Shown piece by piece: positions 1-64,000 of a DNA stretch of 64,000 bases. This DNA is from Hyunsoonleella aquatilis. GTDB lineage: Bacteria > Bacteroidota > Bacteroidia > Flavobacteriales > Flavobacteriaceae. The position numbers and the translations under genes were made by a program. The notes under the pieces are model-generated. The model saw only the letters and a list, made by a program, of their open reading frames with translations, was not told the DNA's origin and did no database searches. The stretch lies in contig NZ_JACNMF010000001.1 in NCBI RefSeq assembly GCF_014270105.1, positions 62,001 to 126,000 on the forward strand, in the 5' to 3' direction. The stretch's first letter is position 1. The number at the start of each line of letters is the position of its first letter.

Positions 1-545
1 TTATCGTTTTGGCTATTGTTCTGGGCTTGCAAACCGTTGGTGTTGTGCTCATGAGCGCCATGCTTTTGGCGCCGGCTGCGGCCGCTCGGCAGTGGACTAA
101 CAGTTTAAGCGTAATGGTATTTTTGGCCGCTTTGTTTGGAGCCTTTTCCGGGGTGTTTGGCACCGCTATTAGTGCCAGTCAAAACAATTTATCCACCGGA
201 CCAGTCATCGTTATTGTTGCCAGTGTATTTGTTTTGGTGTCTTTTATTTTTTCCCCAAGCCGTGGCTTACTATTTAAGCAAATACGGTTTTTAAAAAACC
301 GACGTGATTTGCAATTGCACAAAACCTTGGCATTTATGTATCATATTGCAGAAACGCATGAGAACATTTCCCATCCGCACGCCATTAAAATCTTGAACAA
401 CTTTCAAGGCTACACAAAAAGCACCCTTCAGAAATTAGTGCGGAAAAATTATGTGAAATTAGACGCCGATATGTGGAGTTTGACCGAGGAAGGCTTTAAG
501 GCCGCATCCAATTTGTACAATCAGCAAAACGATAACAATGAGTAG
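1..545 (+). CDS. Metal (Mn/Zn/Fe) ABC transporter permease, 3' part, with C-terminal DtxR-like winged helix
   Basis: The 5' end lies outside the window; the frame is open from base 3. The visible first ~85 residues are three or four hydrophobic segments including the AMLLAPAAAARQW stretch typical of the TroC/MntB/ZnuB (ABC-3) permease family, which forms the membrane channel for Mn, Zn or Fe uptake. After a basic linker the last ~80 residues are soluble. They read as a winged helix: helices around HKTLAFMYHIAETHE, a recognition-like helix near KSTLQKLVRKNYV, then a wing ending in WSLTEEGFKAA, much like the DNA-binding domain of DtxR/MntR repressors. The gene overlaps the next permease by 8 nt, so the two are translationally coupled subunits of one importer. 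Metal specificity cannot be told from sequence. The permease call is firm and the winged-helix call is by motif reading. Confidence 0.88.
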   Translation, partial: IVLAIVLGLQTVGVVLMSAMLLAPAAAARQWTNSLSVMVFLAALFGAFSGVFGTAISASQNNLSTGPVIVIVASVFVLVSFIFSPSRGLLFKQIRFLKNRRDLQLHKTLAFMYHIAETHENISHPHAIKILNNFQGYTKSTLQKLVRKNYVKLDADMWSLTEEGFKAASNLYNQQNDNNE

Positions 546-1698
546 TGCCCAACTGGAAATACAATTGATTGCGAGTTTGGTGGCCATTGCCTGTGCTATT
601 CCAGGGACATTTTTAGTGTTACGGAAAATGGCGATGATCAGTGATGCCATTAGTCACTCCATTTTGCCGGGAATAGTAATTGGCTTTTTCATCACCCATG
701 ATTTGAATTCACCATTGCTGATATTGCTCGCGGCTCTGACCGGAATATTGACCGTGGTTTTGGTGGAATACATACAAAAAACAGGTTTGGTAAAGGAAGA
801 TACCGCAATCGGTCTTGTGTTCCCTGCATTGTTTAGTATAGGCGTGATTATGATTGCCAAAAATGCCAATGACGTCCATTTGGATGTGGATGCCGTTTTG
901 TTAGGCGAATTGGCCTTTGCCCCTTTTGACAGACTTATCATTGCGGGTACAGATGTTGGGCCAAAATCCCTCTGGATTATTGGTTGCATTTTAATCCTCA
1001 CTATTGGATTGCTTTTTGCCTTTTTTAAAGAATTAAAAGTAAGCACATTTGATGCAGGTTTGGCTGCATCATTGGGGTTTTCACCCGTGGCCATTCACTA
1101 TGGCTTAATGACGGTATCGTCCGTAACCACTGTTGGGGCTTTTGATGCCGTTGGTGCCATTTTGGTCGTGGCTTTAATGATTGCGCCGGCCGCCACCGCA
1201 TATTTGTTGACCAATGAATTGAAACGTATGCTGATTTACGCCATATGTTTCGGTGTGCTAAGTGCTATTTCTGGCTATTGGGTGGCGCACTGGCTGGACG
1301 CTTCCATTGCGGGTTCGATTACAACTATGTTAGGCTTACTCTTTTTAGTTGTGTATTTGTTTGCGCCAAATAGGGGGGTTATTGCCGTTATGTATCGCGA
1401 GAAGCAACAACGTACGGAAGTATCCTTGCTCACATTTTTGTTGCATTTGAAGAATCATACCGAAGAACGCGAACGCCACGTGAACCACCTCAACGAACAT
1501 ATCAATTGGCAAAAGGTACGCTCTAAAACCGTTTTGGATTTGGCCCTAAAAAACAACATGATCAAGCTAGATAAAAACATTGTTTCTCTAACTGAAAAAG
1601 GGGAAGAATTCACCGCTCTGGCCATTGATTATATCATCTCCAATCAGGATAATAAGATTGAACATATGAAAGATGATTTCTTTTTGTTTAGGGGGTAA
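538..1698 (+). CDS. Metal ABC transporter permease with C-terminal DtxR-like winged helix
   Basis: This 386-residue protein is the second ABC-3 family permease of the importer. Residues ~1-285 hold about eight membrane segments, with the family's conserved region near VGAILVVALMIAPAATAYLLT. Residues ~290-386 form a soluble tail with a helix-turn-helix-like part around RSKTVLDLALKNNMIKL and a wing-like NIVSLTEKGEEFTALAI, matching the layout of DtxR-type DNA-binding domains. Typical ABC-3 permeases are ~280 residues, so the ~100-residue extension is extra. Its ATG at 538 overlaps the stop of the preceding permease. The ATPase and binding protein are probably upstream of the window. Chlamydia has a comparable permease-DtxR fusion (YtgCR); whether this tail binds DNA is inference. 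Confidence 0.9.
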   Translation: MSSAQLEIQLIASLVAIACAIPGTFLVLRKMAMISDAISHSILPGIVIGFFITHDLNSPLLILLAALTGILTVVLVEYIQKTGLVKEDTAIGLVFPALFSIGVIMIAKNANDVHLDVDAVLLGELAFAPFDRLIIAGTDVGPKSLWIIGCILILTIGLLFAFFKELKVSTFDAGLAASLGFSPVAIHYGLMTVSSVTTVGAFDAVGAILVVALMIAPAATAYLLTNELKRMLIYAICFGVLSAISGYWVAHWLDASIAGSITTMLGLLFLVVYLFAPNRGVIAVMYREKQQRTEVSLLTFLLHLKNHTEERERHVNHLNEHINWQKVRSKTVLDLALKNNMIKLDKNIVSLTEKGEEFTALAIDYIISNQDNKIEHMKDDFFLFRG

Positions 1699-1846
1699 TT
1701 TCGTTACAAAATACACGCGATTCGCCCTGTTATAATTTCCCTTTTTAGGTTGCTAAATGTAGTTCAACAAAAAAATAATACGTTTGGTATAAATCTGGAT
1801 GCTATCCATTAATAATTTCGTAATTTTCTGACGTTAAACACTCCAA

Positions 1847-4800
1847 ATGAAATACCTTTTAGCCCTAGCAACATTGCTTCTTTTTTCTGTTAAAGCAATC
1901 GCACAAGACAAGATCCCTTTTATTGATTTAGACGACATTTACGAACAACTTTCCAGCGGTGATCAAGACGAGGATTACAAGAAAAATGTAGAACTACTCA
2001 ACACAATTAGCAAGAACGATTCTTCGTATTGTGATGTTTTGGTGTCTAAATCCTATTATCTTCTAAATTCAAATCAATACGATAAGGCCATTGCAACTAT
2101 TGATGAAGGCCTGGGCTTGGATTGCGACGGCGTCAACCTGTCCTTTTACATCAATAAAGGGTTAACCTTGACCTTAATGGAAGAGTATACCAAGGCGGTT
2201 GAAGTTTATAACACGGCCCTAAAAAGGTACCCTAAAAATGCAGAATTATGGTTCAACAAAGGCCTCGCGTACGAAAAAGCCGGACAGTTGGAAAGGGCCA
2301 TTGAAGATTACAAAGCGTCTATCCGATTAAAGCCCACTTATGGCCGTCCGCATTTGCAACTGGGGAATATTTGCTACAAACAGGAGCGCATGACCCAAGC
2401 TTTGATGTGCTTTAATGTGTATTTACTTCTGATTATTGATGAGGACAATGCCTTTAGTATTTTACAATCGCTCAACAATGTGGTGGGGGATAGAAATGAG
2501 AATGAGGTCAATCCCGATTTTGAGATTTCTCCAGATGACGAGGCTTTCGACGAACTGGATTTAATTTTGAACAACAGAATAGCGCTCAACCAAAAATATA
2601 AAACGGGTCACAAAATTGAGATTGCGCTGACCAAACAAAATCATGCTCTTTTGCAACAAATTAATGAGGTTGTGGGCAATGGTGGTTTTTGGGACCAAAA
2701 ATATATCCCACTATATAAATGGATTGCAGATAATGGCCTTTTTGAAAATTTCATTTATACCCTTTGTTATCCTATAGAAAATGAGAAGTACGCCAAAGCG
2801 GTCAAAAGCAATGAAAAAGGCATTGTGGATTTTATTGGCAAATTCTATGATAAATGGCGGGACATCATGAAGACCGACACTCAGGAATTTGAAGGTGAAA
2901 CCCAAGAGGTCATCAATTACTATTATAATAATTACACCCAGGCCGTTGGGAAAATGAATGGCGAAACCTCAGTGGGCAAATGGTATATCTATAATGAAGA
3001 TGGACAGTTGTCTTCCGAAGGAAATTATGACGAAAATGGCGAACGCGATGGAAAATGGACTTGGTACCACCCCAACGGAGGCACGATGGAAACTGCTGTG
3101 TACCAAAATGGTAAATTGAATGGTGAGAACCTTCATTTTTTTGAAAATGGCAAACCTTATATCGTAACAGCTTTCAAAGATGACGAACTGGAAGGCGAGT
3201 ATCTTCTTTATAATGAAAAGGGTGCCCTAATTGAAAAGAAATTTTTTAAGGCTGGTGAATTGGATGGCCTTTACAAATCCTATTTTAAGGTTGGAGAATC
3301 TCTTTTAGAATGGCATATCCCTTATAAAAAAGGCGATGTGGAATCAATGGCCACCGAGTATTATGCCAACGGCGATGTGTATGCCGAAATCCCTTTTGAA
3401 AATGGTAAAAGGCATGGCGTGGAAAAGAAATTCCATTACAATAAAAAACCATCTTCAGAAATCAGCTATGCCAATGGCGAATTAAATGGCCCCTATAAAT
3501 TATACCATTCCAACGGTAATTTATGGAAGGAAGGCGTAAGCGCGGATAATTTTTACAATGGCCCTTTCAAAATCTATTATAGGGACGGTACTTTGGAACG
3601 CGATCAGACTTATAATAACGGCAACTTAGAAGGTGAGTCTAAATATTATGACAGGGATGGAAAATTGCACTATGAATATCTGTATCGCAAAAGTGAAGTC
3701 ATCGCATATAAATACTTCGATAAGGAAGGCCATGTCATCAAAGAAGCACGCAAAAAAGGAGGTGAATTTGAGTTTAAAGGTTTTACGCCACAGGGCACTA
3801 AACTTTCAGAGGGACTCTATGATATCAAAGGTGGGAAAAAAGGCCTCTGGAAGTTTTATTCAAACAATGGAGTATTAACTAATAAAGGGGAATACGACGA
3901 CAATAAAGCCATTGGCAAGCACATCAATTATCACAATAATGGTGAAATTAAATCCATAGAACAATATGTCAATGACTCTCTTTCAGGATATTATGTTGGC
4001 TATCATCCCAATGGCCAAATGGAACAACAAGGTTGGTATAAAAAGAACGAGGCTCAAGGAGAATGGCGGATCTATTATATGGATGGGACTTTGAAGGAAA
4101 TCAACTTTTACCATAATGGGGAATTGCATGGTAAACAAGAGATTTTTGCAGTGGATGGCAAGCTTGAACGCACCTATGTTTACAAAACGGGAAAGTTGTT
4201 TTCCGAAGTATATTTTGACGACCAGGGTAATGCTTTGGGTGAAATTAATTATCGCCAAAAGGAAAATGATTTTACACTAACCTATGTCTTCGCAAACGGA
4301 AAAACCGACATCACCGTAAATTACATCAACGGTATAAAACATGGCAAGTATGCTAGCTATGATTACTACGGCAACATTTTATTGCAGGGCCAGTATAACA
4401 ATGGTGAAATGGACGGTGAATGGACTTGGTACTACGCAAATGGCAATAAAAGTTTGGTAAAGCAATTTAGAGATGGTACACTGCATGGAGAGTATCTAGA
4501 CTACCACGATAATGGAAAACTGGATGAAAAACATATGTATGTTTGGGGTAAAAGAGAAGGCAAGTCGGTAGCTTATTTTGAAACGGGCGTACAATCCCAT
4601 GAAACCAATTACGAATATGGCGAGCTCCATGGTAAAAAATACTTTTACGATAGCTCGGGCAAATTACAACTCATCCGTATTTATGAATATGGTAGACTAA
4701 TTGGATACAGCTATTTGGGCACTAATGGCAAAGAAGTGCCAATGATTCCTCTTGAAATCGAAACCGGGAAAATAAAAGCGTATTTTGACAATGGCAAGGT

Positions 4801-5143
4801 GTCACGCGAAATGGAATATAAGAATGGAGACTTGGTTGGTGCTTATAAAGAATACTACTATTCTGGGCAACTTGAAAGCGAAATGACCTATCAAGCTGAC
4901 GAATTTGATGGTGTTTTAACCACCTATTATGAAAATGGCACCAAAAAGGGCACCTATAACTATCAATATGGCGTGCTTCAAGGGCTGGTCACAAAATATC
5001 ATGAAAATGGAAATCTTCAAGAAGAAGTCAATTATGTAAACGATTCCAGAAATGGAGCCAGAAAATATTATGACAACAATGGAAAGTTAACCAAAGAGGA
5101 ATATTACTTTAATGGAGATGTGTATAAATCCAAAACCTTTTAA
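1847..5143 (+). CDS. Secreted TPR plus MORN/YwqK-repeat protein (1098 aa)
   Basis: A signal peptide covers residues 1-19 (cleavage near KAIA/Q). Residues ~55-200 contain tetratricopeptide repeats, clearest around WFNKGLAYEKAGQLERAIEDYKASIRLKP. From about residue 365 to the end there are more than twenty repeats of ~22-25 residues with the core YYxNGxLxxExxYxNGxxxGxxxxY. These are MORN-like (YwqK, MORN_2) repeats, which form extended beta structures. The protein is therefore a long repeat fibre or scaffold outside the cytoplasmic membrane, with TPRs for protein contacts. No enzyme motif and no T9SS sorting domain is visible. The next gene starts 2 nt after the stop, so this is the first gene of a putative operon with two DUF3857 proteins. 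The molecular role is unknown; the YwqK 'antitoxin' label sometimes given to such repeats is not evidence of a toxin system. Confidence 0.85.
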   Translation: MKYLLALATLLLFSVKAIAQDKIPFIDLDDIYEQLSSGDQDEDYKKNVELLNTISKNDSSYCDVLVSKSYYLLNSNQYDKAIATIDEGLGLDCDGVNLSFYINKGLTLTLMEEYTKAVEVYNTALKRYPKNAELWFNKGLAYEKAGQLERAIEDYKASIRLKPTYGRPHLQLGNICYKQERMTQALMCFNVYLLLIIDEDNAFSILQSLNNVVGDRNENEVNPDFEISPDDEAFDELDLILNNRIALNQKYKTGHKIEIALTKQNHALLQQINEVVGNGGFWDQKYIPLYKWIADNGLFENFIYTLCYPIENEKYAKAVKSNEKGIVDFIGKFYDKWRDIMKTDTQEFEGETQEVINYYYNNYTQAVGKMNGETSVGKWYIYNEDGQLSSEGNYDENGERDGKWTWYHPNGGTMETAVYQNGKLNGENLHFFENGKPYIVTAFKDDELEGEYLLYNEKGALIEKKFFKAGELDGLYKSYFKVGESLLEWHIPYKKGDVESMATEYYANGDVYAEIPFENGKRHGVEKKFHYNKKPSSEISYANGELNGPYKLYHSNGNLWKEGVSADNFYNGPFKIYYRDGTLERDQTYNNGNLEGESKYYDRDGKLHYEYLYRKSEVIAYKYFDKEGHVIKEARKKGGEFEFKGFTPQGTKLSEGLYDIKGGKKGLWKFYSNNGVLTNKGEYDDNKAIGKHINYHNNGEIKSIEQYVNDSLSGYYVGYHPNGQMEQQGWYKKNEAQGEWRIYYMDGTLKEINFYHNGELHGKQEIFAVDGKLERTYVYKTGKLFSEVYFDDQGNALGEINYRQKENDFTLTYVFANGKTDITVNYINGIKHGKYASYDYYGNILLQGQYNNGEMDGEWTWYYANGNKSLVKQFRDGTLHGEYLDYHDNGKLDEKHMYVWGKREGKSVAYFETGVQSHETNYEYGELHGKKYFYDSSGKLQLIRIYEYGRLIGYSYLGTNGKEVPMIPLEIETGKIKAYFDNGKVSREMEYKNGDLVGAYKEYYYSGQLESEMTYQADEFDGVLTTYYENGTKKGTYNYQYGVLQGLVTKYHENGNLQEEVNYVNDSRNGARKYYDNNGKLTKEEYYFNGDVYKSKTF

Positions 5144-5144
5144 G

Positions 5145-7061
5145 ATGCGCTTTTTAGTATGGATATCGTTATTTATCAGTTTTGGTGCCCTGGCCCAGGA
5201 GTCCGATGAATTCAAGCGTTATAAAAATTTATATCCTAACGCCACTGCGGTCACCCTAAATAAGGAAACCAAAGTAACGATTACCTTGGAGGCTGAGGAC
5301 ATCAATATTACCCAAGAATTTATTGAGGAAGATTTGTATTTGGATGAAGGCGCCAGCCGTAACTCCAAACGCTCTTTGCACTTTTCATCCTTTTTTGAAT
5401 TGGAGGATGTTGAGGCATCGTCTTTTGTGTTTTCCGATGGGAAATATAGGGAAATGGAAGTAAAGGAGTTTAAGGAAAAAGATGAAATGGACCAATCGTT
5501 TTACGACGATTCAAAATCGTTGAATTTTATTTTTCCAAATCTTCAAAAAGGTTCAAAATCACGATTAAAATATTCAGAAAATGTCAAAAACCCTCGTTTT
5601 TTAAGTCCGTTTTACTTTGGGGACTTTTCACCTATTGTCAATAATAAAATTACTATTGTTGCCGATAAAAATATCAGTTTAAAATTCAAGGAATTTCAAA
5701 CCCAAGATTTGGATATTAAATTCAATAAACAGGAAAAAAGAAACGCCATTATTTACACTTGGGAACTAAAAAATATGGACAAGTTTAAATACGAATCCAA
5801 CTCGCCCACCTATAAAAAAATATTTCCGCACATTGTTCCGATTATCACCTCCTATAAAACTAAAAACAAAAATGTGGATTTGGCCAATAAGGTATCCGAC
5901 CTTTATAACTGGTACTATTCCATGGTAAAAGGCATCAATAAAGATGAACCCGATGCCGATTTGGTAAAGGTTGTGGAAGAACTAACAGCTAATAAATCCA
6001 GTGATTTTGAAAAGGTAAAAGCCATCTATTATTGGGCGCAAAAAAACATCAAATATATTGCCTTTGAATATGCCTTGGGAGGGTTCATACCCAGACAGGC
6101 CAATGATGTGTTTCAAAAGAAATATGGCGACTGTAAGGATAACTCCAGCATATTGTTCAAGATGTTGGAAATTGCTGGTATTGAAGGCAACCTCACATGG
6201 ATTGGTACCCGAAAATTACCTTATAAATATGATGAAGTTCCTACCCCAATCGTGGATAACCATATGATTTTATCCTATACAGAAGGTGATGACACTTACT
6301 TTTTGGATGCCACGGGCAGGTTTATCCCCATTGATTATCCAACACCTTTTATCCAAGGTAAAGAGGCCCTTATTTCACAAGGTAAAGATGGATTCGTAAT
6401 TAAAAAAGTACCCATAGTCCCGGCTGAAAAAAATGCTGTGATTGATGAAACTACAGCTCATTTGGAAGGCGAAAACCTTGTAGGTTCTTCAAAGGTTGAG
6501 ATTTCAGGTTACAGAAAATTGGATTGCTTCGATGCGCTGGAATACATGAATACTGATGAAAAATTAACGACTTTTTACATAAAACAACTTCAAAAAGGAA
6601 ATAACAAGTTTATTATTGATACTTTTTCGGAAACCAACAAATACGATTACGATAAAAACTTAATTGTAGACTATGCCTTCAATATTAATGGCTATGCTAA
6701 AAAATTGGGAGATGAAATCTACATCAACCTCAACCTTAATAAGGAATTGAGTCCTTACAGAATGGATGAAGACCGAACCAATGACATCGAATACGAATAC
6801 AAAAATTTCTTCAGCTACACTACAACTTTCAATATTCCTGAGGGCTATACGGTAGATTACATTCCGGAAAATATTTCGGTTGAAACCGACCTACTTACCA
6901 GTCATATCACCTATAAAAATGAAGGCGATAGTATTTTTTATAAGCACGACGTCACCTTTAATTTTATCACCTTAACATTGGAGCAACAACAGGACATAAA
7001 TCGCCATGTAAAAACCATTGAAAAGGCCTATAAAGAGGTTGTCGTTCTGAAAAAAATATAA
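5145..7061 (+). CDS. Secreted DUF3857 / transglutaminase-like protein, catalytic triad intact
   Basis: I chose the ATG at 5145, not an in-frame ATG at 5112, because it begins a clean signal peptide (MRFLVWISLFISFGALA/Q) and lies just after the previous stop. The product is 638 residues. An N-terminal DUF3857 beta domain is followed by a transglutaminase-like core at ~300-395. The likely catalytic Cys330 sits in YGDCKDNS, His373 in DNHMI and Asp388 in FLDATG, so the papain-like triad is complete. A C-terminal beta-rich DUF3858-like part follows. Such proteins are common in Bacteroidota envelopes; substrates are unknown, and protease, amidase or crosslinking activity are all possible. It is the middle member of a tight run (2 nt and 11 nt spacings) with the MORN protein and a paralogue. 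Confidence 0.88.
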   Translation: MRFLVWISLFISFGALAQESDEFKRYKNLYPNATAVTLNKETKVTITLEAEDINITQEFIEEDLYLDEGASRNSKRSLHFSSFFELEDVEASSFVFSDGKYREMEVKEFKEKDEMDQSFYDDSKSLNFIFPNLQKGSKSRLKYSENVKNPRFLSPFYFGDFSPIVNNKITIVADKNISLKFKEFQTQDLDIKFNKQEKRNAIIYTWELKNMDKFKYESNSPTYKKIFPHIVPIITSYKTKNKNVDLANKVSDLYNWYYSMVKGINKDEPDADLVKVVEELTANKSSDFEKVKAIYYWAQKNIKYIAFEYALGGFIPRQANDVFQKKYGDCKDNSSILFKMLEIAGIEGNLTWIGTRKLPYKYDEVPTPIVDNHMILSYTEGDDTYFLDATGRFIPIDYPTPFIQGKEALISQGKDGFVIKKVPIVPAEKNAVIDETTAHLEGENLVGSSKVEISGYRKLDCFDALEYMNTDEKLTTFYIKQLQKGNNKFIIDTFSETNKYDYDKNLIVDYAFNINGYAKKLGDEIYINLNLNKELSPYRMDEDRTNDIEYEYKNFFSYTTTFNIPEGYTVDYIPENISVETDLLTSHITYKNEGDSIFYKHDVTFNFITLTLEQQQDINRHVKTIEKAYKEVVVLKKI

Positions 7062-7072
7062 ACTACAGCACC

Positions 7073-9037
7073 ATGAAAATAGCAAACCTACTATTCACTT
7101 TTATCCTTGCAAGTCAAATTACTTTGGCGCAAAACGAACTCTTTTTCAAAGATTATTCGTGGGAAGCCGAACCAAATTACGCCGTTGAAGCAAACATTGA
7201 AGATGGTATCATCGCCCTAAAGGATAAAATTGCCACAGAGTTTTATTTTGAGGATGACGGGCTAGTGGAATATTTTTTAGAACACCGAGTGCTTTGGTTA
7301 AATTCCGATGAAAAAATTGAAGCCTATAACAAAGTGTATTTGCCGTACAACGCCACCTCAGAATTGGTAGTCAATAAAGCACGCGTAATTACCAAAGAAG
7401 GCAAAATTATTGAGTTGGACGACAGTAAAATATTGACGTCCAAAGACGAAGAAACGGGTAGAAATTATAAATTTTTTGCCTTTGAGGGCATCACCAAAGG
7501 AAGTATTATTGAATATTATTACGTGACTAAACGTTACCCTCGCTACAGTGGTAACCGATTAACATTCCAAACCAGCTATAAAAAGAAAAACGTAGAGTTT
7601 GACCTCTTTGCCCCGAAAAACCTAATTTTTGAGTTTAAATCCTATAACGGTATCCCTGAGGTAAAATTGGACACAGTTCTGAAGGAAAAAAAGCATTGGA
7701 GCTTAAAAATCCCGCAACTCAAAGGCCTTAAAAATGAAGAAGTTTCGGCATATGATGCCAGCAAGGGCATGGTGGTGTATAAGTTGGATCGCAATATTTA
7801 CAGCAATGTAAAGGATATCTCATCCTACAGTAAAGTGGCCCAAAACATCTATAATTTTTACTACGAAGAGATTAGCGACAAAACCAAAAAACAGCTTAAA
7901 AAGTTTATTACAGAAGCCACGGATAAACAAGCGCTAGAGGGTGAAGCATTGATTCGAAAGCTCGAGTTTTTCATAAAAAGTAACATTTTTGTTACCGAAG
8001 GCGGTGCCGAAAATTTGAAGGATTTAGAGCAGGTTATCAAAAATAAGATTGCCAATGAGGCGGGGGTTTTAAAACTCTATACAGCTTTGTTTAACCACCT
8101 GGGCATCAAACATGAAATTGTGATTACCAGCGACCGACAGGACATTAAATTTGATAAAAGTTTTGAAGCCAATAATTTTTTGACCGACTTTTTGATTTAT
8201 TTCAGCAAGTATAAAACCTATTTGTCGCCTTCATCTATGGAGTCGCGCTACGGATTTCCACCGGCAAATTTAACCGATAATTACGGCCTTTTCATTAAAG
8301 AAGTAAAGGTGGGCGATTTTACATCCGGATTAGGGAAAATAAAATACATAAAACCTATCCCCGCAGAAAAAACAGTGGATAAAATGATACTGGATATTTC
8401 TTTTGAAGAAGACAATATCGAAAACTGCAAGGTGAAATTAAATCGGGCTATGGAGGGCTATTACGGTATGTATTTCCATCCAGTGATGCATTTGATTAAA
8501 GACGAAAACAAAGAAGAGCTTATTGAAGGTTTTGCTAAGCAAATCCATGAGGACGTCAACATTACCAGTAAAGAAGTACGGAACGCAGACCCCGAACTTT
8601 TTGGTATCAAACCTATTGAGTTTGTGCTCGATTTTGAATCGGAAGCCTTTACCGAAAAAGCCGGAAGAAAATATTTGTTCAAGATAGGCGAACTTATTGG
8701 AAGGCAAATGGAAATGTACCAAGAAAAAGAGCGTGTACTGCCCGTTGAAAATGAGTTTACGCGAAGCTATTTCCGAACCCTTAATGTAACCATTCCCGAG
8801 GGTTATAAAATTGCGAATTTGGACGACATCAATATCAAAAATTCCTTTTCTGAAGACGGCAAAGAAATTCTGGTGTTTGATTCCTATTACGAATTAGATG
8901 GCAACCAACTCCAAATAACTGCAGATGAGCACTATCGCAAAAACATTATTGCAGTGGCCAATTATGAGGACTACCGAACAGTCATCAACAGTGCAGCCGA
9001 CTTTAATAAAATCGTTTTGATTTTTGAACCGATTTAA
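7073..9037 (+). CDS. Secreted DUF3857 protein with degenerate transglutaminase fold
   Basis: The product is 654 residues with a signal peptide (1-19, cleavage ITLA/Q). The DUF3857 domain is well preserved at ~60-210, and a helical linker leads into a transglutaminase-like region at ~285-400. Where the preceding paralogue has GDCKD, this one reads KIANEAGVLKLYTALFNHLG, so the nucleophilic cysteine is missing, and there is no clear DNHxI histidine motif. The fold probably persists while peptidase or acyl-transfer chemistry is lost. It is placed 11 nt after the catalytic paralogue and 5 nt before yraN. A binding or regulatory partner role for the active paralogue is an inference from the pairing. 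Confidence 0.82.
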   Translation: MKIANLLFTFILASQITLAQNELFFKDYSWEAEPNYAVEANIEDGIIALKDKIATEFYFEDDGLVEYFLEHRVLWLNSDEKIEAYNKVYLPYNATSELVVNKARVITKEGKIIELDDSKILTSKDEETGRNYKFFAFEGITKGSIIEYYYVTKRYPRYSGNRLTFQTSYKKKNVEFDLFAPKNLIFEFKSYNGIPEVKLDTVLKEKKHWSLKIPQLKGLKNEEVSAYDASKGMVVYKLDRNIYSNVKDISSYSKVAQNIYNFYYEEISDKTKKQLKKFITEATDKQALEGEALIRKLEFFIKSNIFVTEGGAENLKDLEQVIKNKIANEAGVLKLYTALFNHLGIKHEIVITSDRQDIKFDKSFEANNFLTDFLIYFSKYKTYLSPSSMESRYGFPPANLTDNYGLFIKEVKVGDFTSGLGKIKYIKPIPAEKTVDKMILDISFEEDNIENCKVKLNRAMEGYYGMYFHPVMHLIKDENKEELIEGFAKQIHEDVNITSKEVRNADPELFGIKPIEFVLDFESEAFTEKAGRKYLFKIGELIGRQMEMYQEKERVLPVENEFTRSYFRTLNVTIPEGYKIANLDDINIKNSFSEDGKEILVFDSYYELDGNQLQITADEHYRKNIIAVANYEDYRTVINSAADFNKIVLIFEPI

Positions 9038-9042
9038 TTGCA

Positions 9043-9402
9043 ATGGCACAACACACCCAACTTGGTAAAAAAGGCGAACAACTGGCCGTAGACTTTTTAG
9101 TAAAAAACGGCTACGACATTGTTGAGCGGAACTATCGCTTCGAAAAAGCCGAAGTAGATATTATTGCTCAAAAGGGAGATATTTTGGCCATCGTTGAAGT
9201 AAAAACACGATCCACAACAGACTTTGGTGATCCCCAAGATTTTGTGAAGCCAAAGCAAATCAAAAACCTGGTCAAGGCCGTTGATGAATACGTTACCGTT
9301 AACGATTTAGATGTGGAAGTACGCTTTGATATTATTGCTATCGTAAAGGGTGATAAAAGCTTCAACATCGAGCATTTGGAAGATGCTTTTTATTATTTTT
9401 GA
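9043..9402 (+). CDS. yraN: YraN family (UPF0102) endonuclease-like protein
   Basis: This is a 119-residue protein of full family length. It shows the conserved GxxGEQLAVDFL start, the NYR strand and the restriction-endonuclease-like catalytic pattern: E and D in KAEVDIIAQKGD, then EVKTR. The fold is related to Holliday-junction resolvase-like nucleases, but the biological role of YraN proteins is not settled. It is cytoplasmic with no signal peptide. It starts 5 nt after the preceding envelope gene, so it is likely co-transcribed although functionally unrelated. The family call is safe. Confidence 0.93.
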   Translation: MAQHTQLGKKGEQLAVDFLVKNGYDIVERNYRFEKAEVDIIAQKGDILAIVEVKTRSTTDFGDPQDFVKPKQIKNLVKAVDEYVTVNDLDVEVRFDIIAIVKGDKSFNIEHLEDAFYYF

Positions 9403-9553
9403 TTCCGCTCTTTAAAGATTTGGCAAATTATGGTAGTTCTTAGAAAGACACTATTTTTCCCTTTTTGATCACATTTCTAAATAGTTAACTTTTTTTGATG
9501 ACATTTTATAAAATTTCAGATGTTTTAGTACATTGACTAAAAATCCTTCACTT

Positions 9554-11449
9554 ATGAAACAATTGCTACTATTAATTTTCGTTTTGCCCTTCTTGAATCT
9601 TGCCCAAACAGGAATTGCCGTTCCTGAAATGACACATTGTGATACACAAATTCAAAATTTCCTAAGCACTTTTAATATTCCTTCGGCAACTTTTGCCATG
9701 TCAAAAAATGGAAAGTTGGTATTTTCCAGAGCCTACGGAAACGCAAGTATTTCTGGAAATGAGCCCACGCAGCCTTATCATATGTTTCGTGTTGCGAGCG
9801 TTTCTAAGCCAATAACGGCCATCGGAATTATGAAAATGGTTGATAATAGTCAAATTTCGTTATCGGATAAGGTATTTGGCACTGGAGGAATTTTAGAAAA
9901 TCATTGGGTGTTTTCAAATGCCAATATCATTGATAATCGCGTATATGACATTACAGTTCAGATGTTGCTTGAGCACACGGCGGGTTGGGATAGAAACGTT
10001 AATTGCTTTCCCAGTCCTACATCGCCTTACCCATGGAACTTTAGTGGATGTGATCCCATTATTGCTCCATTGCATGTTGCCCAAACCTATGGGCAGCCCA
10101 ATCCTGTTAAAGAAGAGCACCTAATACAATATGTTTTAGAAAAAAACCTTAACCATACACCGGGAACCGTCTATGCCTATTCCAACATGGGGTTTTTAGT
10201 GCTGAGCGAAATAATTGAAGAAATTTCAGGGATGGACTATGAGACATGGATGAGACAGGAGGTATTAAATCCAATTGGAATATATGACATGTACATTGCA
10301 GAAAACCTATTAGCCGACAAGAGAGAACGAGAGGGTGAGTATCAAGGTAATGGATATACTACTTTGGATCTTTACGGTTCGGGTCAGTATGTGCCATGGG
10401 AGTATGGGGGATTGGCTGTAGATGCAATGGACGGTCATGGAGGCTGGATTGCAACTGCCAGAGATTTAACTCGACTCCTGGTTGCAGTAGATGGATTTAC
10501 CAGTAAACCTGATATTTTGAGCTCATCGGCAATTACAACCATGTCGACACCTTCTTCTGTGGGCAGTTATTATTCAAAGGGATGGCAAGTCAATCAATTT
10601 GACAATTGGTGGCATACTGGTGCCATTGACGGCACCGCCACTATTTTCGTCAGAACTAGTAGCGAATACACCTGGGCAATTCTATTAAATAAACGTGTAA
10701 TTGATGGGAATTCTAGTGCCTTTTGGGCTGGTTTAGATAATCTAGGATGGAACTGCCTGTCAGGAACAACAAGCTTTCCCACTCATGATTTATTTGAATC
10801 GCCCACTATTAACGCGAGCAACCTTCAGGCCAATAACATTACTGACAACTCAATGGACTTGTCATGGTCAAATGGTAACGGCACTTCTAGAGTTGTTGTA
10901 GCAAAGGAGTTAGTGAGCATGACAACCAATAGTAATTTTGAGGCATATCCTCTGGATGGAACTGACTACAGTGCCGATGCTCAATATGGTTCTGGTGATA
11001 ATCTAGGGGATGGTAGTTTTGTAATTTATAATGGAACAGGAAATACAATCACTTTAGAAGGGCTTACCGAAGACTCAAATTATGCCATAAGAGTTTACGA
11101 ATATACCAAAAATACCACTAATGGAGATAATTCCCTATACCTTTTGGGCAACACTGAAGAAATTGTAGTTACCGCAAAAAGTTTAAGCACAAATAAATTT
11201 GAGTTGGATGCACTAATTCAGATTTTCCCTAATCCTACAAACGATATTTTCGTTATAAGGAATGAGAGCGGACAACAGTTAACTTCTGCAAGCATTACCA
11301 ATGTTAATGGCAGGTTAATTCATGAAATTGATCTTTCTGGGGTTAAAAAGGAAAAACAAATAAATATTAAAAAATTTCAAGATGGTCTGTATTTTATAAA
11401 GATTTTATCTCAAAATGGTTCTGCTATAAAGAAGGTTATAAAACATTAG
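9554..11449 (+). CDS. Secreted beta-lactamase-family serine hydrolase with T9SS type A sorting domain
   Basis: The ATG at 9554 is preferred over an in-frame TTG at 9533 because it opens directly into a signal peptide (MKQLLLLIFVLPFLNLA/Q). The product is 631 residues. Residues ~30-390 form a class C beta-lactamase/DD-peptidase fold: the SxxK motif is SVSK in FRVASVSKPITAIG, the YxN motif is YSN in VYAYSNMGF, and WWHTGAIDGT supplies the HxG/KTG-like third motif. A fibronectin-III-like region follows (~420-540). The last ~75 residues are a Por secretion sorting domain (IFPNPTNDIF to YFIKILSQNG). It is predicted to be exported through T9SS and surface-attached or released. The substrate could be an ester, amide or D-peptide; antibiotic resistance should not be assumed. 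It is a single gene with its own terminator. Confidence 0.9.
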   Translation: MKQLLLLIFVLPFLNLAQTGIAVPEMTHCDTQIQNFLSTFNIPSATFAMSKNGKLVFSRAYGNASISGNEPTQPYHMFRVASVSKPITAIGIMKMVDNSQISLSDKVFGTGGILENHWVFSNANIIDNRVYDITVQMLLEHTAGWDRNVNCFPSPTSPYPWNFSGCDPIIAPLHVAQTYGQPNPVKEEHLIQYVLEKNLNHTPGTVYAYSNMGFLVLSEIIEEISGMDYETWMRQEVLNPIGIYDMYIAENLLADKREREGEYQGNGYTTLDLYGSGQYVPWEYGGLAVDAMDGHGGWIATARDLTRLLVAVDGFTSKPDILSSSAITTMSTPSSVGSYYSKGWQVNQFDNWWHTGAIDGTATIFVRTSSEYTWAILLNKRVIDGNSSAFWAGLDNLGWNCLSGTTSFPTHDLFESPTINASNLQANNITDNSMDLSWSNGNGTSRVVVAKELVSMTTNSNFEAYPLDGTDYSADAQYGSGDNLGDGSFVIYNGTGNTITLEGLTEDSNYAIRVYEYTKNTTNGDNSLYLLGNTEEIVVTAKSLSTNKFELDALIQIFPNPTNDIFVIRNESGQQLTSASITNVNGRLIHEIDLSGVKKEKQINIKKFQDGLYFIKILSQNGSAIKKVIKH

Positions 11450-11470
11450 AATTGCGTTTTCATCCTTAGC

Positions 11471-11504
11471 AAGAGCTACCACGAAACCCTTGGTAGCTTT
11501 TTAT
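11471..11504. terminator. Intrinsic terminator between convergent genes
   Basis: An 11-bp stem (11471-11481 with 11491-11501, one G-U pair) has the core AGCTACCA/TGGTAGCT around a 9-nt loop. It is flanked by A's on the left and T's on the right, so it can work in both directions. It lies between the convergent serine hydrolase and TlpA-like genes. Confidence 0.85.
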
Positions 11505-11575
11505 TACAGAAAACTCATTTTGACTAAGAACAGAACTCTCTAATCGCTTGGTTGCGACATGTAACTTTATCCCTT

Positions 11576-12919
11576 TCAATCTTTATCTACAAAAAGCGCT
11601 TTAAGCCCTTCAAAATCCTCAGGCTTCCCAACAATCTTTTTATCAGAACTTAAAATAAAATAAGTAGGTGTAGCCGTCACGCCGTAACTATCGCCAATTT
11701 CGTTATCCCATTTGCCATCACCGTAAACGTGTAGAAAGTTGGGATACTCATAGGTTAGATTTTTCCAAGCATAAGGTTCATCTTCTAAACCGATGGCAAT
11801 GACCTTCAATTTTTCAGTCGCAAGGGATTTTGAAAATTCATGCAACTGCGGGATTTCTTCTAAACAGTGCGAACATGTACTGCTCCAAAAGACCAAAACG
11901 TAATGGTCCGACCCATTTAGCTCACTCAATGTTTGGGAAGCTGTTTTTTCTTTTTTATTTACCTCAAATGAAAAATCAGGCGCGTTGCTTCCAATCGACG
12001 TATCCTTGTACAATATTAAAGCCCGCAACAATTCCTGATCGTTTAAATTTACGGCCAAATCCATCAAATAATTTTCCGCAATAAAATTAGCCACCGATTC
12101 CAGTTTTAAATCTACTATTTGCTCCCATAAATCGGTAAACAGGGATTTTTTGATTGCCAGAGGGGCGTCTTTCATCGCTTTGTCAAAGGCTATAATATTT
12201 TCTATGTAGGCGTCAGATTCCTCCTTACTTTGGTCAGCCATTCCAAATACGTAATTCAACATACGTTCGGTTAAAAATTTTGAACGTTGCAATACCTCAT
12301 TATTAAAATCCACATGGTCAAAATAATGGGTTTTTAAAAGCTGGACGTAGGTTTTCGCGTCCACAACTTTTTCAGGAATATAAAGGGCGTTGGCTTTAAT
12401 GAAGTGGGAAGACATGGTGCCTTTGGAGGCTTCCTCAAAGCTTTTCTGGTTTTCACGTTGGGTTTTAAAAATCGAAAGTAACGCCAAGGAATCTTTTTCG
12501 ATGTTCTCGTCACGATAGTAGCTACCTATACTGTTGGTGATCATAAACATACTATTGGTGTAGGATTCCAATAGTTTATTCTCACGGGATGCACTGAACT
12601 CTACACCAGTTTCAGAATTGAAAGCCAACTGAATATCCTCTTTGCCGTTATAAATAATATCAAAATTGTACTCTTCCTGTGGCAAAGCATACACCAAGCG
12701 ATACATTCCTTTGGTAATCGTTGAATCCAATTTAAACTCAAAATGACCATCAGCTTCAATCTTGGTATTGGTCACGTAACTAGACACTGTTGGCTCTACC
12801 TTATAGAGTAGTGCAATTTCAAATTCCCCTGCAGGGGAAAAGGTGCCTTTGATACTGTGTTGCGCCAACAGTATTATTGGAGCGAAAGAAAGTATTAATA
12901 GAAAGTACTTTATTTTCAT
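11576..12919 (-). CDS. TlpA-like thioredoxin-fold protein, periplasmic
   Basis: The product is 447 residues with a signal peptide (MKIKYFLLILSFAPIILLA/Q). The N-terminal ~110 residues are beta-rich, as in DUF4369-like domains that often precede TlpA domains in Bacteroidota. A helical middle part follows. The C-terminal ~140 residues are an AhpC/TSA-TlpA thioredoxin fold with active site C349-S-H-C352 in FWSSTCSHCLEEIP and the cis-proline loop TATPTYF. It probably acts as a thiol-disulfide oxidoreductase in the periplasm. It is a single gene, 94 nt downstream of mfd on the same strand, with a dispersed-type palindrome in the gap. Confidence 0.9.
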   Translation of the reverse strand: MKIKYFLLILSFAPIILLAQHSIKGTFSPAGEFEIALLYKVEPTVSSYVTNTKIEADGHFEFKLDSTITKGMYRLVYALPQEEYNFDIIYNGKEDIQLAFNSETGVEFSASRENKLLESYTNSMFMITNSIGSYYRDENIEKDSLALLSIFKTQRENQKSFEEASKGTMSSHFIKANALYIPEKVVDAKTYVQLLKTHYFDHVDFNNEVLQRSKFLTERMLNYVFGMADQSKEESDAYIENIIAFDKAMKDAPLAIKKSLFTDLWEQIVDLKLESVANFIAENYLMDLAVNLNDQELLRALILYKDTSIGSNAPDFSFEVNKKEKTASQTLSELNGSDHYVLVFWSSTCSHCLEEIPQLHEFSKSLATEKLKVIAIGLEDEPYAWKNLTYEYPNFLHVYGDGKWDNEIGDSYGVTATPTYFILSSDKKIVGKPEDFEGLKALFVDKD

Positions 12920-12940
12920 TTTTTTAGATTCTCAAACAAG

Positions 12941-12966
12941 ACTTCGACTGCGCTCAGTCTGACAGT
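12941..12966. repeat. Short palindromic intergenic repeat
   Basis: The sequence ACTTCGACTGCGCTCAGTCT contains the stem GACTG/CAGTC around CGCT (12946-12959). From memory, this motif recurs between genes in many flavobacterial genomes. Here it sits between mfd and the TlpA-like gene. Only one copy is seen in this window. Confidence 0.5.
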
Positions 12967-13013
12967 TTAGCATAATATTTCGAGTTTTAATTTCATTGAG
13001 CATAAATCAACAA

Positions 13014-16000
13014 TTACGCCACAATAGGTTGCAAAGCTTCCAAAGCATGTTTTACTGTGGAAATCTGGTCAAACGTCAATAACAACCTCAACCCAGCACG
13101 GGTTTGTTTTTCTTTCATTTTACAAACATTAGGGTGCGTTTGAACATATTGCAACACTTTGGTAAAATTAGGGCTTTGATAAAAACTACTTTGCTGGTCG
13201 CTGATAAAATAACCAATCAATTTTTCTTTTTTCATTACCACCTTTTCAAACCCAATTTTAACGGCCAACCACTTAATTTGGACACTGTTTAATAAATCCG
13301 TCACTTGTGCTGGCAGTTCCCCAAAACGGTCAATCAATTCTGCTTTAAATTTGTCCAGTTCTTCATCAGTTTTTATGTTATTCAACTGGGTGTACAAATT
13401 TAACCGTTCTGTGATATTATTCACATAATTATCTGGAAATAGGAGCTCAAAATCGGTGTCGATTGTGACGTCTTTTACATAAACCTTATCCTCACCATCG
13501 TCTTTATACAAATCCTTAAACTCGTTTTCCTTCAATTCTCCGATAGCTTCATTTAGAATTTTTTGATAGGTATCAAATCCTATTTCGTTAATAAAGCCAC
13601 TTTGCTCACCGCCCAGTAAATCGCCTGCACCACGGATTTCCAAATCCTTCATGGCGATATTGAAGCCACTTCCCAGCTCTGTAAATTGCTCCAATGCGGT
13701 GATACGTTTTCGGGCATCTTCTGTCATCGCAGAATATTCTGGTGTTATAAAATAACAGAAAGCCTTTTTATTGCTTCTTCCTACTCTACCACGCATTTGG
13801 TGTAAATCACTCAAACCAAAATTATTGGCGTTATTGATAAAAATGGTATTTGCATTGGGGACGTCCAAACCACTTTCCACAATGGTAGTGCTGACCAAAA
13901 CATCAAAGCCTCCGTCCATAAATTGCAACATCAGTTGCTCCAATTTACGTCCTTCCATCTGCCCGTGGCCAATGCCAATTTTTGCGTCCGGTACTAAACG
14001 TTGTAGCAATCCGGTAACTTCTTTGATGTTTTCAATACGATTATGAATAAAGAAAACCTGCCCCCCACGCTGGATTTCATAGCTGATGGCATCACGAATG
14101 GTTTCTTCATTAAATCGAATGACGTGGCTTTCAATAGGGTATCGGTTCGGGGGCGGTGTAGTAATCACAGATAAATCTCGCGCGGCCATTAAGCTAAACT
14201 GTAAGGTTCTAGGAATGGGGGTGGCTGTTAGGGTCAATACATCCACATTTTCCTTAAGGGTTTTTAACTTTTCCTTCACGGCAACACCAAACTTTTGTTC
14301 TTCGTCTACAATTAATAAACCTAGGTCCTTGAACTTTACATTTTTGCTTACCAATTGGTGCGTCCCAATAATGATATCCACTTTCCCTTGCTCCAGTGCT
14401 TCCAAAGTTTCCCGTTTTTGCTTTGCGGTTCTAAAACGGTTTAGATAATCCACAACAACAGGAAAATCCTTGAGGCGTTGTTTGAATGTCCTGGAATGTT
14501 GATAGGCCAAAATGGTGGTCGGTACCAAAACGGCCACCTGCTTACCGTTATCTACAGCCTTGAACGCAGCACGAATGGCCACTTCGGTTTTCCCAAAGCC
14601 AACATCACCACACACCAGCCTGTCCATTGGGCGCTCACTTTCCATATCAGCTTTAATATCCGCCGTTGCGGTACTCTGGTCTGGTGTGTCCTCATAAATA
14701 AATGAAGCTTCCAACTCGTGTTGCATATAGCTATCGGGGTTGTATTGAAACCCTTTTTGGGTCTTTCGTTTTGCATATAACTTTATGAGGTTGAACGCAA
14801 TATGCTTAACGCGTGCCTTAGTTTTCTGCTTGAGTTTTTTCCATGCACTGCTCCCCAGTTTATAAATTTTGGGTGGTTTGCCATCCTTGCCGTTAAACTT
14901 GGTAATTTTATGAAGCGAATGGATGCTTAAATAAAGAACGTCCCGTTCACCATAAATCAGTTTGATAGCCTCCTGCTTTTTACCCTCAACATCTATTTTT
15001 TGTAGCCCTCCAAAGCGCCCGATACCATGATCTATATGGGTAACATAATCGCCAATGTCCAGATTGGTAAGTTCCCTTAAAGTTATGGCCTGTTTTTTGG
15101 CGTAGCCGTTCTTTAGATGAAACTTCTGGTAACGTTCAAAAATCTGATGGTCGGTATAGCAGACCATTTTATTATCATGATCTACAAACCCTTGGTACAG
15201 TGATAGAATTATAGTTTGATAGTCCTTTACATCTAATTGGGCATCATCAAAAATATCATGAAAACGTTTGGCTTGTTGTTCGCTTACACAAGTGATATAG
15301 TTAGTATAGCCTTTATCGTGATTTGCATTTAAGTCTTCAATTAGCAGGTTGAATTGTTTGTTGAATGCGGGTTGGGGGGTGGTGTTGAAGGCAACACTAT
15401 TGCCAGATGAATTATTAAAGAATGAGGCAGTACCAAACTCTATAATCGAAAAATCAATCAGTTGATTTTTCAATAATTCAGAATTACAAAACAATTCATG
15501 AGGTTCAGCATGTTTAATGTCTTCTGATAAGGCTTTGAATGCTTCTTCGGCTTTGGAATAAAAATCATCAATTCGCGAAAAGAGTAAATCTGTATTTTTT
15601 AATCCGATTACTGTTTTTTGCGCGATGTACTTCAAAAAGCTTTGTCGCTTTTCTTCTATCAATTTATTGGCCACATTGGGTATAATATTGATTTTTTTAA
15701 CCTGCTCTACCGACAATTGGCTTTCAACATCGAAAGTCCTTATAGAATCCACTTCATCACCAAAAAATTCAATACGATACGGCTCGTCATGCGAAAAGGA
15801 AAAGACATCCACAATCCCCCCACGTACTGAAAACTCCCCGGGTTCGGTAACAAAATCCACCCTTTTGAACTTATAATCAAATAGGACTTCATTAACAAAA
15901 TCGATTGACAGTTTATCGTTTATGCCTATCTTAAGTGTGTTGCGCTCCAGTTCCTTTCGCGTGACTACCTGCTCAAACAGGGCGTCAGGATAAGTAACGA

Positions 16001-16361
16001 TAATTGCTGGTTTCTTTTGCGAGTTGATGCGGTTAAGCACTTCGGCGCGCAACAGGACATTGGCATTATCTGTCTCTTCGATATCGTATGGCCTTCGATA
16101 GCTCCCCGGATAGAACAGTACATCCTTATCACTTAAAAGTTGCTCTAAATCATTAAGGTAATGTGCCGCTTCTTCTTTATCGTTAAATACTAAAAGAAAT
16201 GGCTTTTGTACTTCTTTAAAAATACTTGAAATAACAAATGAAAAAGAAGAGCCGACTAACCCTTTGAGATGTGTTTTGGCTTGGACTTGGGCAATATTAT
16301 TCCGCAGATTCTGCGTTTGCAAAGCCTGTGCATAGGTTTGAGAGATATGGGATTTACTCAC
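13014..16361 (-). CDS. mfd: Transcription-repair coupling factor Mfd
   Basis: This 1115-residue protein releases RNA polymerase stalled at DNA lesions and recruits UvrA. The order of parts is: UvrB-homology region near the N-terminus (YPGSYRRPYDIEETDNANVLLRAEVL), CarD-like RNA-polymerase-interaction domain at ~440-500 (DIGDYVTHIDHGIGRF), then superfamily 2 helicase motor with Walker A GDVGFGKTE near 585-592, DEEQ box (LLIVDEEQKFG), TATPIPRT and QMRGRVGRS, and a C-terminal TRCF domain. The length is usual. The start is GTG at 16359-16361, supported by a -7 box TACTTTTG 18 nt upstream. Confidence 0.98.
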   Translation of the reverse strand: MSKSHISQTYAQALQTQNLRNNIAQVQAKTHLKGLVGSSFSFVISSIFKEVQKPFLLVFNDKEEAAHYLNDLEQLLSDKDVLFYPGSYRRPYDIEETDNANVLLRAEVLNRINSQKKPAIIVTYPDALFEQVVTRKELERNTLKIGINDKLSIDFVNEVLFDYKFKRVDFVTEPGEFSVRGGIVDVFSFSHDEPYRIEFFGDEVDSIRTFDVESQLSVEQVKKINIIPNVANKLIEEKRQSFLKYIAQKTVIGLKNTDLLFSRIDDFYSKAEEAFKALSEDIKHAEPHELFCNSELLKNQLIDFSIIEFGTASFFNNSSGNSVAFNTTPQPAFNKQFNLLIEDLNANHDKGYTNYITCVSEQQAKRFHDIFDDAQLDVKDYQTIILSLYQGFVDHDNKMVCYTDHQIFERYQKFHLKNGYAKKQAITLRELTNLDIGDYVTHIDHGIGRFGGLQKIDVEGKKQEAIKLIYGERDVLYLSIHSLHKITKFNGKDGKPPKIYKLGSSAWKKLKQKTKARVKHIAFNLIKLYAKRKTQKGFQYNPDSYMQHELEASFIYEDTPDQSTATADIKADMESERPMDRLVCGDVGFGKTEVAIRAAFKAVDNGKQVAVLVPTTILAYQHSRTFKQRLKDFPVVVDYLNRFRTAKQKRETLEALEQGKVDIIIGTHQLVSKNVKFKDLGLLIVDEEQKFGVAVKEKLKTLKENVDVLTLTATPIPRTLQFSLMAARDLSVITTPPPNRYPIESHVIRFNEETIRDAISYEIQRGGQVFFIHNRIENIKEVTGLLQRLVPDAKIGIGHGQMEGRKLEQLMLQFMDGGFDVLVSTTIVESGLDVPNANTIFINNANNFGLSDLHQMRGRVGRSNKKAFCYFITPEYSAMTEDARKRITALEQFTELGSGFNIAMKDLEIRGAGDLLGGEQSGFINEIGFDTYQKILNEAIGELKENEFKDLYKDDGEDKVYVKDVTIDTDFELLFPDNYVNNITERLNLYTQLNNIKTDEELDKFKAELIDRFGELPAQVTDLLNSVQIKWLAVKIGFEKVVMKKEKLIGYFISDQQSSFYQSPNFTKVLQYVQTHPNVCKMKEKQTRAGLRLLLTFDQISTVKHALEALQPIVA

Positions 16362-16379
16362 CTATTGTGTTTTGTGGTG

Positions 16380-16387
16380 CAAAAGTA
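16380..16387 (-). promoter_or_regulatory. Bacteroidota -7 promoter box for mfd
   Basis: On the minus strand the sequence reads TACTTTTG, an exact match to TAnnTTTG, 18 nt before the GTG start. No exact TTG is found 19 nt further upstream (TTT instead), so the -33 element is weak. Confidence 0.55.
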
Positions 16388-16524
16388 CATGAATTTTTTC
16401 ATTTGAAAACTGATAGATAACAAATGAAAAAATAATATGTACGAATGAAGCGGATGTCTGGCGATGAAGACATGGTTCTGATGTGAATCTAAATCTACAA
16501 ATGTTTAAGAGGAGGAGAAATATA

Positions 16525-19374
16525 CTATCTTTTCAGTGTAATATGGCCAGTTATTTTTCTTCCTTCAACCACAATTACGTACCAGTAATCTCCCGTAGGA
16601 AGCTGTTGGTTTTTAAATGTGCCATCCCATTCAAAAGGGGTGTTTGCAACATTCTTTAACAACTTTCCGTACCGATCAAAAACAGAAACTTGAAAACTGC
16701 CGAACTCTTCTATGCCCTGCAGGTTGAAAGTATCGTGATATCCATCATTGTTTGGAGTGAAGAATTTTGGTACGAAAAAATGCAACCATTCAGTGGTAAC
16801 GGTTCCATCGCAAAATTCATTTTTGACATGAATGGTATAAAGCCCTCCTTCAACGTTATAAAATACATTATCGGTTTGAAAATTTCTACCATCAAGTGAA
16901 TACAAATGGTTACTATTTTCTCCAGCTGAGACTACAATGTCATTGCCATCAGAATATACCTTTTCAATTTCTGGCTCTTCCAAAAATGTGACATCAAAGA
17001 ATGTGGTTTCAAAAACACAATCTTTACTGTTAGACACCTCGACGAAAAAACTGCCTGATTTGTCAATTGGTATCGCGTCAGTTTGGGCTCCAGTACTCCA
17101 CAAGTAAGTAGGATTTGGAATTGCTGTATTGGCAAATAGAACTGGGGTGTCAGTGGCGCATAAAATAATATCTTCTTCAAAAAAAACTTCGGTCTTGGTT
17201 CCTGAAACGGCCCAACTACACGTTGCATCATCAAAAATAGTTGTTTGCCAACATTCCAAAGTAGGAGGTAAGGGTTTTGTTCCAGCTATCTCCCATGCAC
17301 ACGAAAAATTATTAAAGGTTATAACTTCCCAGCACTCCTGTGCCACTGGCTTATCGGGTTGATGTCCGGATACTTGCCAAGCGCATAAATCAGAATCAAA
17401 AGTCGCCGTTTCCCAACATTCTAAAGCCGGTGCGTCGGGTTTTGTTCCTAAAACATCCCATTCGCAAGTATTATTATTAAATTCAGTGGTTTCCCAACAT
17501 TCCAAAATGGGTGGTTCTGGTTTATCACCAGAAACATCCCATGAGCAGTTGGTATGATTGAAGGTCGCCGTTTCCCAACATTCCATGTCAGGTAAATCAG
17601 GCTGTTCACCTTGGACATCCCAAACACAGGTTGTTTCATTAAAAGTAGTGGCCTGCCAGCAATTGAGAATGGGCTGATGTGGCTTAGTGCCGGAAACATC
17701 CCACGAACAAGTAGTATCATTAAAAACCGCAGATTCCCAGCATTCCAGTGACGGCTGCACAGGTTGTGTTCCCGATACTTCCCAAATACAAGTAGTATCA
17801 TTAAACGCAATGGTTTCCCAACAGTTAATGACAGGTTGGTCAGGGCGAGTTCCCACGACATCCCATGAGCACGTGGAATTATTAAAAATAGCTGACTCCC
17901 AACATTCCATTGCTGGTTGTACGGGCTGTTCTCCAGTCACCTCCCATATACAAGTTGCGTTATTAAAAGAGGCTATTTCCCAACAATCAATAACAGGCTG
18001 GTCAGGTTGGCTTCCCGTGACCTCCCAAGAACAGGAAGTAGTATTAAAATTTGCGGATTCCCAGCACTCCAAATCTGGCTGAGGGGGTTGGCTTCCCGTG
18101 ACTTCCCAAACACAAGTAGTAGTATTGAAAGTTGCGCTTTCCCAACAATCTATTACTGGTTGGGTCGGACGAGTACCCGTTACGTCCCAAGAGCAAGTTG
18201 AGGAGTTAAAACTAGCGGACTCATAACATTGCAGTGATGGCTTTGGTGGTTGGGATCCGGTTACCTCCCATAAACATGTGGCACTATTAAAAGTGGCAGT
18301 CTGCCAACAATCTATAGCGGGTTTCTCAGGCTTACTTCCCGTTATCTCCCACGAACAGGTTGTGTCATTAAAACTAGCTGACTCCCAACATTCCAAAACG
18401 GGTTTTGGCGGGGCATCAATGATCTCAACCTCAAAAACATCCGAAATTGTGTAACATTTGTCGTTGGACAAATTGCTTTCTACCTCGGCAACTTTGGTTC
18501 TGTAAAATGTGCTTGAGTTAATACCAGAAACAGTAACTGCTTGATTGTTAGCTCCAGGAATATCGATCCAGTTTAAACCATCATTACTTTTCTGCCATTG
18601 ATAAAAATGAGAGCTATAAACTGAACCATCAGAATTTGCACTTATAGTAGTGGCATAGGGTGTTTGAGTACTGCAAACGGAAATTCTGTTATTTACCCCG
18701 TCTGAAATACTGGTAATATCCCCACAGGCTTTGAACTCAATATCATCAAGAGCCAAATCATTACCAAAACCTTTTTCTCCATTATTAATGATCTTTAAAA
18801 CGATTGAAGTTTGCCCTGGAAACGTTTGAAAAATAAGGCCATACTCTCTCCAAACAGGAGAAATGGTTGAATGTATATCACCTGTATTTCCTGAAGCTAA
18901 AAGATTCGTCTCCGTATCATCCCAGACCTGAAACGTAACGTTAACAGGTATAGGAACCAAATTGGTATTTGCATTTAAAGGCACCAGGTTAAGCATCCAT
19001 GACGAAAACTCGTAAGTGGTTTTTTCGCATAACCCGGATACTGGGACTCTAATAAACTCCCCCAATTCATTATCAGCATTTACTAGCATAGAGCGGCCAT
19101 TAACATCATTTGGTGTATGGTCCTCGACGTCAAACCATGTAAAATACCTAGTAAAACTTGATAACGTATAAAATCCATCCAAAGGCCTACCGTTAGCATA
19201 AGCATATGTAGTAGTGCCTGATGACAAAATCGCATTATCAAATCCAGTACCAAAATCCTCCTTATAGATTGGGTCGCCAGAACTTCCTGAGCAAAACCCC
19301 AATTGAGCATTTAAATGGGTTGGTAATTGAAATATTAGAATGAGGGATAATATATTGGTATATCGCCTAAGCAC
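16525..19374 (-). CDS. Large secreted protein with 15 two-cysteine repeats and T9SS type B sorting domain
   Basis: This is a 949-residue protein with a signal peptide (1-23). Residues ~25-300 hold a beta-sandwich-like N-terminal domain (IYKEDFGTG to LALDDIEFKACGD, carbohydrate-binding-like) and an Ig-like segment. About fifteen tandem 27-residue repeats follow (one is 28), consensus xPxLECWExAxFNxxTCxWxVxGxxP, each with two cysteines 11 apart. The last ~90 residues are the gliding-motility-associated type B sorting domain (KFFTPNNDGYHDTF to GDYWYVIVVEGRKITGHITLKR). It should be exported through T9SS and form a surface or secreted stalk, with one disulfide possible per repeat. A paralogue with 8 repeats is at 22007-24328. 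Adhesion is inference. Confidence 0.9.
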   Translation of the reverse strand: MLRRYTNILSLILIFQLPTHLNAQLGFCSGSSGDPIYKEDFGTGFDNAILSSGTTTYAYANGRPLDGFYTLSSFTRYFTWFDVEDHTPNDVNGRSMLVNADNELGEFIRVPVSGLCEKTTYEFSSWMLNLVPLNANTNLVPIPVNVTFQVWDDTETNLLASGNTGDIHSTISPVWREYGLIFQTFPGQTSIVLKIINNGEKGFGNDLALDDIEFKACGDITSISDGVNNRISVCSTQTPYATTISANSDGSVYSSHFYQWQKSNDGLNWIDIPGANNQAVTVSGINSSTFYRTKVAEVESNLSNDKCYTISDVFEVEIIDAPPKPVLECWESASFNDTTCSWEITGSKPEKPAIDCWQTATFNSATCLWEVTGSQPPKPSLQCYESASFNSSTCSWDVTGTRPTQPVIDCWESATFNTTTCVWEVTGSQPPQPDLECWESANFNTTSCSWEVTGSQPDQPVIDCWEIASFNNATCIWEVTGEQPVQPAMECWESAIFNNSTCSWDVVGTRPDQPVINCWETIAFNDTTCIWEVSGTQPVQPSLECWESAVFNDTTCSWDVSGTKPHQPILNCWQATTFNETTCVWDVQGEQPDLPDMECWETATFNHTNCSWDVSGDKPEPPILECWETTEFNNNTCEWDVLGTKPDAPALECWETATFDSDLCAWQVSGHQPDKPVAQECWEVITFNNFSCAWEIAGTKPLPPTLECWQTTIFDDATCSWAVSGTKTEVFFEEDIILCATDTPVLFANTAIPNPTYLWSTGAQTDAIPIDKSGSFFVEVSNSKDCVFETTFFDVTFLEEPEIEKVYSDGNDIVVSAGENSNHLYSLDGRNFQTDNVFYNVEGGLYTIHVKNEFCDGTVTTEWLHFFVPKFFTPNNDGYHDTFNLQGIEEFGSFQVSVFDRYGKLLKNVANTPFEWDGTFKNQQLPTGDYWYVIVVEGRKITGHITLKR
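17240..18415 (-). repeat. Array of ~15 tandem 81-bp coding repeats
   Basis: These bases encode the 27-residue ECWE...TCxW units of the surrounding gene. Copies differ at many positions, so the array is old but still recognisable at DNA level. Unit period is 81 bp, with one 84-bp unit near the 5' end of the array on the plus strand. Confidence 0.85.
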
Positions 19375-19658
19375 GTAATTTTTCCTATATTCAGTTTTAG
19401 TTTTAAATTTAATGGGATAGCTATATTAACAAAAAGTTAAGGTTTTGAAAGATGAAATCGGAGGAACTGCTAAAACATTCGATACACCGACAATTTGCCC
19501 CTTTAAATTCATAATTGAAAATACTATCAGGACTGAACAAGGTACTTTTGCAATATTGGAGAGTAGAGTCAATATAGCGATGTGTCAATTGAATATGGAC
19601 AATCTTAAAATTGTCCTAAATTACATCTAAGCAACCCTATCAGGAGTATATATTTTAA

Positions 19659-22010
19659 ATGAAGCCAGTAATTGCCCGCTTAAAAAAACATAAAATCAAA
19701 TCTGCCATTTTGGCTCTGCTCTTAATTGCATATTATTTCTGTTTGCCGAATCAATTATTTGAAGATCCAACCGCTACAGTAATTTCATGTTCCAAAAATG
19801 AATTGTTGGGGGCACAAATTGCAAGGGACGGCCAATGGCGCTTTCCTCACAATGATTCGCTTCCCGAAAAATTTAAGACCTGTATCATTCAATTTGAAGA
19901 TGAATATTTCTATGAGCACCCAGGTTTTAATCCAGTGTCTATTTTTAAAGCATTAAGGGAAAACCTAAAATCAGATGGTATAAAACGAGGGGGAAGCACT
20001 TTAACTCAACAGGTAATACGATTGTCGAGAAAAGGCCAAAAGCGTACCTATTTAGAAAAGTTGAAGGAACTTATTTTAGCTACCCGATTAGAGCTAAGAG
20101 AAAGAAAATCCAGTATTCTGACACTTTATGCCAGCAATGCACCCTTTGGAGGCAATGTTGTGGGCTTGGATGCTGCGTCTTGGCGCTATTTCAATCGAGA
20201 CCCTAATGCGCTATCATGGGCAGAGAGCGCCACATTGGCTGTTTTGCCCAACGCACCAGGTTTGATATATCCCGGTAAAAATCGCGAACGATTACAAAAA
20301 AAGCGAGACCGCCTTTTGAAAAAGTTATTGAACAATAAAATTATAGATTCGCTCACCTACCAATTATCCATTGCCGAGGAATTACCTGAAAAACCATATC
20401 CTTTACCTCAAATTGCGCCCCACTTGCTTCAAAACATAGCAAAATCGCACCACGGAAAAAACATCCGAACTTCTGTAGATATACAACTTCAAAATCAAAT
20501 CAACCATATTGTTAAAACGCATTACAGGCATTTAAGTCAAAATGAAATTTATAATGCCTCCGTACTTGTTCTTGATGTTCAAACCAGAAAAGTTCTGGCT
20601 TATGTGGGCAATACACCAACGGATAGGGCGCACCAAAACCATGTGGATATTATAGACAAACCAAGAAGTACAGGTAGTATATTGAAACCCTTTTTGTATG
20701 CGGCTATGCTTGATACAGGCGACTTACTTCCCCATACACTAATACCAGATGTTCCTACTCAATTCGGAAACTATAATCCAGAAAACTTTGACAAAAGCTA
20801 TAATGGAGCTGTTTCTGCCGGTAAAGCATTGTCTAGGTCTCTAAATGTGCCGGCAGTCCGTATGTTACAAAATTTTGGCCTAGATAGGTTTCATCATTAT
20901 TTAGAAGATTTAAAACTGAAAGATTTGAAATTCAACGCTAATCATTACGGCCTCTCTTTGATTTTGGGGGGAGCGGAAAGCAACCTTTGGGATTTGTGTA
21001 AAAGTTATGCCGCACTTTCCTCCACCTTGAATCATTTTACCGAAACCTCCAGCGAGTATTATTCAAATGAGTTTTGTGAGCCTACATATTTAAATTCTGA
21101 AACTATAGATTTTGGTAAAAAGAAAGGCGAGAAAACCCTTTTTGATGCAGGTTCTATTTATTTGACATTCGAAAGTATGAAGGAGGTCAACCGTCCTGAA
21201 AGTAATGAAAGCTGGGAGTTTTTTGATGGCTCAAAACAGATTGCATGGAAAACTGGCACTAGTTTTGGGTTTCGGGATGCCTGGGCCATCGGCACCACCA
21301 AAGATTACGTGGTAGGCGTTTGGGTGGGCAATGCTGACGGTGAAGGGCGGCCCGGTTTGGTGGGCGTACAAACTGCAGCTCCAATCCTTTTTGATGTATT
21401 TGACGTACTGCCCAACAGCGATTGGTTTGCTATGCCTTATGATGAAATGCAAATAGTTTCAATTTGTCAGCAAAGTGGACATAGGGCTTCTCCGAATTGT
21501 GATGAGGTGTCGGACAATTATATTCAAATTAGTGGATTGAAAACGCCTCCTTGCCCATACCATGTTCTGGTACATTTGGATAAAAATGAAACACATCAGG
21601 TAAACACCTCTTGTGAAGATATTTCTGAAATTAAGCATAAATCTTGGTTTGTATTACCTCCTCTAATGGCCCATTATTATAAAACCAAAAACCCATTCTA
21701 CAAACCTTTACCTAAATTCAGAGACGATTGCTCTGCAGCACAGGTAGCTTCTATTGATTTTATCTATCCAAATGCTAATAACAGCATTTTTCTGCCTAAG
21801 GATTTTGATGGCGAAACCAACGACCTTATTCTAAAAGTAGCGCATTCAAAACCCGAAAGCACATTGTTTTGGTATATAGATGAAACGTTCATCGGCACCA
21901 CAAAAGACATTCATGAATTGGGCATTAAACCAGATTCTGGTAAACATACCATTACCGTAGTAGATGAATTTGGGAATGAAGCCAAACGAAACTTTGAAAT
22001 AACACTCTAA
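19659..22010 (+). CDS. pbpC: Penicillin-binding protein 1C, peptidoglycan glycosyltransferase/transpeptidase
   Basis: The product is 783 residues, the usual PBP1C length. An N-terminal membrane anchor (~14-31) is followed by a GT51 glycosyltransferase domain (catalytic-type FEDEYFYEHPGF, then RGGSTLTQQVIRL). The transpeptidase domain has the SxxK motif SILK in RSTGSILKPFLYAA, an SxN motif SLN in LSRSLNVPAV, and KTGTS in AWKTGTSFGFRDAW. A C-terminal BiPBP_C-like beta domain ends the protein. It polymerises and may crosslink peptidoglycan at the periplasmic face. The usual neighbour, an alpha-2-macroglobulin gene, is not present. Instead pbpC sits between two giant secreted paralogues on the other strand, and its stop overlaps the stop of the downstream one by 4 nt. 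Confidence 0.96.
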   Translation: MKPVIARLKKHKIKSAILALLLIAYYFCLPNQLFEDPTATVISCSKNELLGAQIARDGQWRFPHNDSLPEKFKTCIIQFEDEYFYEHPGFNPVSIFKALRENLKSDGIKRGGSTLTQQVIRLSRKGQKRTYLEKLKELILATRLELRERKSSILTLYASNAPFGGNVVGLDAASWRYFNRDPNALSWAESATLAVLPNAPGLIYPGKNRERLQKKRDRLLKKLLNNKIIDSLTYQLSIAEELPEKPYPLPQIAPHLLQNIAKSHHGKNIRTSVDIQLQNQINHIVKTHYRHLSQNEIYNASVLVLDVQTRKVLAYVGNTPTDRAHQNHVDIIDKPRSTGSILKPFLYAAMLDTGDLLPHTLIPDVPTQFGNYNPENFDKSYNGAVSAGKALSRSLNVPAVRMLQNFGLDRFHHYLEDLKLKDLKFNANHYGLSLILGGAESNLWDLCKSYAALSSTLNHFTETSSEYYSNEFCEPTYLNSETIDFGKKKGEKTLFDAGSIYLTFESMKEVNRPESNESWEFFDGSKQIAWKTGTSFGFRDAWAIGTTKDYVVGVWVGNADGEGRPGLVGVQTAAPILFDVFDVLPNSDWFAMPYDEMQIVSICQQSGHRASPNCDEVSDNYIQISGLKTPPCPYHVLVHLDKNETHQVNTSCEDISEIKHKSWFVLPPLMAHYYKTKNPFYKPLPKFRDDCSAAQVASIDFIYPNANNSIFLPKDFDGETNDLILKVAHSKPESTLFWYIDETFIGTTKDIHELGIKPDSGKHTITVVDEFGNEAKRNFEITL

Positions 22011-24328
22011 CGTTTCAAGGTAAAGTGCCCAGTAAATATTTGATTCTCTATCGTAATAACATACCAATAATCACTACTTGGCAAATCCTCTCCATTTAAA
22101 GTGCCATTCCAACTAAAGGGACTATTTCTTGAAAATTTGAGTAACTTCCCATACCTATCATAAATTGAAACCTCAGAGGTGCTGAAATATTGAAGTCCGG
22201 ATAAATCGAAAGTATCGTTGAAACCATCATTGTTTGGCGTAAAAAATTTAGGAATGTAAAAATGCCGATGTTGCAGAACGCTTTCGTCATCACAGTTGCT
22301 ATGTTTCACTACCACTGTATACAATCCTCCGTCAACATTAAAAAAGGTATTATTTGACTGAAAAGAAATGCCATCTAATGAATACATAAAATCTCCCGTA
22401 TGAGAAGTGTTGACAATAATTTCGTTGCCATCTGACATAATACTTTCGATTACCGGTTTTTCTAAAACTTCAACATTAAAAATCTGGGTCTCAAAAGTAC
22501 ACGACCCACCTGTAATTTGAACTTCATATCTACCTGAGGCTTCCACGTCAATATTACTGATTGTTTCTCCCGTACTCCATAGGTATGTAGGGTTTGAAAT
22601 ACTGGTTTGAGGCTGTAGAGTCAATTCATCTCCTTCACACAGCTCAAAATCCTCTTCAACGGTGGTTCCGGGTTGTGTTCCTGAAATTTCCCAGGCACAA
22701 GAAGACGCATTAAAGGAAGCGGTCTCCCAACATTCTAGAGTTGGCATAGTAGGCTGATTTCCAGAAACATTCCATGAACAAGAGGTGTCATTGAAAGTGG
22801 CGGTCTCCCAACATTCTATAACTGGTTGGGATGGTTGCGTTCCAAAAACGTCCCAAGAGCATGTTGCAACATTAAACATTGCAGTTTCCCAACATTCCAG
22901 CACGGGCTGTTCTGGCTCGGTACCCGATACTTCCCAAGTACAGATAGTGTTATTAAACATTGCAGTTTCCCAGCATTCCAAAGTGGGTTGTAATGGCTGG
23001 CTACCAGTAACATCCCAAGCACAATTTGTGGTATTAAATGTGGCGGTTTCCCAACATTCAAGTGTAGGTTGTACTGGTTGCGTACCCGATACTACCCATG
23101 CACAACTTGCAGCATCAAAAGTAGAAGTTTCCCAACACTCCAACATAGGTTGTATTGGCCTGGTTCCCGATACTTCCCAGCTACAGGTGGTGGTATTAAA
23201 AGTAGCTGTTTCCCAACATTCCAACGATGGCATTACCGGCTGGGTTCCAGTAACGTCCCACGAACAGGTAGTTTCATTAATAGTGGCCATTTCCCAACAA
23301 TTCAAAAGGGGTATTGAAGGTAATTGGTTTACTGTAACCCGATATTCGTTTGAAAAGGAAACGCATAATGCATTGGATAAATTGACTGCAACTTCCGCTA
23401 TTTTTGCCCTGTAGTATGCCGTGCTAGAAACAGAAATACTAAGAGTTTGATTGTTTTCTCCTGGCAGATCATTCCATGTAGCGCCATCATCCGTACTCGA
23501 TTGCCACTGATAAAAATGTGAGCTGTAGACCGCAAAATCGGGCAAAGCATTTAAAGTTGTTGCAAAGGGAGCTTGTGTACTGCACAGATTCTGAGCACTC
23601 CTATTTGAAGTATCCGTTACCGTCACAGTGTCTCCACAGGATTTAAACTCAATATCGTCAATGGCCAAATCGTTGCCACACCCTCCTTGCCCATTGTTTA
23701 TCATCTTGAGAATTACTGTGTTTTGTGCGGACAATGTTTGAAAGACTAGTCCATATTCACGCCAAATTGGTGTGGCCGTTTCCACAATATTTCCGGTATT
23801 ACCGCTTGCCAATAAATTGGTATCAGTGCCATCCCAAATCTCAAATCTTACATTTATCGGAATTGTCCCGCCTGGCTGGGTTGAGCAAAAGGTATTGGCT
23901 ATTACCAAATTTAGTACCCAAGCCGAAAATTCATAGGTTGTTGTCTCGCACAACCCTGTTACTGTTGTTCTGTAGAACTCTCCCGCAGTAGCTGCTGCGT
24001 TAACCACAAGAAATTTCCCATCCACATCATTTGGCGTATGATCTGTAATACCATGCCAATTGAATGAGTTTCCAAATGTATTGTTGGTTACGGTATAAAA
24101 CCCGTCTACAGGGTATCCCGATGCAAATGGATAGGTAGTCGTCCCGGTCGGAAGAGAATTGTTAATCGTACCCGTGCCAAAGTCTTCAGTAAAAATCGGA
24201 TCTCCAGAATTACCAGTACAAAAGCCCAGTTGGGCTATTGCATTTTGAGAAAATGCTAGAACTGCAATTATCCCAAATAATAGTGCAGGACAAGTATTGC
24301 CTTTTGCGTTAGTATTGTAGAACATCAA
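22007..24328 (-). CDS. Large secreted protein with 8 two-cysteine repeats and T9SS type B sorting domain
   Basis: The product is 773 residues, a clear paralogue of the 949-residue protein at 16525-19374 along its whole length. It has a signal peptide (cleavage near QNAIA/Q), the same N-terminal sandwich (LGFCTGNSGDPIFTEDFGTG to LAIDDIEFKSCGD) and an Ig-like segment. Eight tandem 27-residue repeats then carry the ECWETATFNxTTCSW core. An Ig-like linker and a type B sorting domain (KFFTPNNDGFNDTFDLSG to IFTGHFTLKR) follow. The repeat number is about half that of the paralogue, which suggests stalk length changes by repeat gain or loss. Export through T9SS is expected. Confidence 0.9.
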   Translation of the reverse strand: MMFYNTNAKGNTCPALLFGIIAVLAFSQNAIAQLGFCTGNSGDPIFTEDFGTGTINNSLPTGTTTYPFASGYPVDGFYTVTNNTFGNSFNWHGITDHTPNDVDGKFLVVNAAATAGEFYRTTVTGLCETTTYEFSAWVLNLVIANTFCSTQPGGTIPINVRFEIWDGTDTNLLASGNTGNIVETATPIWREYGLVFQTLSAQNTVILKMINNGQGGCGNDLAIDDIEFKSCGDTVTVTDTSNRSAQNLCSTQAPFATTLNALPDFAVYSSHFYQWQSSTDDGATWNDLPGENNQTLSISVSSTAYYRAKIAEVAVNLSNALCVSFSNEYRVTVNQLPSIPLLNCWEMATINETTCSWDVTGTQPVMPSLECWETATFNTTTCSWEVSGTRPIQPMLECWETSTFDAASCAWVVSGTQPVQPTLECWETATFNTTNCAWDVTGSQPLQPTLECWETAMFNNTICTWEVSGTEPEQPVLECWETAMFNVATCSWDVFGTQPSQPVIECWETATFNDTSCSWNVSGNQPTMPTLECWETASFNASSCAWEISGTQPGTTVEEDFELCEGDELTLQPQTSISNPTYLWSTGETISNIDVEASGRYEVQITGGSCTFETQIFNVEVLEKPVIESIMSDGNEIIVNTSHTGDFMYSLDGISFQSNNTFFNVDGGLYTVVVKHSNCDDESVLQHRHFYIPKFFTPNNDGFNDTFDLSGLQYFSTSEVSIYDRYGKLLKFSRNSPFSWNGTLNGEDLPSSDYWYVITIENQIFTGHFTLKR
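22670..23315 (-). repeat. Array of 8 tandem 81-bp coding repeats
   Basis: These bases encode eight 27-residue ECWE...TCxW units. The units are more alike (ECWETA recurs in nearly all) than those of the paralogous array at 17240-18415. Confidence 0.85.
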
Positions 24329-24464
24329 AAAATATTGCGCAAAGCTATATTACGCAAAAGTTATTCAATTGATAGGTAATCCTTATGCTATAAAACTATA
24401 CAAAAACCATACAAAGGCTGAAAAACAGAATGTTTCTGTCAAAGTTGGTTTCTAAGAAAAATGA

Positions 24465-25022
24465 TTACCGCAAGGAAAATCCTTTGGCGGCCCACCACGG
24501 ATGCACTTCAATTTTCAATCGGCCAGCCTTTACCATCGGGTCGGATTTGGCCAAACTATCCGCCATTTTAAGTGTTGGTACGTTGTAAATGGTAATGCCT
24601 CGTATGTCACCATCATCCCCAAATGGCCCAGAAATATCGGCATAGCCCATTTCATACATTTTAGTTAAATGTGCCAAATGCTGGTTCTGTAATTCGGCCG
24701 TTTCTTCTTCATTTTGTCCACGAATAGGTCCGGTTTTCAAAAAGGCGATAAAATACTGTTGCATCAAAATAGTGTCCTGGGTGGCCTCATCCACATAATC
24801 AAAAATTTTAAAACCTTTCGCCGTTAATTCGGCTTTCAAAGCCTTGGCGCTTTTGGTAGGTACATCCACAACCTCTTTACTATGATTCTCAGCGTGATCA
24901 TGAACTTTAACAGGCTTTTCTGTCACGGGCTTCTGTAGCTCCGAATCTGGTGTAGTTTTGTCCTGTTTGCAACCTAATATTGCTAATACAAGTCCTAAAT
25001 AAAGTACAATAGATGGTTTCAT
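24465..25022 (-). CDS. Lipoprotein with YciI-like domain
   Basis: The product is 185 residues. The N-terminus MKPSIVLYLGLVLAILGC is a lipoprotein signal with the lipobox cysteine at residue 18. A charged linker (~25-60) is followed by a C-terminal ~115-residue YCII-like alpha/beta domain (IAFLKTGPIRGQNEEETAELQ, GPFGDDGDIRGITIYNV, DPMVKAGRLKIEVHPW). YciI-type domains are small ferredoxin-like folds of mostly unknown activity. Its start overlaps the stop of the CYTH gene (ATGA), so the two are translationally coupled. The function is unknown. Confidence 0.82.
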   Translation of the reverse strand: MKPSIVLYLGLVLAILGCKQDKTTPDSELQKPVTEKPVKVHDHAENHSKEVVDVPTKSAKALKAELTAKGFKIFDYVDEATQDTILMQQYFIAFLKTGPIRGQNEEETAELQNQHLAHLTKMYEMGYADISGPFGDDGDIRGITIYNVPTLKMADSLAKSDPMVKAGRLKIEVHPWWAAKGFSLR

Positions 25023-25492
25023 GTTTTCCAGGTATTAAAAGGTTCTTTGCTTAATTGCGAATTGTAATATTTTATTTGCCCAGTAACTTCGGTACCAAGC
25101 CATTCGGGCTTTTCAAAAGTTTCGTTCTCAGAATCTAATTCTATCTCGGCCACTATCAGACCTTCATTGTCACCTAAAAATTCATCTATCTCATATGTGT
25201 GCGTTCCAAGTTCAACTTCATAACGTATTTTTTCAATAATGGTTGGCTCACACAATTTAAGCAAATTCTCGGCATCGGATTTTGAAATTTCGGTTTCCCA
25301 TTCAAAACGGCTTAAACCATCATCCGTGGATTTCCCCTTTACGGTTAAAAACCCATTTTCACCCTTTATTCTAATTCTTACTGTTCGTGCGGCATGGGTA
25401 TTCAAAAACCCTTGTACCAATCGCGTTTTTAATATGGCTTCAGCTTTAAAAGCTGTTGAATTCACTAAGAATTTCCGTTCTATTTCTATCAT
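25019..25492 (-). CDS. CYTH-domain protein (triphosphate tunnel metalloenzyme family)
   Basis: The product is 157 residues, the normal size for bacterial CYTH proteins. It opens with MIEIERKFLV, the EIERK (ExExK) signature, and has the alternating charged strands of a tunnel fold (RTVRIRIKGENGFLTVKGK, RYEVELGTHTYEIDEF, LIVAEIELDSENE). Relatives hydrolyse tripolyphosphate or other triphosphates; some are adenylate cyclases. Cytoplasmic. It is the first gene of a two-gene unit with the YciI-like lipoprotein, divergent from dinB. Confidence 0.92.
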   Translation of the reverse strand: MIEIERKFLVNSTAFKAEAILKTRLVQGFLNTHAARTVRIRIKGENGFLTVKGKSTDDGLSRFEWETEISKSDAENLLKLCEPTIIEKIRYEVELGTHTYEIDEFLGDNEGLIVAEIELDSENETFEKPEWLGTEVTGQIKYYNSQLSKEPFNTWKT

Positions 25493-25518
25493 CTATGTGA
25501 AAAGTGAGTTTAAATAAA

Positions 25519-25533
25519 AGGCATTTAATGCCT
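25519..25533. promoter_or_regulatory. Small dyad between divergent CYTH gene and dinB
   Basis: AGGCAT and ATGCCT are separated by TTA, 12 nt before the dinB ATG, and the next bases read TAAATTTA, close to a -7 box. It could be an operator or simply chance; the arms are only 6 bp. Confidence 0.25.
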
Positions 25534-25544
25534 AAATTTACGGG

Positions 25545-26669
25545 ATGTCATCGGATTTACCAATACGAAAAATTATTCATGTGGATATGGATGCGTTTTA
25601 CGCTTCGGTAGAGCAAATGGATAATCCCGAATTAAAGGGGAAACCTATTGCCGTGGGCGGAGGTGGCAAACGTGGGGTGGTAAGTGCTGCAAGTTACGAG
25701 GCCCGGAAGTTTGGTGTAAAAAGTGCTATGGCAGGTACGCTTGCCTCAAAACTTTGCCCAGAACTCATTTTTGTAAGGGCCAATTTTGATCGCTATACCG
25801 AAATTTCAAAACAGATCCGGCACATTTTTTTCGATTATACAGATTTAGTGGAACCCCTGTCTTTGGACGAAGCCTACTTGGATGTTACCGAAAATAAAAA
25901 GGGCAATCCCAGTGCTACCCTGATTGCCACAGAAATCAGAGAGAGGATTTTTAACGAGGTGGGATTAACAGCTTCCGCCGGAATTTCCATCAATAAATTT
26001 ATTGCGAAAATAGCCAGCGATTACAATAAACCTAACGGACAAAAAACTGTAAACCCAGAAGAAGTATTGGAATTTTTGGAGCAATTGGACATTCGAAAGT
26101 TTTATGGCGTTGGCAAAGTAACTGCAGAAAAAATGTATCAAAAAGGCATTTTTACAGGATTAGATTTAAAACAAAAATCCTTGGATTATTTAGAAGAGCA
26201 TTTCGGGAAATCTGGGAAATATTATTACTTCATCGTTCGGGGCATTCATACCAGTGAAGTAAAACCTCATCGCACCCGTAAAAGCTTGGCCGCTGAACGC
26301 ACCTTTAGCGAAAACCTATCTTCCGAAATTTTTATGCTGGAAAAGCTGGAGCATATTGCCGAAGAAGTCGCCCGGAGATTAACTAAAAGTAAGGTAGCAG
26401 GAAAAACCATCACCCTAAAAATAAAATACAGTGATTTTACGCTGCAGACCCGAAGCAAAACCCTGCCCTACTATATCAGTGACAAAAGTGTGATTTTAGA
26501 AACTACAAAGGATTTGTTGTACCAAGAGAAATTGAATAATTCAGTACGTTTACTTGGTATCTCGCTTTCTAATTTGAATACTGAAAAAAAGGAAGCCGAG
26601 CCCAAAAATGGCCTAAATAAATCTGAGGAAAAGCAAAGTATCAGTGCGCAGTTGCGATTTGAGTTTTAG
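25545..26669 (+). CDS. dinB: DNA polymerase IV (Y family)
   Basis: The product is 374 residues. Catalytic carboxylates are in IHVDMDAFYASVEQ (palm, metal site) and SLDEAYLDVT. It also has the finger segment AASYEARKFGVKSAM, the HhH-type thumb region (IRKFYGVGKVTAEKMYQKGI) and a little-finger domain to ~residue 345. The very C-terminus, SAQLRFEF, resembles the beta-clamp-binding motif QLxLF. It performs translesion synthesis. It is divergent from the CYTH gene, and no recognisable LexA box is seen. Confidence 0.97.
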   Translation: MSSDLPIRKIIHVDMDAFYASVEQMDNPELKGKPIAVGGGGKRGVVSAASYEARKFGVKSAMAGTLASKLCPELIFVRANFDRYTEISKQIRHIFFDYTDLVEPLSLDEAYLDVTENKKGNPSATLIATEIRERIFNEVGLTASAGISINKFIAKIASDYNKPNGQKTVNPEEVLEFLEQLDIRKFYGVGKVTAEKMYQKGIFTGLDLKQKSLDYLEEHFGKSGKYYYFIVRGIHTSEVKPHRTRKSLAAERTFSENLSSEIFMLEKLEHIAEEVARRLTKSKVAGKTITLKIKYSDFTLQTRSKTLPYYISDKSVILETTKDLLYQEKLNNSVRLLGISLSNLNTEKKEAEPKNGLNKSEEKQSISAQLRFEF

Positions 26670-26768
26670 AGTAATCCTTATAAAGTTGAAACACTGGGTT
26701 TTCAAAGATTATTACCTCAAGTATTAACCAACTTGGCCTGTTATTTTTTTTGAAAAGTATAACATGAA

Positions 26769-27007
26769 ATGGATTCAAAATCTAATTTTTTTAAATTAGA
26801 TACGACTACCAAGTTTAGGGGAAAAGAATTGAAGGGAATAAACTTAATAACAGAATATATGGGTATTGATAGTGAATACCAACTTTTAGGGTTCTGCCCA
26901 GACCGTAATCGTTCAAAATAGAACGTTCTGTATATAATTGGGGAAAGCGCAGGCTCTTTCCTTTTATCGAACAAATGAGAGATCAACTATCCAATACTTT
27001 TAATTAA
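26769..27007 (+). pseudogene. IS982-family transposase remnant, frameshifted and truncated
   Basis: Frame one (26769-26921) gives a ~50-residue product ending TEYMGIDSEYQLLGFCP. A shift into another frame at ~26916 continues KIERSVYNWGKRRLFPFIEQ up to a stop at 27005-27007. The joined product resembles the N-terminal ~80 residues of IS982-family transposases (the LxAEYxxIDSEx and KIERSVYNRRRRxLF motifs), whose full length is ~290-300. No catalytic DDE part remains. It is a decayed fragment, probably left by an old insertion or deletion. The match is from memory of the family, not from a search. Confidence 0.6.
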
Positions 27008-27043
27008 TTTGAGGATTATTTCTTAGTTGATAGTAGATGCTAT

Positions 27044-28114
27044 TCATTCGGAATAAATCTCTGGATTAGGATAAAAGGCCGCAATAGCAAACCAATAGCT
27101 CATTACGGAGGTTACAGGGGTTAGGGTTTCCCCGGTCCTTGGGCCAGAAATGGCGGTTCCGAAAATAGACCAGGTGTTGCCTTCGTTATCCTTAAAGAAT
27201 CCCTCCGAACCATTAAAGTTGTATTCAAAATTTAGGTCAAAATAGTCGCCGATCAGCTCAAATCCGTATATCAGGTTTTGGTTACCAACAATCAAATAGT
27301 CCCCTACATTAAAGCTGTCTTTTATTGCTTTGCCACCTTCGAAATCTGAAAGTTGATAGACTTTTGAAGTCACTCCATCAATAATAGCATATACCCGCTC
27401 CTTGTTGGGCAGGGCCGGGTTGGTAATCTCTGGCCTAAAAATAAAGCGGTTGTTGTTGGTAGCGTAATCGCCGTACGGTGACACCCCATAATTTCTTGAA
27501 AACCCAGTAGATGTACTCAGCACTTGGGTGTTGGGATAGAGGGTTTTCCATGTGAGCCAGTCGGTTTCTACCACACTATATAGTTTCGGTACATCATTGA
27601 TCAATTCACCGTTGACACATTCCAAACGGAGTTGGGACCAATAGCTGTCTGTATTTCTATCGTACATAATCAAGTTGGCATTGTATAACAGACCAGACAC
27701 TCCAAAAGTGGTTCGGGTATTGGCCGTTTTACTTTCCCAAGCGAATGCCGTTCCTGTTAGCGGGCAATAATTTAAAGTGAAGAAAGCCCCATTGATCTCA
27801 TCATTCACTACCTCATGCCAATCTAAGATTATATGCGGATAAGCCTTTACTTCATTATCTTTAACAATACCGACTACCAAATCATCATTGTTTAAAAAAC
27901 TAGCCTGCGAAGCAGGAATAAATTGAGGGTTATCAATGGAAGGAATGCCATCCTTGCCTGGACCACCATCCCTTACCAAATTTACGGGAATGGTCCAATC
28001 TGATGAAGCAGGAGGGGGCGTAATAGTCGCCTGTCCGTTTGGTGTGCTATCACTGGGAGTACTGCAGGATGCAAATACCAATAAAAGCGATACCAATATT
28101 ACATTTCTTTTCAT
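27044..28114 (-). CDS. DUF3179 domain lipoprotein
   Basis: The product is 356 residues with a lipoprotein signal (MKRNVILVSLLLVFASC, Cys17). The remainder is the DUF3179 domain, with its typical ISDNPQF/V-like start (DGIPSIDNPQFIPASQASFLNNDDLVVGI), HIILDWHEVVND and YCPLTGTAFAW (the YCPLxG signature), and FGVSGLLYNANLIMYDRNT. The function of this domain is not established. It lies 11 nt downstream of the barrel-protein gene, in one operon. Confidence 0.93.
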   Translation of the reverse strand: MKRNVILVSLLLVFASCSTPSDSTPNGQATITPPPASSDWTIPVNLVRDGGPGKDGIPSIDNPQFIPASQASFLNNDDLVVGIVKDNEVKAYPHIILDWHEVVNDEINGAFFTLNYCPLTGTAFAWESKTANTRTTFGVSGLLYNANLIMYDRNTDSYWSQLRLECVNGELINDVPKLYSVVETDWLTWKTLYPNTQVLSTSTGFSRNYGVSPYGDYATNNNRFIFRPEITNPALPNKERVYAIIDGVTSKVYQLSDFEGGKAIKDSFNVGDYLIVGNQNLIYGFELIGDYFDLNFEYNFNGSEGFFKDNEGNTWSIFGTAISGPRTGETLTPVTSVMSYWFAIAAFYPNPEIYSE

Positions 28115-28125
28115 AGTTCAATATT

Positions 28126-29094
28126 TTATAGGTTTAACAATTTCGGTTTCGGTTTTAGTTTAATTAAAAATCCTGTGGTAAGCCTGTATGTAGGGGTTAA
28201 CTGCGTGCCATCAACATTGCTGTAAAGTGGCAGTTCTGCACGGGTAGAAAATATGAGGTTTGGAGTAATGTTAATGGAAATATCTGGTATGATAAATAGC
28301 CAATTTCCGCCCGTATTATCCAAATCAAATCCGTCAATTTCATCTAAGGCGGCATCCCTATATTTAAATGAAATACTAGGGTTTGCCAAAGTGTTTAAAA
28401 CGTTGAATTGGTCTGAAAACACCAAAAACGCTTGAATTTCATTACCGAATTTATACGAAGAATTTCCTAAATAGCTTTCATTCGTTCCCGTACTTCGGTA
28501 AATTATCCTTCCGGAAATTGATAGCGAAGGCCTAAAATTGGTCTGCTTTAAAGCCGAAAGAAAATAAACGATATCCCAAGCATTGCTTCCCGGTTGTAAA
28601 TCGGCATTCAAAACGATACCCTGTGCATTGGTTTCTGTGGACGAGCCCAACGGGATTTTGGCACCAAGGCCAAATTCAGTATTACTGTTTTTACCCAAGG
28701 TATTTTTAAAATTGTACTTCACCAAAAGCAGCCCATCCCCAATCCCAGAAGTTTGGTCCAAAGTTTCATTTCCAAATTGGGAAATGTTGCGACGTTGGTT
28801 TACCCAAGTGAACAGGCCTTCTACCGATAAGTGATTGGTAATGGCGTAGCTCATGTTCAGTAAAATAGAATGCGTGATACGCAACCGCGAGTTGTCATCA
28901 AGACTTTCAGTACCGTTATTCAATGTATTCAGGTGGTTGTAATCGTAATTAAGACTCATTTGAAAAGTGCCCTTTTCTTCTACAGACATGCCAATGTTGT
29001 TCGATAGGGGAATCCCACCCGAGCAACAGGTTTGAGCATGTAATTTAAGCCCGCAAACCAGCAGTACGATAATGATTGAATGTTTTAAAACCAT
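28126..29094 (-). CDS. Putative outer-membrane beta-barrel protein
   Basis: The product is 322 residues with a signal peptide (1-20, LKLHA/Q). Alternating hydrophobic strands ending in aromatic residues run throughout (FQMSLNYDYNHL, ITHSILLNMSYAI, LLLVKYNFK, TEFGLGAKIPLGS), and it ends with a strand (TTGFLIKLKPKPKLLNL). A CCSGG motif follows the signal peptide. Families of this type are often labelled transporter or MetA-like barrels. It is the first gene of a two-gene operon with the DUF3179 lipoprotein. The substrate is unknown. Confidence 0.75.
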   Translation of the reverse strand: MVLKHSIIIVLLVCGLKLHAQTCCSGGIPLSNNIGMSVEEKGTFQMSLNYDYNHLNTLNNGTESLDDNSRLRITHSILLNMSYAITNHLSVEGLFTWVNQRRNISQFGNETLDQTSGIGDGLLLVKYNFKNTLGKNSNTEFGLGAKIPLGSSTETNAQGIVLNADLQPGSNAWDIVYFLSALKQTNFRPSLSISGRIIYRSTGTNESYLGNSSYKFGNEIQAFLVFSDQFNVLNTLANPSISFKYRDAALDEIDGFDLDNTGGNWLFIIPDISINITPNLIFSTRAELPLYSNVDGTQLTPTYRLTTGFLIKLKPKPKLLNL

Positions 29095-29205
29095 ATCTCT
29101 TCAACAACTACACTAAAACGGTCGTTGAACCGTCTGCTTTCTTACCAATTTTAACAGTTTCAAGAGAAAAAGGGAAAAATTGACAAGTGTCGGTTCAAGA
29201 ATATA

Positions 29206-30192
29206 CTAAGAATCATGTGCCGCCCGCTTCAAGCGATCGTTTATCGATTTTCCCAAACCATAATCCGGAAAAATTTCAGCTATAATAATATCGAGATTTA
29301 AGCTGTCCAACTGATGCAAAGCATCGTAAAGTTTAGAAGTGGCCTCGGCCATATTTCCGGTTTTCGAAAGTAGGATTTGATGCAGAATGCGGGAGTTTTC
29401 AATTGAATTTTGAAAAGTTATGACGCCGATTCGCTTACCATAGTACTTTTTTAGATCTTCTGAAATGTTGTTGGAGAGTATTGTCATTGTTGCGGGTGCA
29501 TAATGCTTATCCAACATGCCCGGGGCTTCAGGATGGCTCTTGGTTTTATTTCCTTCAGGTGTTTCTGATTTGTTTTTAATAGGTATGTTGCCAACCACAG
29601 CTTCGATGTCCTCCAAAGCAATAGAGCCTAATCGATAGATAATCGGTGCGTCGTTCTCAAAACCAATAATAGTGGATTCAATACCATTTTTACATGGCCC
29701 GCCGTCTAACACCATTTTGATTTTATGCTGAAAATAACTTTCCACGTGTTGCGCCGTAGTTGGGCTAATGCTACTAAACGGGTTGGCACTAGGTGCGGCC
29801 AATGGGAAAGGGAGTTGACTTAAAAGTTGTAGGGTTGTAGGATGATTGGGCACGCGTACCGCAACGGTATCCTTTCCTGCGGTAATCAAATCGGGGATGT
29901 GCTCTTGTTTTGGAAGTACCAACGTCAATGGTCCTGGCCAAAACGCATTGGCCAATTGCCTTGCTTTTTCAGGAACATGGCTGACAATGCTTTCTAAATT
30001 TTCAGTCGAGGGAATATGTACAATAAGAGGGTTGTAAAAAGGGCGTTTTTTGGTCTCAAAAATGGCCTTTACTGCCTTTTCGCTATAAATGTTGCCAGCC
30101 AAACCATATACCGTTTCTGTAGGAATGGCTACCACAAGGTCTTCGTTAAGAAGCGCAACAGCTTTTGAGATGTCCTTTGAAATAATGCCCAT
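29206..30192 (-). CDS. sua5: L-threonylcarbamoyladenylate synthase (Sua5/YrdC/TsaC type)
   Basis: The product is 328 residues, the long Sua5 form. The YrdC domain (1-~205) has VVAIPTETVYGLAGN, KKRPFYNPLIVHI, FWPGPLTLVLPK, VAVRVPNHP and PLAAPSANPFSSISPTTAQHV. It makes threonylcarbamoyl-AMP for the t6A modification of ANN-decoding tRNAs. A linker containing SHPEAPGMLDKHYAP joins to the C-terminal Sua5 domain (~235-328). A -7 box TACTTTTG lies 19 nt upstream of the ATG. Single gene. Confidence 0.96.
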   Translation of the reverse strand: MGIISKDISKAVALLNEDLVVAIPTETVYGLAGNIYSEKAVKAIFETKKRPFYNPLIVHIPSTENLESIVSHVPEKARQLANAFWPGPLTLVLPKQEHIPDLITAGKDTVAVRVPNHPTTLQLLSQLPFPLAAPSANPFSSISPTTAQHVESYFQHKIKMVLDGGPCKNGIESTIIGFENDAPIIYRLGSIALEDIEAVVGNIPIKNKSETPEGNKTKSHPEAPGMLDKHYAPATMTILSNNISEDLKKYYGKRIGVITFQNSIENSRILHQILLSKTGNMAEATSKLYDALHQLDSLNLDIIIAEIFPDYGLGKSINDRLKRAAHDS

Positions 30193-30211
30193 TCAATCCA
30201 ATTAAGCGGTG

Positions 30212-30219
30212 CAAAAGTA
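30212..30219 (-). promoter_or_regulatory. -7 promoter box for sua5
   Basis: On the minus strand this is TACTTTTG, an exact TAnnTTTG, located 19 nt before the ATG. A convincing -33 TTG is not seen. Confidence 0.5.
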
Positions 30220-30297
30220 CGGTGTTTTGAGGAATTTTAAACTGTTGCAGCCTCTAAAGTTAACGACTAGAACAGGCAACTGTAGTTTTGGTAAACA

Positions 30298-30930
30298 CTA
30301 TGGCTTAAAATATTTAATAGCATAATTCACTAACCCTGTATTGCTTTTAATGCCCAACTTTTTATGGATGTTCTTGCGGTGGGTATCTACAGTGAATTTG
30401 CTTAATTTCAGTTGTTTTGCCATTTGTATAGAGGTTCTTCCTTTTACGATGAGTTGCAAAATTTCGGTTTCCCGTTTGGTGAGTTCTGATTGTAGTGCTG
30501 TTTTTTCCTCGTTAAACCAATCTTGGATACTTTCGGGAAGGTTTTTGCTAAAGTAGTATTCACCTTTTACGAGGGTGTTGATGGCCAATTCTAGTTCATC
30601 TTTATCCACATTTTTCGTAACGTAACCTTTGGAACCAACATCCAGCATTTCGGTAACGTCCACAGTTTGGTCAAACATGCTCAATGCCAAAACTTTGATG
30701 TTTGGGTACTCTGAAGTAAGTCGTCTCGTTAGCCCAACACCGTCCAAAATGGGCATACGGATATCCGTGATGATGATATCGGGTTTTAATCCGTTTTCAA
30801 GCAATTTTAAAACTTCCAACCCATTATTGGCCTCCCCGATAACTTCAACGTTCATCACTTTTTGCAGAATGGATTTTATTCCATCTATAAAAAGTTGGTG
30901 GTCGTCGGCTATAATCACATTTATGGTCAT
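30298..30930 (-). CDS. LuxR/NarL-family response regulator
   Basis: The product is 210 residues. A receiver domain (~3-120) has the acidic pocket ADD at 8-10, phospho-acceptor Asp56 in IIITDIRMP, and conserved S/T and K (LALSMF, YVTKNVD). A LuxR helix-turn-helix (~145-205) contains LTKRETEILQLIVKGRTSIQMAKQLKLSKFTVDTHRKNIHKKLGI. Its start overlaps the kinase stop by 4 nt (ATGA), so kinase and regulator are a coupled cognate pair. The nearest candidate DNA site is the 12-bp dyad at 33780-33807, which has a NarL-like 7-2-7 arrangement. Confidence 0.96.
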   Translation of the reverse strand: MTINVIIADDHQLFIDGIKSILQKVMNVEVIGEANNGLEVLKLLENGLKPDIIITDIRMPILDGVGLTRRLTSEYPNIKVLALSMFDQTVDVTEMLDVGSKGYVTKNVDKDELELAINTLVKGEYYFSKNLPESIQDWFNEEKTALQSELTKRETEILQLIVKGRTSIQMAKQLKLSKFTVDTHRKNIHKKLGIKSNTGLVNYAIKYFKP

Positions 30931-32852
30931 AATGGAATGTTTAAAATTACAGTTGTACCATTGCCTTTGGCTGTGTCAATCACAACATCGCCCTGCATTT
31001 TTTCAACGCGTTTTTCAATATTGATTAAACCTATCCCTGATTTTTGGCGGTTAAGGTCAAAACCTTTCCCGTTATCTTCTACAATAATGTTGAGCATATC
31101 ATCATCTTCTGAAAACTGGATGGTGGCTTCGGTGGCTTCTGAATGTTTTATAATGTTGGTAATCAATTCTTGTATAATCCTAAAGATTTGAATTTCAATG
31201 TTGTTTTCAATGCGTTTTTTAACATCAATATTGATGACATCTATTTTTATTTTTTTGGTTTCTGAAATTTGGTCTGCAATAGCCTTAGTTGAAGGGATTA
31301 AGCCACTGCTGATTTGCGCCCCGAAGTTTTTGTTTTTTGAAATATTTCTAATCTCGTTATAGGTATCCCCAATCAAGGTTTTTAATTTTTTGTAATGATT
31401 TGAAAAGTCTTCTTTTTCATCATAGCTCTCCAAAAATAACTTTAGGGTAGCTACTTTGCTACCTAAATTATCATGCAGTTCCGCGGCCATTTTAGAGCGT
31501 TCTTTTTCCTGGGCTTCCAAAATGTTGTCAATACCCTCCAGTTCTTTTTCTTGTAGCAACTGGTCAAAATCCTGCTCTTTTATCTTCAGGTTTTGTTGCA
31601 TAATGATGCGTTTTCGCTTTGCGTTTTTCTGCAAGAAGTAAAGGGAAACAATAGCTAAGGACAATGCTAATAACGCCCCAATGAATAGATAAAAATTCTG
31701 TTTGCGTTTATAATCTACTTCAAGATTTTCTGTTTCAAGTTTTAAAATTTCATTTTCTTTTTTTTCGGTTTCGTACTTGGTTTGTATTTCCAGGAAGCTC
31801 TTTTGGTTTTCAACATTAAGAATGCTATCGTTTAGCGTATTGGATTTTTTCGCATACTCAAAGGCATTTTCCATTCGCCCTATTTTAGAATAGGCTTCAC
31901 TTAAATTATTATACACCGAAACGAGTTGTTTTCCTTTAAGGGTCTTTTCGGCTTTTTTAAAATAATTGATGGCGGTAGCATAATCTTTGTTTTTTAGATA
32001 GGTGTACCCTAAATTGTTTTGTGCTACTTCTATTCCAGATTTCAAATTTAACTCGTCCTTTAATTGCACAGTTTTTTCTAAGTATGTCCTGGCTTTTTCA
32101 GGATTACTGTCAAGAAACAGTTCCCCCAAATTGTTGTAAATGATGGATAGCGAACGTTTGTCACCAAGTTCGGTAGCCAATTTTTCAGCATCGGTGTTGT
32201 AGGCTATGGCTTTTACGGTGTCGCCGTTTTTGTAATGTTGGGTGGCCAAATTTGGCAACGTTATCAGCCTAAAACGGGTCTGGTTTAAGCTTTCAAAAAT
32301 ACCAAGTGCTTTTTCGCTGTACTCAATGGCTTTTGGATAGAGCTCCAGTTCGGCAAAAGCACTGGCGATGTTGCTGTAGCACTTTGCGGCGTTTAATTTG
32401 TCGTTTGTTTTTTCAAAAAAACTGGCACTTTCTGTTAGTGTGGCAATCGTTTTGTTGTAGTCGCCTTGTTTCAGTTGAATAGCACCAATACTAATATTGA
32501 TAATGGCAGCACGTTTGTCATCCTTTAATTTATGAAGAATGTTTTTTGAAGTATTGAAATAAAAGTAGGCAGAATCTAAACTGCCAGTGAAAAAATGAAA
32601 TCGCCCAAGCTGATTTGTAGTTTCGGCCAATAGTGAATCATTGGCTTTATAATGAAATGCTTTATGGGCGAAAACCATGCCCTTGTTTAAATCTACACGT
32701 TCGTGTGAATGCGCCAATTTTAAGTTGATTTTGGCCTTTTCAAAATCATTAGCAGTATGTTTTAATGTTTCTTTAAGGTCGCTTATTGATGCTTCTTGGG
32801 CCGTCAAGAAAAATGTTGAAAGAAGGATAAAGCAATTAATAAACGATTTCAT
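30927..32852 (-). CDS. TPR-containing sensor histidine kinase (HisKA_3 type)
   Basis: I chose the Met at 32852 (641 residues), not an in-frame ATG at 32882, because MKSFINCFILLSTFFLTA/Q is a clean signal peptide. Residues ~30-350 are tetratricopeptide repeats in the periplasm (NISIGAIQLKQGDYNKTIATL, AKCYSNIASAFAELELYPKAIEYSEKAL). One membrane span follows (FYLFIGALLALSLAIVSLYFL), then a coiled coil. The HisKA_3 dimerisation domain has the phospho-accepting His460 in MAAELHDNLGSKVATL, and the HATPase_c domain has ELITNIIKHSEA, VEDNGKGFD and GIGLINIEKRV. The TPR region probably senses an envelope protein partner. It is operonic with the regulator and with the upstream secreted protein. Confidence 0.95.
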   Translation of the reverse strand: MKSFINCFILLSTFFLTAQEASISDLKETLKHTANDFEKAKINLKLAHSHERVDLNKGMVFAHKAFHYKANDSLLAETTNQLGRFHFFTGSLDSAYFYFNTSKNILHKLKDDKRAAIINISIGAIQLKQGDYNKTIATLTESASFFEKTNDKLNAAKCYSNIASAFAELELYPKAIEYSEKALGIFESLNQTRFRLITLPNLATQHYKNGDTVKAIAYNTDAEKLATELGDKRSLSIIYNNLGELFLDSNPEKARTYLEKTVQLKDELNLKSGIEVAQNNLGYTYLKNKDYATAINYFKKAEKTLKGKQLVSVYNNLSEAYSKIGRMENAFEYAKKSNTLNDSILNVENQKSFLEIQTKYETEKKENEILKLETENLEVDYKRKQNFYLFIGALLALSLAIVSLYFLQKNAKRKRIIMQQNLKIKEQDFDQLLQEKELEGIDNILEAQEKERSKMAAELHDNLGSKVATLKLFLESYDEKEDFSNHYKKLKTLIGDTYNEIRNISKNKNFGAQISSGLIPSTKAIADQISETKKIKIDVINIDVKKRIENNIEIQIFRIIQELITNIIKHSEATEATIQFSEDDDMLNIIVEDNGKGFDLNRQKSGIGLINIEKRVEKMQGDVVIDTAKGNGTTVILNIPL

Positions 32853-32900
32853 AGTAAAGCAATTCCCTTCTAAGATAACCATTTTTCGAAATTAAAGGTT

Positions 32901-33737
32901 TTAATTGCTAGCACAACAATTACAGCCCGTTGCTTCGGTATCCAATTTTTGGGAATATGACCTAATTTCCGCCAAAAACACTTTGGTGTCAGGTGCTCTG
33001 TACATGCGTCGTTTCAGGTCTTTAAGGTAGCTGTCGCTTAAACAGTTGGATGCTTTTATATGGTTAAGAGCATAATCGATTGTTTTATCCATCCAGTCCC
33101 AGCCATAGCCTTCGTATGCGCCAATTTCTAATCCGTAAACTAATTTGCCCAGACCGAGCAAGGTATGGCAATTCACTTTTCCAGAGGCTCTCGGGCCTTC
33201 TTGGAAAACGTAAGTAACTTGATGTCCTGCGAAATCAAACCTAAATGCTGTTAGTGCGGCGTTTTTTTTCTTTGCGTACTTAAACGTATAGGTATGTGTG
33301 GTATGCCCCGGATACCAATCGTGCACACCAGAGGAACCGGCAGTAGTACTTACTTGCGATATATTGCCGTTATAGGTGTAATTAGGGTATTGCGCTATGC
33401 TTGTAACGTTATTTGATGTAAATACATTGGCAATTTTCCATTTGTAACCACAAGGAGTTTTACAATTTTTACAGGATAAGGTAATATTGAAGCTTTCGCC
33501 ATTTTGAAGCGTTGAAATATCCTTATCAAATCGCCAGGTTACGTTATATGTTCCTACACAGTTCGTCCTATAGCTACGGTTAAATGAAATACTGCCCCCG
33601 TATTGGTCGGCTTTTACGGAAGCCCTAAACCCTTCCTTTGAGGTTTTTTCAATGATATCAACTAGACTGATAACTTGTGCATTTATAGCAAATCCGAATA
33701 GGATTATAAATACTGAGGTTAAAATTGATGACTTCAT
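32901..33737 (-). CDS. Secreted protein of unknown function, cysteine-containing
   Basis: The product is 278 residues with a signal peptide (MKSSILTSVFIILFGFAINA/Q). I do not recognise the family. The central part (~40-175) is beta-rich, with the cysteine cluster CKNCKTPCGYKW and aromatic strands (HDWYPGHTTHTYTFKYAKKKNAAL, FDFAGHQVTYVFQEGPRASG). The C-terminal ~85 residues are helical and finish with a CNCCASN motif. It is 48 nt upstream of the kinase gene on the same strand, so it is probably the promoter-proximal gene of the two-component operon and a candidate sensed factor or output. Divergent lipoprotein genes share its promoter region. Confidence 0.75.
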   Translation of the reverse strand: MKSSILTSVFIILFGFAINAQVISLVDIIEKTSKEGFRASVKADQYGGSISFNRSYRTNCVGTYNVTWRFDKDISTLQNGESFNITLSCKNCKTPCGYKWKIANVFTSNNVTSIAQYPNYTYNGNISQVSTTAGSSGVHDWYPGHTTHTYTFKYAKKKNAALTAFRFDFAGHQVTYVFQEGPRASGKVNCHTLLGLGKLVYGLEIGAYEGYGWDWMDKTIDYALNHIKASNCLSDSYLKDLKRRMYRAPDTKVFLAEIRSYSQKLDTEATGCNCCASN

Positions 33738-33779
33738 AATATTAAGTTTTGAGATAAAACTAGTACGGTAAAACCAGCT

Positions 33780-33807
33780 TTCATATACCTACAATTAGGT
33801 ATATGAA
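33780..33807. promoter_or_regulatory. 12-bp perfect dyad, operator-like, between divergent promoters
   Basis: The arms TTCATATACCTA (33780-33791) and TAGGTATATGAA (33796-33807) are perfect reverse complements separated by CAAT. No T-run follows and both flanking genes point away, so a terminator is not needed here. The inner part gives heptamers TACCTAC and TACCTAA (reverse strand) spaced by 2, the 7-2-7 geometry of NarL-type sites. The centre lies ~45 nt before the start site implied by the lipoprotein -7 box. Confidence 0.7.
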
Positions 33808-33824
33808 CAATGGAAAATCAAAAA

Positions 33825-33832
33825 TAGATTTG
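33825..33832 (+). promoter_or_regulatory. -7 promoter box for the lipoprotein operon
   Basis: TAGATTTG matches TAnnTTTG exactly, 24 nt before the ATG at 33857. The expected -33 position overlaps the right arm of the dyad and has no TTG, which suits an activator-dependent promoter. Confidence 0.55.
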
Positions 33833-33856
33833 TATATCATCTTAAATTGAATTGCT

Positions 33857-34432
33857 ATGAAATCTCATTACATCTTATTAATCATTTGCGCGTTTACTTT
33901 TTTTGCTTGTGACGAACTGGACGAGCTACTTTTTGAAGAAGTTGAAGTTACAAGGTCGTTTACGAGATCAGTTTTTATAGATGAAGGTGCCGAAGAAGAC
34001 CCTGAAGCAGATGTTGGCTTTGCAGAGAGTGGAGGAGAAAATTTCTTTACAAATCTTGAAGTGGAAGGCATTGCAATCAGTAAGGATCAAATTAAAAAGA
34101 TTGAAATGCAAAGCGTAAAATATGAGTATAGAAACTTTAGTGGTAATGTAGATGCTAATTTAGACAGTACTTTTATGTTCGCTGTGGATTTAATAGGTAA
34201 TACTGAAAACTTTAATACGCCCAACCTAAATGTTGCCGAATCGGACCTTTTTAATACGCAGTATCAACTCTCGGGGGATTTTTCAAAGGTTAATGAAGTT
34301 ATGAGTTCAGCAGGAATTATAACGTACTTCTATTCAGGAACATTATCGCACAATCCCGCTATGTTTGAAGTAAGAGTAACGCTTACGGTGAGGATTACTG
34401 TATCGATTCCAGTAGATGAAATTGAAGCTTAA
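33857..34432 (+). CDS. Small lipoprotein, unknown function (paralogue 1)
   Basis: The product is 191 residues. MKSHYILLIICAFTFFAC is a lipoprotein signal (Cys18), followed by an acidic DELDELLFEEVEV stretch. The rest is predicted beta-rich with few aromatics, including IKKIEMQSVKYEYRNFSGNVDANLDSTFMFAV, and closes with alternating V/T strands (EVRVTLTVRITVSIPVDEIEA). It aligns in layout with the next gene (shared DELxEL start, I-x-x-I-E-x-x-S-V-x-Y motif, similar C-terminal strand), so the two are tandem duplicates. I do not recognise the family. It is the first gene of a three-gene operon, divergent from the two-component operon. Confidence 0.8.
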   Translation: MKSHYILLIICAFTFFACDELDELLFEEVEVTRSFTRSVFIDEGAEEDPEADVGFAESGGENFFTNLEVEGIAISKDQIKKIEMQSVKYEYRNFSGNVDANLDSTFMFAVDLIGNTENFNTPNLNVAESDLFNTQYQLSGDFSKVNEVMSSAGIITYFYSGTLSHNPAMFEVRVTLTVRITVSIPVDEIEA

Positions 34433-34443
34433 ATTATAGTATT

Positions 34444-35016
34444 ATGAAACATTTGAAGTATATATTGATATCCATTCCGATGCTGTTTTTAGTTTCGGGA
34501 TGTGATGAATTAGAAGAATTAATAGAAGAAGAGTTTGACATACAGACTACTTTTATTACCGAATTAGAAATTAATGTACCTAATGCGTCTTCTCCTGACG
34601 AGGCCGTAGATTTTACATCAAACTTTGGGTTTTGGGATTTCAGGAACGACCCCAATGTAAAAGAGGTGATTAGTGACCCTGATGAAATTACAAAAATCGA
34701 AATTAAATCAGTGCGCTATTTTTATAAGGATGTGGTAGGTAATGAAAACGCAAATGTTGTGGGTGATATGGTGTTTGTAGTTGGTCAAGGTGAAGAACGG
34801 TACGGTACGGTTCAAACGAATTTAAAGAATGCCGATTTTAATAATACGGCTTATACACTCAATGGTAATTTTGGGCCAGTTAATCAGGCATTGACTCAGT
34901 TTAAAACTATTGGATTCACGTATCAAGGCTCGGTTTCCGATAACCCCGTTAGGTTTATCACTGATGTTTCTATAACGGTAACAGTAACGATTAAGCCCGA
35001 TATTGATAATTTTTAA
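34444..35016 (+). CDS. Small lipoprotein, unknown function (paralogue 2)
   Basis: The product is 190 residues with a lipoprotein signal (MKHLKYILISIPMLFLVSGC, Cys20) and the acidic DELEELIEEEFDI stretch. It is a diverged duplicate of the preceding gene: ITKIEIKSVRYFYKDVVGNENANVVGDMVFVV and a final strand RFITDVSITVTVTIKPDI correspond to segments of its neighbour. It begins 11 nt after the previous stop. It is probably anchored to a membrane face in the envelope. No enzyme motif is seen and the function is unknown. Confidence 0.8.
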   Translation: MKHLKYILISIPMLFLVSGCDELEELIEEEFDIQTTFITELEINVPNASSPDEAVDFTSNFGFWDFRNDPNVKEVISDPDEITKIEIKSVRYFYKDVVGNENANVVGDMVFVVGQGEERYGTVQTNLKNADFNNTAYTLNGNFGPVNQALTQFKTIGFTYQGSVSDNPVRFITDVSITVTVTIKPDIDNF

Positions 35017-35028
35017 TTTTAATCACCT

Positions 35029-35460
35029 ATGAACATTTTCAGACCTCTTTTTTTAGTATTAGTTTTAATTTTTTCGTTCATATCTTGCGATGAAGATGAG
35101 GTGGAAAATTTAAGAGAAGCAACATTCACCGTGATTTTTTTAAATTCCGGCACCCAATTTTGTAACGAGGCGCAACTTACCATTAAAGTTCTAATAACCT
35201 ATCCGAACGGAAATCAGGAAACCCATACCGTAAACCCGTTTAATGAATTTGAAAAAACTTTACCCTTGGTAAGGGATAGTGAGTCCATCAATTTAAAAGT
35301 ATTCTTCCCGTCTTCAGAAGATCCTATTGCGGAAGCAAATATCCCGTTTATTTTTAACGGTGTTTCTGACGAAGCACTTGAACCGCCGGGTAATGAACTA
35401 TTGATAGAATATTGCCATAATTTGGACAATGGCATACGTTGGGATACATTTTATGAATAG
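35029..35460 (+). CDS. Small lipoprotein, unknown function
   Basis: The product is 143 residues. A signal peptide with the lipobox cysteine in FSFISCDEDE is followed by a beta-sandwich-like body (EATFTVIFLNSGTQF, AQLTIKVLITYPNG, SINLKVFFPSSEDPIAEANI). It shares the acidic post-cysteine stretch with the two preceding lipoproteins but not their body sequence. It lies 12 nt after the second one, so it is the third gene of the operon. Confidence 0.75.
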   Translation: MNIFRPLFLVLVLIFSFISCDEDEVENLREATFTVIFLNSGTQFCNEAQLTIKVLITYPNGNQETHTVNPFNEFEKTLPLVRDSESINLKVFFPSSEDPIAEANIPFIFNGVSDEALEPPGNELLIEYCHNLDNGIRWDTFYE

Positions 35461-35553
35461 AGGCATTAAATTTTGAGTTGGAATAAAACTTGAAACAGCT
35501 CTTCCCAAAAAGATAGAAAACTAGTAGAAAGCAATAAAGCATCAAATTTTAGC

Positions 35554-35561
35554 TACTTTTG
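35554..35561 (+). promoter_or_regulatory. -7 promoter box for ygiQ
   Basis: TACTTTTG is an exact TAnnTTTG. It ends only 7 nt before the ATG at 35569, so the transcript would start at or next to the start codon, implying a leaderless or near-leaderless mRNA. Confidence 0.5.
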
Positions 35562-35568
35562 CACTGCA

Positions 35569-37512
35569 ATGGAAGAGCTAAAATTATCAAGTTGGTTGCC
35601 TACCACAAATAAAGAGGTAAAAATTCGCGGATGGGATGCGTTGGACGTTATCCTGTTCAGTGGTGATGCCTATGTGGATCATCCCTCGTTTGGCCCAGCG
35701 GTAATCGGACGCATTTTGGAAAGCTACGGCCTTCGGGTGGCTATTGTACCCCAACCTAACGTTAACGATAATCTTCAGGATTTTGTAAAACTTGGCGCGC
35801 CAAAACTCTTTTTTGGCGTAACGGGCGGTTGTATGGACCCCATGGTGAGCAATTATACCGCAAGTAAACGCAAACGAAAAAAAGATGCCTACACGCCCAA
35901 TGGCGATATTGGTTTTCGACCAGATTACGCAACAACGGTATATTCCAATATTCTAAAAGAAAAATGGCCAGATGTTCCTGTATTGATTGGTGGTATTGAA
36001 GCCTCATTGCGACGTGTGACCCATTACGATTATTGGAGCGATAAACTAATGCCGTCCATTTTGGAGAGTTCTAAGGCTGATATGTTGGTGTATGGCATGG
36101 GCGAGCAACCTTTAAGGGAAATTGTTAGACTGTTGCAAAGGGGAGTGCCTTTCAGTAGCATTACTACGGTAAAGCAAACCGCAGTTTTATTGGGTTCTGA
36201 AGCGAAAATCCCAAAAAACAAAAACTGGGAAGACGTAGAAATTGCTTCACATGAAACTTGTTTAAGCGATAAAAAGACCTTTGCGTCCAATTTCAAAGTA
36301 ATTGAGCAGGAAAGTAATAAACTGTATGCGCGTCGTATTTTTCAAAAAACAGGGAATAAAACCTTAATGATTAATCCGCCCTATCCAACGATGACCGAGG
36401 ATGAAATTGACGCCTCTTTTGAACTGCCTTACACCAGATTGCCTCACCCTAAATACAATAAACGTGGGCCTATCCCGGCCTATGAAATGATTAAGTTTTC
36501 CATTAACATCCACCGTGGCTGTTTTGGGGGCTGTAGTTTTTGTACCATTTCTGCGCACCAAGGAAAATTTATTGCATCGCGTAGCCAAGAGTCTGTGTTG
36601 CGGGAGGTAGATACGGTTGCCAATATGCCAGATTTTAAAGGTTACCTTTCCGACATTGGAGGCCCAAGTGCAAATATGTACAAAATGAAAGGTAAGGTTC
36701 AGGAAATTTGTGATAAGTGTGTGGCGCCTTCTTGCATTTCACCTGTAATATGCAGTAATTTAGATACATCACATAAACCATTAACGCAACTGTATCAAGC
36801 TGTTGATAGTCATCCGAAGATAAAAAAATCGTTTATTGGCAGCGGTATCCGCCACGATATGCTGGTGCCAGAATTTAATAAAAATGCCGACGCAAAAGAA
36901 TTGGACGATTATACGGAAGAAGTGATGACCAAGCACGTGTCGGGACGACTAAAAGTAGCACCAGAGCACACTAGCGATCCGGTTTTAAAATTAATGCGAA
37001 AACCTTCTTTCAGTTACTTCCATAAGTTTAAGGAGCGCTTTGATAAAATAAATACAAAGCAAAAATTGAAGTTGCAGTTAATTCCCTATTTCATTTCAAA
37101 TCATCCGGCTTGTGAAGCTGAAGATATGGCAAATTTGGCGGCCGAAACCAAGGATATGGGCTTCCAATTGGAGCAGGTGCAGGGGTTTACACCAACCCCA
37201 ATGACCGTTGCAACGGTGATTTATTACAGTGGCTATCACCCATATACACTTCAACTGGTAAACACCCCAAAAACTGCCAAGGAAAAAGAAGAACAACACC
37301 GTTTTTTCTTTTGGTATAAAGACGAAAACAAAGCTTGGATTAAAAATACTTTGAGCAAATTGGGCCGTCAAGATTTGTTAAAAAAACTACTTCCCGAAAA
37401 ATCTGAGCAATGGCGTAAAAACAAGCCCGGTAAACCCAAGCATACTTTTGATGATGCGGTGCCTTTTAATCAAAGGAAGAATAAGGCTAAGTTTAGGAGT
37501 AAGAAGAAGTGA
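35569..37512 (+). CDS. ygiQ: YgiQ-family radical SAM protein
   Basis: The product is 647 residues. The N-terminal ~300 residues are the UPF0313 N-domain (DAYVDHPSFGPAVIGRILESYGLRVAIVPQP, GGIEASLRRVTHYDYWSD). The radical SAM core (~310-570) has the CxxxCxxC cluster motif in HRGCFGGCSFCTISAHQGK for the 4Fe-4S/SAM centre. A further cysteine pair occurs in ICDKCVAPSC. A basic lysine-rich tail ends the protein. Its substrate is unknown. It is convergent with polA, with only 2 nt between stops. Confidence 0.95.
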   Translation: MEELKLSSWLPTTNKEVKIRGWDALDVILFSGDAYVDHPSFGPAVIGRILESYGLRVAIVPQPNVNDNLQDFVKLGAPKLFFGVTGGCMDPMVSNYTASKRKRKKDAYTPNGDIGFRPDYATTVYSNILKEKWPDVPVLIGGIEASLRRVTHYDYWSDKLMPSILESSKADMLVYGMGEQPLREIVRLLQRGVPFSSITTVKQTAVLLGSEAKIPKNKNWEDVEIASHETCLSDKKTFASNFKVIEQESNKLYARRIFQKTGNKTLMINPPYPTMTEDEIDASFELPYTRLPHPKYNKRGPIPAYEMIKFSINIHRGCFGGCSFCTISAHQGKFIASRSQESVLREVDTVANMPDFKGYLSDIGGPSANMYKMKGKVQEICDKCVAPSCISPVICSNLDTSHKPLTQLYQAVDSHPKIKKSFIGSGIRHDMLVPEFNKNADAKELDDYTEEVMTKHVSGRLKVAPEHTSDPVLKLMRKPSFSYFHKFKERFDKINTKQKLKLQLIPYFISNHPACEAEDMANLAAETKDMGFQLEQVQGFTPTPMTVATVIYYSGYHPYTLQLVNTPKTAKEKEEQHRFFFWYKDENKAWIKNTLSKLGRQDLLKKLLPEKSEQWRKNKPGKPKHTFDDAVPFNQRKNKAKFRSKKK

Positions 37513-37514
37513 CA

Positions 37515-40367
37515 TTAATGCGCCTCCAACCAGTTATCGCCAATATCTAAATCAACATCTAGAGGTACTTCTAATTGATAGGCACTTTCCATTTCGGTTT
37601 TTACTAAGGATTTGATGTCTTCCAGCTCAGGTTTGTAAACATCAAATACCAACTCATCATGAACCTGCAAGAGCATTTTAGTTTTAAAGTTGCCTTCAGA
37701 TAATTTCTTATGAATATTAATCATGGCAATTTTGATAATATCGGCAGCACTACCCTGAATCGGGGCGTTTACGGCATTACGTTCCGCAGCACCACGAACC
37801 ACGGCGTTACGCGAATTAATATCTTTTAGATAACGGCGTCGCCCCAAAACCGTTTGAACATAGCCATTATCTCTTGCAAAATCAACTTGGTCGTGGATAA
37901 AGTTCCTCAATTTTGGATATGTAGCGTAATAGGTGTCAATCAACTCCTTGGCTTCGGTTCGCGATAAATCAGTCTGGTTGCTCAACCCGAAAGCCGAAAC
38001 CCCATAAATAATCCCAAAGTTGACAGTCTTTGCATTACTACGTTGTTCGCGGGTTACCTCATCAATAGGGACATTAAACACTTTTGACGCCGTAGAAGCA
38101 TGAATGTCTTCTCCGTTTTTAAAGGCTGAAATCATGGTTTCCTCCTTGCTAAGTGCCGCAATGATACGCAATTCAATTTGAGAGTAGTCAGCCGCCAAAA
38201 GGGTGTAATCCTCATTTCGGGGAATAAATGCTTTTCGGACTTGTCGCCCACGTTCTGTACGGATGGGAATATTTTGCAGGTTGGGATTGTTGCTACTCAA
38301 ACGTCCCGTTGCGGCAACGGTTTGCATATAATCCGTGTGCACGCGTCCGGTTTGCTCTAAGACTTGTGTAGGCAACGCATCCACATAAGTGCTTTTCAAT
38401 TTTGAAAGACCTCTAAAATCTAAAATATTTTGAATGATTTTATGGTCTTTGGCCAAATAACTCAATACATCTTCCGCTGTGGAATATTGACCTGTTTTTG
38501 TTTTCTTAGGTTTATCGACCAATTTCATTTTATCAAAAAGAATTTCACCCAATTGCTTTGGGGAGGCGATATTGAATGTCTCACCAGCCTCCTTATAAAT
38601 TTTTGATTCCAATTCGGCGATGTCTTTTTCAAGTTCTTCCGAAAGTGAATTTAAAAAACCTTTATCCAAGTTGATACCTTCCAATTCCATATCGGCCAAA
38701 ACACGAAGCAAAGGCACTTCAATATCGTCAAATAACTTTTGGGTATTGGCCTCGCCCAATTCATTTTGGAAATGGGCTTTCAATTGCAAAGTGATGTCGG
38801 CGTCTTCAACAGCGTACTCGGTTTGCTTGCCCAAAGGTACTTCCCGCATAGACAATTGATTTTTTCCTTTTTTGCCAATCAAAGCTTCAATGGAAATAGG
38901 CGTATAATTCAAATAGGTTTCGGCCAACACATCCATGTTGTGGCGCATGTCTGGATTGATGAGGTAGTGCGCCAACATGGTGTCAAAAAGCTTGCCCTTC
39001 ACTTCCATATCATATTTTGACAAAACCTTAATATCGTACTTTAAATTCTGACCAATTTTTTCAATGGTTTCGCTTTCAAAAAATGGACGTAGCTGTTCGA
39101 TTAATTCCTTAGCTTCATCTTTATTTTCAGGGAAGGGTAGGTAAAATCCTTTACCAACTTCCCATGAAAAGGCAATCCCCACCAGTTTCGCAGTGATTGG
39201 ATCAATGCCCGTTGTTTCGGTGTCAAAACAAACCGAAGTTTGGTTCATTAAATTTTTTAGGAATAGTTTGGTGGCCAAACCAGTGCTTACACTTTGATAA
39301 AAATGTGGAGTGGTTTCGGCAGTTTTTCTAGTATATTCTGAAGTAGCTTCGGTATCGTTAGAAGGATCCGAGCCGAATAATGAAAATTGCCCCGCCCCTG
39401 CAGATTTTTTCTCCTTCGGAGTGGGTCGTTCTGTTTTTTGTTCTGTGCTTTCCTGTGTAGTTTTAGAGGTTGAAGTGCTAGTGTCGTTGGCGAAAGTCTT
39501 CAAAAAATTTTCAGTCAAACGTCGAAACTCCAGCTCTTGAAAAATTTCTTTTACCTTTTCAACATCGGGATGGTCTAATTCAAAATCCTTTGCGTCAAAT
39601 TCCACGGGAACATCCAGCATTATAGTGGCCAGTTTTTTGGAAAGCAACCCCAATTCGCCATTGGCCTCCACTTTCTCTTTCATTTTGCCTTTTAGTTGGT
39701 CGGTATTAGCCAAAAGCCCTTCCATACTACCAAATTGCGCAATAAATTTCTTCGCGGTCTTTTCACCTACACCGGGAAGCCCTGGGATGTTGTCGCTACT
39801 ATCCCCCATCATACCTAAAAAGTCAATGACTTGCAATGGGTCTTCCACTTCAAACTTTTTCTTCACTTCGGGTATGCCCCATGTTTCGTAACCCCCACCA
39901 AAAACAGGGCGATACATAAAAATATTCTCGGTAACCAATTGGGCAAAATCCTTATCAGGTGTTACCATATAGGTTTTGTAGCCTTCCTTTTCCGCTTGGC
40001 GGGACAGGGTGCCAATCACATCATCCGCTTCATAGCCCTCTTTCACCATAATTGGGATGTGCATCGCTTTCAAAATATTACAAATGTGCGGAATGGCGGT
40101 TGTGATCCCTTCGGGTGTGGCATCCCTATTGGCTTTGTACTCCTCGTACATTTCCACACGGTCCGCACTCCCACCTTTATCAAAACATACTGCCAAATGG
40201 TCTGGTCTTTCGCGTTTTATCACATCCAAAAGCGAGTTCATAAAACCCATAATGGCTGAGGTATCTTGTCCTTTGGAATTGATTCTTGGATTTTTTATAA
40301 ACGCATAATAGCCCCGAAAAATTAAGGCATAGGCATCAACTAAAAAAAGGCGTTTTTGGTCTGGCAT
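37515..40367 (-). CDS. polA: DNA polymerase I
   Basis: The product is 950 residues. An N-terminal 5'-3' exonuclease domain (1-~290) has LVDAYALIFRGYYAF, YEADDVIGTL and GMMGDSSDNIPGLPGVGEKTA. A low-complexity Ser/Thr linker (~295-340) follows. The 3'-5' exonuclease domain is intact: exo I DTETTGID near 380, exo II in GQNLKYDIKVL, exo III in YAVEDADITLQ. The polymerase domain has motif A LAADYSQIELR near 725, motif B RSNAKTVNFGIIYGVSAFG and motif C LLQVHDELVFD. It fills repair gaps and removes RNA primers. A -7 box lies upstream. Confidence 0.98.
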   Translation of the reverse strand: MPDQKRLFLVDAYALIFRGYYAFIKNPRINSKGQDTSAIMGFMNSLLDVIKRERPDHLAVCFDKGGSADRVEMYEEYKANRDATPEGITTAIPHICNILKAMHIPIMVKEGYEADDVIGTLSRQAEKEGYKTYMVTPDKDFAQLVTENIFMYRPVFGGGYETWGIPEVKKKFEVEDPLQVIDFLGMMGDSSDNIPGLPGVGEKTAKKFIAQFGSMEGLLANTDQLKGKMKEKVEANGELGLLSKKLATIMLDVPVEFDAKDFELDHPDVEKVKEIFQELEFRRLTENFLKTFANDTSTSTSKTTQESTEQKTERPTPKEKKSAGAGQFSLFGSDPSNDTEATSEYTRKTAETTPHFYQSVSTGLATKLFLKNLMNQTSVCFDTETTGIDPITAKLVGIAFSWEVGKGFYLPFPENKDEAKELIEQLRPFFESETIEKIGQNLKYDIKVLSKYDMEVKGKLFDTMLAHYLINPDMRHNMDVLAETYLNYTPISIEALIGKKGKNQLSMREVPLGKQTEYAVEDADITLQLKAHFQNELGEANTQKLFDDIEVPLLRVLADMELEGINLDKGFLNSLSEELEKDIAELESKIYKEAGETFNIASPKQLGEILFDKMKLVDKPKKTKTGQYSTAEDVLSYLAKDHKIIQNILDFRGLSKLKSTYVDALPTQVLEQTGRVHTDYMQTVAATGRLSSNNPNLQNIPIRTERGRQVRKAFIPRNEDYTLLAADYSQIELRIIAALSKEETMISAFKNGEDIHASTASKVFNVPIDEVTREQRSNAKTVNFGIIYGVSAFGLSNQTDLSRTEAKELIDTYYATYPKLRNFIHDQVDFARDNGYVQTVLGRRRYLKDINSRNAVVRGAAERNAVNAPIQGSAADIIKIAMINIHKKLSEGNFKTKMLLQVHDELVFDVYKPELEDIKSLVKTEMESAYQLEVPLDVDLDIGDNWLEAH

Positions 40368-40389
40368 TTTGTGTGTTTTGATAGAGTAC

Positions 40390-40397
40390 CAAAGCTA
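40390..40397 (-). promoter_or_regulatory. -7 promoter box for polA
   Basis: On the minus strand this reads TAGCTTTG, an exact TAnnTTTG, 22 nt before the polA ATG. No clear -33 TTG is seen. Confidence 0.45.
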
Positions 40398-40460
40398 CAA
40401 AAAGTTATTGCCTAATAGAAGCATTATAGTTGAATGTTTCTATGCTTACATGAAATTTCA

Positions 40461-41792
40461 CTAAAGTTTAACCCAAGCTCCACCTTCATATCCCCAAAAA
40501 CCAATTGTTGTAAATGTTGCATTAGTAGATGTTACATAAATAAAGTCTCCGTTAACAGCGGTTAATGCGCTTGCTTGCGCAGCTGTAAATCTACCAGATT
40601 TAAATACATTTTGGTCAGCCACCTTTAAATCGCCATTGATTTCAATGTTATTGGTTTGAAAATCGCCATAGATTAATGGAGCTGTAGTATTTGAGTTATC
40701 AATATATAATTTATTACTTCCAGATTCTTGCATTCCAGATTGATAACCAATAAAAACATTCCCCGATTTATTTTCAGCAGTTCCAGTATTGGTTTCGGGG
40801 TCATAATTACCGCCACCAGCTTCAAATCCTATGTATACATTATTTGATGAATTTATATCAGAATTTCCTGAACTAGCTCCAATAAACACATTTCTATCGT
40901 TATTTAAATCCGATGCATTGTCATCATCTAACGATCTTCCAGCATAATCTCCCACAGCCGTATTGTTATCTCCATAAATGTTAAATCTAAGCGATTGGTT
41001 TCCAATAGAAGAATTGTTTATTCCAAATATATTTTCTCCTAAAGAAAACGCACCTATAGCTACATTTGATGAACCGGAAGTATTGCTGTTAAGTGCATTT
41101 CCTCCAATGGCTGAATTATTTCTTCCAGAAGTATTTGCAGCTAATGTGGCAAAACCAATAGCGGTATTCCTTAAACCATCAACGTTATTAGTTAGAGCAT
41201 TATGTCCTATAGCTGTATTATTTCTTCCGGAAGTGTTTGCGTCTAGAGTAGATGAACCAATAGCAACATTGTAACTACCAGAAGTATTTAATTGTAAAGA
41301 CTGAAACCCTATAGCAATATTCTGTTCACCTTGATTAGCTGTATTACCAATAACATCATTTAAGGCATTAAGTCCTATACCAATATTTCTATTATGCGAA
41401 GCATCATCAGCATTACCAGCGCCAATACCTAAAAATAGCGATGAACCATTATTTGATCCATCAATATCAGATTTTCCATCAGATAGGTCGTTTATTTGTT
41501 TAACAAATGGAATCCATGATGTTGTAGCATTGTCCCAATAGTAAAATCCTTCTGCTGGTGTACCACTACCAGTTACAAAAACAAGCATACCATTTTGATT
41601 TACACCTGGATTAGTAGCTGGAAACTCATCAATTTTAGGAATTAAAATACCATCAGTATTAGCTGGAGTGGCTTGATTACTTGAAGATATATGTAAAGCT
41701 GAATTTGGAGTAGTAGTATTTATACCAACTTGTGCTATTATGAATTGAGAAAATGACACAAAAAAGAGTGTGAATAACAATTTGATTTTCAT
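40461..41792 (-). CDS. Secreted protein with YadA-head-like left-handed repeats
   Basis: The product is 443 residues with a signal peptide (1-20, QFIIA/Q). The N-terminal part (VGINTTTPNSALHIS and GMLVFVTGSGTPAEGFYYWDNATTSWIPF) is a common flavobacterial module. Residues ~130-310 contain many ~14-residue repeats with the core NxAIGxxAL...NTSG, the pattern of YadA/trimeric autotransporter head repeats (here NNTAIGHNALTNN, NVAIGAFSLGENI). A C-terminal segment ends in GFWGYEGGAWVKL. There is no autotransporter barrel and no recognisable T9SS sorting domain, so the route to the surface is unclear. Phage tail-fibre proteins share such repeats, but no phage genes are nearby. Adhesion is inference. 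Confidence 0.8.
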   Translation of the reverse strand: MKIKLLFTLFFVSFSQFIIAQVGINTTTPNSALHISSSNQATPANTDGILIPKIDEFPATNPGVNQNGMLVFVTGSGTPAEGFYYWDNATTSWIPFVKQINDLSDGKSDIDGSNNGSSLFLGIGAGNADDASHNRNIGIGLNALNDVIGNTANQGEQNIAIGFQSLQLNTSGSYNVAIGSSTLDANTSGRNNTAIGHNALTNNVDGLRNTAIGFATLAANTSGRNNSAIGGNALNSNTSGSSNVAIGAFSLGENIFGINNSSIGNQSLRFNIYGDNNTAVGDYAGRSLDDDNASDLNNDRNVFIGASSGNSDINSSNNVYIGFEAGGGNYDPETNTGTAENKSGNVFIGYQSGMQESGSNKLYIDNSNTTAPLIYGDFQTNNIEINGDLKVADQNVFKSGRFTAAQASALTAVNGDFIYVTSTNATFTTIGFWGYEGGAWVKL

Positions 41793-41836
41793 GATGCTAA
41801 GGGGTGTTTTTTATTAAAAATAGAGAGCGTTGTTTT

Positions 41837-43984
41837 TTAATTGATAACAATCCTTTTGACGACTTGCTTATTCAGTTGGGATTTAATTTTTAATATATAA
41901 ATGCCTGATTCTAAAGAGCCAATTGATAGCTTATTCTGGCTTTTAATAGATATTATTTTTTTACCTTGTATATTGTATAATTCTAATGTGTCGAATGACT
42001 TACTGGAGTGTATATTTATAATGTTGTTCGTAGGATTGGGAAACACCCTAACATCAGCATTAGTAAAAGTTGTAGTACTTAAACTATTTACAATTGAAAT
42101 ATTGAAGCTCGTATTTGCAGTGTTGTCTGCCAAATCAATGGTTCTAAATACTCTAATCCAATAGGTGTTATTTGCTGATAAATTGGTAACAGTGCCAGAT
42201 TCTTCAAAACACGCAAAGCTATTATTGGCCATACAGTTATCGAAAATGGCAAAATTATTCCAGGTAATATTCCCATCAATTTCAATATCGCCATTCACGG
42301 GCATTTCAAAACTGTACCAGATATCTACATAGTCTTCATTTGTTCCAGTTGTACACCCTTTTCCATCATTAACTGTTGCCCCACCAATTTCAAAATTAAT
42401 AGTGGTAATACTGTCTTCAGTTACCGTAAAGTTTTCTGCTGTAGCACACGTATCATTATTAACTTCTTCAAAAGCTTGTATGCCGAAACTGGTAAATCCG
42501 TTGTCTGCCAGAGAGACAGTCCTAAACACTCTTAGTTTGTAATTAGTTCCGCTAGTTAACCCACTAATAAATTGATTGTTATTTCCGCATTGAATCCTAT
42601 TACCATTGCAGGCATCGTATAGCGTAAAATTGTTCCAACTGGTAATACTGTTTATATAGAGGTTACCAGTTACCGGCATGGTAAATTCGTACCAGATATC
42701 TACATAATCGGCTGTACTATCGCATCCAACTTCGTTAAGCACCTCGGCTCCACCAATATTAAAATCGTAGGATAACGCTTCGGCTGTAACTGTAATTGGT
42801 TCTGCTGTAGCGCAGGTGTCATTATTAACTTCCTCGAATGCTTGTATACCGAAACTTGTAAAAGCGTTGTCAGCCAGAGAGACGGTTCTAAACACTCTTA
42901 ATTTGTAATTGGTTCCGCTAGTTAACCCACTAATAAATTGATTGTTATTTCCGCATTGAATCCTATTGCCATTGCAGGTATCGTACAGCGTAAAATTGTT
43001 CCAACTGGTAACACTATCTATATAGAGGTTACCATTAACAGGCATGGTAAATTCGTACCAGATATCTACATAATCGGCTGTACTATCACATCCAACTTCG
43101 TTAAGCACCTCAGCGCCACCAATATTAAAATCGTATGATAACGCTTCGGTTGTAACCGTAATAGTTTCTGCTGTAGCGCAGGTGTCATTATTAACTTCCT
43201 CGAATGCTTGTATACCGAAACTTGTAAAAGCGTTGTCAGCCAGAGAGACGGTTCTAAACACTCTTAATTTGTAATTGGTTCCGCTAGTTAACCCACTAAT
43301 AAATTGATTGTTATTTCCGCATTGAATCCTATTGCCATTGCAGGTATCGTACAGCGTAAAATTGTTCCAACTGGTAACACCATTTATATGGAGATTACCA
43401 TTTACCGGCATGGTAAATTCGTACCAGATATCTACATAATCTGCTGTACTATCGCATCCAACTTCGTTAAGCACCTCGGCTCCACCAATATTAAAATCGT
43501 AGGATAACGCTTCGGCTGTAACTGTAATTGGTTCTGCTGTAGCGCAAGTATCATTATTAACTTCTTCGAATGCTTGTATACCGAAACTTGTAAATGCGTT
43601 GCCAGCCAGAGAGACGGTTCTAAACACTCTTAATTTGTAATTGGTTCCGCTAGTTAACCCACTAATAAATTGATTGTTAATTCCGCATTGAATCATATTG
43701 CCATTGCAGGCATCGTATAGTGCAAAATTGTTCCAACTGCTAACACCATTTATATAGAGGTTACCATTTACTGGCATAGTAAATTCGTACCATACGTCAA
43801 CATAATCAGCAGTGGTAGTACATCCTAATTCGTTATTGACGGAAGCATCAACAATTTCAAAGGAAAAGGATGTGAGCGAAGTGTCTATAGTAATTAGTTC
43901 AGCATTGGCACAATCGTCGTTTGCTGGTTGGCCAAAAGTCATTTGTAAACTAGCTAAACATAAAATGAGGTAGATTTTTTTCAT
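41837..43984 (-). CDS. Secreted multi-domain repeat protein with T9SS type A sorting domain
   Basis: I chose the Met at 43984 (715 residues), not one at 44002, because MKKIYLILCLASLQMTFG/Q is a signal peptide. It has five tandem ~120-residue domains starting NDxCAxAxxITV and ending RVFRTVSLADNAFTSFGIQAFEEVN. Each has a conserved DYVDxWYEFTMPVNGNL strand and two to three cysteines, resembling bacterial pre-peptidase C-terminal-like beta-sandwiches. Domains 2-4 are almost identical. The end is a Por secretion sorting domain (VRVFPNPTNNIINIHS to SGIYILKIKSQLNKQVVKRIVI). It is exported by T9SS, probably surface-attached, and perhaps binds glycans or proteins. Confidence 0.87.
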   Translation of the reverse strand: MKKIYLILCLASLQMTFGQPANDDCANAELITIDTSLTSFSFEIVDASVNNELGCTTTADYVDVWYEFTMPVNGNLYINGVSSWNNFALYDACNGNMIQCGINNQFISGLTSGTNYKLRVFRTVSLAGNAFTSFGIQAFEEVNNDTCATAEPITVTAEALSYDFNIGGAEVLNEVGCDSTADYVDIWYEFTMPVNGNLHINGVTSWNNFTLYDTCNGNRIQCGNNNQFISGLTSGTNYKLRVFRTVSLADNAFTSFGIQAFEEVNNDTCATAETITVTTEALSYDFNIGGAEVLNEVGCDSTADYVDIWYEFTMPVNGNLYIDSVTSWNNFTLYDTCNGNRIQCGNNNQFISGLTSGTNYKLRVFRTVSLADNAFTSFGIQAFEEVNNDTCATAEPITVTAEALSYDFNIGGAEVLNEVGCDSTADYVDIWYEFTMPVTGNLYINSITSWNNFTLYDACNGNRIQCGNNNQFISGLTSGTNYKLRVFRTVSLADNGFTSFGIQAFEEVNNDTCATAENFTVTEDSITTINFEIGGATVNDGKGCTTGTNEDYVDIWYSFEMPVNGDIEIDGNITWNNFAIFDNCMANNSFACFEESGTVTNLSANNTYWIRVFRTIDLADNTANTSFNISIVNSLSTTTFTNADVRVFPNPTNNIINIHSSKSFDTLELYNIQGKKIISIKSQNKLSIGSLESGIYILKIKSQLNKQVVKRIVIN
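42433..43896 (-). repeat. Four ~366-bp tandem coding repeats, the middle ones nearly identical
   Basis: Units repeat at a 366-bp period (for example the TTGATTGTTATTTCCGCATT stretch recurs at ~42570, ~42940 and ~43306). The outermost copies are more diverged. They encode the repeated domains of the surrounding gene. Confidence 0.9.
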
Positions 43985-44535
43985 GATGTTTATTATTTGC
44001 ATTTTAATTAATGATATAGTTCTTCATACATATATTCATAAAATGCGTATCGATGGATATTTGGTTTGGGTTTAAAGTGTTTTAGAATAATCTCTTAATA
44101 TCTGTAGTTTTTGTATCGACACAAGTATTAATAGAGTGTAACACATAATACATTAGAGTTTAATACCACTAAAGAAATTAGTAATATTGAAGTTTTCATA
44201 ACAAATAGAATTTTTAAACTGAGTTCGATTAATTTGATAATAGCAAACACCTCGATTATTTTTTGTTTAAATAAAATGATTACCCCCCCCTTTTTTTAGA
44301 TTTTAAAAGACCAACCAAAGCTCTCAAAATCTTGCAGTTCATAATAATTAGTTAGCGTATTATCATAATATTTAATAATCGAACTCAGGTTTATATTAAT
44401 AGCTATGCAAATCTACCTTTGAATCAAAAAATTGAAGTGGATTATTTTTTCAAAAGCGGGTAGTATTTTGTCAAATGAAAAAAATTGAAAGGTCATGATT
44501 TTTTGAAATATGACATTTTAAACACTTATAATCAA
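43985..44535. other. Long AT-rich intergenic region with a C8T7 homopolymer run
   Basis: I find no credible gene or RNA in these 551 bases. The one striking element is eight C's followed by seven T's at 44283-44297. The region separates the hybrid regulator's 3' end from the T9SS repeat-protein gene and should contain that gene's promoter, but no exact TAnnTTTG box was evident next to its start. Confidence 0.6.
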
Positions 44536-47500
44536 TTAGTTACGAAAATTAGATGGACTATCGTTAAACTCCTCCTTAAAAGCTTTACTAAACCAGTTAG
44601 GATTATTAAATCCTGTAGAATATGCGATTTCTGAAACAGAAAGTTCAGTAGTTTTGAGAAGTTTTTTGGCTTTTTCCAAACGCACTTTCCTAATAAAAAT
44701 TGCTGTACTAGTATTTGAGATTGCTTTTAATTTTCGGTAGAGTTGTGAGTCACTCATGACCATGTATTTTGCTAATTCTTTCGCTCCAAAATTGGGGTCG
44801 TCTATATGTTTATGAATAACATCTAAAGTAGTATTTAAAAAGATGAGGTTTTTATCTGTGGGTTGGTTTTGCTCACATGAAGATTCAACAATTTTAGTAA
44901 CGGTATAGCGTTCTTGTAATTTCTTTCGTTTTGCAATGAGCATTTGCATACGCAAACGCAATTCTTCTTTTTGAAAAGGTTTAGTTAAATACGCATCTGC
45001 ACCACTGGTAATTCCTTCTAATTTGTCCTCTTGCATGGCTTTTGAGGTTAACATTATTATAGGAATATGATTTGTATTGTTATTAGATTGCAGTTTTTGA
45101 GTAAGTTCAAAACCATCCATGATGGGCATCATAACATCAGTAATCACAATATCTGGAATTTGTTTAGTGGCAAGTTCTAATCCTTGTTTACCATCTTTTG
45201 CAACTGTAACTTTATAATCTGGTTTTAGACAAGAAGTTATATAACGTGCCATGTCGGTATTATCTTCTACAATAAGTACACTATTAGCATCTTCGTCTGC
45301 AATAACATCATCAATTTGAGGTACTAAAGAACCATTAGTTGTTTTTTTAGTGACTATACATGGGTCTTTTAGTTCTTCATTGTTTGTAATAGGTAATGTT
45401 ATTGTAAATGTAGAACCTTGTCCCAATTTTGAGTGTACTTCAATCTTACCTTTAAAAAGTTCTACCAATTCTTTAGTTAGTGCTAAACCAATTCCTGTGC
45501 CTTGTGATACTTTTTGATTAGCATTTTCTACTTGGTAAAAACGATCAAAAATAAAAGGTAATTCTTCTTTTGAAATTCCATAACCTTGATCTATCACTTC
45601 CAATCGTAGAGTTTTATTATTTAGTTTTTCAAGATTGATTATTAATTCTGATTGCTGAGGTGAGAATTTTAATGCATTAGAAATGAGGTTAGTGAGGATT
45701 TGTCGCCATTTTTCGGCATCATAATCTATAATTATTTTATCTGGCTTTGAATTAAACTTTAACGTTATGAGCTTATCTGATGCGATGTTAAGAAAGCTAT
45801 CTACAATATGATTAGTATAAGTTGCGATATCATTCTGAATAAGATTGGTGTTGAGTTGTTTCTTTTCGAGCTTAGCTAAATTTAGCATTTGGTTTACTAA
45901 ATCCAGTAAATTATTACTGTTTTGCTCTATGGTTTCTAGTGATGTTTTAATATCCCTTTTACTTGACCCCTCCTCTTTTAAATTATCTAAATAACCATTT
46001 ATTATGGTTAGAGGTGTTCTAAACTCATGAGTAATATTTGTAATAAAGCGAGATTTTAGAGTATCTAATTCTTGTAAACGTTTAGATTCTTGTCTTACAA
46101 TTTGCCGTTGCAAGCTTAACCTGTAAAATATATAAGCCAAAAATAAAAATGTTAGAATGTAAAAAGCGTAAGCAATATTACTTTGATACCATGGTGGAAT
46201 AACTTTAATTCTTAACTCTAAAGGTGGCTTGTTCCAAATTTTATTACGTGACTTTCCCTGTATTTTTAATTGATTTGGTCCTTTAGGTAAAGTCAATATT
46301 TGGAGTTCTTTGGAGTTTCTTAGGTCATTCCATTGGTTATCATTTAATGCATATATAAATTGATTGTTTTTATTGGGTCTAAGGTCTAAATCTGAAAAAT
46401 TAATATAACATGGGAAATCATCATGATTTAATACAATCTCTTTAGTTTTTGTAATACTTCCCTTTGTTATTTCTGGATGGCTTAAAGAATTTATCTCTTC
46501 GTCCTTAATTCTAAGAGACGTGAATGTAAGGTTTCCTGGAACGTCTAGCTCTGAAACTCTTTTCGGATTAAAAATATTAAATCCTTTTACGCCTCCAACG
46601 TAAATTTTGTTGGTCTCTTTATCGTATAAATGTGCACCAAGGTTAAACTCTGTGCCTTGTATACCATCGTGTTGGTCGTAGTTTGTGAATTCTTCAGTTA
46701 ATTTATCAAACCTAAAAAGACCACCATTGGTAGTGAGCCATAAATTACGATCTAAATCTTCTGTAATGCTATACACTACGGTATTGGTTAAGCCTTGTGC
46801 TTTTTCGTAGCGTTTAAAAGTTTGATTTGTTGTGTTAAACTTATTAAAACCTTCTTGGGTAGCTACCCATAAGGTTTTATCTGCATCATTCCAAGTGTGT
46901 AAAGTTGTATTATTACTAAGGCTTGCGTCATCATTATTTGCGCTAAAATAATTTATAAACTTTGGTTTTTTGTAATTGATGTCTTCAAATTGTAGTTTGT
47001 TAAGTCCATTTTCAGAAGTAATCCAGTAGTTTAAATCGCTATCTTGAGACATATTATAAGTGAAGTTCGAACTGATAGAGTTTGAATTAGCATCAACTTT
47101 ATAATAATCAAAAGTGAAGCTTTTAGCTTCTATGTTTCCAGTAAATCTATTAACGCCACCACCATATGTCATAATCCAGACACTGCCTTTGTGGTCAACA
47201 TATACGCCTCTTGTAGCATCATTACTCAAGGATGTATTATCTTCGATATTATTAAATAAACTTATTATTTTTGGTTGTTTAGGGTTAAAGTTATTAAGGT
47301 CTATTATAGAAAGTCCTTTTAATGTTGCAACCCATAAATAGTTTTCATGGTCTATGGCCATCCCTCTAATTACATTAAATGCTAATGCATTATTAGTGTT
47401 TTCTTTAGTAATGTAAATAGTATTTTGATTGGAATCGATACAATTAATTCCTTTACTGGTTCCTACAAAAGTGTAATCTTTACTCTTAGCAAAAGATAAA

Positions 47501-48561
47501 ATGAATGCATTGTTAAGTGTAATATTTGATGTAGTATTAATAGTTTTAAAGACAGGGTCTGTTGATGTAGTTACATCTAGATTATGGGTGCCAACCCAAA
47601 GAATTTTTCCATCTGTAAAAGTATCGTGAACACGATCTGAAGTAATAGAATTCGTGTTTTTTTGTTTGGCTTTGTAAACTACAACATCTTTGAATTTGCC
47701 AGTTTCTTCATTAAACCCTTTAGCAATAAAAAGCCCATTAAAAGTGCCTATGTAAAACGTTTTGTTATACGTGTCTATTGATGAGATATTTAGATTTTCA
47801 TTCAGCTGTATTTCTTTTTCTAATACTATTTTAGAAAGTTTGTTCCCAATGGTATTGAAAACAAACAAACCATTTGTAGTACCTATAAAAATAGTATGGT
47901 TTTTTACAAATAAAGTATTTATGCTTCCTAAAGCTTTGCCTAAATCTATCTCTTTAAAAGTTGGTTTATGGTTTAAAGTTATTTCAGCAGTAAATAGGCG
48001 ACCATCTAACGTACCTATACACACATCATTACCATTGGCGAAGGAGGCACTATATTGTGATTTTTTATTTGGTCTAATAATTTTTTCTGATTTGTGTATT
48101 GTGCCGTTTTTATCGAAAATAACTATGCCCTCATTCAAGATAGTGGCTATAATCATACCACTAGCAGTTTTAGATAAACTGTTACATTTACCCTTATTTA
48201 CAGCAGTGGTTTTAAAACTATTTATATTAGGATTGTAAATAGATATGCCATTATTGTTGGTCCCAATCCAAATATTACCATCATCATCTTCAATAAGGGC
48301 ATTTATATAATTACCAGAAATACTTGAAGCATTATTTTTTTCGCTTTTGTAGATTTTGAAAGTAGTACCATCAAATCTATTTAAACCGTCTTGTGTGCCA
48401 ATCCATAAAAACCCATTTGAATCTTTTATAATACACCTAATCGTTGTTTCTGATATACCATCATCTAACCCATAATGGTGAAAATTCATTTCTTGACCGA
48501 ATAGGTTAGAATAAAAAATTATTACGAATAAAGGAATTAAAATGTGCTTTAACATAGACAT
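44536..48561 (-). CDS. Hybrid two-component system regulator (one-protein HTCC) with AraC output
   Basis: The product is 1341 residues. A signal peptide (1-~22) precedes a periplasmic sensor of two beta-propellers made of Reg_prop repeats (FLWIGTQDGLNRFDG, NIWIGTNNNGISIYN) to ~residue 690. A Y_Y_Y domain (~705-785) and one membrane span (~795-815, AYAFYILTFLFLAYIFY) follow. The HisKA domain has His845 in THEFRTPL, and HATPase_c has NLISNALKFSP and GTGIGLALTKELV. The receiver has Asp1142 in ITDVMMPIMDG, and the C-terminal AraC helix-turn-helix occupies the last ~100 residues. Such proteins in Bacteroidota sense oligosaccharides and switch on polysaccharide-use loci. No SusC/SusD or glycosidase genes lie beside it, only a truncated sugar permease 49 nt upstream. 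Confidence 0.96.
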   Translation of the reverse strand: MSMLKHILIPLFVIIFYSNLFGQEMNFHHYGLDDGISETTIRCIIKDSNGFLWIGTQDGLNRFDGTTFKIYKSEKNNASSISGNYINALIEDDDGNIWIGTNNNGISIYNPNINSFKTTAVNKGKCNSLSKTASGMIIATILNEGIVIFDKNGTIHKSEKIIRPNKKSQYSASFANGNDVCIGTLDGRLFTAEITLNHKPTFKEIDLGKALGSINTLFVKNHTIFIGTTNGLFVFNTIGNKLSKIVLEKEIQLNENLNISSIDTYNKTFYIGTFNGLFIAKGFNEETGKFKDVVVYKAKQKNTNSITSDRVHDTFTDGKILWVGTHNLDVTTSTDPVFKTINTTSNITLNNAFILSFAKSKDYTFVGTSKGINCIDSNQNTIYITKENTNNALAFNVIRGMAIDHENYLWVATLKGLSIIDLNNFNPKQPKIISLFNNIEDNTSLSNDATRGVYVDHKGSVWIMTYGGGVNRFTGNIEAKSFTFDYYKVDANSNSISSNFTYNMSQDSDLNYWITSENGLNKLQFEDINYKKPKFINYFSANNDDASLSNNTTLHTWNDADKTLWVATQEGFNKFNTTNQTFKRYEKAQGLTNTVVYSITEDLDRNLWLTTNGGLFRFDKLTEEFTNYDQHDGIQGTEFNLGAHLYDKETNKIYVGGVKGFNIFNPKRVSELDVPGNLTFTSLRIKDEEINSLSHPEITKGSITKTKEIVLNHDDFPCYINFSDLDLRPNKNNQFIYALNDNQWNDLRNSKELQILTLPKGPNQLKIQGKSRNKIWNKPPLELRIKVIPPWYQSNIAYAFYILTFLFLAYIFYRLSLQRQIVRQESKRLQELDTLKSRFITNITHEFRTPLTIINGYLDNLKEEGSSKRDIKTSLETIEQNSNNLLDLVNQMLNLAKLEKKQLNTNLIQNDIATYTNHIVDSFLNIASDKLITLKFNSKPDKIIIDYDAEKWRQILTNLISNALKFSPQQSELIINLEKLNNKTLRLEVIDQGYGISKEELPFIFDRFYQVENANQKVSQGTGIGLALTKELVELFKGKIEVHSKLGQGSTFTITLPITNNEELKDPCIVTKKTTNGSLVPQIDDVIADEDANSVLIVEDNTDMARYITSCLKPDYKVTVAKDGKQGLELATKQIPDIVITDVMMPIMDGFELTQKLQSNNNTNHIPIIMLTSKAMQEDKLEGITSGADAYLTKPFQKEELRLRMQMLIAKRKKLQERYTVTKIVESSCEQNQPTDKNLIFLNTTLDVIHKHIDDPNFGAKELAKYMVMSDSQLYRKLKAISNTSTAIFIRKVRLEKAKKLLKTTELSVSEIAYSTGFNNPNWFSKAFKEEFNDSPSNFRN

Positions 48562-48610
48562 TAGTTAATCTACAACCACGAAAAGTTAGTTTTAATCTTA
48601 ACTTATCACT

Positions 48611-49051
48611 TTAATAAGTTACATTTTGCTTATCTAAAACCGTTTTTGTTCCAGAAGCAAAAAATAAAAAATAGGTAAAACACGCTACGGCAATCCAGTA
48701 GGAAAATTGTATGTTAAAAACATCAGCTAATTTTCCTTGAAAAGGAAGGGTTATGGTGCCGCTAAGAATCATCACTATTAAAAATGCTGATCCCTGTGAG
48801 TTGTATTTTCCTAAACTAGCTATACCCAATGTAAAAATGCAAGACCATATGATTGAGCAAAATAATCCGCCAATGTAGTAAGCCCCATAAAAAGCAAAGT
48901 CGACCAACTGAGATTGAAATTGGTCTATATTAAAGTAGGTTTTGCAAAACGGAATAAATACACCGTTTGAGGCCACGATAAATCCCAAAAAGAAGAATAT
49001 AGCTACAAGTATTGCAAGCGCTGATTTGTTATTTTGATTGGTCATATTCAA
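48611..49051 (-). pseudogene. Sugar MFS (FucP/GluP-type) permease with large internal deletion
   Basis: The reading frame encodes 146 residues. The first ~60 match the start of FucP-like permeases (FFFLGFIVASNGVFIPFCKTYFN, SQLVDFAFYGAYYIG). At residue ~60 the sequence jumps into what is normally the C-terminal third (GLFCSIIWSCIFTLGIASLGKYNSQGSAFLIVMILSGTI, PFQGKLADVF, ending SYWIAVACFTYFLFF). Normal family length is ~420-440, so ~280-300 central residues are absent while the frame is kept. Transport is very unlikely. It lies just upstream of the hybrid regulator on the same strand and may be the relic of its sugar-uptake partner. Family assignment rests on motif memory. Confidence 0.75.
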
Positions 49052-49187
49052 AAATTGATCGATTTTTTTAAAATGTCTAAGATAGTAAAATGAGAAACAA
49101 CGATAGTTAATTAAAACAAGTCAGTTCTTAGGTTTTCAGAACAAAAAGCTTTAACAATTTCATAAGACAAAAGGAGTATCTTATATC

Positions 49188-49195
49188 TATCTTTG
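49188..49195 (+). promoter_or_regulatory. -7 promoter box for the metallophosphoesterase gene
   Basis: TATCTTTG is an exact TAnnTTTG, 14 nt before the ATG at 49210. Confidence 0.45.
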
Positions 49196-49209
49196 GTAAA
49201 AAAATAAGC

Positions 49210-50439
49210 ATGCGTTGGATAATATTTTTATTGATATTCATAGTTATTGATATTTACGCCTTTCAGGCATTTAGGGCTATTTCCAAAACCGTTTGGATGA
49301 CTGTCTTGTATTGGGGCGTTTCCCTGTTGGTTTTGGGTAATTTTATCTATCGTTTTTACGGATTGAGCAGGGCAGATTATGGAAACCCACAGGCCTATGC
49401 TTTTGCAATGGTAATTGCTTTTTTAGTGCCTAAAATAATAGTGCTGGGTGTCATGTTTGCCGAGGATATTTTTAGGGTGCCACAAGCCATTTTCCGTTAT
49501 TTTACCGAAGGGCCAAATGCCAATGTAAAGTATATGCCTTCCCGACGGGCTTTCATTTCGAAAATTGCATTAGGCATTGCAGCCATTCCTTTTGGGGCAA
49601 TTCTCTACGGGATTTATAATGGAAAGTATAACTTCAAAGTTTTGAAGTATACTTTGAGTTTTGAGGATTTACCGGATGCATTTGATGGCTATAAACTTAC
49701 CCAGATAAGCGATATCCATTCTGGAAGTTTTGATAATAAGGAAAAGGTAGCCTATGCTATTGATTTAATCAATGCACAGCAAAGTGATGTGATTTTGTTT
49801 ACGGGCGACATGGTGAATAATGAAGCTAGAGAAATGAAACCTTACGCCGATATTTTTGGTAAGCTAAAGGCTAAGGATGGGCTTTATTCGGTTTTGGGGA
49901 ATCATGATTATGGCGATTATATCCGTTGGGAATCGGATGAGGCGAAGCGACAAAATCTTGAAGATTTAAAACAGATTCAAAAGCAAATAGGATTCGATTT
50001 ACTATTGAACGAAAGCCGATATATTGAACGAAACGGCGAAAAAATTGCTTTGGTGGGGGTGGAAAACTGGGGTGCAGGCGGATTTAAGCAGGTCGGCGAT
50101 TTAAAGAAGGCCGTCAGCAATATTCAAAAAGAAGACTTTAAAATACTATTGAGCCACGATCCTTCCCATTGGGAAAAACAGGTGATAGGTGACGATTATC
50201 ATTATCATTTAACCTTAAGTGGGCATACTCACGGGATGCAATTTGGCATTGAAGTCCCTGGTTGGTTTAAATGGAGCCCCGTAAAATGGCGCTATAAATA
50301 TTGGGCGGGCATTTATGAGGAATTGGGACAATTCATCAATGTGAATCGTGGTTTTGGCTACATTGGGTTCCCCGGCCGTGTTGGGATTTGGCCGGAAATT
50401 ACCGTTATCGAGCTCAAAAAAGGAACCAAGACCGTTTAA
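49210..50439 (+). CDS. Membrane-anchored metallophosphoesterase
   Basis: The product is 409 residues. Four hydrophobic segments in the first ~140 residues anchor it. The remainder is a calcineurin-like phosphoesterase with every metal-site motif present: DIH in LTQISDIHSG, GDMVN in FTGDMVNNE, GNHDY in VLGNHDYGDY, SHDP in ILLSHDPSHW and GHTHG in LSGHTHGMQ. It resembles the YaeI/YkuE type, which acts on lipids such as UDP-diacylglucosamine analogues or other phosphoesters. Single gene. Confidence 0.93.
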   Translation: MRWIIFLLIFIVIDIYAFQAFRAISKTVWMTVLYWGVSLLVLGNFIYRFYGLSRADYGNPQAYAFAMVIAFLVPKIIVLGVMFAEDIFRVPQAIFRYFTEGPNANVKYMPSRRAFISKIALGIAAIPFGAILYGIYNGKYNFKVLKYTLSFEDLPDAFDGYKLTQISDIHSGSFDNKEKVAYAIDLINAQQSDVILFTGDMVNNEAREMKPYADIFGKLKAKDGLYSVLGNHDYGDYIRWESDEAKRQNLEDLKQIQKQIGFDLLLNESRYIERNGEKIALVGVENWGAGGFKQVGDLKKAVSNIQKEDFKILLSHDPSHWEKQVIGDDYHYHLTLSGHTHGMQFGIEVPGWFKWSPVKWRYKYWAGIYEELGQFINVNRGFGYIGFPGRVGIWPEITVIELKKGTKTV

Positions 50440-50739
50440 TTAAAAAGAATTTCCCGTATGCTTACATTGGGGTTTCCGCTGAACTTGACATTCGCGCGAT
50501 CCCGATAGCTATTTGGACGAGAATCTAAAATAACAGTCCCGAAAGCTTTCGGGATCGGTTTTGACTCTATGGCAAATTGAAACTAGGGATATAACCCTTT
50601 GTCATGCCCTTGGGATAGTTAGTTTTAAGAAATTCTTTTATTTGTATGGAAATGTTATTTTTATAATGAAATTGCTTATTTTTATGAATAAGTATAGTAA
50701 TGCCCCTGCTATTAATGCTTTAAACGAATAGATTAAGAT
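50440..50739. other. Intergenic region with palindromic repeat
   Basis: There is no gene in these 300 bases. At 50497-50557 a nested inverted repeat is present: CGATCCCGA (50497-50505) pairs with TCGGGATCG (50549-50557), and the right part contains the perfect 16-bp palindrome CCCGAAAGCTTTCGGG (50538-50553). Such elements look like dispersed intergenic repeats of flavobacteria. Confidence 0.6.
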
Positions 50740-51036
50740 ATGTCTAAATTTGGGGAATTAATTGACGTTGATGTTCCGGTTCTGTTGGACTTCTATACAG
50801 ATTGGAACGAACAATCTACAGCCATGCATCCTGTACTTAGGGATGTCGCGGCCGCTTTGGGCGACAAGGCCAAAGTGATTAAAATTGATGTCGAAAAAAA
50901 TCAAGAATTGGCCGACGCACTTCGTGTTAAAGGTCTGCCCACATTAATCATTTACAAAAATGGCGAAATGAAATGGCGCCAAAGTGGCGAGCAGGATGCC
51001 AATACCCTTATTGATATTATTCAGGAATATATTTAG
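50740..51036 (+). CDS. Thioredoxin-like protein lacking active-site cysteines
   Basis: The product is 98 residues, a full thioredoxin fold. The active-site position reads FYTDWNEQSTAMHP instead of FWAxWCGPCKxxxP, so both redox cysteines are replaced (N and S) and no other cysteine exists in the protein. The cis-proline loop (VKGLPTLIIYKNG) and the DVEKN strand are kept. It is cytoplasmic, with no signal peptide. It cannot act as a disulfide reductase and probably works by binding a partner. Single gene followed by a strong terminator. Confidence 0.9.
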   Translation: MSKFGELIDVDVPVLLDFYTDWNEQSTAMHPVLRDVAAALGDKAKVIKIDVEKNQELADALRVKGLPTLIIYKNGEMKWRQSGEQDANTLIDIIQEYI

Positions 51037-51047
51037 TGGTTGCTGTC

Positions 51048-51073
51048 ATTCCTGCGGAAGCAGGAATCTTTTT
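51048..51073. terminator. Intrinsic terminator after the thioredoxin-like gene
   Basis: ATTCCTGC (51048-51055) and GCAGGAAT (51060-51067) form an 8-bp stem around GGAA, followed by CTTTTTC. It lies between convergent genes. The stem sequence is also common as a dispersed bacterial repeat. Confidence 0.75.
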
Positions 51074-51108
51074 CAGAAGCTACAATACAACTTTTGATTT
51101 GAGGGCAA

Positions 51109-51795
51109 CTATTCCAAAGCCTCAAATTTATACCCTTTTGCGCTAAAATGTGCCAGCACTTTCGGCAAGGCATATTGCATATTTTTTGAAGCCTTTACAC
51201 TATCGTGAAATACAATAATGCTACCGTTAGTTGCTTTTGATAGTACATTGTCCATACATTCTTCTGGACTGACACTTTTTTTCCAATCAAAAGCTAAAAC
51301 ATCCCACATAATAATCTTGTAACCCATCTCAATTAGCTTTCTCCCTTGCTCACGTTTGATTTTGCCATAAGGCGGACGAAATAAATTTACGATTGGAGAT
51401 TTACAATTTACGATTGCCTTATTGTGAATTTTGGGATTTAGTTTTTGGAATTTGGAGTTTAGTAAACCTTCAGCTATTTTAACATCCTCAAGGTAATCCT
51501 GAGTGTTAAACTTCCATCCCTTTAAATGGTGTTGCGTATGATTGCCAATTCGATGGCCGGCCTTTAAAACCTTTTGAAATATTTCGGGATACTTTTCAAT
51601 ATTAGCGCCAATGCAAAAGAATGTGGCTTTGGCATTATGCTTTTCCAATTCATCCAATACCCATCCGGTAATTTCAGGAGTGGGGCCATCGTCAAAAGTC
51701 AGGTAAAGTACCTTTTCAGAAGTCTCGATATCCCAAACATAGTTTGGAAATAATGATTTTACAACTTCTGGGGTCTTAACCGGAATTATGGTCAT
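51109..51795 (-). CDS. Polysaccharide deacetylase (NodB homology) with in-frame low-complexity insert
   Basis: The product is 228 residues. NodB-type motifs are: LTFDDGPTPEIT (catalytic Asp and metal Asp), HRIGNHTQHHLKGW (metal histidines), LFRPPYGKIKREQ, IMWDVLAFDWKK and IVFHDSVKA. It removes N-acetyl groups from a polysaccharide, perhaps peptidoglycan or an exopolysaccharide; no signal peptide is evident. Between the LLNSK and FRPPYG motifs, about 22 residues (QKLNPKIHNKAIVNCKSPIV) are encoded by AT-rich repetitive DNA (51386-51466) not expected in the family. The gene ends 9 nt after the DUF2723 gene begins its downstream spacing, so the two are probably co-transcribed. Confidence 0.92.
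   Translation of the reverse strand: MTIIPVKTPEVVKSLFPNYVWDIETSEKVLYLTFDDGPTPEITGWVLDELEKHNAKATFFCIGANIEKYPEIFQKVLKAGHRIGNHTQHHLKGWKFNTQDYLEDVKIAEGLLNSKFQKLNPKIHNKAIVNCKSPIVNLFRPPYGKIKREQGRKLIEMGYKIIMWDVLAFDWKKSVSPEECMDNVLSKATNGSIIVFHDSVKASKNMQYALPKVLAHFSAKGYKFEALE
51386..51466 (-). repeat. Low-complexity repeat insert within the deacetylase gene
   Basis: The plus strand has TTTACGATTG twice (51386-51395 and 51407-51416), then TGGGATTTAG and TGGAATTTGGAG runs. This kind of sequence is familiar as intergenic filler in Bacteroidota genomes. Here it is read in frame without a stop. Confidence 0.55.
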
Positions 51796-51804
51796 GGCAA
51801 GAAG

Positions 51805-54800
51805 CTATTCAGCAGGTTCAACGCTTCCACTATCGGCTGGTAAATCGGCATCCGTACGTGGCTCTACTTCCTCGTCTTCATCACCATAGAAATATTTAAA
51901 CAACCTTAAATAGTTATTAAAAACTTCCCCTTCTTTTTGAGCGAACTCATCATCGTATTTTACGAGTACATCCAACAACCCCTTGTAGCGTTGAATGTCT
52001 GTATAGATTTCCTCAAACATGCGCTCTTGGTTTTCAACTTTGAGACTACTGTAATAAGTAAGGTTTTCTTGGTATTTTTTGCTGACATCCAGATACAGTG
52101 TCCTTGCTTTTTCCTTAGCACCTGCTTCATAATATGCCCCTACATAAGGTTCGAGCAAAGTGTAATATCCAAAATATTCAACAGGCATGTTTTTCATGGC
52201 TATATCCGCAATTTCTTCGGCCTTGTCAAGTTTGCCCTCGTTAATCAATTGTTCGGCCAGCCTAGCTAAATTACCTCTGTATGTAATGGAGTTCTTTCGG
52301 GTTTCGGTATCATGATAAATGTCCGGGCTACCGCTATTGCCCCAGTCCCAGCCTTTCACTTTTTCATACATTAAGTCAGAATCTACGCGTCCCATATCGA
52401 AAGGATTGGCGCGGTCTATCTCAGTCTTAATAGGCACTAACTTGTAACACATCCCGTCCAGTTGCAGATAATCCTTCATCCACAGATAGTCGTCGTCACC
52501 AAAACTGCCGCCTGTAAAATAAATAGGGCGCTTCCATTCATTGTTGGCCACTACGTCCAACATCAATAAACGGTTTTTGTACAAAGCGCCGCCAGATATT
52601 TCAATGTCAATATATGGCACTATTTTGTCTGCATCCTTGGGTTTTACAATTCCGCTATTAAGTGCATTTTCCTTGTTCACAGGAAGGCGCAAATGGCGTG
52701 TTGGCAAGTAGCTTGCATTCAAATCCTGACTTCGGATTCCTGAAATATCCACGCCTTGTTGTTGTAGAAGATACTTGTATTTAGTCCTTGGGTTATCACT
52801 GGATATAAAATTTAAAACCTCTTTCAGGTAAAGTGTGTCCGGGACAACTTCCTCCACAATGATATAGTCATTTGTACCATATTTATACAAATCATGAGTT
52901 AATTGTGATGGGATTGGATCACTTTCGTAAGCCCTGCGCTTCATTTGGTCTATGTACCAATCCGTTTGGAATAAACTAGTATTCACGATACGTACATCGG
53001 TGCGGTAACCCTCGATCTCTTGAGCGTACCACAGTGCAAAGGTGTCATTGTCACCGATGGTAAACAGAATGGCGTTTTCGGCACAGGAATCCAAATATTT
53101 TCGGGCCATCGCTTGAGCGGTATATTTTCCAGAACGGTCGTGGTCGTCCCAGTTGTTGGCTACCAAAATGCCAGGTACTAAAATCAAACAGGCTATAGAA
53201 ACTATAGGTGCGGCCAATGTTTTAGACAAAGAATTTTTTAAGGCGTTATAAATCGCGTACACCCCAAACCCAATCCAAATGGCAAACACATAAAATGAAC
53301 CCACCACAGAGTAATCCCGTTCGCGGGGTTCAAAAGGGCGCACATTGGTGTACACTTGAATGGCCAATCCTGTAAACAGAAAGAACACTAGCATTACCCA
53401 GAAGCGTTTTTTATCACTGTTTAATAAAAAGAACATGCCTATTAACCCTAAAATTAATGGCAGGAAATAATAGGTGTTTCGTGCTTTGTTGTTTTTTACA
53501 TCACTAGGCAGATTATCTTGTGACATTCCCAAATGCCATTCATCAATGGGTTTGATACCACTGATCCAATTGCCGTGGTTGTCATATTTTCCTTGGATAT
53601 CATCCTGTCTCCCCACAAAGTTCCACATAAAATAGCGCCAGTACATATATCCCAATTGGTATTCAAAAAGGTATTTGATATTGCTTGCCAAATCGGGCTT
53701 TTCGATATCGATATAACTTTTATAGCGCTTTAAAAAACTGTTGTAATCCTCGTAATCCACATTGCCCTGCATCACTTCGCCCCGAAAATCGGAAACTAGT
53801 TTGCGCAGTTCATTTTGCATTTGATATTCAGGTTTCAAACTAAAATTCAAATACCCCGTAAACATCATGTAGTTTTCGGCATGCTCTGCACTCCACATTC
53901 TCGGTAAAATAGAAGCGTGGTCTGAATTATAATTTTGCTTGGCGTCCTTATAATCGTTTACCACCACATATTCGCCCTTTTTCTCATCCTTTTCATATTT
54001 GGGTTTGTCATCAATGTAAGGATTATTTTCATCCAAATAGGCGTATTGATCGGTAAATTGAGGGCCATAAAACAGATGGGTTTCAGGGTATTGCTCCAAG
54101 TTGTAATAGGCCAAAAGTTCCCTGGCACTTGATGGATTATTTTCGTTCACCACCACATTGGCATTGGCTCGAATAGGCAACATCAACCAAGTTGAAAATC
54201 CAATAATTACGAAGGTTAAACAAAGAATACCGGTATTCAAATGCACATAATTCTTCTGTCGGGTATAGCGCAAGGCATAAAAAATAACTGCCACCAAAAA
54301 CACCACGGCAATGATGGAACCAGAATTAAATGGCAATCCAATGCTATTCACAAAAAAGATTTCAAAAACACTGAAAATCTTTAAAATATTCGGTGCCAAT
54401 AGTTTAAATACAAATAGCAAAATAGCCACCGAAACTACATTGGCGATAATAAAATTGGTAACCGTAACGGTTTTGTAATTCTTGAAGAAATAAATAAGAC
54501 CAATTACAGGAATGGTCAACAAGCCCATAAAGTGTACGCCAAAAGATAGCCCTAAAATAAAGGCGATCAAAATCAACCAACGGTTGCCACGGGGTTTATC
54601 CATATCCTGTTCCCATCGCAAGGCCAGATAAAACAAACAGGACATAATCAAAGTGGCCATGGCATACACCTCAGTTTCTACGGCATTGAACCAAAACGAA
54701 TCCGTAAAGGCAAATGCCAAACTGCCTACTAAACCACTGCCTAAAATGGCAATGCCTTGCCCTTTGGAAACCGTATTGTCTTTTGAAACTAATTTTTGTA

Positions 54801-55113
54801 GCAATATTGTAATGGTCCAAAACATAAACAAAATGGTAAAGGCACTAGCTACTCCACTCATCATATTCATCATTAAGCCTACCAATTCGCTGTTGCCAAA
54901 GGTAAAGGTGGAGAAAGATGCTCCCATCATTTGAAACAATGGTGCCCCTGGTGGGTGTCCCACCTGCAGTTTTGCCGAAGTTAAAATATACTCGCCCGCA
55001 TCCCAAAAACTTACCGTCGGCTCAACCGTTAAACTGTAGGTTATTAGAGCAATTAAAAAAGAGAACCAGCCCAAAATGGTGTTCCATTTTTTAAAATTAA
55101 AATCCATCATCAA
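51805..55113 (-). CDS. DUF2723 integral membrane protein (TMEM260/O-mannosyltransferase-like) with TPR tail
   Basis: The product is 1102 residues. The N-terminal DUF2723 region begins WNTILGWFSFLIALITYSLTVEPTVSFWDAGEYILTSAKL, where the W-D-x-G-E acidic loop resembles GT-C glycosyltransferases, followed by about twelve membrane segments to ~residue 660. A large periplasmic part follows (NAILFTIGDNDTFALWYAQEIEG, RDYSVVGSFYVFAIWIG upstream), ending with helical TPR-like repeats (~970-1080) and an acidic tail. The human relative TMEM260 is a protein O-mannosyltransferase, so a protein glycosylation role is plausible, but the bacterial substrate is not known. The deacetylase gene follows 9 nt downstream in the same direction. 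Confidence 0.9.
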   Translation of the reverse strand: MMMDFNFKKWNTILGWFSFLIALITYSLTVEPTVSFWDAGEYILTSAKLQVGHPPGAPLFQMMGASFSTFTFGNSELVGLMMNMMSGVASAFTILFMFWTITILLQKLVSKDNTVSKGQGIAILGSGLVGSLAFAFTDSFWFNAVETEVYAMATLIMSCLFYLALRWEQDMDKPRGNRWLILIAFILGLSFGVHFMGLLTIPVIGLIYFFKNYKTVTVTNFIIANVVSVAILLFVFKLLAPNILKIFSVFEIFFVNSIGLPFNSGSIIAVVFLVAVIFYALRYTRQKNYVHLNTGILCLTFVIIGFSTWLMLPIRANANVVVNENNPSSARELLAYYNLEQYPETHLFYGPQFTDQYAYLDENNPYIDDKPKYEKDEKKGEYVVVNDYKDAKQNYNSDHASILPRMWSAEHAENYMMFTGYLNFSLKPEYQMQNELRKLVSDFRGEVMQGNVDYEDYNSFLKRYKSYIDIEKPDLASNIKYLFEYQLGYMYWRYFMWNFVGRQDDIQGKYDNHGNWISGIKPIDEWHLGMSQDNLPSDVKNNKARNTYYFLPLILGLIGMFFLLNSDKKRFWVMLVFFLFTGLAIQVYTNVRPFEPRERDYSVVGSFYVFAIWIGFGVYAIYNALKNSLSKTLAAPIVSIACLILVPGILVANNWDDHDRSGKYTAQAMARKYLDSCAENAILFTIGDNDTFALWYAQEIEGYRTDVRIVNTSLFQTDWYIDQMKRRAYESDPIPSQLTHDLYKYGTNDYIIVEEVVPDTLYLKEVLNFISSDNPRTKYKYLLQQQGVDISGIRSQDLNASYLPTRHLRLPVNKENALNSGIVKPKDADKIVPYIDIEISGGALYKNRLLMLDVVANNEWKRPIYFTGGSFGDDDYLWMKDYLQLDGMCYKLVPIKTEIDRANPFDMGRVDSDLMYEKVKGWDWGNSGSPDIYHDTETRKNSITYRGNLARLAEQLINEGKLDKAEEIADIAMKNMPVEYFGYYTLLEPYVGAYYEAGAKEKARTLYLDVSKKYQENLTYYSSLKVENQERMFEEIYTDIQRYKGLLDVLVKYDDEFAQKEGEVFNNYLRLFKYFYGDEDEEVEPRTDADLPADSGSVEPAE

Positions 55114-55345
55114 ATATCTGTGTTTGTTTGCTGTGGCGAATTTAACAATAAATATGAAACAGCCGTAAATATTATACTGGCGTTAACATAAGTGATTTGG
55201 ACGCTAATTCCACTAATTTGCACAAATGCTTAAACGTACGCTTTATATTGACTTTTTAAAGAAAACCGCATAAAAACCCTCAAGGGCTTATTTAAAATTG
55301 GTGAGAATTCGTGGAATTCGTGTCTGCAATTTTTTCCCAAAAATA

Positions 55346-55376
55346 CTTGTTCAAATAAAACTTTGTGCTAAATTTG
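55346..55376 (+). promoter_or_regulatory. Promoter for tRNA-Gln
   Basis: This is the clearest Bacteroidota promoter in the window: TTG at 55347-55349, a 19-nt spacer, then TAAATTTG at 55369-55376, matching TTG-N19-TAnnTTTG. The tRNA begins 32 nt downstream, after a 7-bp hairpin (CCTGCCT/AGGCAGG, 55379-55400). Confidence 0.8.
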
Positions 55377-55378
55377 CA

Positions 55379-55400
55379 CCTGCCTTTGCCGACAGGCAGG
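55379..55400. repeat. Hairpin in the tRNA-Gln leader
   Basis: CCTGCCT (55379-55385) and AGGCAGG (55394-55400) flank TTGCCGAC. It ends 7 nt before the mature tRNA. It may be a dispersed palindrome or a processing signal for the precursor. Confidence 0.5.
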
Positions 55401-55407
55401 CCCGCAT

Positions 55408-55480
55408 TGGCCTATGGTGTAACTGGCAACACGTCTGGTTTTGGTCCAGAAGAGTCTAGGTTCGAGCCCTAGTAGGCCAA
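55408..55480 (+). tRNA. tRNA-Gln (anticodon TTG)
   Basis: The cloverleaf is complete: acceptor TGGCCTA/TAGGCCA, D-loop region GGTGTAACTGGCAACAC, anticodon stem TCTGG/CCAGA with loop TTTTGGT (anticodon TTG, glutamine), and T-arm with GGTTCGAGCCC. The discriminator base is A and CCA is not encoded. It is 73 nt. Confidence 0.95.
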
Positions 55481-55490
55481 CAAGTTATTC

Positions 55491-55524
55491 AAAAGTCCTT
55501 ACTTTAAGTGAGGACTTTTTTTAT
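55491..55524 (+). terminator. Intrinsic terminator after tRNA-Gln
   Basis: AAAAGTCCT pairs with AGGACTTTT around an inner ACTT/AAGT helix, followed by a run of T's. It sits 10 nt after the tRNA. Confidence 0.9.
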
Positions 55525-55552
55525 TTCGAGTGATTCCTGAAAGGAATTTTGC

Positions 55553-55664
55553 CAATACGTTGGGCGTTACCCACAAGGGGTCGGGCTTTCCGTTCCAATT
55601 CCTCGCTACGCCTTTGGGCTCCGCTGTGGGATTTCCACTGCAATCCCTAACGCAAATCCGCTAA
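55553..55664. repeat. Dispersed-type intergenic repeat element
   Basis: This GC-richer block starts ...CGTTGGGCGTTACCC and ends CAATCCCTAACGCAA, with GTCGGGCTTTCCG and CTCCGCTG-like inner segments. The ends are imperfect inverted repeats (GGGCGTTA versus TAACGC). I remember similar blocks between genes in many Bacteroidota genomes. It has no coding capacity and differs in composition from its surroundings. Confidence 0.55.
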
Positions 55665-55734
55665 GCACATTACCTGTTCAAAGTTTATTTATATGTTGCA
55701 GACCATTACGCCTCAGCGCCTTCGCGAGAAAAAA

Positions 55735-56559
55735 TCAAATCCGAAACGTCATCACAGGTCGCCTAGCATGGTTCACCAAATCCTCACTGATACTCCCATT
55801 AAAAAAATGGGAAATCCCACGTCTGCCATGCGTGCTCATCCCAATCAAATCCGCATTTATAGACTGCGAAAAATTCATCACTCCCTCCTCAATCGTTTTG
55901 TCGTTATAAACATGAATCGTACAAAAATTATGGGTTACGCTGTCTAGAAACCCTTGAATACGGGCTTTGGCGTCCACAGTAGTCACAAATTTATTGGCCG
56001 TTACCACCATTAACAAGTGCATTTCGGCTTCAAATAATTTTGCAAACTCGGAGGCCTTTAAAAACGGCACTTTCGATTCTTCCTTAAAATCAGAGGCAAA
56101 CACAAAATTATCAACCTTAAATTCCGTATGGCGTTTTTTCACCACCAAAACAGGCACATCAGCTGTGCGTACCACCTTTTCAGTATTGGAACCAATCAGC
56201 AGTTCCTTAAATCCACTCGTACCATGCGACCCCATAATCACCAAATCAATATTGTGTTTTTTGCACACCTGGTTGATGGCTTTAAAGGTGTCGTGGAACT
56301 CAACAGTATCGTGTACAGTAAGACCTTCCAAATAATCCCGTGTTTTTAATTCCTCAAACTTTTTATGTGCCAATTTCATAAAGAATACGGCCTCGGGTAA
56401 ATCGTTATAACCTTTGATGGGGTCAATTTCGTGGAGAGGCAAATCCAAAACATTCAAAAGAAAGATTTCGCAATTGTGCTTTCTGGCCAGCTGGGAGGCC
56501 ACTTCAAGGGCTTTTTCGGCCTGTTCGGAAAAATCGGTTGGGACTAGTATTTTTTTCAT
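55735..56559 (-). CDS. Universal stress protein with tandem UspA domains
   Basis: The product is 274 residues, two ~135-residue Usp domains in tandem. The first begins KKILVPTDFSEQAEKALEVASQLARKH and has the ATP-binding loop GSHGTSGFKELLIGS. The second has FVFASDFKEESKVPFLKASEFA and the loop STHGRRGISHFFNGS. Both loops fit the G-2x-G-9x-G(S/T) pattern of nucleotide-binding Usp proteins. Cytoplasmic, and probably protective under stress or starvation. It is divergent from the rimP operon. Confidence 0.95.
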   Translation of the reverse strand: MKKILVPTDFSEQAEKALEVASQLARKHNCEIFLLNVLDLPLHEIDPIKGYNDLPEAVFFMKLAHKKFEELKTRDYLEGLTVHDTVEFHDTFKAINQVCKKHNIDLVIMGSHGTSGFKELLIGSNTEKVVRTADVPVLVVKKRHTEFKVDNFVFASDFKEESKVPFLKASEFAKLFEAEMHLLMVVTANKFVTTVDAKARIQGFLDSVTHNFCTIHVYNDKTIEEGVMNFSQSINADLIGMSTHGRRGISHFFNGSISEDLVNHARRPVMTFRI

Positions 56560-56670
56560 GATGGGGAGGTTTAGCTATTAACTCGATTTTATCATTTCTT
56601 GTAGAAAGAGAAAGTTGTTTGAGTTCTTATAAAATTAGGCATAAATTCTTTAAAAATCAATTTAATATCT

Positions 56671-56678
56671 TATATTTG
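56671..56678 (+). promoter_or_regulatory. -7 promoter box for the rimP-nusA-infB operon
   Basis: TATATTTG is an exact TAnnTTTG, giving a leader of ~55 nt before rimP. No clear -33 TTG was found. Confidence 0.55.
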
Positions 56679-56705
56679 CGCCGTTGAAAAGGCGAAATTA
56701 ATTAT

Positions 56706-56731
56706 GAGGGGACGGAAAGTCCCCTCTTTTT
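56706..56731 (+). promoter_or_regulatory. Terminator-like hairpin in the rimP leader (possible attenuator)
   Basis: GAGGGGAC (56706-56713) and GTCCCCTC (56719-56726) form a perfect 8-bp stem with loop GGAAA, followed directly by TTTTT. It lies between the -7 box and the rimP ATG at 56741, so it would act on the operon's own transcript. Since the operon encodes NusA, which modulates hairpin pausing and termination, feedback attenuation is an inference. Confidence 0.65.
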
Positions 56732-56740
56732 ATACTTAAA

Positions 56741-57202
56741 ATGTTTAAGGAAAGCGTACAGGAGTTGTTGGAAAATGCGTTGGAAGAACGTCCAGATTTG
56801 TTCTTGATTGATTTTGAGGTAAATGAAGCGAACCATATCAAAGTGATTTTGGATGGCGACAATGGTGTTTTGGTGGAAGATTGCATGTTTGTAAGCCGTG
56901 CCATTGAACATAATCTGGATAGAGAGGCGCAGGATTTTTCACTGGAGGTGATGTCGGCTGGGGCCACTTCCCCATTGGTCAATAAAAGACAGTATAAAAG
57001 GCATATCAGCCGAACCTTGAAGGTGAAAACAGCCACCGAGAAACTAGAGGGCGTTTTGGCCGAAGCCACAGAGGATAAGATTCTTATAGAATGGAAGGCC
57101 AGAGAGCCAAAACCCGTTGGAAAGGGCAAGGTGACCGTAAAAAAGCAAGCCAATGTGGCTTACGAGGACATTGTAGAAGCAAAAGTTATGATTAAATTTT
57201 AA
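56741..57202 (+). CDS. rimP: Ribosome maturation factor RimP
   Basis: The product is 153 residues, the usual RimP length. It has an N-terminal alpha/beta domain (LIDFEVNEANHIKVILDGDNGVLVEDCMFVSRAIE, with the conserved DGDNGVxxxDC region) and a C-terminal SH3-like domain (YKRHISRTLKVKT, EDKILIEWKAREP). It assists 30S subunit maturation. It is first in the conserved rimP-nusA-infB order, 13 nt before nusA, and its leader holds a terminator-like hairpin. Confidence 0.96.
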   Translation: MFKESVQELLENALEERPDLFLIDFEVNEANHIKVILDGDNGVLVEDCMFVSRAIEHNLDREAQDFSLEVMSAGATSPLVNKRQYKRHISRTLKVKTATEKLEGVLAEATEDKILIEWKAREPKPVGKGKVTVKKQANVAYEDIVEAKVMIKF

Positions 57203-57215
57203 TTCAAGTAGAGTT

Positions 57216-58448
57216 ATGGAGAATGTTGCGTTAATTGAATCTTTTTCGGAATTCAAAGACGATAAACTAATCGACCGTGTTACGCTGATGGCGATTTTAG
57301 AAGATGTTTTTAGAAGCGCCTTAAAACGAAAGTTTGGGGATGACGACAATTTTGATATCATTGTTAACCCAGACAAAGGAGATTTAGAAATTTGGAGAAA
57401 CCGTATCGTGGTTGCCGATGGTGAGGTGGAAGACGAAAACCAAGAGATATCCTTGAGTGATGCTAGGAAGATTGAACCTGATTTTGAGGTTGGTGAGGAT
57501 GTGTCTGAAGAAGTAAAATTAGTGGATTTGGGAAGACGTGCTATTTTAGCCTTGCGCCAAAACCTAATTTCTAAGATTCATGAGCACGACAACACCATCA
57601 TCTACAAGCAATTTAAAGATTTAGTCGGCGAAATTTATACTGCTGAGGTGCACCATATTCGTCACCGTGCTGTCATTTTATTGGATGATGAAGGCAACGA
57701 AATTGTATTGCCAAAAGACAGACAAATTCCTTCGGATTTCTTTAGAAAAGGCGATAACGTTAGAGGTGTTATTGATACGGTTGAGCTTAAAGGCGCAAAA
57801 CCGACGATTATCATGTCCAGAAGCTCCCCCGTATTTTTGGAGAAGCTTTTTGAACAGGAAATTCCAGAGGTATTTGACGGATTGATTACGATCAAAAAAG
57901 TAGTGAGAATCCCAGGTGAAAAAGCAAAAGTAGCAGTGGACTCCTACGATGATAGAATTGACCCGGTTGGTGCCTGTGTGGGTATGAAAGGTTCAAGGAT
58001 TCATGGGATTGTACGCGAATTAGGCAATGAAAATATTGATGTAATCAACTATACTAACAACTTACAACTGTTCATCACAAGAGCATTGAGTCCAGCACGT
58101 GTCACGTCTATCAAAATTGACGAAGAAAGCAAACGTGCCGAAGTGATTTTAAAGCCAGAGGAAGTCAGTAAGGCTATTGGTAGAGGTGGTCACAATATCC
58201 GTTTGGCAGGTCAATTAACTGGTTACGAAATAGATGTATTTAGAGAAGGTGCTGAAGAAGATGTTGAACTAAGCGAATTCTCTGATGAAATAGAAGAGTG
58301 GATTATCGCCGAATTCAGTAAAGCGGGGTACGATACCGCAAAAAGTGTTTTGGAGCAGGACGTTACAGATTTGGTTAAGCGCACTGATTTAGAAGAAGAA
58401 ACAATAAACGATGTTGTTAGAATTCTTAAGGAAGAATTCGAGGACTAA
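57216..58448 (+). CDS. nusA: Transcription termination/antitermination factor NusA
   Basis: The product is 410 residues, the shorter form without the C-terminal acidic repeats of E. coli NusA. The N-terminal RNA-polymerase-binding domain (1-~130) includes VTLMAILEDVFRSALKRKFG. The S1 domain is at ~135-205 (GEIYTAEVHHIRHRAVILLDDEGNEIVLP). KH1 and KH2 follow, with DPVGACVGMKGSRIHGIVRELGNENIDVI and KAIGRGGHNIRLAGQLTGYEIDVF (GxxG loops). It controls pausing, termination and rRNA antitermination. It is followed 61 nt later by infB. Confidence 0.97.
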   Translation: MENVALIESFSEFKDDKLIDRVTLMAILEDVFRSALKRKFGDDDNFDIIVNPDKGDLEIWRNRIVVADGEVEDENQEISLSDARKIEPDFEVGEDVSEEVKLVDLGRRAILALRQNLISKIHEHDNTIIYKQFKDLVGEIYTAEVHHIRHRAVILLDDEGNEIVLPKDRQIPSDFFRKGDNVRGVIDTVELKGAKPTIIMSRSSPVFLEKLFEQEIPEVFDGLITIKKVVRIPGEKAKVAVDSYDDRIDPVGACVGMKGSRIHGIVRELGNENIDVINYTNNLQLFITRALSPARVTSIKIDEESKRAEVILKPEEVSKAIGRGGHNIRLAGQLTGYEIDVFREGAEEDVELSEFSDEIEEWIIAEFSKAGYDTAKSVLEQDVTDLVKRTDLEEETINDVVRILKEEFED

Positions 58449-58509
58449 TACCAATTACTGTTAGCAAAATAGGTATTAAATAATATATTTGGGATTTTAA
58501 AGGCAATTT

Positions 58510-61176
58510 ATGGCTGAAACAATTAGATTAAATAAAGTTTTACGCGAACTGAACATTTCTTTAGACCGTGCTGTGGAATTTTTGGATTCCAAGGGCATTG
58601 AAATCGAAAAGCGTCCGACTACTAAAATCTCTGAGGACACGTACAACGTGCTTGCAGATGAATTTGAAACGGATGCCAATAAGAAAATAAGGTCTCAGAA
58701 AGTCAGTGAGGCAAAACTAAAGGAAAAGGAAGATTTGCGTATCAAGCGCGAGCAGGAATTGGAAGCAAAACAGAAGGCCCAGGAAGTTGCAGAGCAAGCG
58801 CAACAGGAAGAGGTCATCAAGGCATCCCCGTCCCTTTCTGGCCCTAAAACTGTAGGCAAAATTGATTTAAGCCCAAAAAAGGTTGAAGAGAAGCCAGTTG
58901 TCGAAGAAGTTGTAAAAGCTGAGCCGCCCAAAGTCGAGGCTAAAGCTGTCGTTGAAAAAACGAAGACTTCGGACAAAGTTGAGGTTGATAAGGAGGTTGC
59001 TGTTCCGGACGAAAAGGTAAAAACCCAATATCAAAAATTAACTGGGCCAAAGATTGCCGGCGATAAGATCGATTTATCAAAATTCAATAAGCCTAAAAAG
59101 AAGAAAGAGGAGAAAAAAGAAGGCGGTGCATCAGATTCTGGTGCAAATAAAAAGAAACGCCGTCGTATTAGTAAGGTAGGTCCTGGTCAAGGAGGAAACG
59201 GTCAAAGAGGTGGCAACCGCAACGACCGGGGAAAAGGAAAAGGACGCCGAAATATCGTAAAAGAAGAACCGTCTGAAGAAGATGTAAAAAAACAAGTGCG
59301 CGAAACACTTGAAAAACTTCAAGGTAAATCCTCAAAAGGAAAAGGAGCAAAATACCGCAGGGAAAAAAGAGACCAACACAGGGATCAAACCGAGAAGGAG
59401 CTACAGGCTGAAGCTGAAGAAAGTAAAATCCTCAAAGTAACCGAGTTTGTTACTGCAAGCGAGGTGGCTACGATGATGGACGTTGGCGTTACCGAAATTA
59501 TTTCGGCATGCATGTCCCTTGGAATGATGGTAACCATGAACCAACGCTTGGATGCTGAAACTTTATCGATTGTAGCTGAGGAGTTTGGATATGAAGTTGA
59601 GTTCGTAACTGCTGATATTGAAGAATCTATAGAAGAAGTTGAGGACAAGCCAGAGGATTTAAAACCTCGTGCGCCGATTGTAACAGTAATGGGGCACGTA
59701 GATCATGGTAAAACATCGCTTCTGGATTATATCCGTGAAGAAAATGTAATCGCTGGTGAATCCGGTGGCATTACGCAGCATATTGGTGCCTATGGTGTTC
59801 AGTTGGATAGCGGACAAAAAATAGCATTCTTGGATACACCGGGTCACGAAGCCTTTACGGCGATGCGTGCACGTGGTGCCCAAGTTACTGACATTGCCAT
59901 TATTGTAGCGGCAGCTGATGATGATATTATGCCACAGACCAAAGAAGCCATATCGCATGCGCAAGCTGCTGGTGTACCTATCGTATTTGCGATTAATAAA
60001 ATTGATAAGCCAGATGCCAACCCTGAAAAAATCAAGGAAGGTTTGGCAAACATGAACTTATTGGTAGAAGATTGGGGTGGAAAAATACAGTCCCATGATA
60101 TTTCTGCCAAGTTCGGTACTGGAGTTAAGGAATTATTGGAAAAGGTATTGCTTGAAGCAGAATTGCTGGAATTAAAAGCCAATCCCGATAAGCCAGCAGT
60201 AGGTACAGTAGTAGAAGCGTTTTTGGATAAAGGACGTGGTTACGTATCTACTATTTTGGTACAGGCAGGTACACTTCGCGTAGGCGATTATGTATTGGCA
60301 GGACAGCATAGTGGTAAAGTAAAGGCCATGCACGATGAGCGTGGTAATGATATTGAAGCCGCTGGCCCATCAACACCAGTATCCATTCTAGGTTTGGACG
60401 GTGCACCTCAAGCAGGTGATAAATTTAATGTATTTGAAGATGAGCGTGAGGCCAAGCAAATTGCGTCCAAACGTTCTCAATTGCAACGTGAGCAATCCGT
60501 AAGAACGCAACGCCACATTACTCTTGATGAAATCGGTCGTCGAATTGCATTGGGTGATTTCCAAGAGTTGAATATTATCCTTAAAGGTGACGTGGATGGC
60601 TCTGTCGAGGCATTGACGGATTCTTTCCAGAAATTATCTACAGAAGAAATCCAAGTAAATATTCTTCATAAGGGTGTTGGTGCGATTACAGAAAGTGATG
60701 TGCTCTTAGCTTCTGCTTCGGATGCGATTATAGTAGGATTTAATGTGCGCCCTGTTGGAAACGCAAGGGATATTGCAGACAAGGAGGAAATCGATATTAG
60801 AACCTACTCCATCATTTACGATGCGATTAACGACTTGAAGGATGCTATGGAAGGTATGTTGTCTCCTGAATTGAAAGAGGAGGTAACAGGTACCGCGGAA
60901 ATCAGGGAAATATTTAAAGTGTCCAAAGTTGGAAGCATTGCTGGATGTATGGTCACTAGTGGCAAGATTTTCAGAAACTCTGGAGTGCGCATCATACGTG
61001 ACGGCGTTGTTGTATTTACAGGAGAGCTTGCTTCCTTAAAGCGATTTAAGGACGATGTGAAAGAAGTCTCGAAAGGTTACGACTGCGGTATGCAAGTAAA
61101 GAATTATAACGATATTAAAGAAGGTGACATTATTGAAGCCTTCCATGAAGTTGAGGTAAAAAAGACACTGAAATAG
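58510..61176 (+). CDS. infB: Translation initiation factor IF-2
   Basis: The product is 888 residues. The N-terminal IF2_N-type segment ([26 protein letters not shown]) and a long charged, low-complexity Lys/Glu/Gly linker (~60-300) precede a second helical IF2_N region ([20 protein letters not shown]). The GTPase domain has G1 GHVDHGKT at ~395-402, G3 DTPGHEAF and G4 NKIDKPD. Domains II, III and IV (C2, binding fMet-tRNA) follow to the end ([25 protein letters not shown]). It brings initiator tRNA to the 30S P site. It is the last gene of the operon, with a strong terminator 26 nt later. Confidence 0.98.
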
Positions 61177-61202
61177 CAATTCAGTACAAAACCTAATAAA
61201 TT

Positions 61203-61237
61203 AAAAAAGCATCTATTTCTTGAATAGATGCTTTTTT
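61203..61237 (+). terminator. Intrinsic terminator of the infB operon
   Basis: AAAAAAGCATCTATT (61203-61217) and AATAGATGCTTTTTT (61223-61237) form a 15-bp perfect inverted repeat with loop TCTTG. The A/T flanks make it usable in both directions. Confidence 0.93.
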
Positions 61238-61442
61238 GTTGCCTTCATATTGATAGTAACTTATAGGATTAGTCATAAAGATCAACTACTAAGAAATAAG
61301 AAGAAATTCAGAAATAATGCTTTACGCGATATTAAAAGTTTGAAGATTCAACAGAATAATGTTAAAAACACTACTGAAAGAGAGTAATAGCCGAGAAATG
61401 AATGAACTTTTTGTACTTTTAATATGGTAAAGTCATATAACT

Positions 61443-62165
61443 ATGATTCGATTATTTTTCATGCTTGGTGTAGTATACTTTTTAAGTATTACCAATATTT
61501 ATTCACAGGATAGTTATGTTACACTACTTGATTCTATTACGGGCATTGAAACTTCTGGATTATATAATGGTCCAAGATATTATGAGCTTTACAAGAATAC
61601 CAATACGAATACTATATATTTTAAATCAACAGATTTTGTTGAAGGTTCAGTTATATATGATAATCAACCTTACTTCAATACAAAATTAAAGTTTAACCTA
61701 AATGAAGACCTATTGATATGTAAGCCAGAGGGAGATAAAAGTTTTTTTAGCTTTATACTAATTCCAGAAAAAATCAAAGAGTTTACTCTAAAGAATCATA
61801 AATTCGTTAGACTTAAAAATAATGAAATACTAGAGCCTTTTTATGCAAATGGTTTTTTTGAAGCTGCTTATTCTGGAGAAAAGTTGACTCTTTATACCAA
61901 ACATCAAAAGTCCATAAAGACGATGCTGAATAAGAAAAATGTGTCTTATAAATTTTTATTCAATAACACCTATTTTCTGCATTTTAAAAATCAATATTAT
62001 AAAATAAAATCGGCTAAATCTATTAGAAAGGTTTTACCTGAAATAAATAGAGAAATCAAAGATTTTTTTAAAGCATATAAAAAGCTAAATGCAGAAGATA
62101 CTGATTTGTTTATGGTTAAACTGATAAACTATTTAGATAAAAATTTAGTCAACGCTAAGACATAA
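61443..62165 (+). CDS. Secreted protein of unknown function next to a TonB receptor
   Basis: The product is 240 residues with a signal peptide (1-~21, cleavage near NIYS/Q). It is rich in Lys, Asn, Tyr and Phe, with alternating strands (YYELYKNTNTNTIYFKST, KFNLNEDLLICKPEGDKSFFSFILIP) and a helical C-terminal third (EINREIKDFFKAYKKLNAEDTDLFMVKLINYLDKNL). I do not recognise the domain. It is 75 nt upstream of the STN-type TonB-dependent receptor and in the same direction, so it is likely a co-transcribed partner. The role is unknown. Confidence 0.7.
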   Translation: MIRLFFMLGVVYFLSITNIYSQDSYVTLLDSITGIETSGLYNGPRYYELYKNTNTNTIYFKSTDFVEGSVIYDNQPYFNTKLKFNLNEDLLICKPEGDKSFFSFILIPEKIKEFTLKNHKFVRLKNNEILEPFYANGFFEAAYSGEKLTLYTKHQKSIKTMLNKKNVSYKFLFNNTYFLHFKNQYYKIKSAKSIRKVLPEINREIKDFFKAYKKLNAEDTDLFMVKLINYLDKNLVNAKT

Positions 62166-62240
62166 AGGGAACTTATTAGTGTTGATGTCGCTTTTTAAAA
62201 GTGAGGTAACACTTAGGGCATTTTAAATGAAATATTAAAA

Positions 62241-64000
62241 ATGAAGAAATTAATTTTAAGTTGTTTGTTCTTTTTTAGTTTTCAATGTATGTTTTGCCAA
62301 ACAAATCAATCTATTTCTATAGAATTTAAGGGATTGACACAAAAGCAGGCTCTGCTTAAATTAGAAAGTATAATTGACTTCACCTTTTATTTTCAAGACG
62401 ATTGGTTTGATGATTCAAAAATTGTAAGTGGCACTTATAGCGACACATCTCTTGAAACAGTTTTAAATGACATTTTTAAAAACACAACAATAAACTATTT
62501 TATTTTTGAGGATAAAATTGTATTAACCAATAATAGTGTGGTTTATGATACCCTTCCCGAAAATTATTTTAACGAAGACACTCTTTCTGTTTTTAAGCCC
62601 GATAAAAAGCCTATTTTTTATAATGATTACACAATTAAGGATGCCAACAAGAACTCTAGTACTTTAATTATTGGCAAACAAAATAAAAACTCAAGCCAAA
62701 CTACTTTTCGCCTCTTAGGGGTTATAAAAGATGAAAACTCTAATACCCCTATTGAGAATATGGTTATTTCTATTAGAGGTAGTAATAGCAATACAACCAC
62801 CAATAACAAAGGATTTTTTACTCTTGAAGTGCCTGCAGGTTTAGTTATTTTAGAAACAAAGTTATTTGGTTACGAAGACATTCAGAAAGAGGTTTTAGTT
62901 TATGGCAATGGATCAATAAATCTAAGTGCTTCAGAAAGTGCGCAACAGCTTGAAGAAGTAAATATTGAAGCTAATGCCAATCAAAACGTAAAAGACGTAG
63001 TTGTAGGCCTAACAAAAATTAATACAGAAGGAATTAAAAATATACCTGTTGTACTTGGAGAAAGAAATATTTTAAAAGTTGCAACGACTTTGCCAGGGAT
63101 TAAAACTGTAGGAGAAGGTGCAAGTGGATACAATGTTAGAGGTGGAAGAGCCGATCAGAATTTAATATTACTTGATGATGCGGTGCTCTATACACCTTCA
63201 CATTTTTTAGGGTTTTTCTCTGCACTTAATCCTTTTACAACTGGTAGTGCAGATATTTATAAAGGAAGTATTCCCGTAGAATTTGGAGGGAGAATTTCCT
63301 CTGTATTTGATATAAAAACCAAAGATGGAAATCAAGAAAAGTTAACCGGTGAAGGTTCTATAGGCCCAATAACGGCAAATCTTAGTATAGAAACACCAGT
63401 TGTAAAAAATAAATCATCCTTAGTTTTGGGTGTTAGGTCTACTTATTCGCAGTGGATTTTAAAATCTCTTGATGAAGAATCATTAAAAAATAGTCAAGCT
63501 TCTTTTTATGATGGAGTTTTAAAATATAACCATAAAATAAATGAAAAGAATAACATTCAATCTACACTGTACTATAGTAATGATGTATTCAGTATTACTT
63601 CAGATTCAATATTTAGTTACAATAATTTATTAGCATCAGTTAAATGGAATCATAGTTTTAATGCAAAGAATAAAGCTGAATTAATTGCAGTAAATAGCCA
63701 ATATAAATACGGCATTGAATTTGAAGGAAACGCTAACTCCAATTTTGATTTCGATTATACTATAAATGAGGCGCAAATCAAACTAAAAATGAGATACTTG
63801 CATAGTAAAAAACATAAATTTGACTATGGAATTAGCAGTAAACTATACAGAATAGACCCTGGAAATATAAGTCCACTAGGGAGTAATTCTATCGTTGAAA
63901 CCAGAAGTATAAATCAAGAAAAGGGCCTAGAATCTGCAATATACATATCAGATTTATTTGAAGTAAATGACAAATTGCTTCTAGATTTCGGCTTGAGATA
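62241..64000 (+). CDS. TonB-dependent receptor with STN and carboxypeptidase-like domains (5' part)
   Basis: It is open from the ATG at 62241 to the window edge (586 codons, no stop). A signal peptide (MKKLILSCLFFFSFQCMFC/Q) is followed by an STN/secretin-N-like domain (~25-90, ISIEFKGLTQKQALLKLE, VLNDIFKNTTINYFIFEDKIVL). A carboxypeptidase-D regulatory-like domain lies at ~153-235 (FRLLGVIKDENSNTPIENMVISIRGS). The plug is at ~255-370 (IPVVLGERNILKVATTLPGIKTVGEGASGYNVRGGRADQNLILLDDAVLY), then the first barrel strands. It imports an unknown ligand across the outer membrane with TonB energy. Unlike SusC-type receptors it carries an STN domain, which in other systems contacts an anti-sigma factor, but none is visible here. 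Confidence 0.93.
   Translation, partial: MKKLILSCLFFFSFQCMFCQTNQSISIEFKGLTQKQALLKLESIIDFTFYFQDDWFDDSKIVSGTYSDTSLETVLNDIFKNTTINYFIFEDKIVLTNNSVVYDTLPENYFNEDTLSVFKPDKKPIFYNDYTIKDANKNSSTLIIGKQNKNSSQTTFRLLGVIKDENSNTPIENMVISIRGSNSNTTTNNKGFFTLEVPAGLVILETKLFGYEDIQKEVLVYGNGSINLSASESAQQLEEVNIEANANQNVKDVVVGLTKINTEGIKNIPVVLGERNILKVATTLPGIKTVGEGASGYNVRGGRADQNLILLDDAVLYTPSHFLGFFSALNPFTTGSADIYKGSIPVEFGGRISSVFDIKTKDGNQEKLTGEGSIGPITANLSIETPVVKNKSSLVLGVRSTYSQWILKSLDEESLKNSQASFYDGVLKYNHKINEKNNIQSTLYYSNDVFSITSDSIFSYNNLLASVKWNHSFNAKNKAELIAVNSQYKYGIEFEGNANSNFDFDYTINEAQIKLKMRYLHSKKHKFDYGISSKLYRIDPGNISPLGSNSIVETRSINQEKGLESAIYISDLFEVNDKLLLDFGLR

Follow-up and report, generated by a model that had tools for sequence, protein, structure and literature searches.

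A candidate symmetric operator linking a FimS/FimR-like two-component operon to divergent lipoprotein genes in Hyunsoonleella aquatilis

How might a two-component system be connected to the envelope proteins encoded around it? This question is raised by a six-gene region (positions 30298-35460) within the window analysed here, a stretch of 64,000 nt from Hyunsoonleella aquatilis. Reading of the open reading frames (ORFs) confirmed all six genes in the arrangement originally given for them. On the reverse strand, SEC (32901-33737), encoding a secreted Cys-rich protein of 278 aa, is the first gene of an operon that continues with a sensor kinase (30927-32852; 641 aa) and a response regulator (30298-30930; 210 aa), and three lipoprotein genes, LP1 (33857-34432; 191 aa), LP2 (34444-35016; 190 aa) and LP3 (35029-35460; 143 aa), diverge from it on the forward strand. 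The coordinates also bear out the 4-nt overlap between kinase and regulator and the 48-nt gap between SEC and the kinase, the latter because the kinase start was read at MKSFINCF rather than at that of the longer ORF.

The regulator belongs to the NarL/FixJ type, with a receiver (Response_reg, 85.9 bits) and a GerE helix-turn-helix domain (61.6 bits) both above their Pfam cut-offs; it scored 109.7 bits against the NCBIfam NarL model, whose cut-off is 250. In the kinase, Pfam recovered TPRs (100.8 bits) and an above-threshold HATPase_c domain (54.6 bits), together with a HisKA_3-like region that fell slightly below its cut-off (21.7 versus 24 bits), ELHDNLGSK being present in the sequence. Because a signal-peptide-like start is combined with a single strong hydrophobic stretch (residues 389-407), which would be the one transmembrane segment, the TPRs are predicted to lie in the periplasm. 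The pair is best read as a TPR kinase resembling FimS, partnered by a FimR-like regulator of the NarL type, although at 71.2 bits against the NCBIfam FimS model (cut-off 600) the kinase does not qualify as a FimS equivalog. In Porphyromonas gingivalis, FimS is likewise a periplasmic-TPR histidine kinase whose partner regulator activates surface-protein genes, its signal being described as still unidentified (PMC11053733). Activation is also what we predict here; however, FimR drives fimbriae, whereas at this locus no fimbrial genes were seen and the operator is symmetric and divergent.

None of the four accessory products reached the cut-off of any Pfam or NCBIfam model, in keeping with the original statement that they belong to no recognised family, and membership of SEC or the lipoproteins in a known family was rejected on this basis. 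LP1 and LP2 are paralogues (32% identity, E 2e-23), and a protein 59% identical to LP3 occurs at the same gene order in a relative (G736). Searches of PDB sequences returned no match for the lipoproteins and only chance-level matches for SEC (best E 0.063, antibody chains). The predicted SEC model, a beta-sandwich with four helices, is of low confidence (mean pLDDT 62) and gave no Foldseek match at E 0.001 and a best VIA-align Z of 6.8. LP2 was predicted as a beta-sandwich with a mean pLDDT of 85 and 21 Foldseek matches at E <= 0.001, viral capsids being among the matches listed; its best VIA-align score, to FlhE (Z 8.8, 2.7 Å over 108 residues), was followed by values of 8.7, 8.6 and 8.3, all of which barely exceed the Z of 7-8 that is usual without a relative. 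Set beside FlhE, BcsB and viral jelly-roll folds, the LP2 model shows the likeness of a generic jelly-roll beta-sandwich. Surface-exported lipoproteins (LES) of Bacteroidetes are described as carrying K-(D/E)2 or Q-A-(D/E)2 after the Cys in Capnocytophaga and SDDFE in Flavobacterium johnsoniae (PMC5080379); LP1, LP2 and LP3 each have a similarly acidic C-D-E after the lipobox, but the preceding K, Q or S is absent, so they do not match the motif. Surface exposure is possible despite this mismatch. Among the matches listed from open-licence PMC papers, there was no report of SEC, the lipoproteins or the operator described below.

Between the two operons lies a dyad, already pointed out in the original prediction, that proved to be a perfect 12+4+12 repeat (33780-33807, no strand assigned) with its core, TACCTACAATTAGGTA, at 33786-33801. 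When the same 119 bp were shuffled 5000 times with dinucleotides preserved, an arm of at least 12 appeared twice, and ATACCTA-N4-TAGGTAT occurs once in the 3.93-Mb genome with zero mismatches, four further sites being found at one mismatch. We rejected a terminator because the dyad is A+T-rich and stands between diverging genes. The 16-bp core, TACCTA-N4-TAGGTA, has a 7-2-7 layout like that of E. coli NarL sites, and 16-bp cores with TACC/GGTA ends in the same inverted 7-2-7 arrangement, a likeness of layout alone, are present in 13 dyads of 10 genomes. One relative (G217) has an additional exact site, within an ORF (L059); reversed-pattern controls at one mismatch gave two sites in G217 and two in G671.

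We compared ten orthologous loci: the window, where the dyad was first suggested, seven loci found independently of the dyad through SEC (G217, G231, G018, G671), a lipoprotein (G102) or the kinase (G240, G148), and two found through the dyad itself (G736, G744). At all ten, the dyad lies within the cluster's divergent promoter, and a single clade (100/100) unites the ten kinases to the exclusion of 13 others. Orthologues of the regulator in the nine other genomes are 50-71% identical, with a highly conserved recognition helix, and in every case the kinase gene overlaps or adjoins them. The dyad also recurs at distant targets, before SEC on another contig in G018, and in G102 before a two-gene CFI-box cassette 158 kb away, homologues of which (36% and 32% identical) lie behind a dyad in G671. 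Together with the spacing described below, this pattern makes it probable that both operons answer to a single regulator, as had been proposed. A control from distant lipoprotein relatives covered ten loci out of 18 genomes with distant matches only: none had the dyad, SEC or an orthologous kinase-regulator pair, and these ten were rejected as further copies of the system; three of them (L060, L061, L069) have a nearby ORF weakly similar to the kinase.

Matches to the -7 consensus TAnnTTTG stand 23 nt from the dyad core both leftward (TAGTTTTA, 33755-33762, reverse strand; 5/6) and toward the lipoproteins (TAGATTTG, 33825-33832, forward strand; 6/6). A -7 box of at least 5/6 stands at offset 23 in 19 of 25 directions, whereas no other offset between 5 and 59 reaches this score in more than 2 of them; close kinship among several of the genomes means that the directions are not independent. 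Both boxes reach at least 5/6 at 7 of 12 divergent sites and at least 4/6 at all 12; at the CFI-box site of G102 there is a -7 box on one side only, at offset 22. TAnnTTTG at -7 is shared with the Bacteroidetes housekeeping promoter, for which work in F. johnsoniae confirmed the consensus at -7 and not that at -33 (PMC7366714); here, however, it is tied to a candidate regulator site at a fixed 23 nt. With this distance on both sides, a single dimer would occupy a position of about -42 to -44 relative to each of the divergent promoters, where an activator would be expected. The geometry resembles that of the E. coli NarL sites ogt1052, napF and yeaR in the 16-bp inverted repeat, its TACC...GGTA ends and heptamers 2 bp apart, a form that includes the engineered site TACCCCTAAAGGGGTA (PMC4549865), and in the distance of 31-32 bp from the centre to the -7/-10 element: the dyad centre lies 31 bp above the -7 box, and activation by NarL needs no more than a single site placed 32 bp above the -10 element (PMC9314961). 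The difference is that one site here faces two promoters with Bacteroidetes -7 boxes.

On this comparative evidence, we put at roughly 70% the probability that an autoregulated two-component activator drives back-to-back promoters from one symmetric operator, with exchangeable envelope cargo. The TPR kinase would sense a periplasmic signal, as its topology suggests, and phosphorylate the NarL-type regulator, as the domains of both imply; a regulator dimer would then bind TACCTA-N4-TAGGTA, a pairing suggested by their co-conservation. Standing in for a weak -33 element, this one dimer would recruit RNA polymerase in both directions, raising SEC, the kinase and the regulator itself leftward and LP1-LP3 rightward. 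The same regulator and operator could instead act in repression, the dimer obstructing both promoters at -33 in a way that phosphorylation alters. The dyad does abut the expected position of a -33 TTTG, TTTG directly adjoins the core in 6 of 25 directions, and at frdA a 7-2-7 site serves E. coli NarL for repression; yet that site is at -4/+6, away from -42 (both from PMC4549865), FimS-FimR activates, and the fixed 23 nt on both sides with TTTG missing in 19 of 25 directions suits an activator that replaces the -33 element. We regard repression as unlikely.

Still less probable is the original proposal of a self-contained envelope-sensing loop in which the kinase TPRs have SEC or a lipoprotein as their ligand. 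Lipoprotein genes are in the cluster at 8 of 10 orthologous loci and SEC at 6 of 10, but the closest relatives (G240, G148) keep the operator and a kinase 65% identical overall and 63% in its TPR part, and neither SEC nor a lipoprotein was found in them at E 0.001; SEC was also not found in the G102 genome. Absence of the accessory genes beside orthologous kinases had been named in advance as the observation that would count against the proposal, and it is what these two closest relatives present, although most loci retain the lipoproteins and, less often, SEC. Nor is the sensor specially conserved, because identity to the seven more distant kinases is 41-46% over the TPR part and 47-50% over the kinase part. 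The displacement of SEC in G018 and its loss from view in G102, with the two closest relatives yielding neither SEC nor lipoproteins, likewise led us to reject the six-gene block as a single, fixed unit of inheritance. SEC homologues occur in 5 of 299 family genomes, that of H. aquatilis included. Across six relatives SEC is 54-56% identical and the kinase 42-45%, a gap that could reflect either lateral acquisition of SEC by the lineage of the window or constraint. A last alternative, that the dyad belongs to another LuxR-type regulator and the pair is its mere neighbour or target, is very improbable: similar dyads do lie near other LuxR-type genes in H. aquatilis and other genomes, and the motif is therefore not exclusive to this regulator, but this is the only regulator gene seen at all ten dyad-bearing clusters, its recognition helix is conserved, and a genome with SEC but no orthologous kinase (G258) has no dyad.

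The sensor, the regulator and the candidate switch are kept between relatives, which exchange the genes that these would drive. Behind the regulator and operator lie, in different relatives, SEC, lipoproteins, a PEGA-like gene, a START-like gene, a CFI-box gene with a small membrane protein or, in G240 and G148, a type IX-secreted FG-GAP protein; the cargo looks like envelope or surface protein. With cargo exchanged in this way, the ligand is to be sought beyond the neighbouring genes. To our knowledge, regulons have been defined for few periplasmic-TPR kinases of Bacteroidota. We consider it an even bet that the arrangement reflects a general, as yet unrecognised flavobacterial promoter grammar for NarL/LuxR-type regulators, TACCYA-N4-TRGGTA followed at exactly 23 nt by TAnnTTTG, here doubled so that one dimer would activate two operons whose cargo is swapped like a cassette. 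If true, many orphan LuxR-type regulators of flavobacteria would have regulons readable from sequence, and this exact-spacing grammar of operator and promoter would allow targets and start sites to be predicted directly and at little cost.

The locus is built as originally described: six ORFs, in which a secreted Cys-rich protein (SEC, 32901-33737), a TPR kinase (30927-32852) and a NarL/FixJ-type regulator (30298-30930) lie on the reverse strand with a 48-nt gap and a 4-nt kinase-regulator overlap, and three lipoprotein genes run divergently (LP1, 33857-34432; LP2, 34444-35016; LP3, 35029-35460) from an intervening dyad (33780-33807). That dyad is a perfect 12+4+12 repeat, and an arm of at least 12 arose in 2 of 5,000 dinucleotide shuffles of the 119-bp spacer. 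Domain searches identified receiver and GerE domains in the regulator, and TPRs, an ATPase domain and one strong hydrophobic stretch in the kinase; SEC and the lipoproteins matched no Pfam or NCBIfam family above cut-off. LP1 and LP2 are paralogues; LP2 is predicted to form a beta-sandwich (pLDDT 85) with generic jelly-roll matches, and SEC yielded a poor model. Elsewhere in the window, a 27-residue unit (81 bp) of the type ECWETATFN..CSWEVSGTQP is repeated in tandem in two long proteins (16525-19374 and 22007-24328), and a gene between them is presumably penicillin-binding-protein-like.

Full-length kinase matches (at least 511 bits) occurred in 7 of 299 family genomes (H. aquatilis itself, G240, G148, G018, G217, G102 and G231), the next match being partial at 263 bits. 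Three further loci came from the dyad pattern (G736, G744) or from SEC (G671, contig L002), and the ten kinases formed one clade (100/100) relative to 13 others from the same family-genome search, with the window kinase grouping with G240 and G148 (100/100; inner fork 85/81). The G148 kinase gene contains one in-frame stop (L119 7966-9888), reflecting inactivation or sequence error. SEC was found in 5 of 299 family genomes (counting H. aquatilis), in 1 of 12 genus genomes (H. aquatilis itself), in one confirmed contig (L002) among 39 candidate stretches from a genome-contig scan, and, in an order-wide draw of 395, in H. aquatilis, with one other match that was weak and partial (E 3.9e-4); a divergent paralogue (~25% identical) follows the LP genes of G736 (L095 5601-6476). 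An LP profile at E 0.001 matched 23 of 299 genomes, and the close matches (E 1.5e-42 or better) fell in five, all kinase-bearing (H. aquatilis, G018, G102, G217, G231). Distant relatives of LP1/LP2 make up a more widely distributed lipoprotein family that has no name; single-gene forms (e.g. CDEIDKLTEF..) occur at L060, L061, L063, L064 and L068, and also at L067, near what we take to be fbaA/accD-like and rpsO/pnp-like genes.

The dyad core TACCTA-N4-TAGGTA was present at all ten kinase-regulator clusters; because the pattern was taken from the window and then led to G736 and G744, seven of these loci constitute an independent test. G018 carries the dyad also at its SEC gene on another contig, and G102 has a further copy at a distance of 158 kb, ahead of a CFI-box gene and a small membrane gene. 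In G671 a homologous pair (36% and 32% identical) stands behind its own dyad, so that this two-gene cassette of secreted CFI-box protein and small membrane protein (L002 942-2356; L097 7791-9201), with the domain above cut-off in both copies, shares the operator; the L002 protein has an NCGEN..H..D pattern. In total we counted 13 dyads in ten genomes. No site, even at one mismatch, was found in the control G258 (SEC 45%, no kinase match at E 1e-60), and no dyad at the ten distant LP loci read. Against this specificity, G217 holds one more exact site inside an ORF, H. aquatilis has four more that differ by one mismatch, and two sites each turned up in G217 and G671 with the reversed pattern.

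The six fixed letters of the Bacteroidetes -7 box (TAnnTTTG) were scored at every offset between 5 and 59 nt from the core. The 25 directions covered comprise both sides of 12 dyads and one side of the G102 CFI site; they are not independent trials, because the sequences are partly related. Scores of 5 or 6 fell at offset 23 in 19 of the 25 directions, and at any other offset in at most 2. Of the 12 dyads, 7 reached 5 or more on both sides, and all 12 reached 4 or more. At the G102 CFI site the box lies at offset 22, and its other direction, scored afterwards, gave 2. The genes behind these boxes are of several different kinds. A composite search (core plus box, up to two mismatches) gave 32 matches, in 10 of 11 genomes with G258 the exception; every match at zero or one mismatch was a promoter of the dyad regulon, and two-mismatch matches elsewhere numbered 8, versus 17 for the reversed control.

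The six genes do not form the fixed block first proposed. Both SEC and LP sit in the cluster in the window, G217, G231, G671, G736 and G744. In the G018 cluster LP is accompanied by a START-like gene and one of unknown kind, SEC lying on another contig; the G102 cluster lacks SEC and combines LP with a PEGA-like gene and a gene for an unknown secreted protein. Searches of family genomes for SEC and LP found neither in G240 or G148, where a protein of 631 or 639 aa, whose FG-GAP repeat and T9SS sorting tail both exceed the cut-off, stands opposite the kinase. A gene we take to be polA-like flanks the cargo in the window, G102, G240 and G148. At the opposite flank, the window (by Pfam) and G240 (matched by eye) have in common two genes, one for a TCCSGG.. 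protein and one for a DUF3179 protein, and G148 has different genes. Cargo thus varies at a seemingly single ancestral site.

The original prediction that the TPRs read SEC or a lipoprotein as a built-in ligand is most likely wrong, given relatives without both and a TPR part kept no better than the kinase part (41-46% versus 47-50% identity to seven relatives; 63% versus 74% to G240 and G148). The closest studied pair is FimS-FimR, described in PMC11053733 as a periplasmic-TPR kinase system of unknown signal that switches on surface fimbriae; the present kinase scores far below the FimS cut-off.

Beyond these clusters, AATACCTA-N4-TAGGTATT occurred at 44 sites in 25 of 397 family genomes. Reading 25 of the 44, one per genome, and setting aside five in kinase-bearing block genomes left 20, of which 16 had a box (5/6 or better) at offset 23, always on one side; three scored at least 4 on both sides, and other offsets reached at most 3 of 42 directions. 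Strictly two-sided sites numbered 7 of 12 in the blocks, against none among the 20 others (Fisher p 2e-4, with a post hoc threshold and non-independent rows). Some non-block sites, with similar dyads of TACCCA/TGGGTA or TACCTA types, adjoin LuxR-type HTH genes (L071, L076, L079; in H. aquatilis L053 8111, L054 6550 and 8082, and L056 6242 and 7790), and several of them show a TAnnTTTG-like box at precisely 23 nt on one side. In H. aquatilis a paralogous kinase and regulator (L054 8914-11399; 37% and 40% identical) adjoin a LuxR-type HTH gene and ATACC-type dyads. Judged by sequence, dyad plus box at 23 nt is possibly a general promoter grammar. Exact composite sites are rare, with three matches in 2 of 148 genomes of the order versus none for the reversed control.

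According to PMC4549865, NarL recognises inverted heptamers separated by 2 bp, and the engineered site TACCCCTAAAGGGGTA matches the core in length and at its ends. Activation of ogt1052 comes from one NarL site located 32 bp above the -10 element (PMC9314961); here the distance from the -7 box up to the operator centre is 31 bp. For Flavobacterium johnsoniae the -7 consensus was confirmed and the -33 was not (PMC7366714), as would fit an activator standing in for the -33 element. The kinase would sense a signal and pass phosphate to the regulator, which would bind the operator, take the place of the -33 element and activate transcription in both directions. We infer from this arrangement two-way activation of both operons with positive autoregulation; the shared control originally predicted is upheld, as a real, conserved regulatory module.
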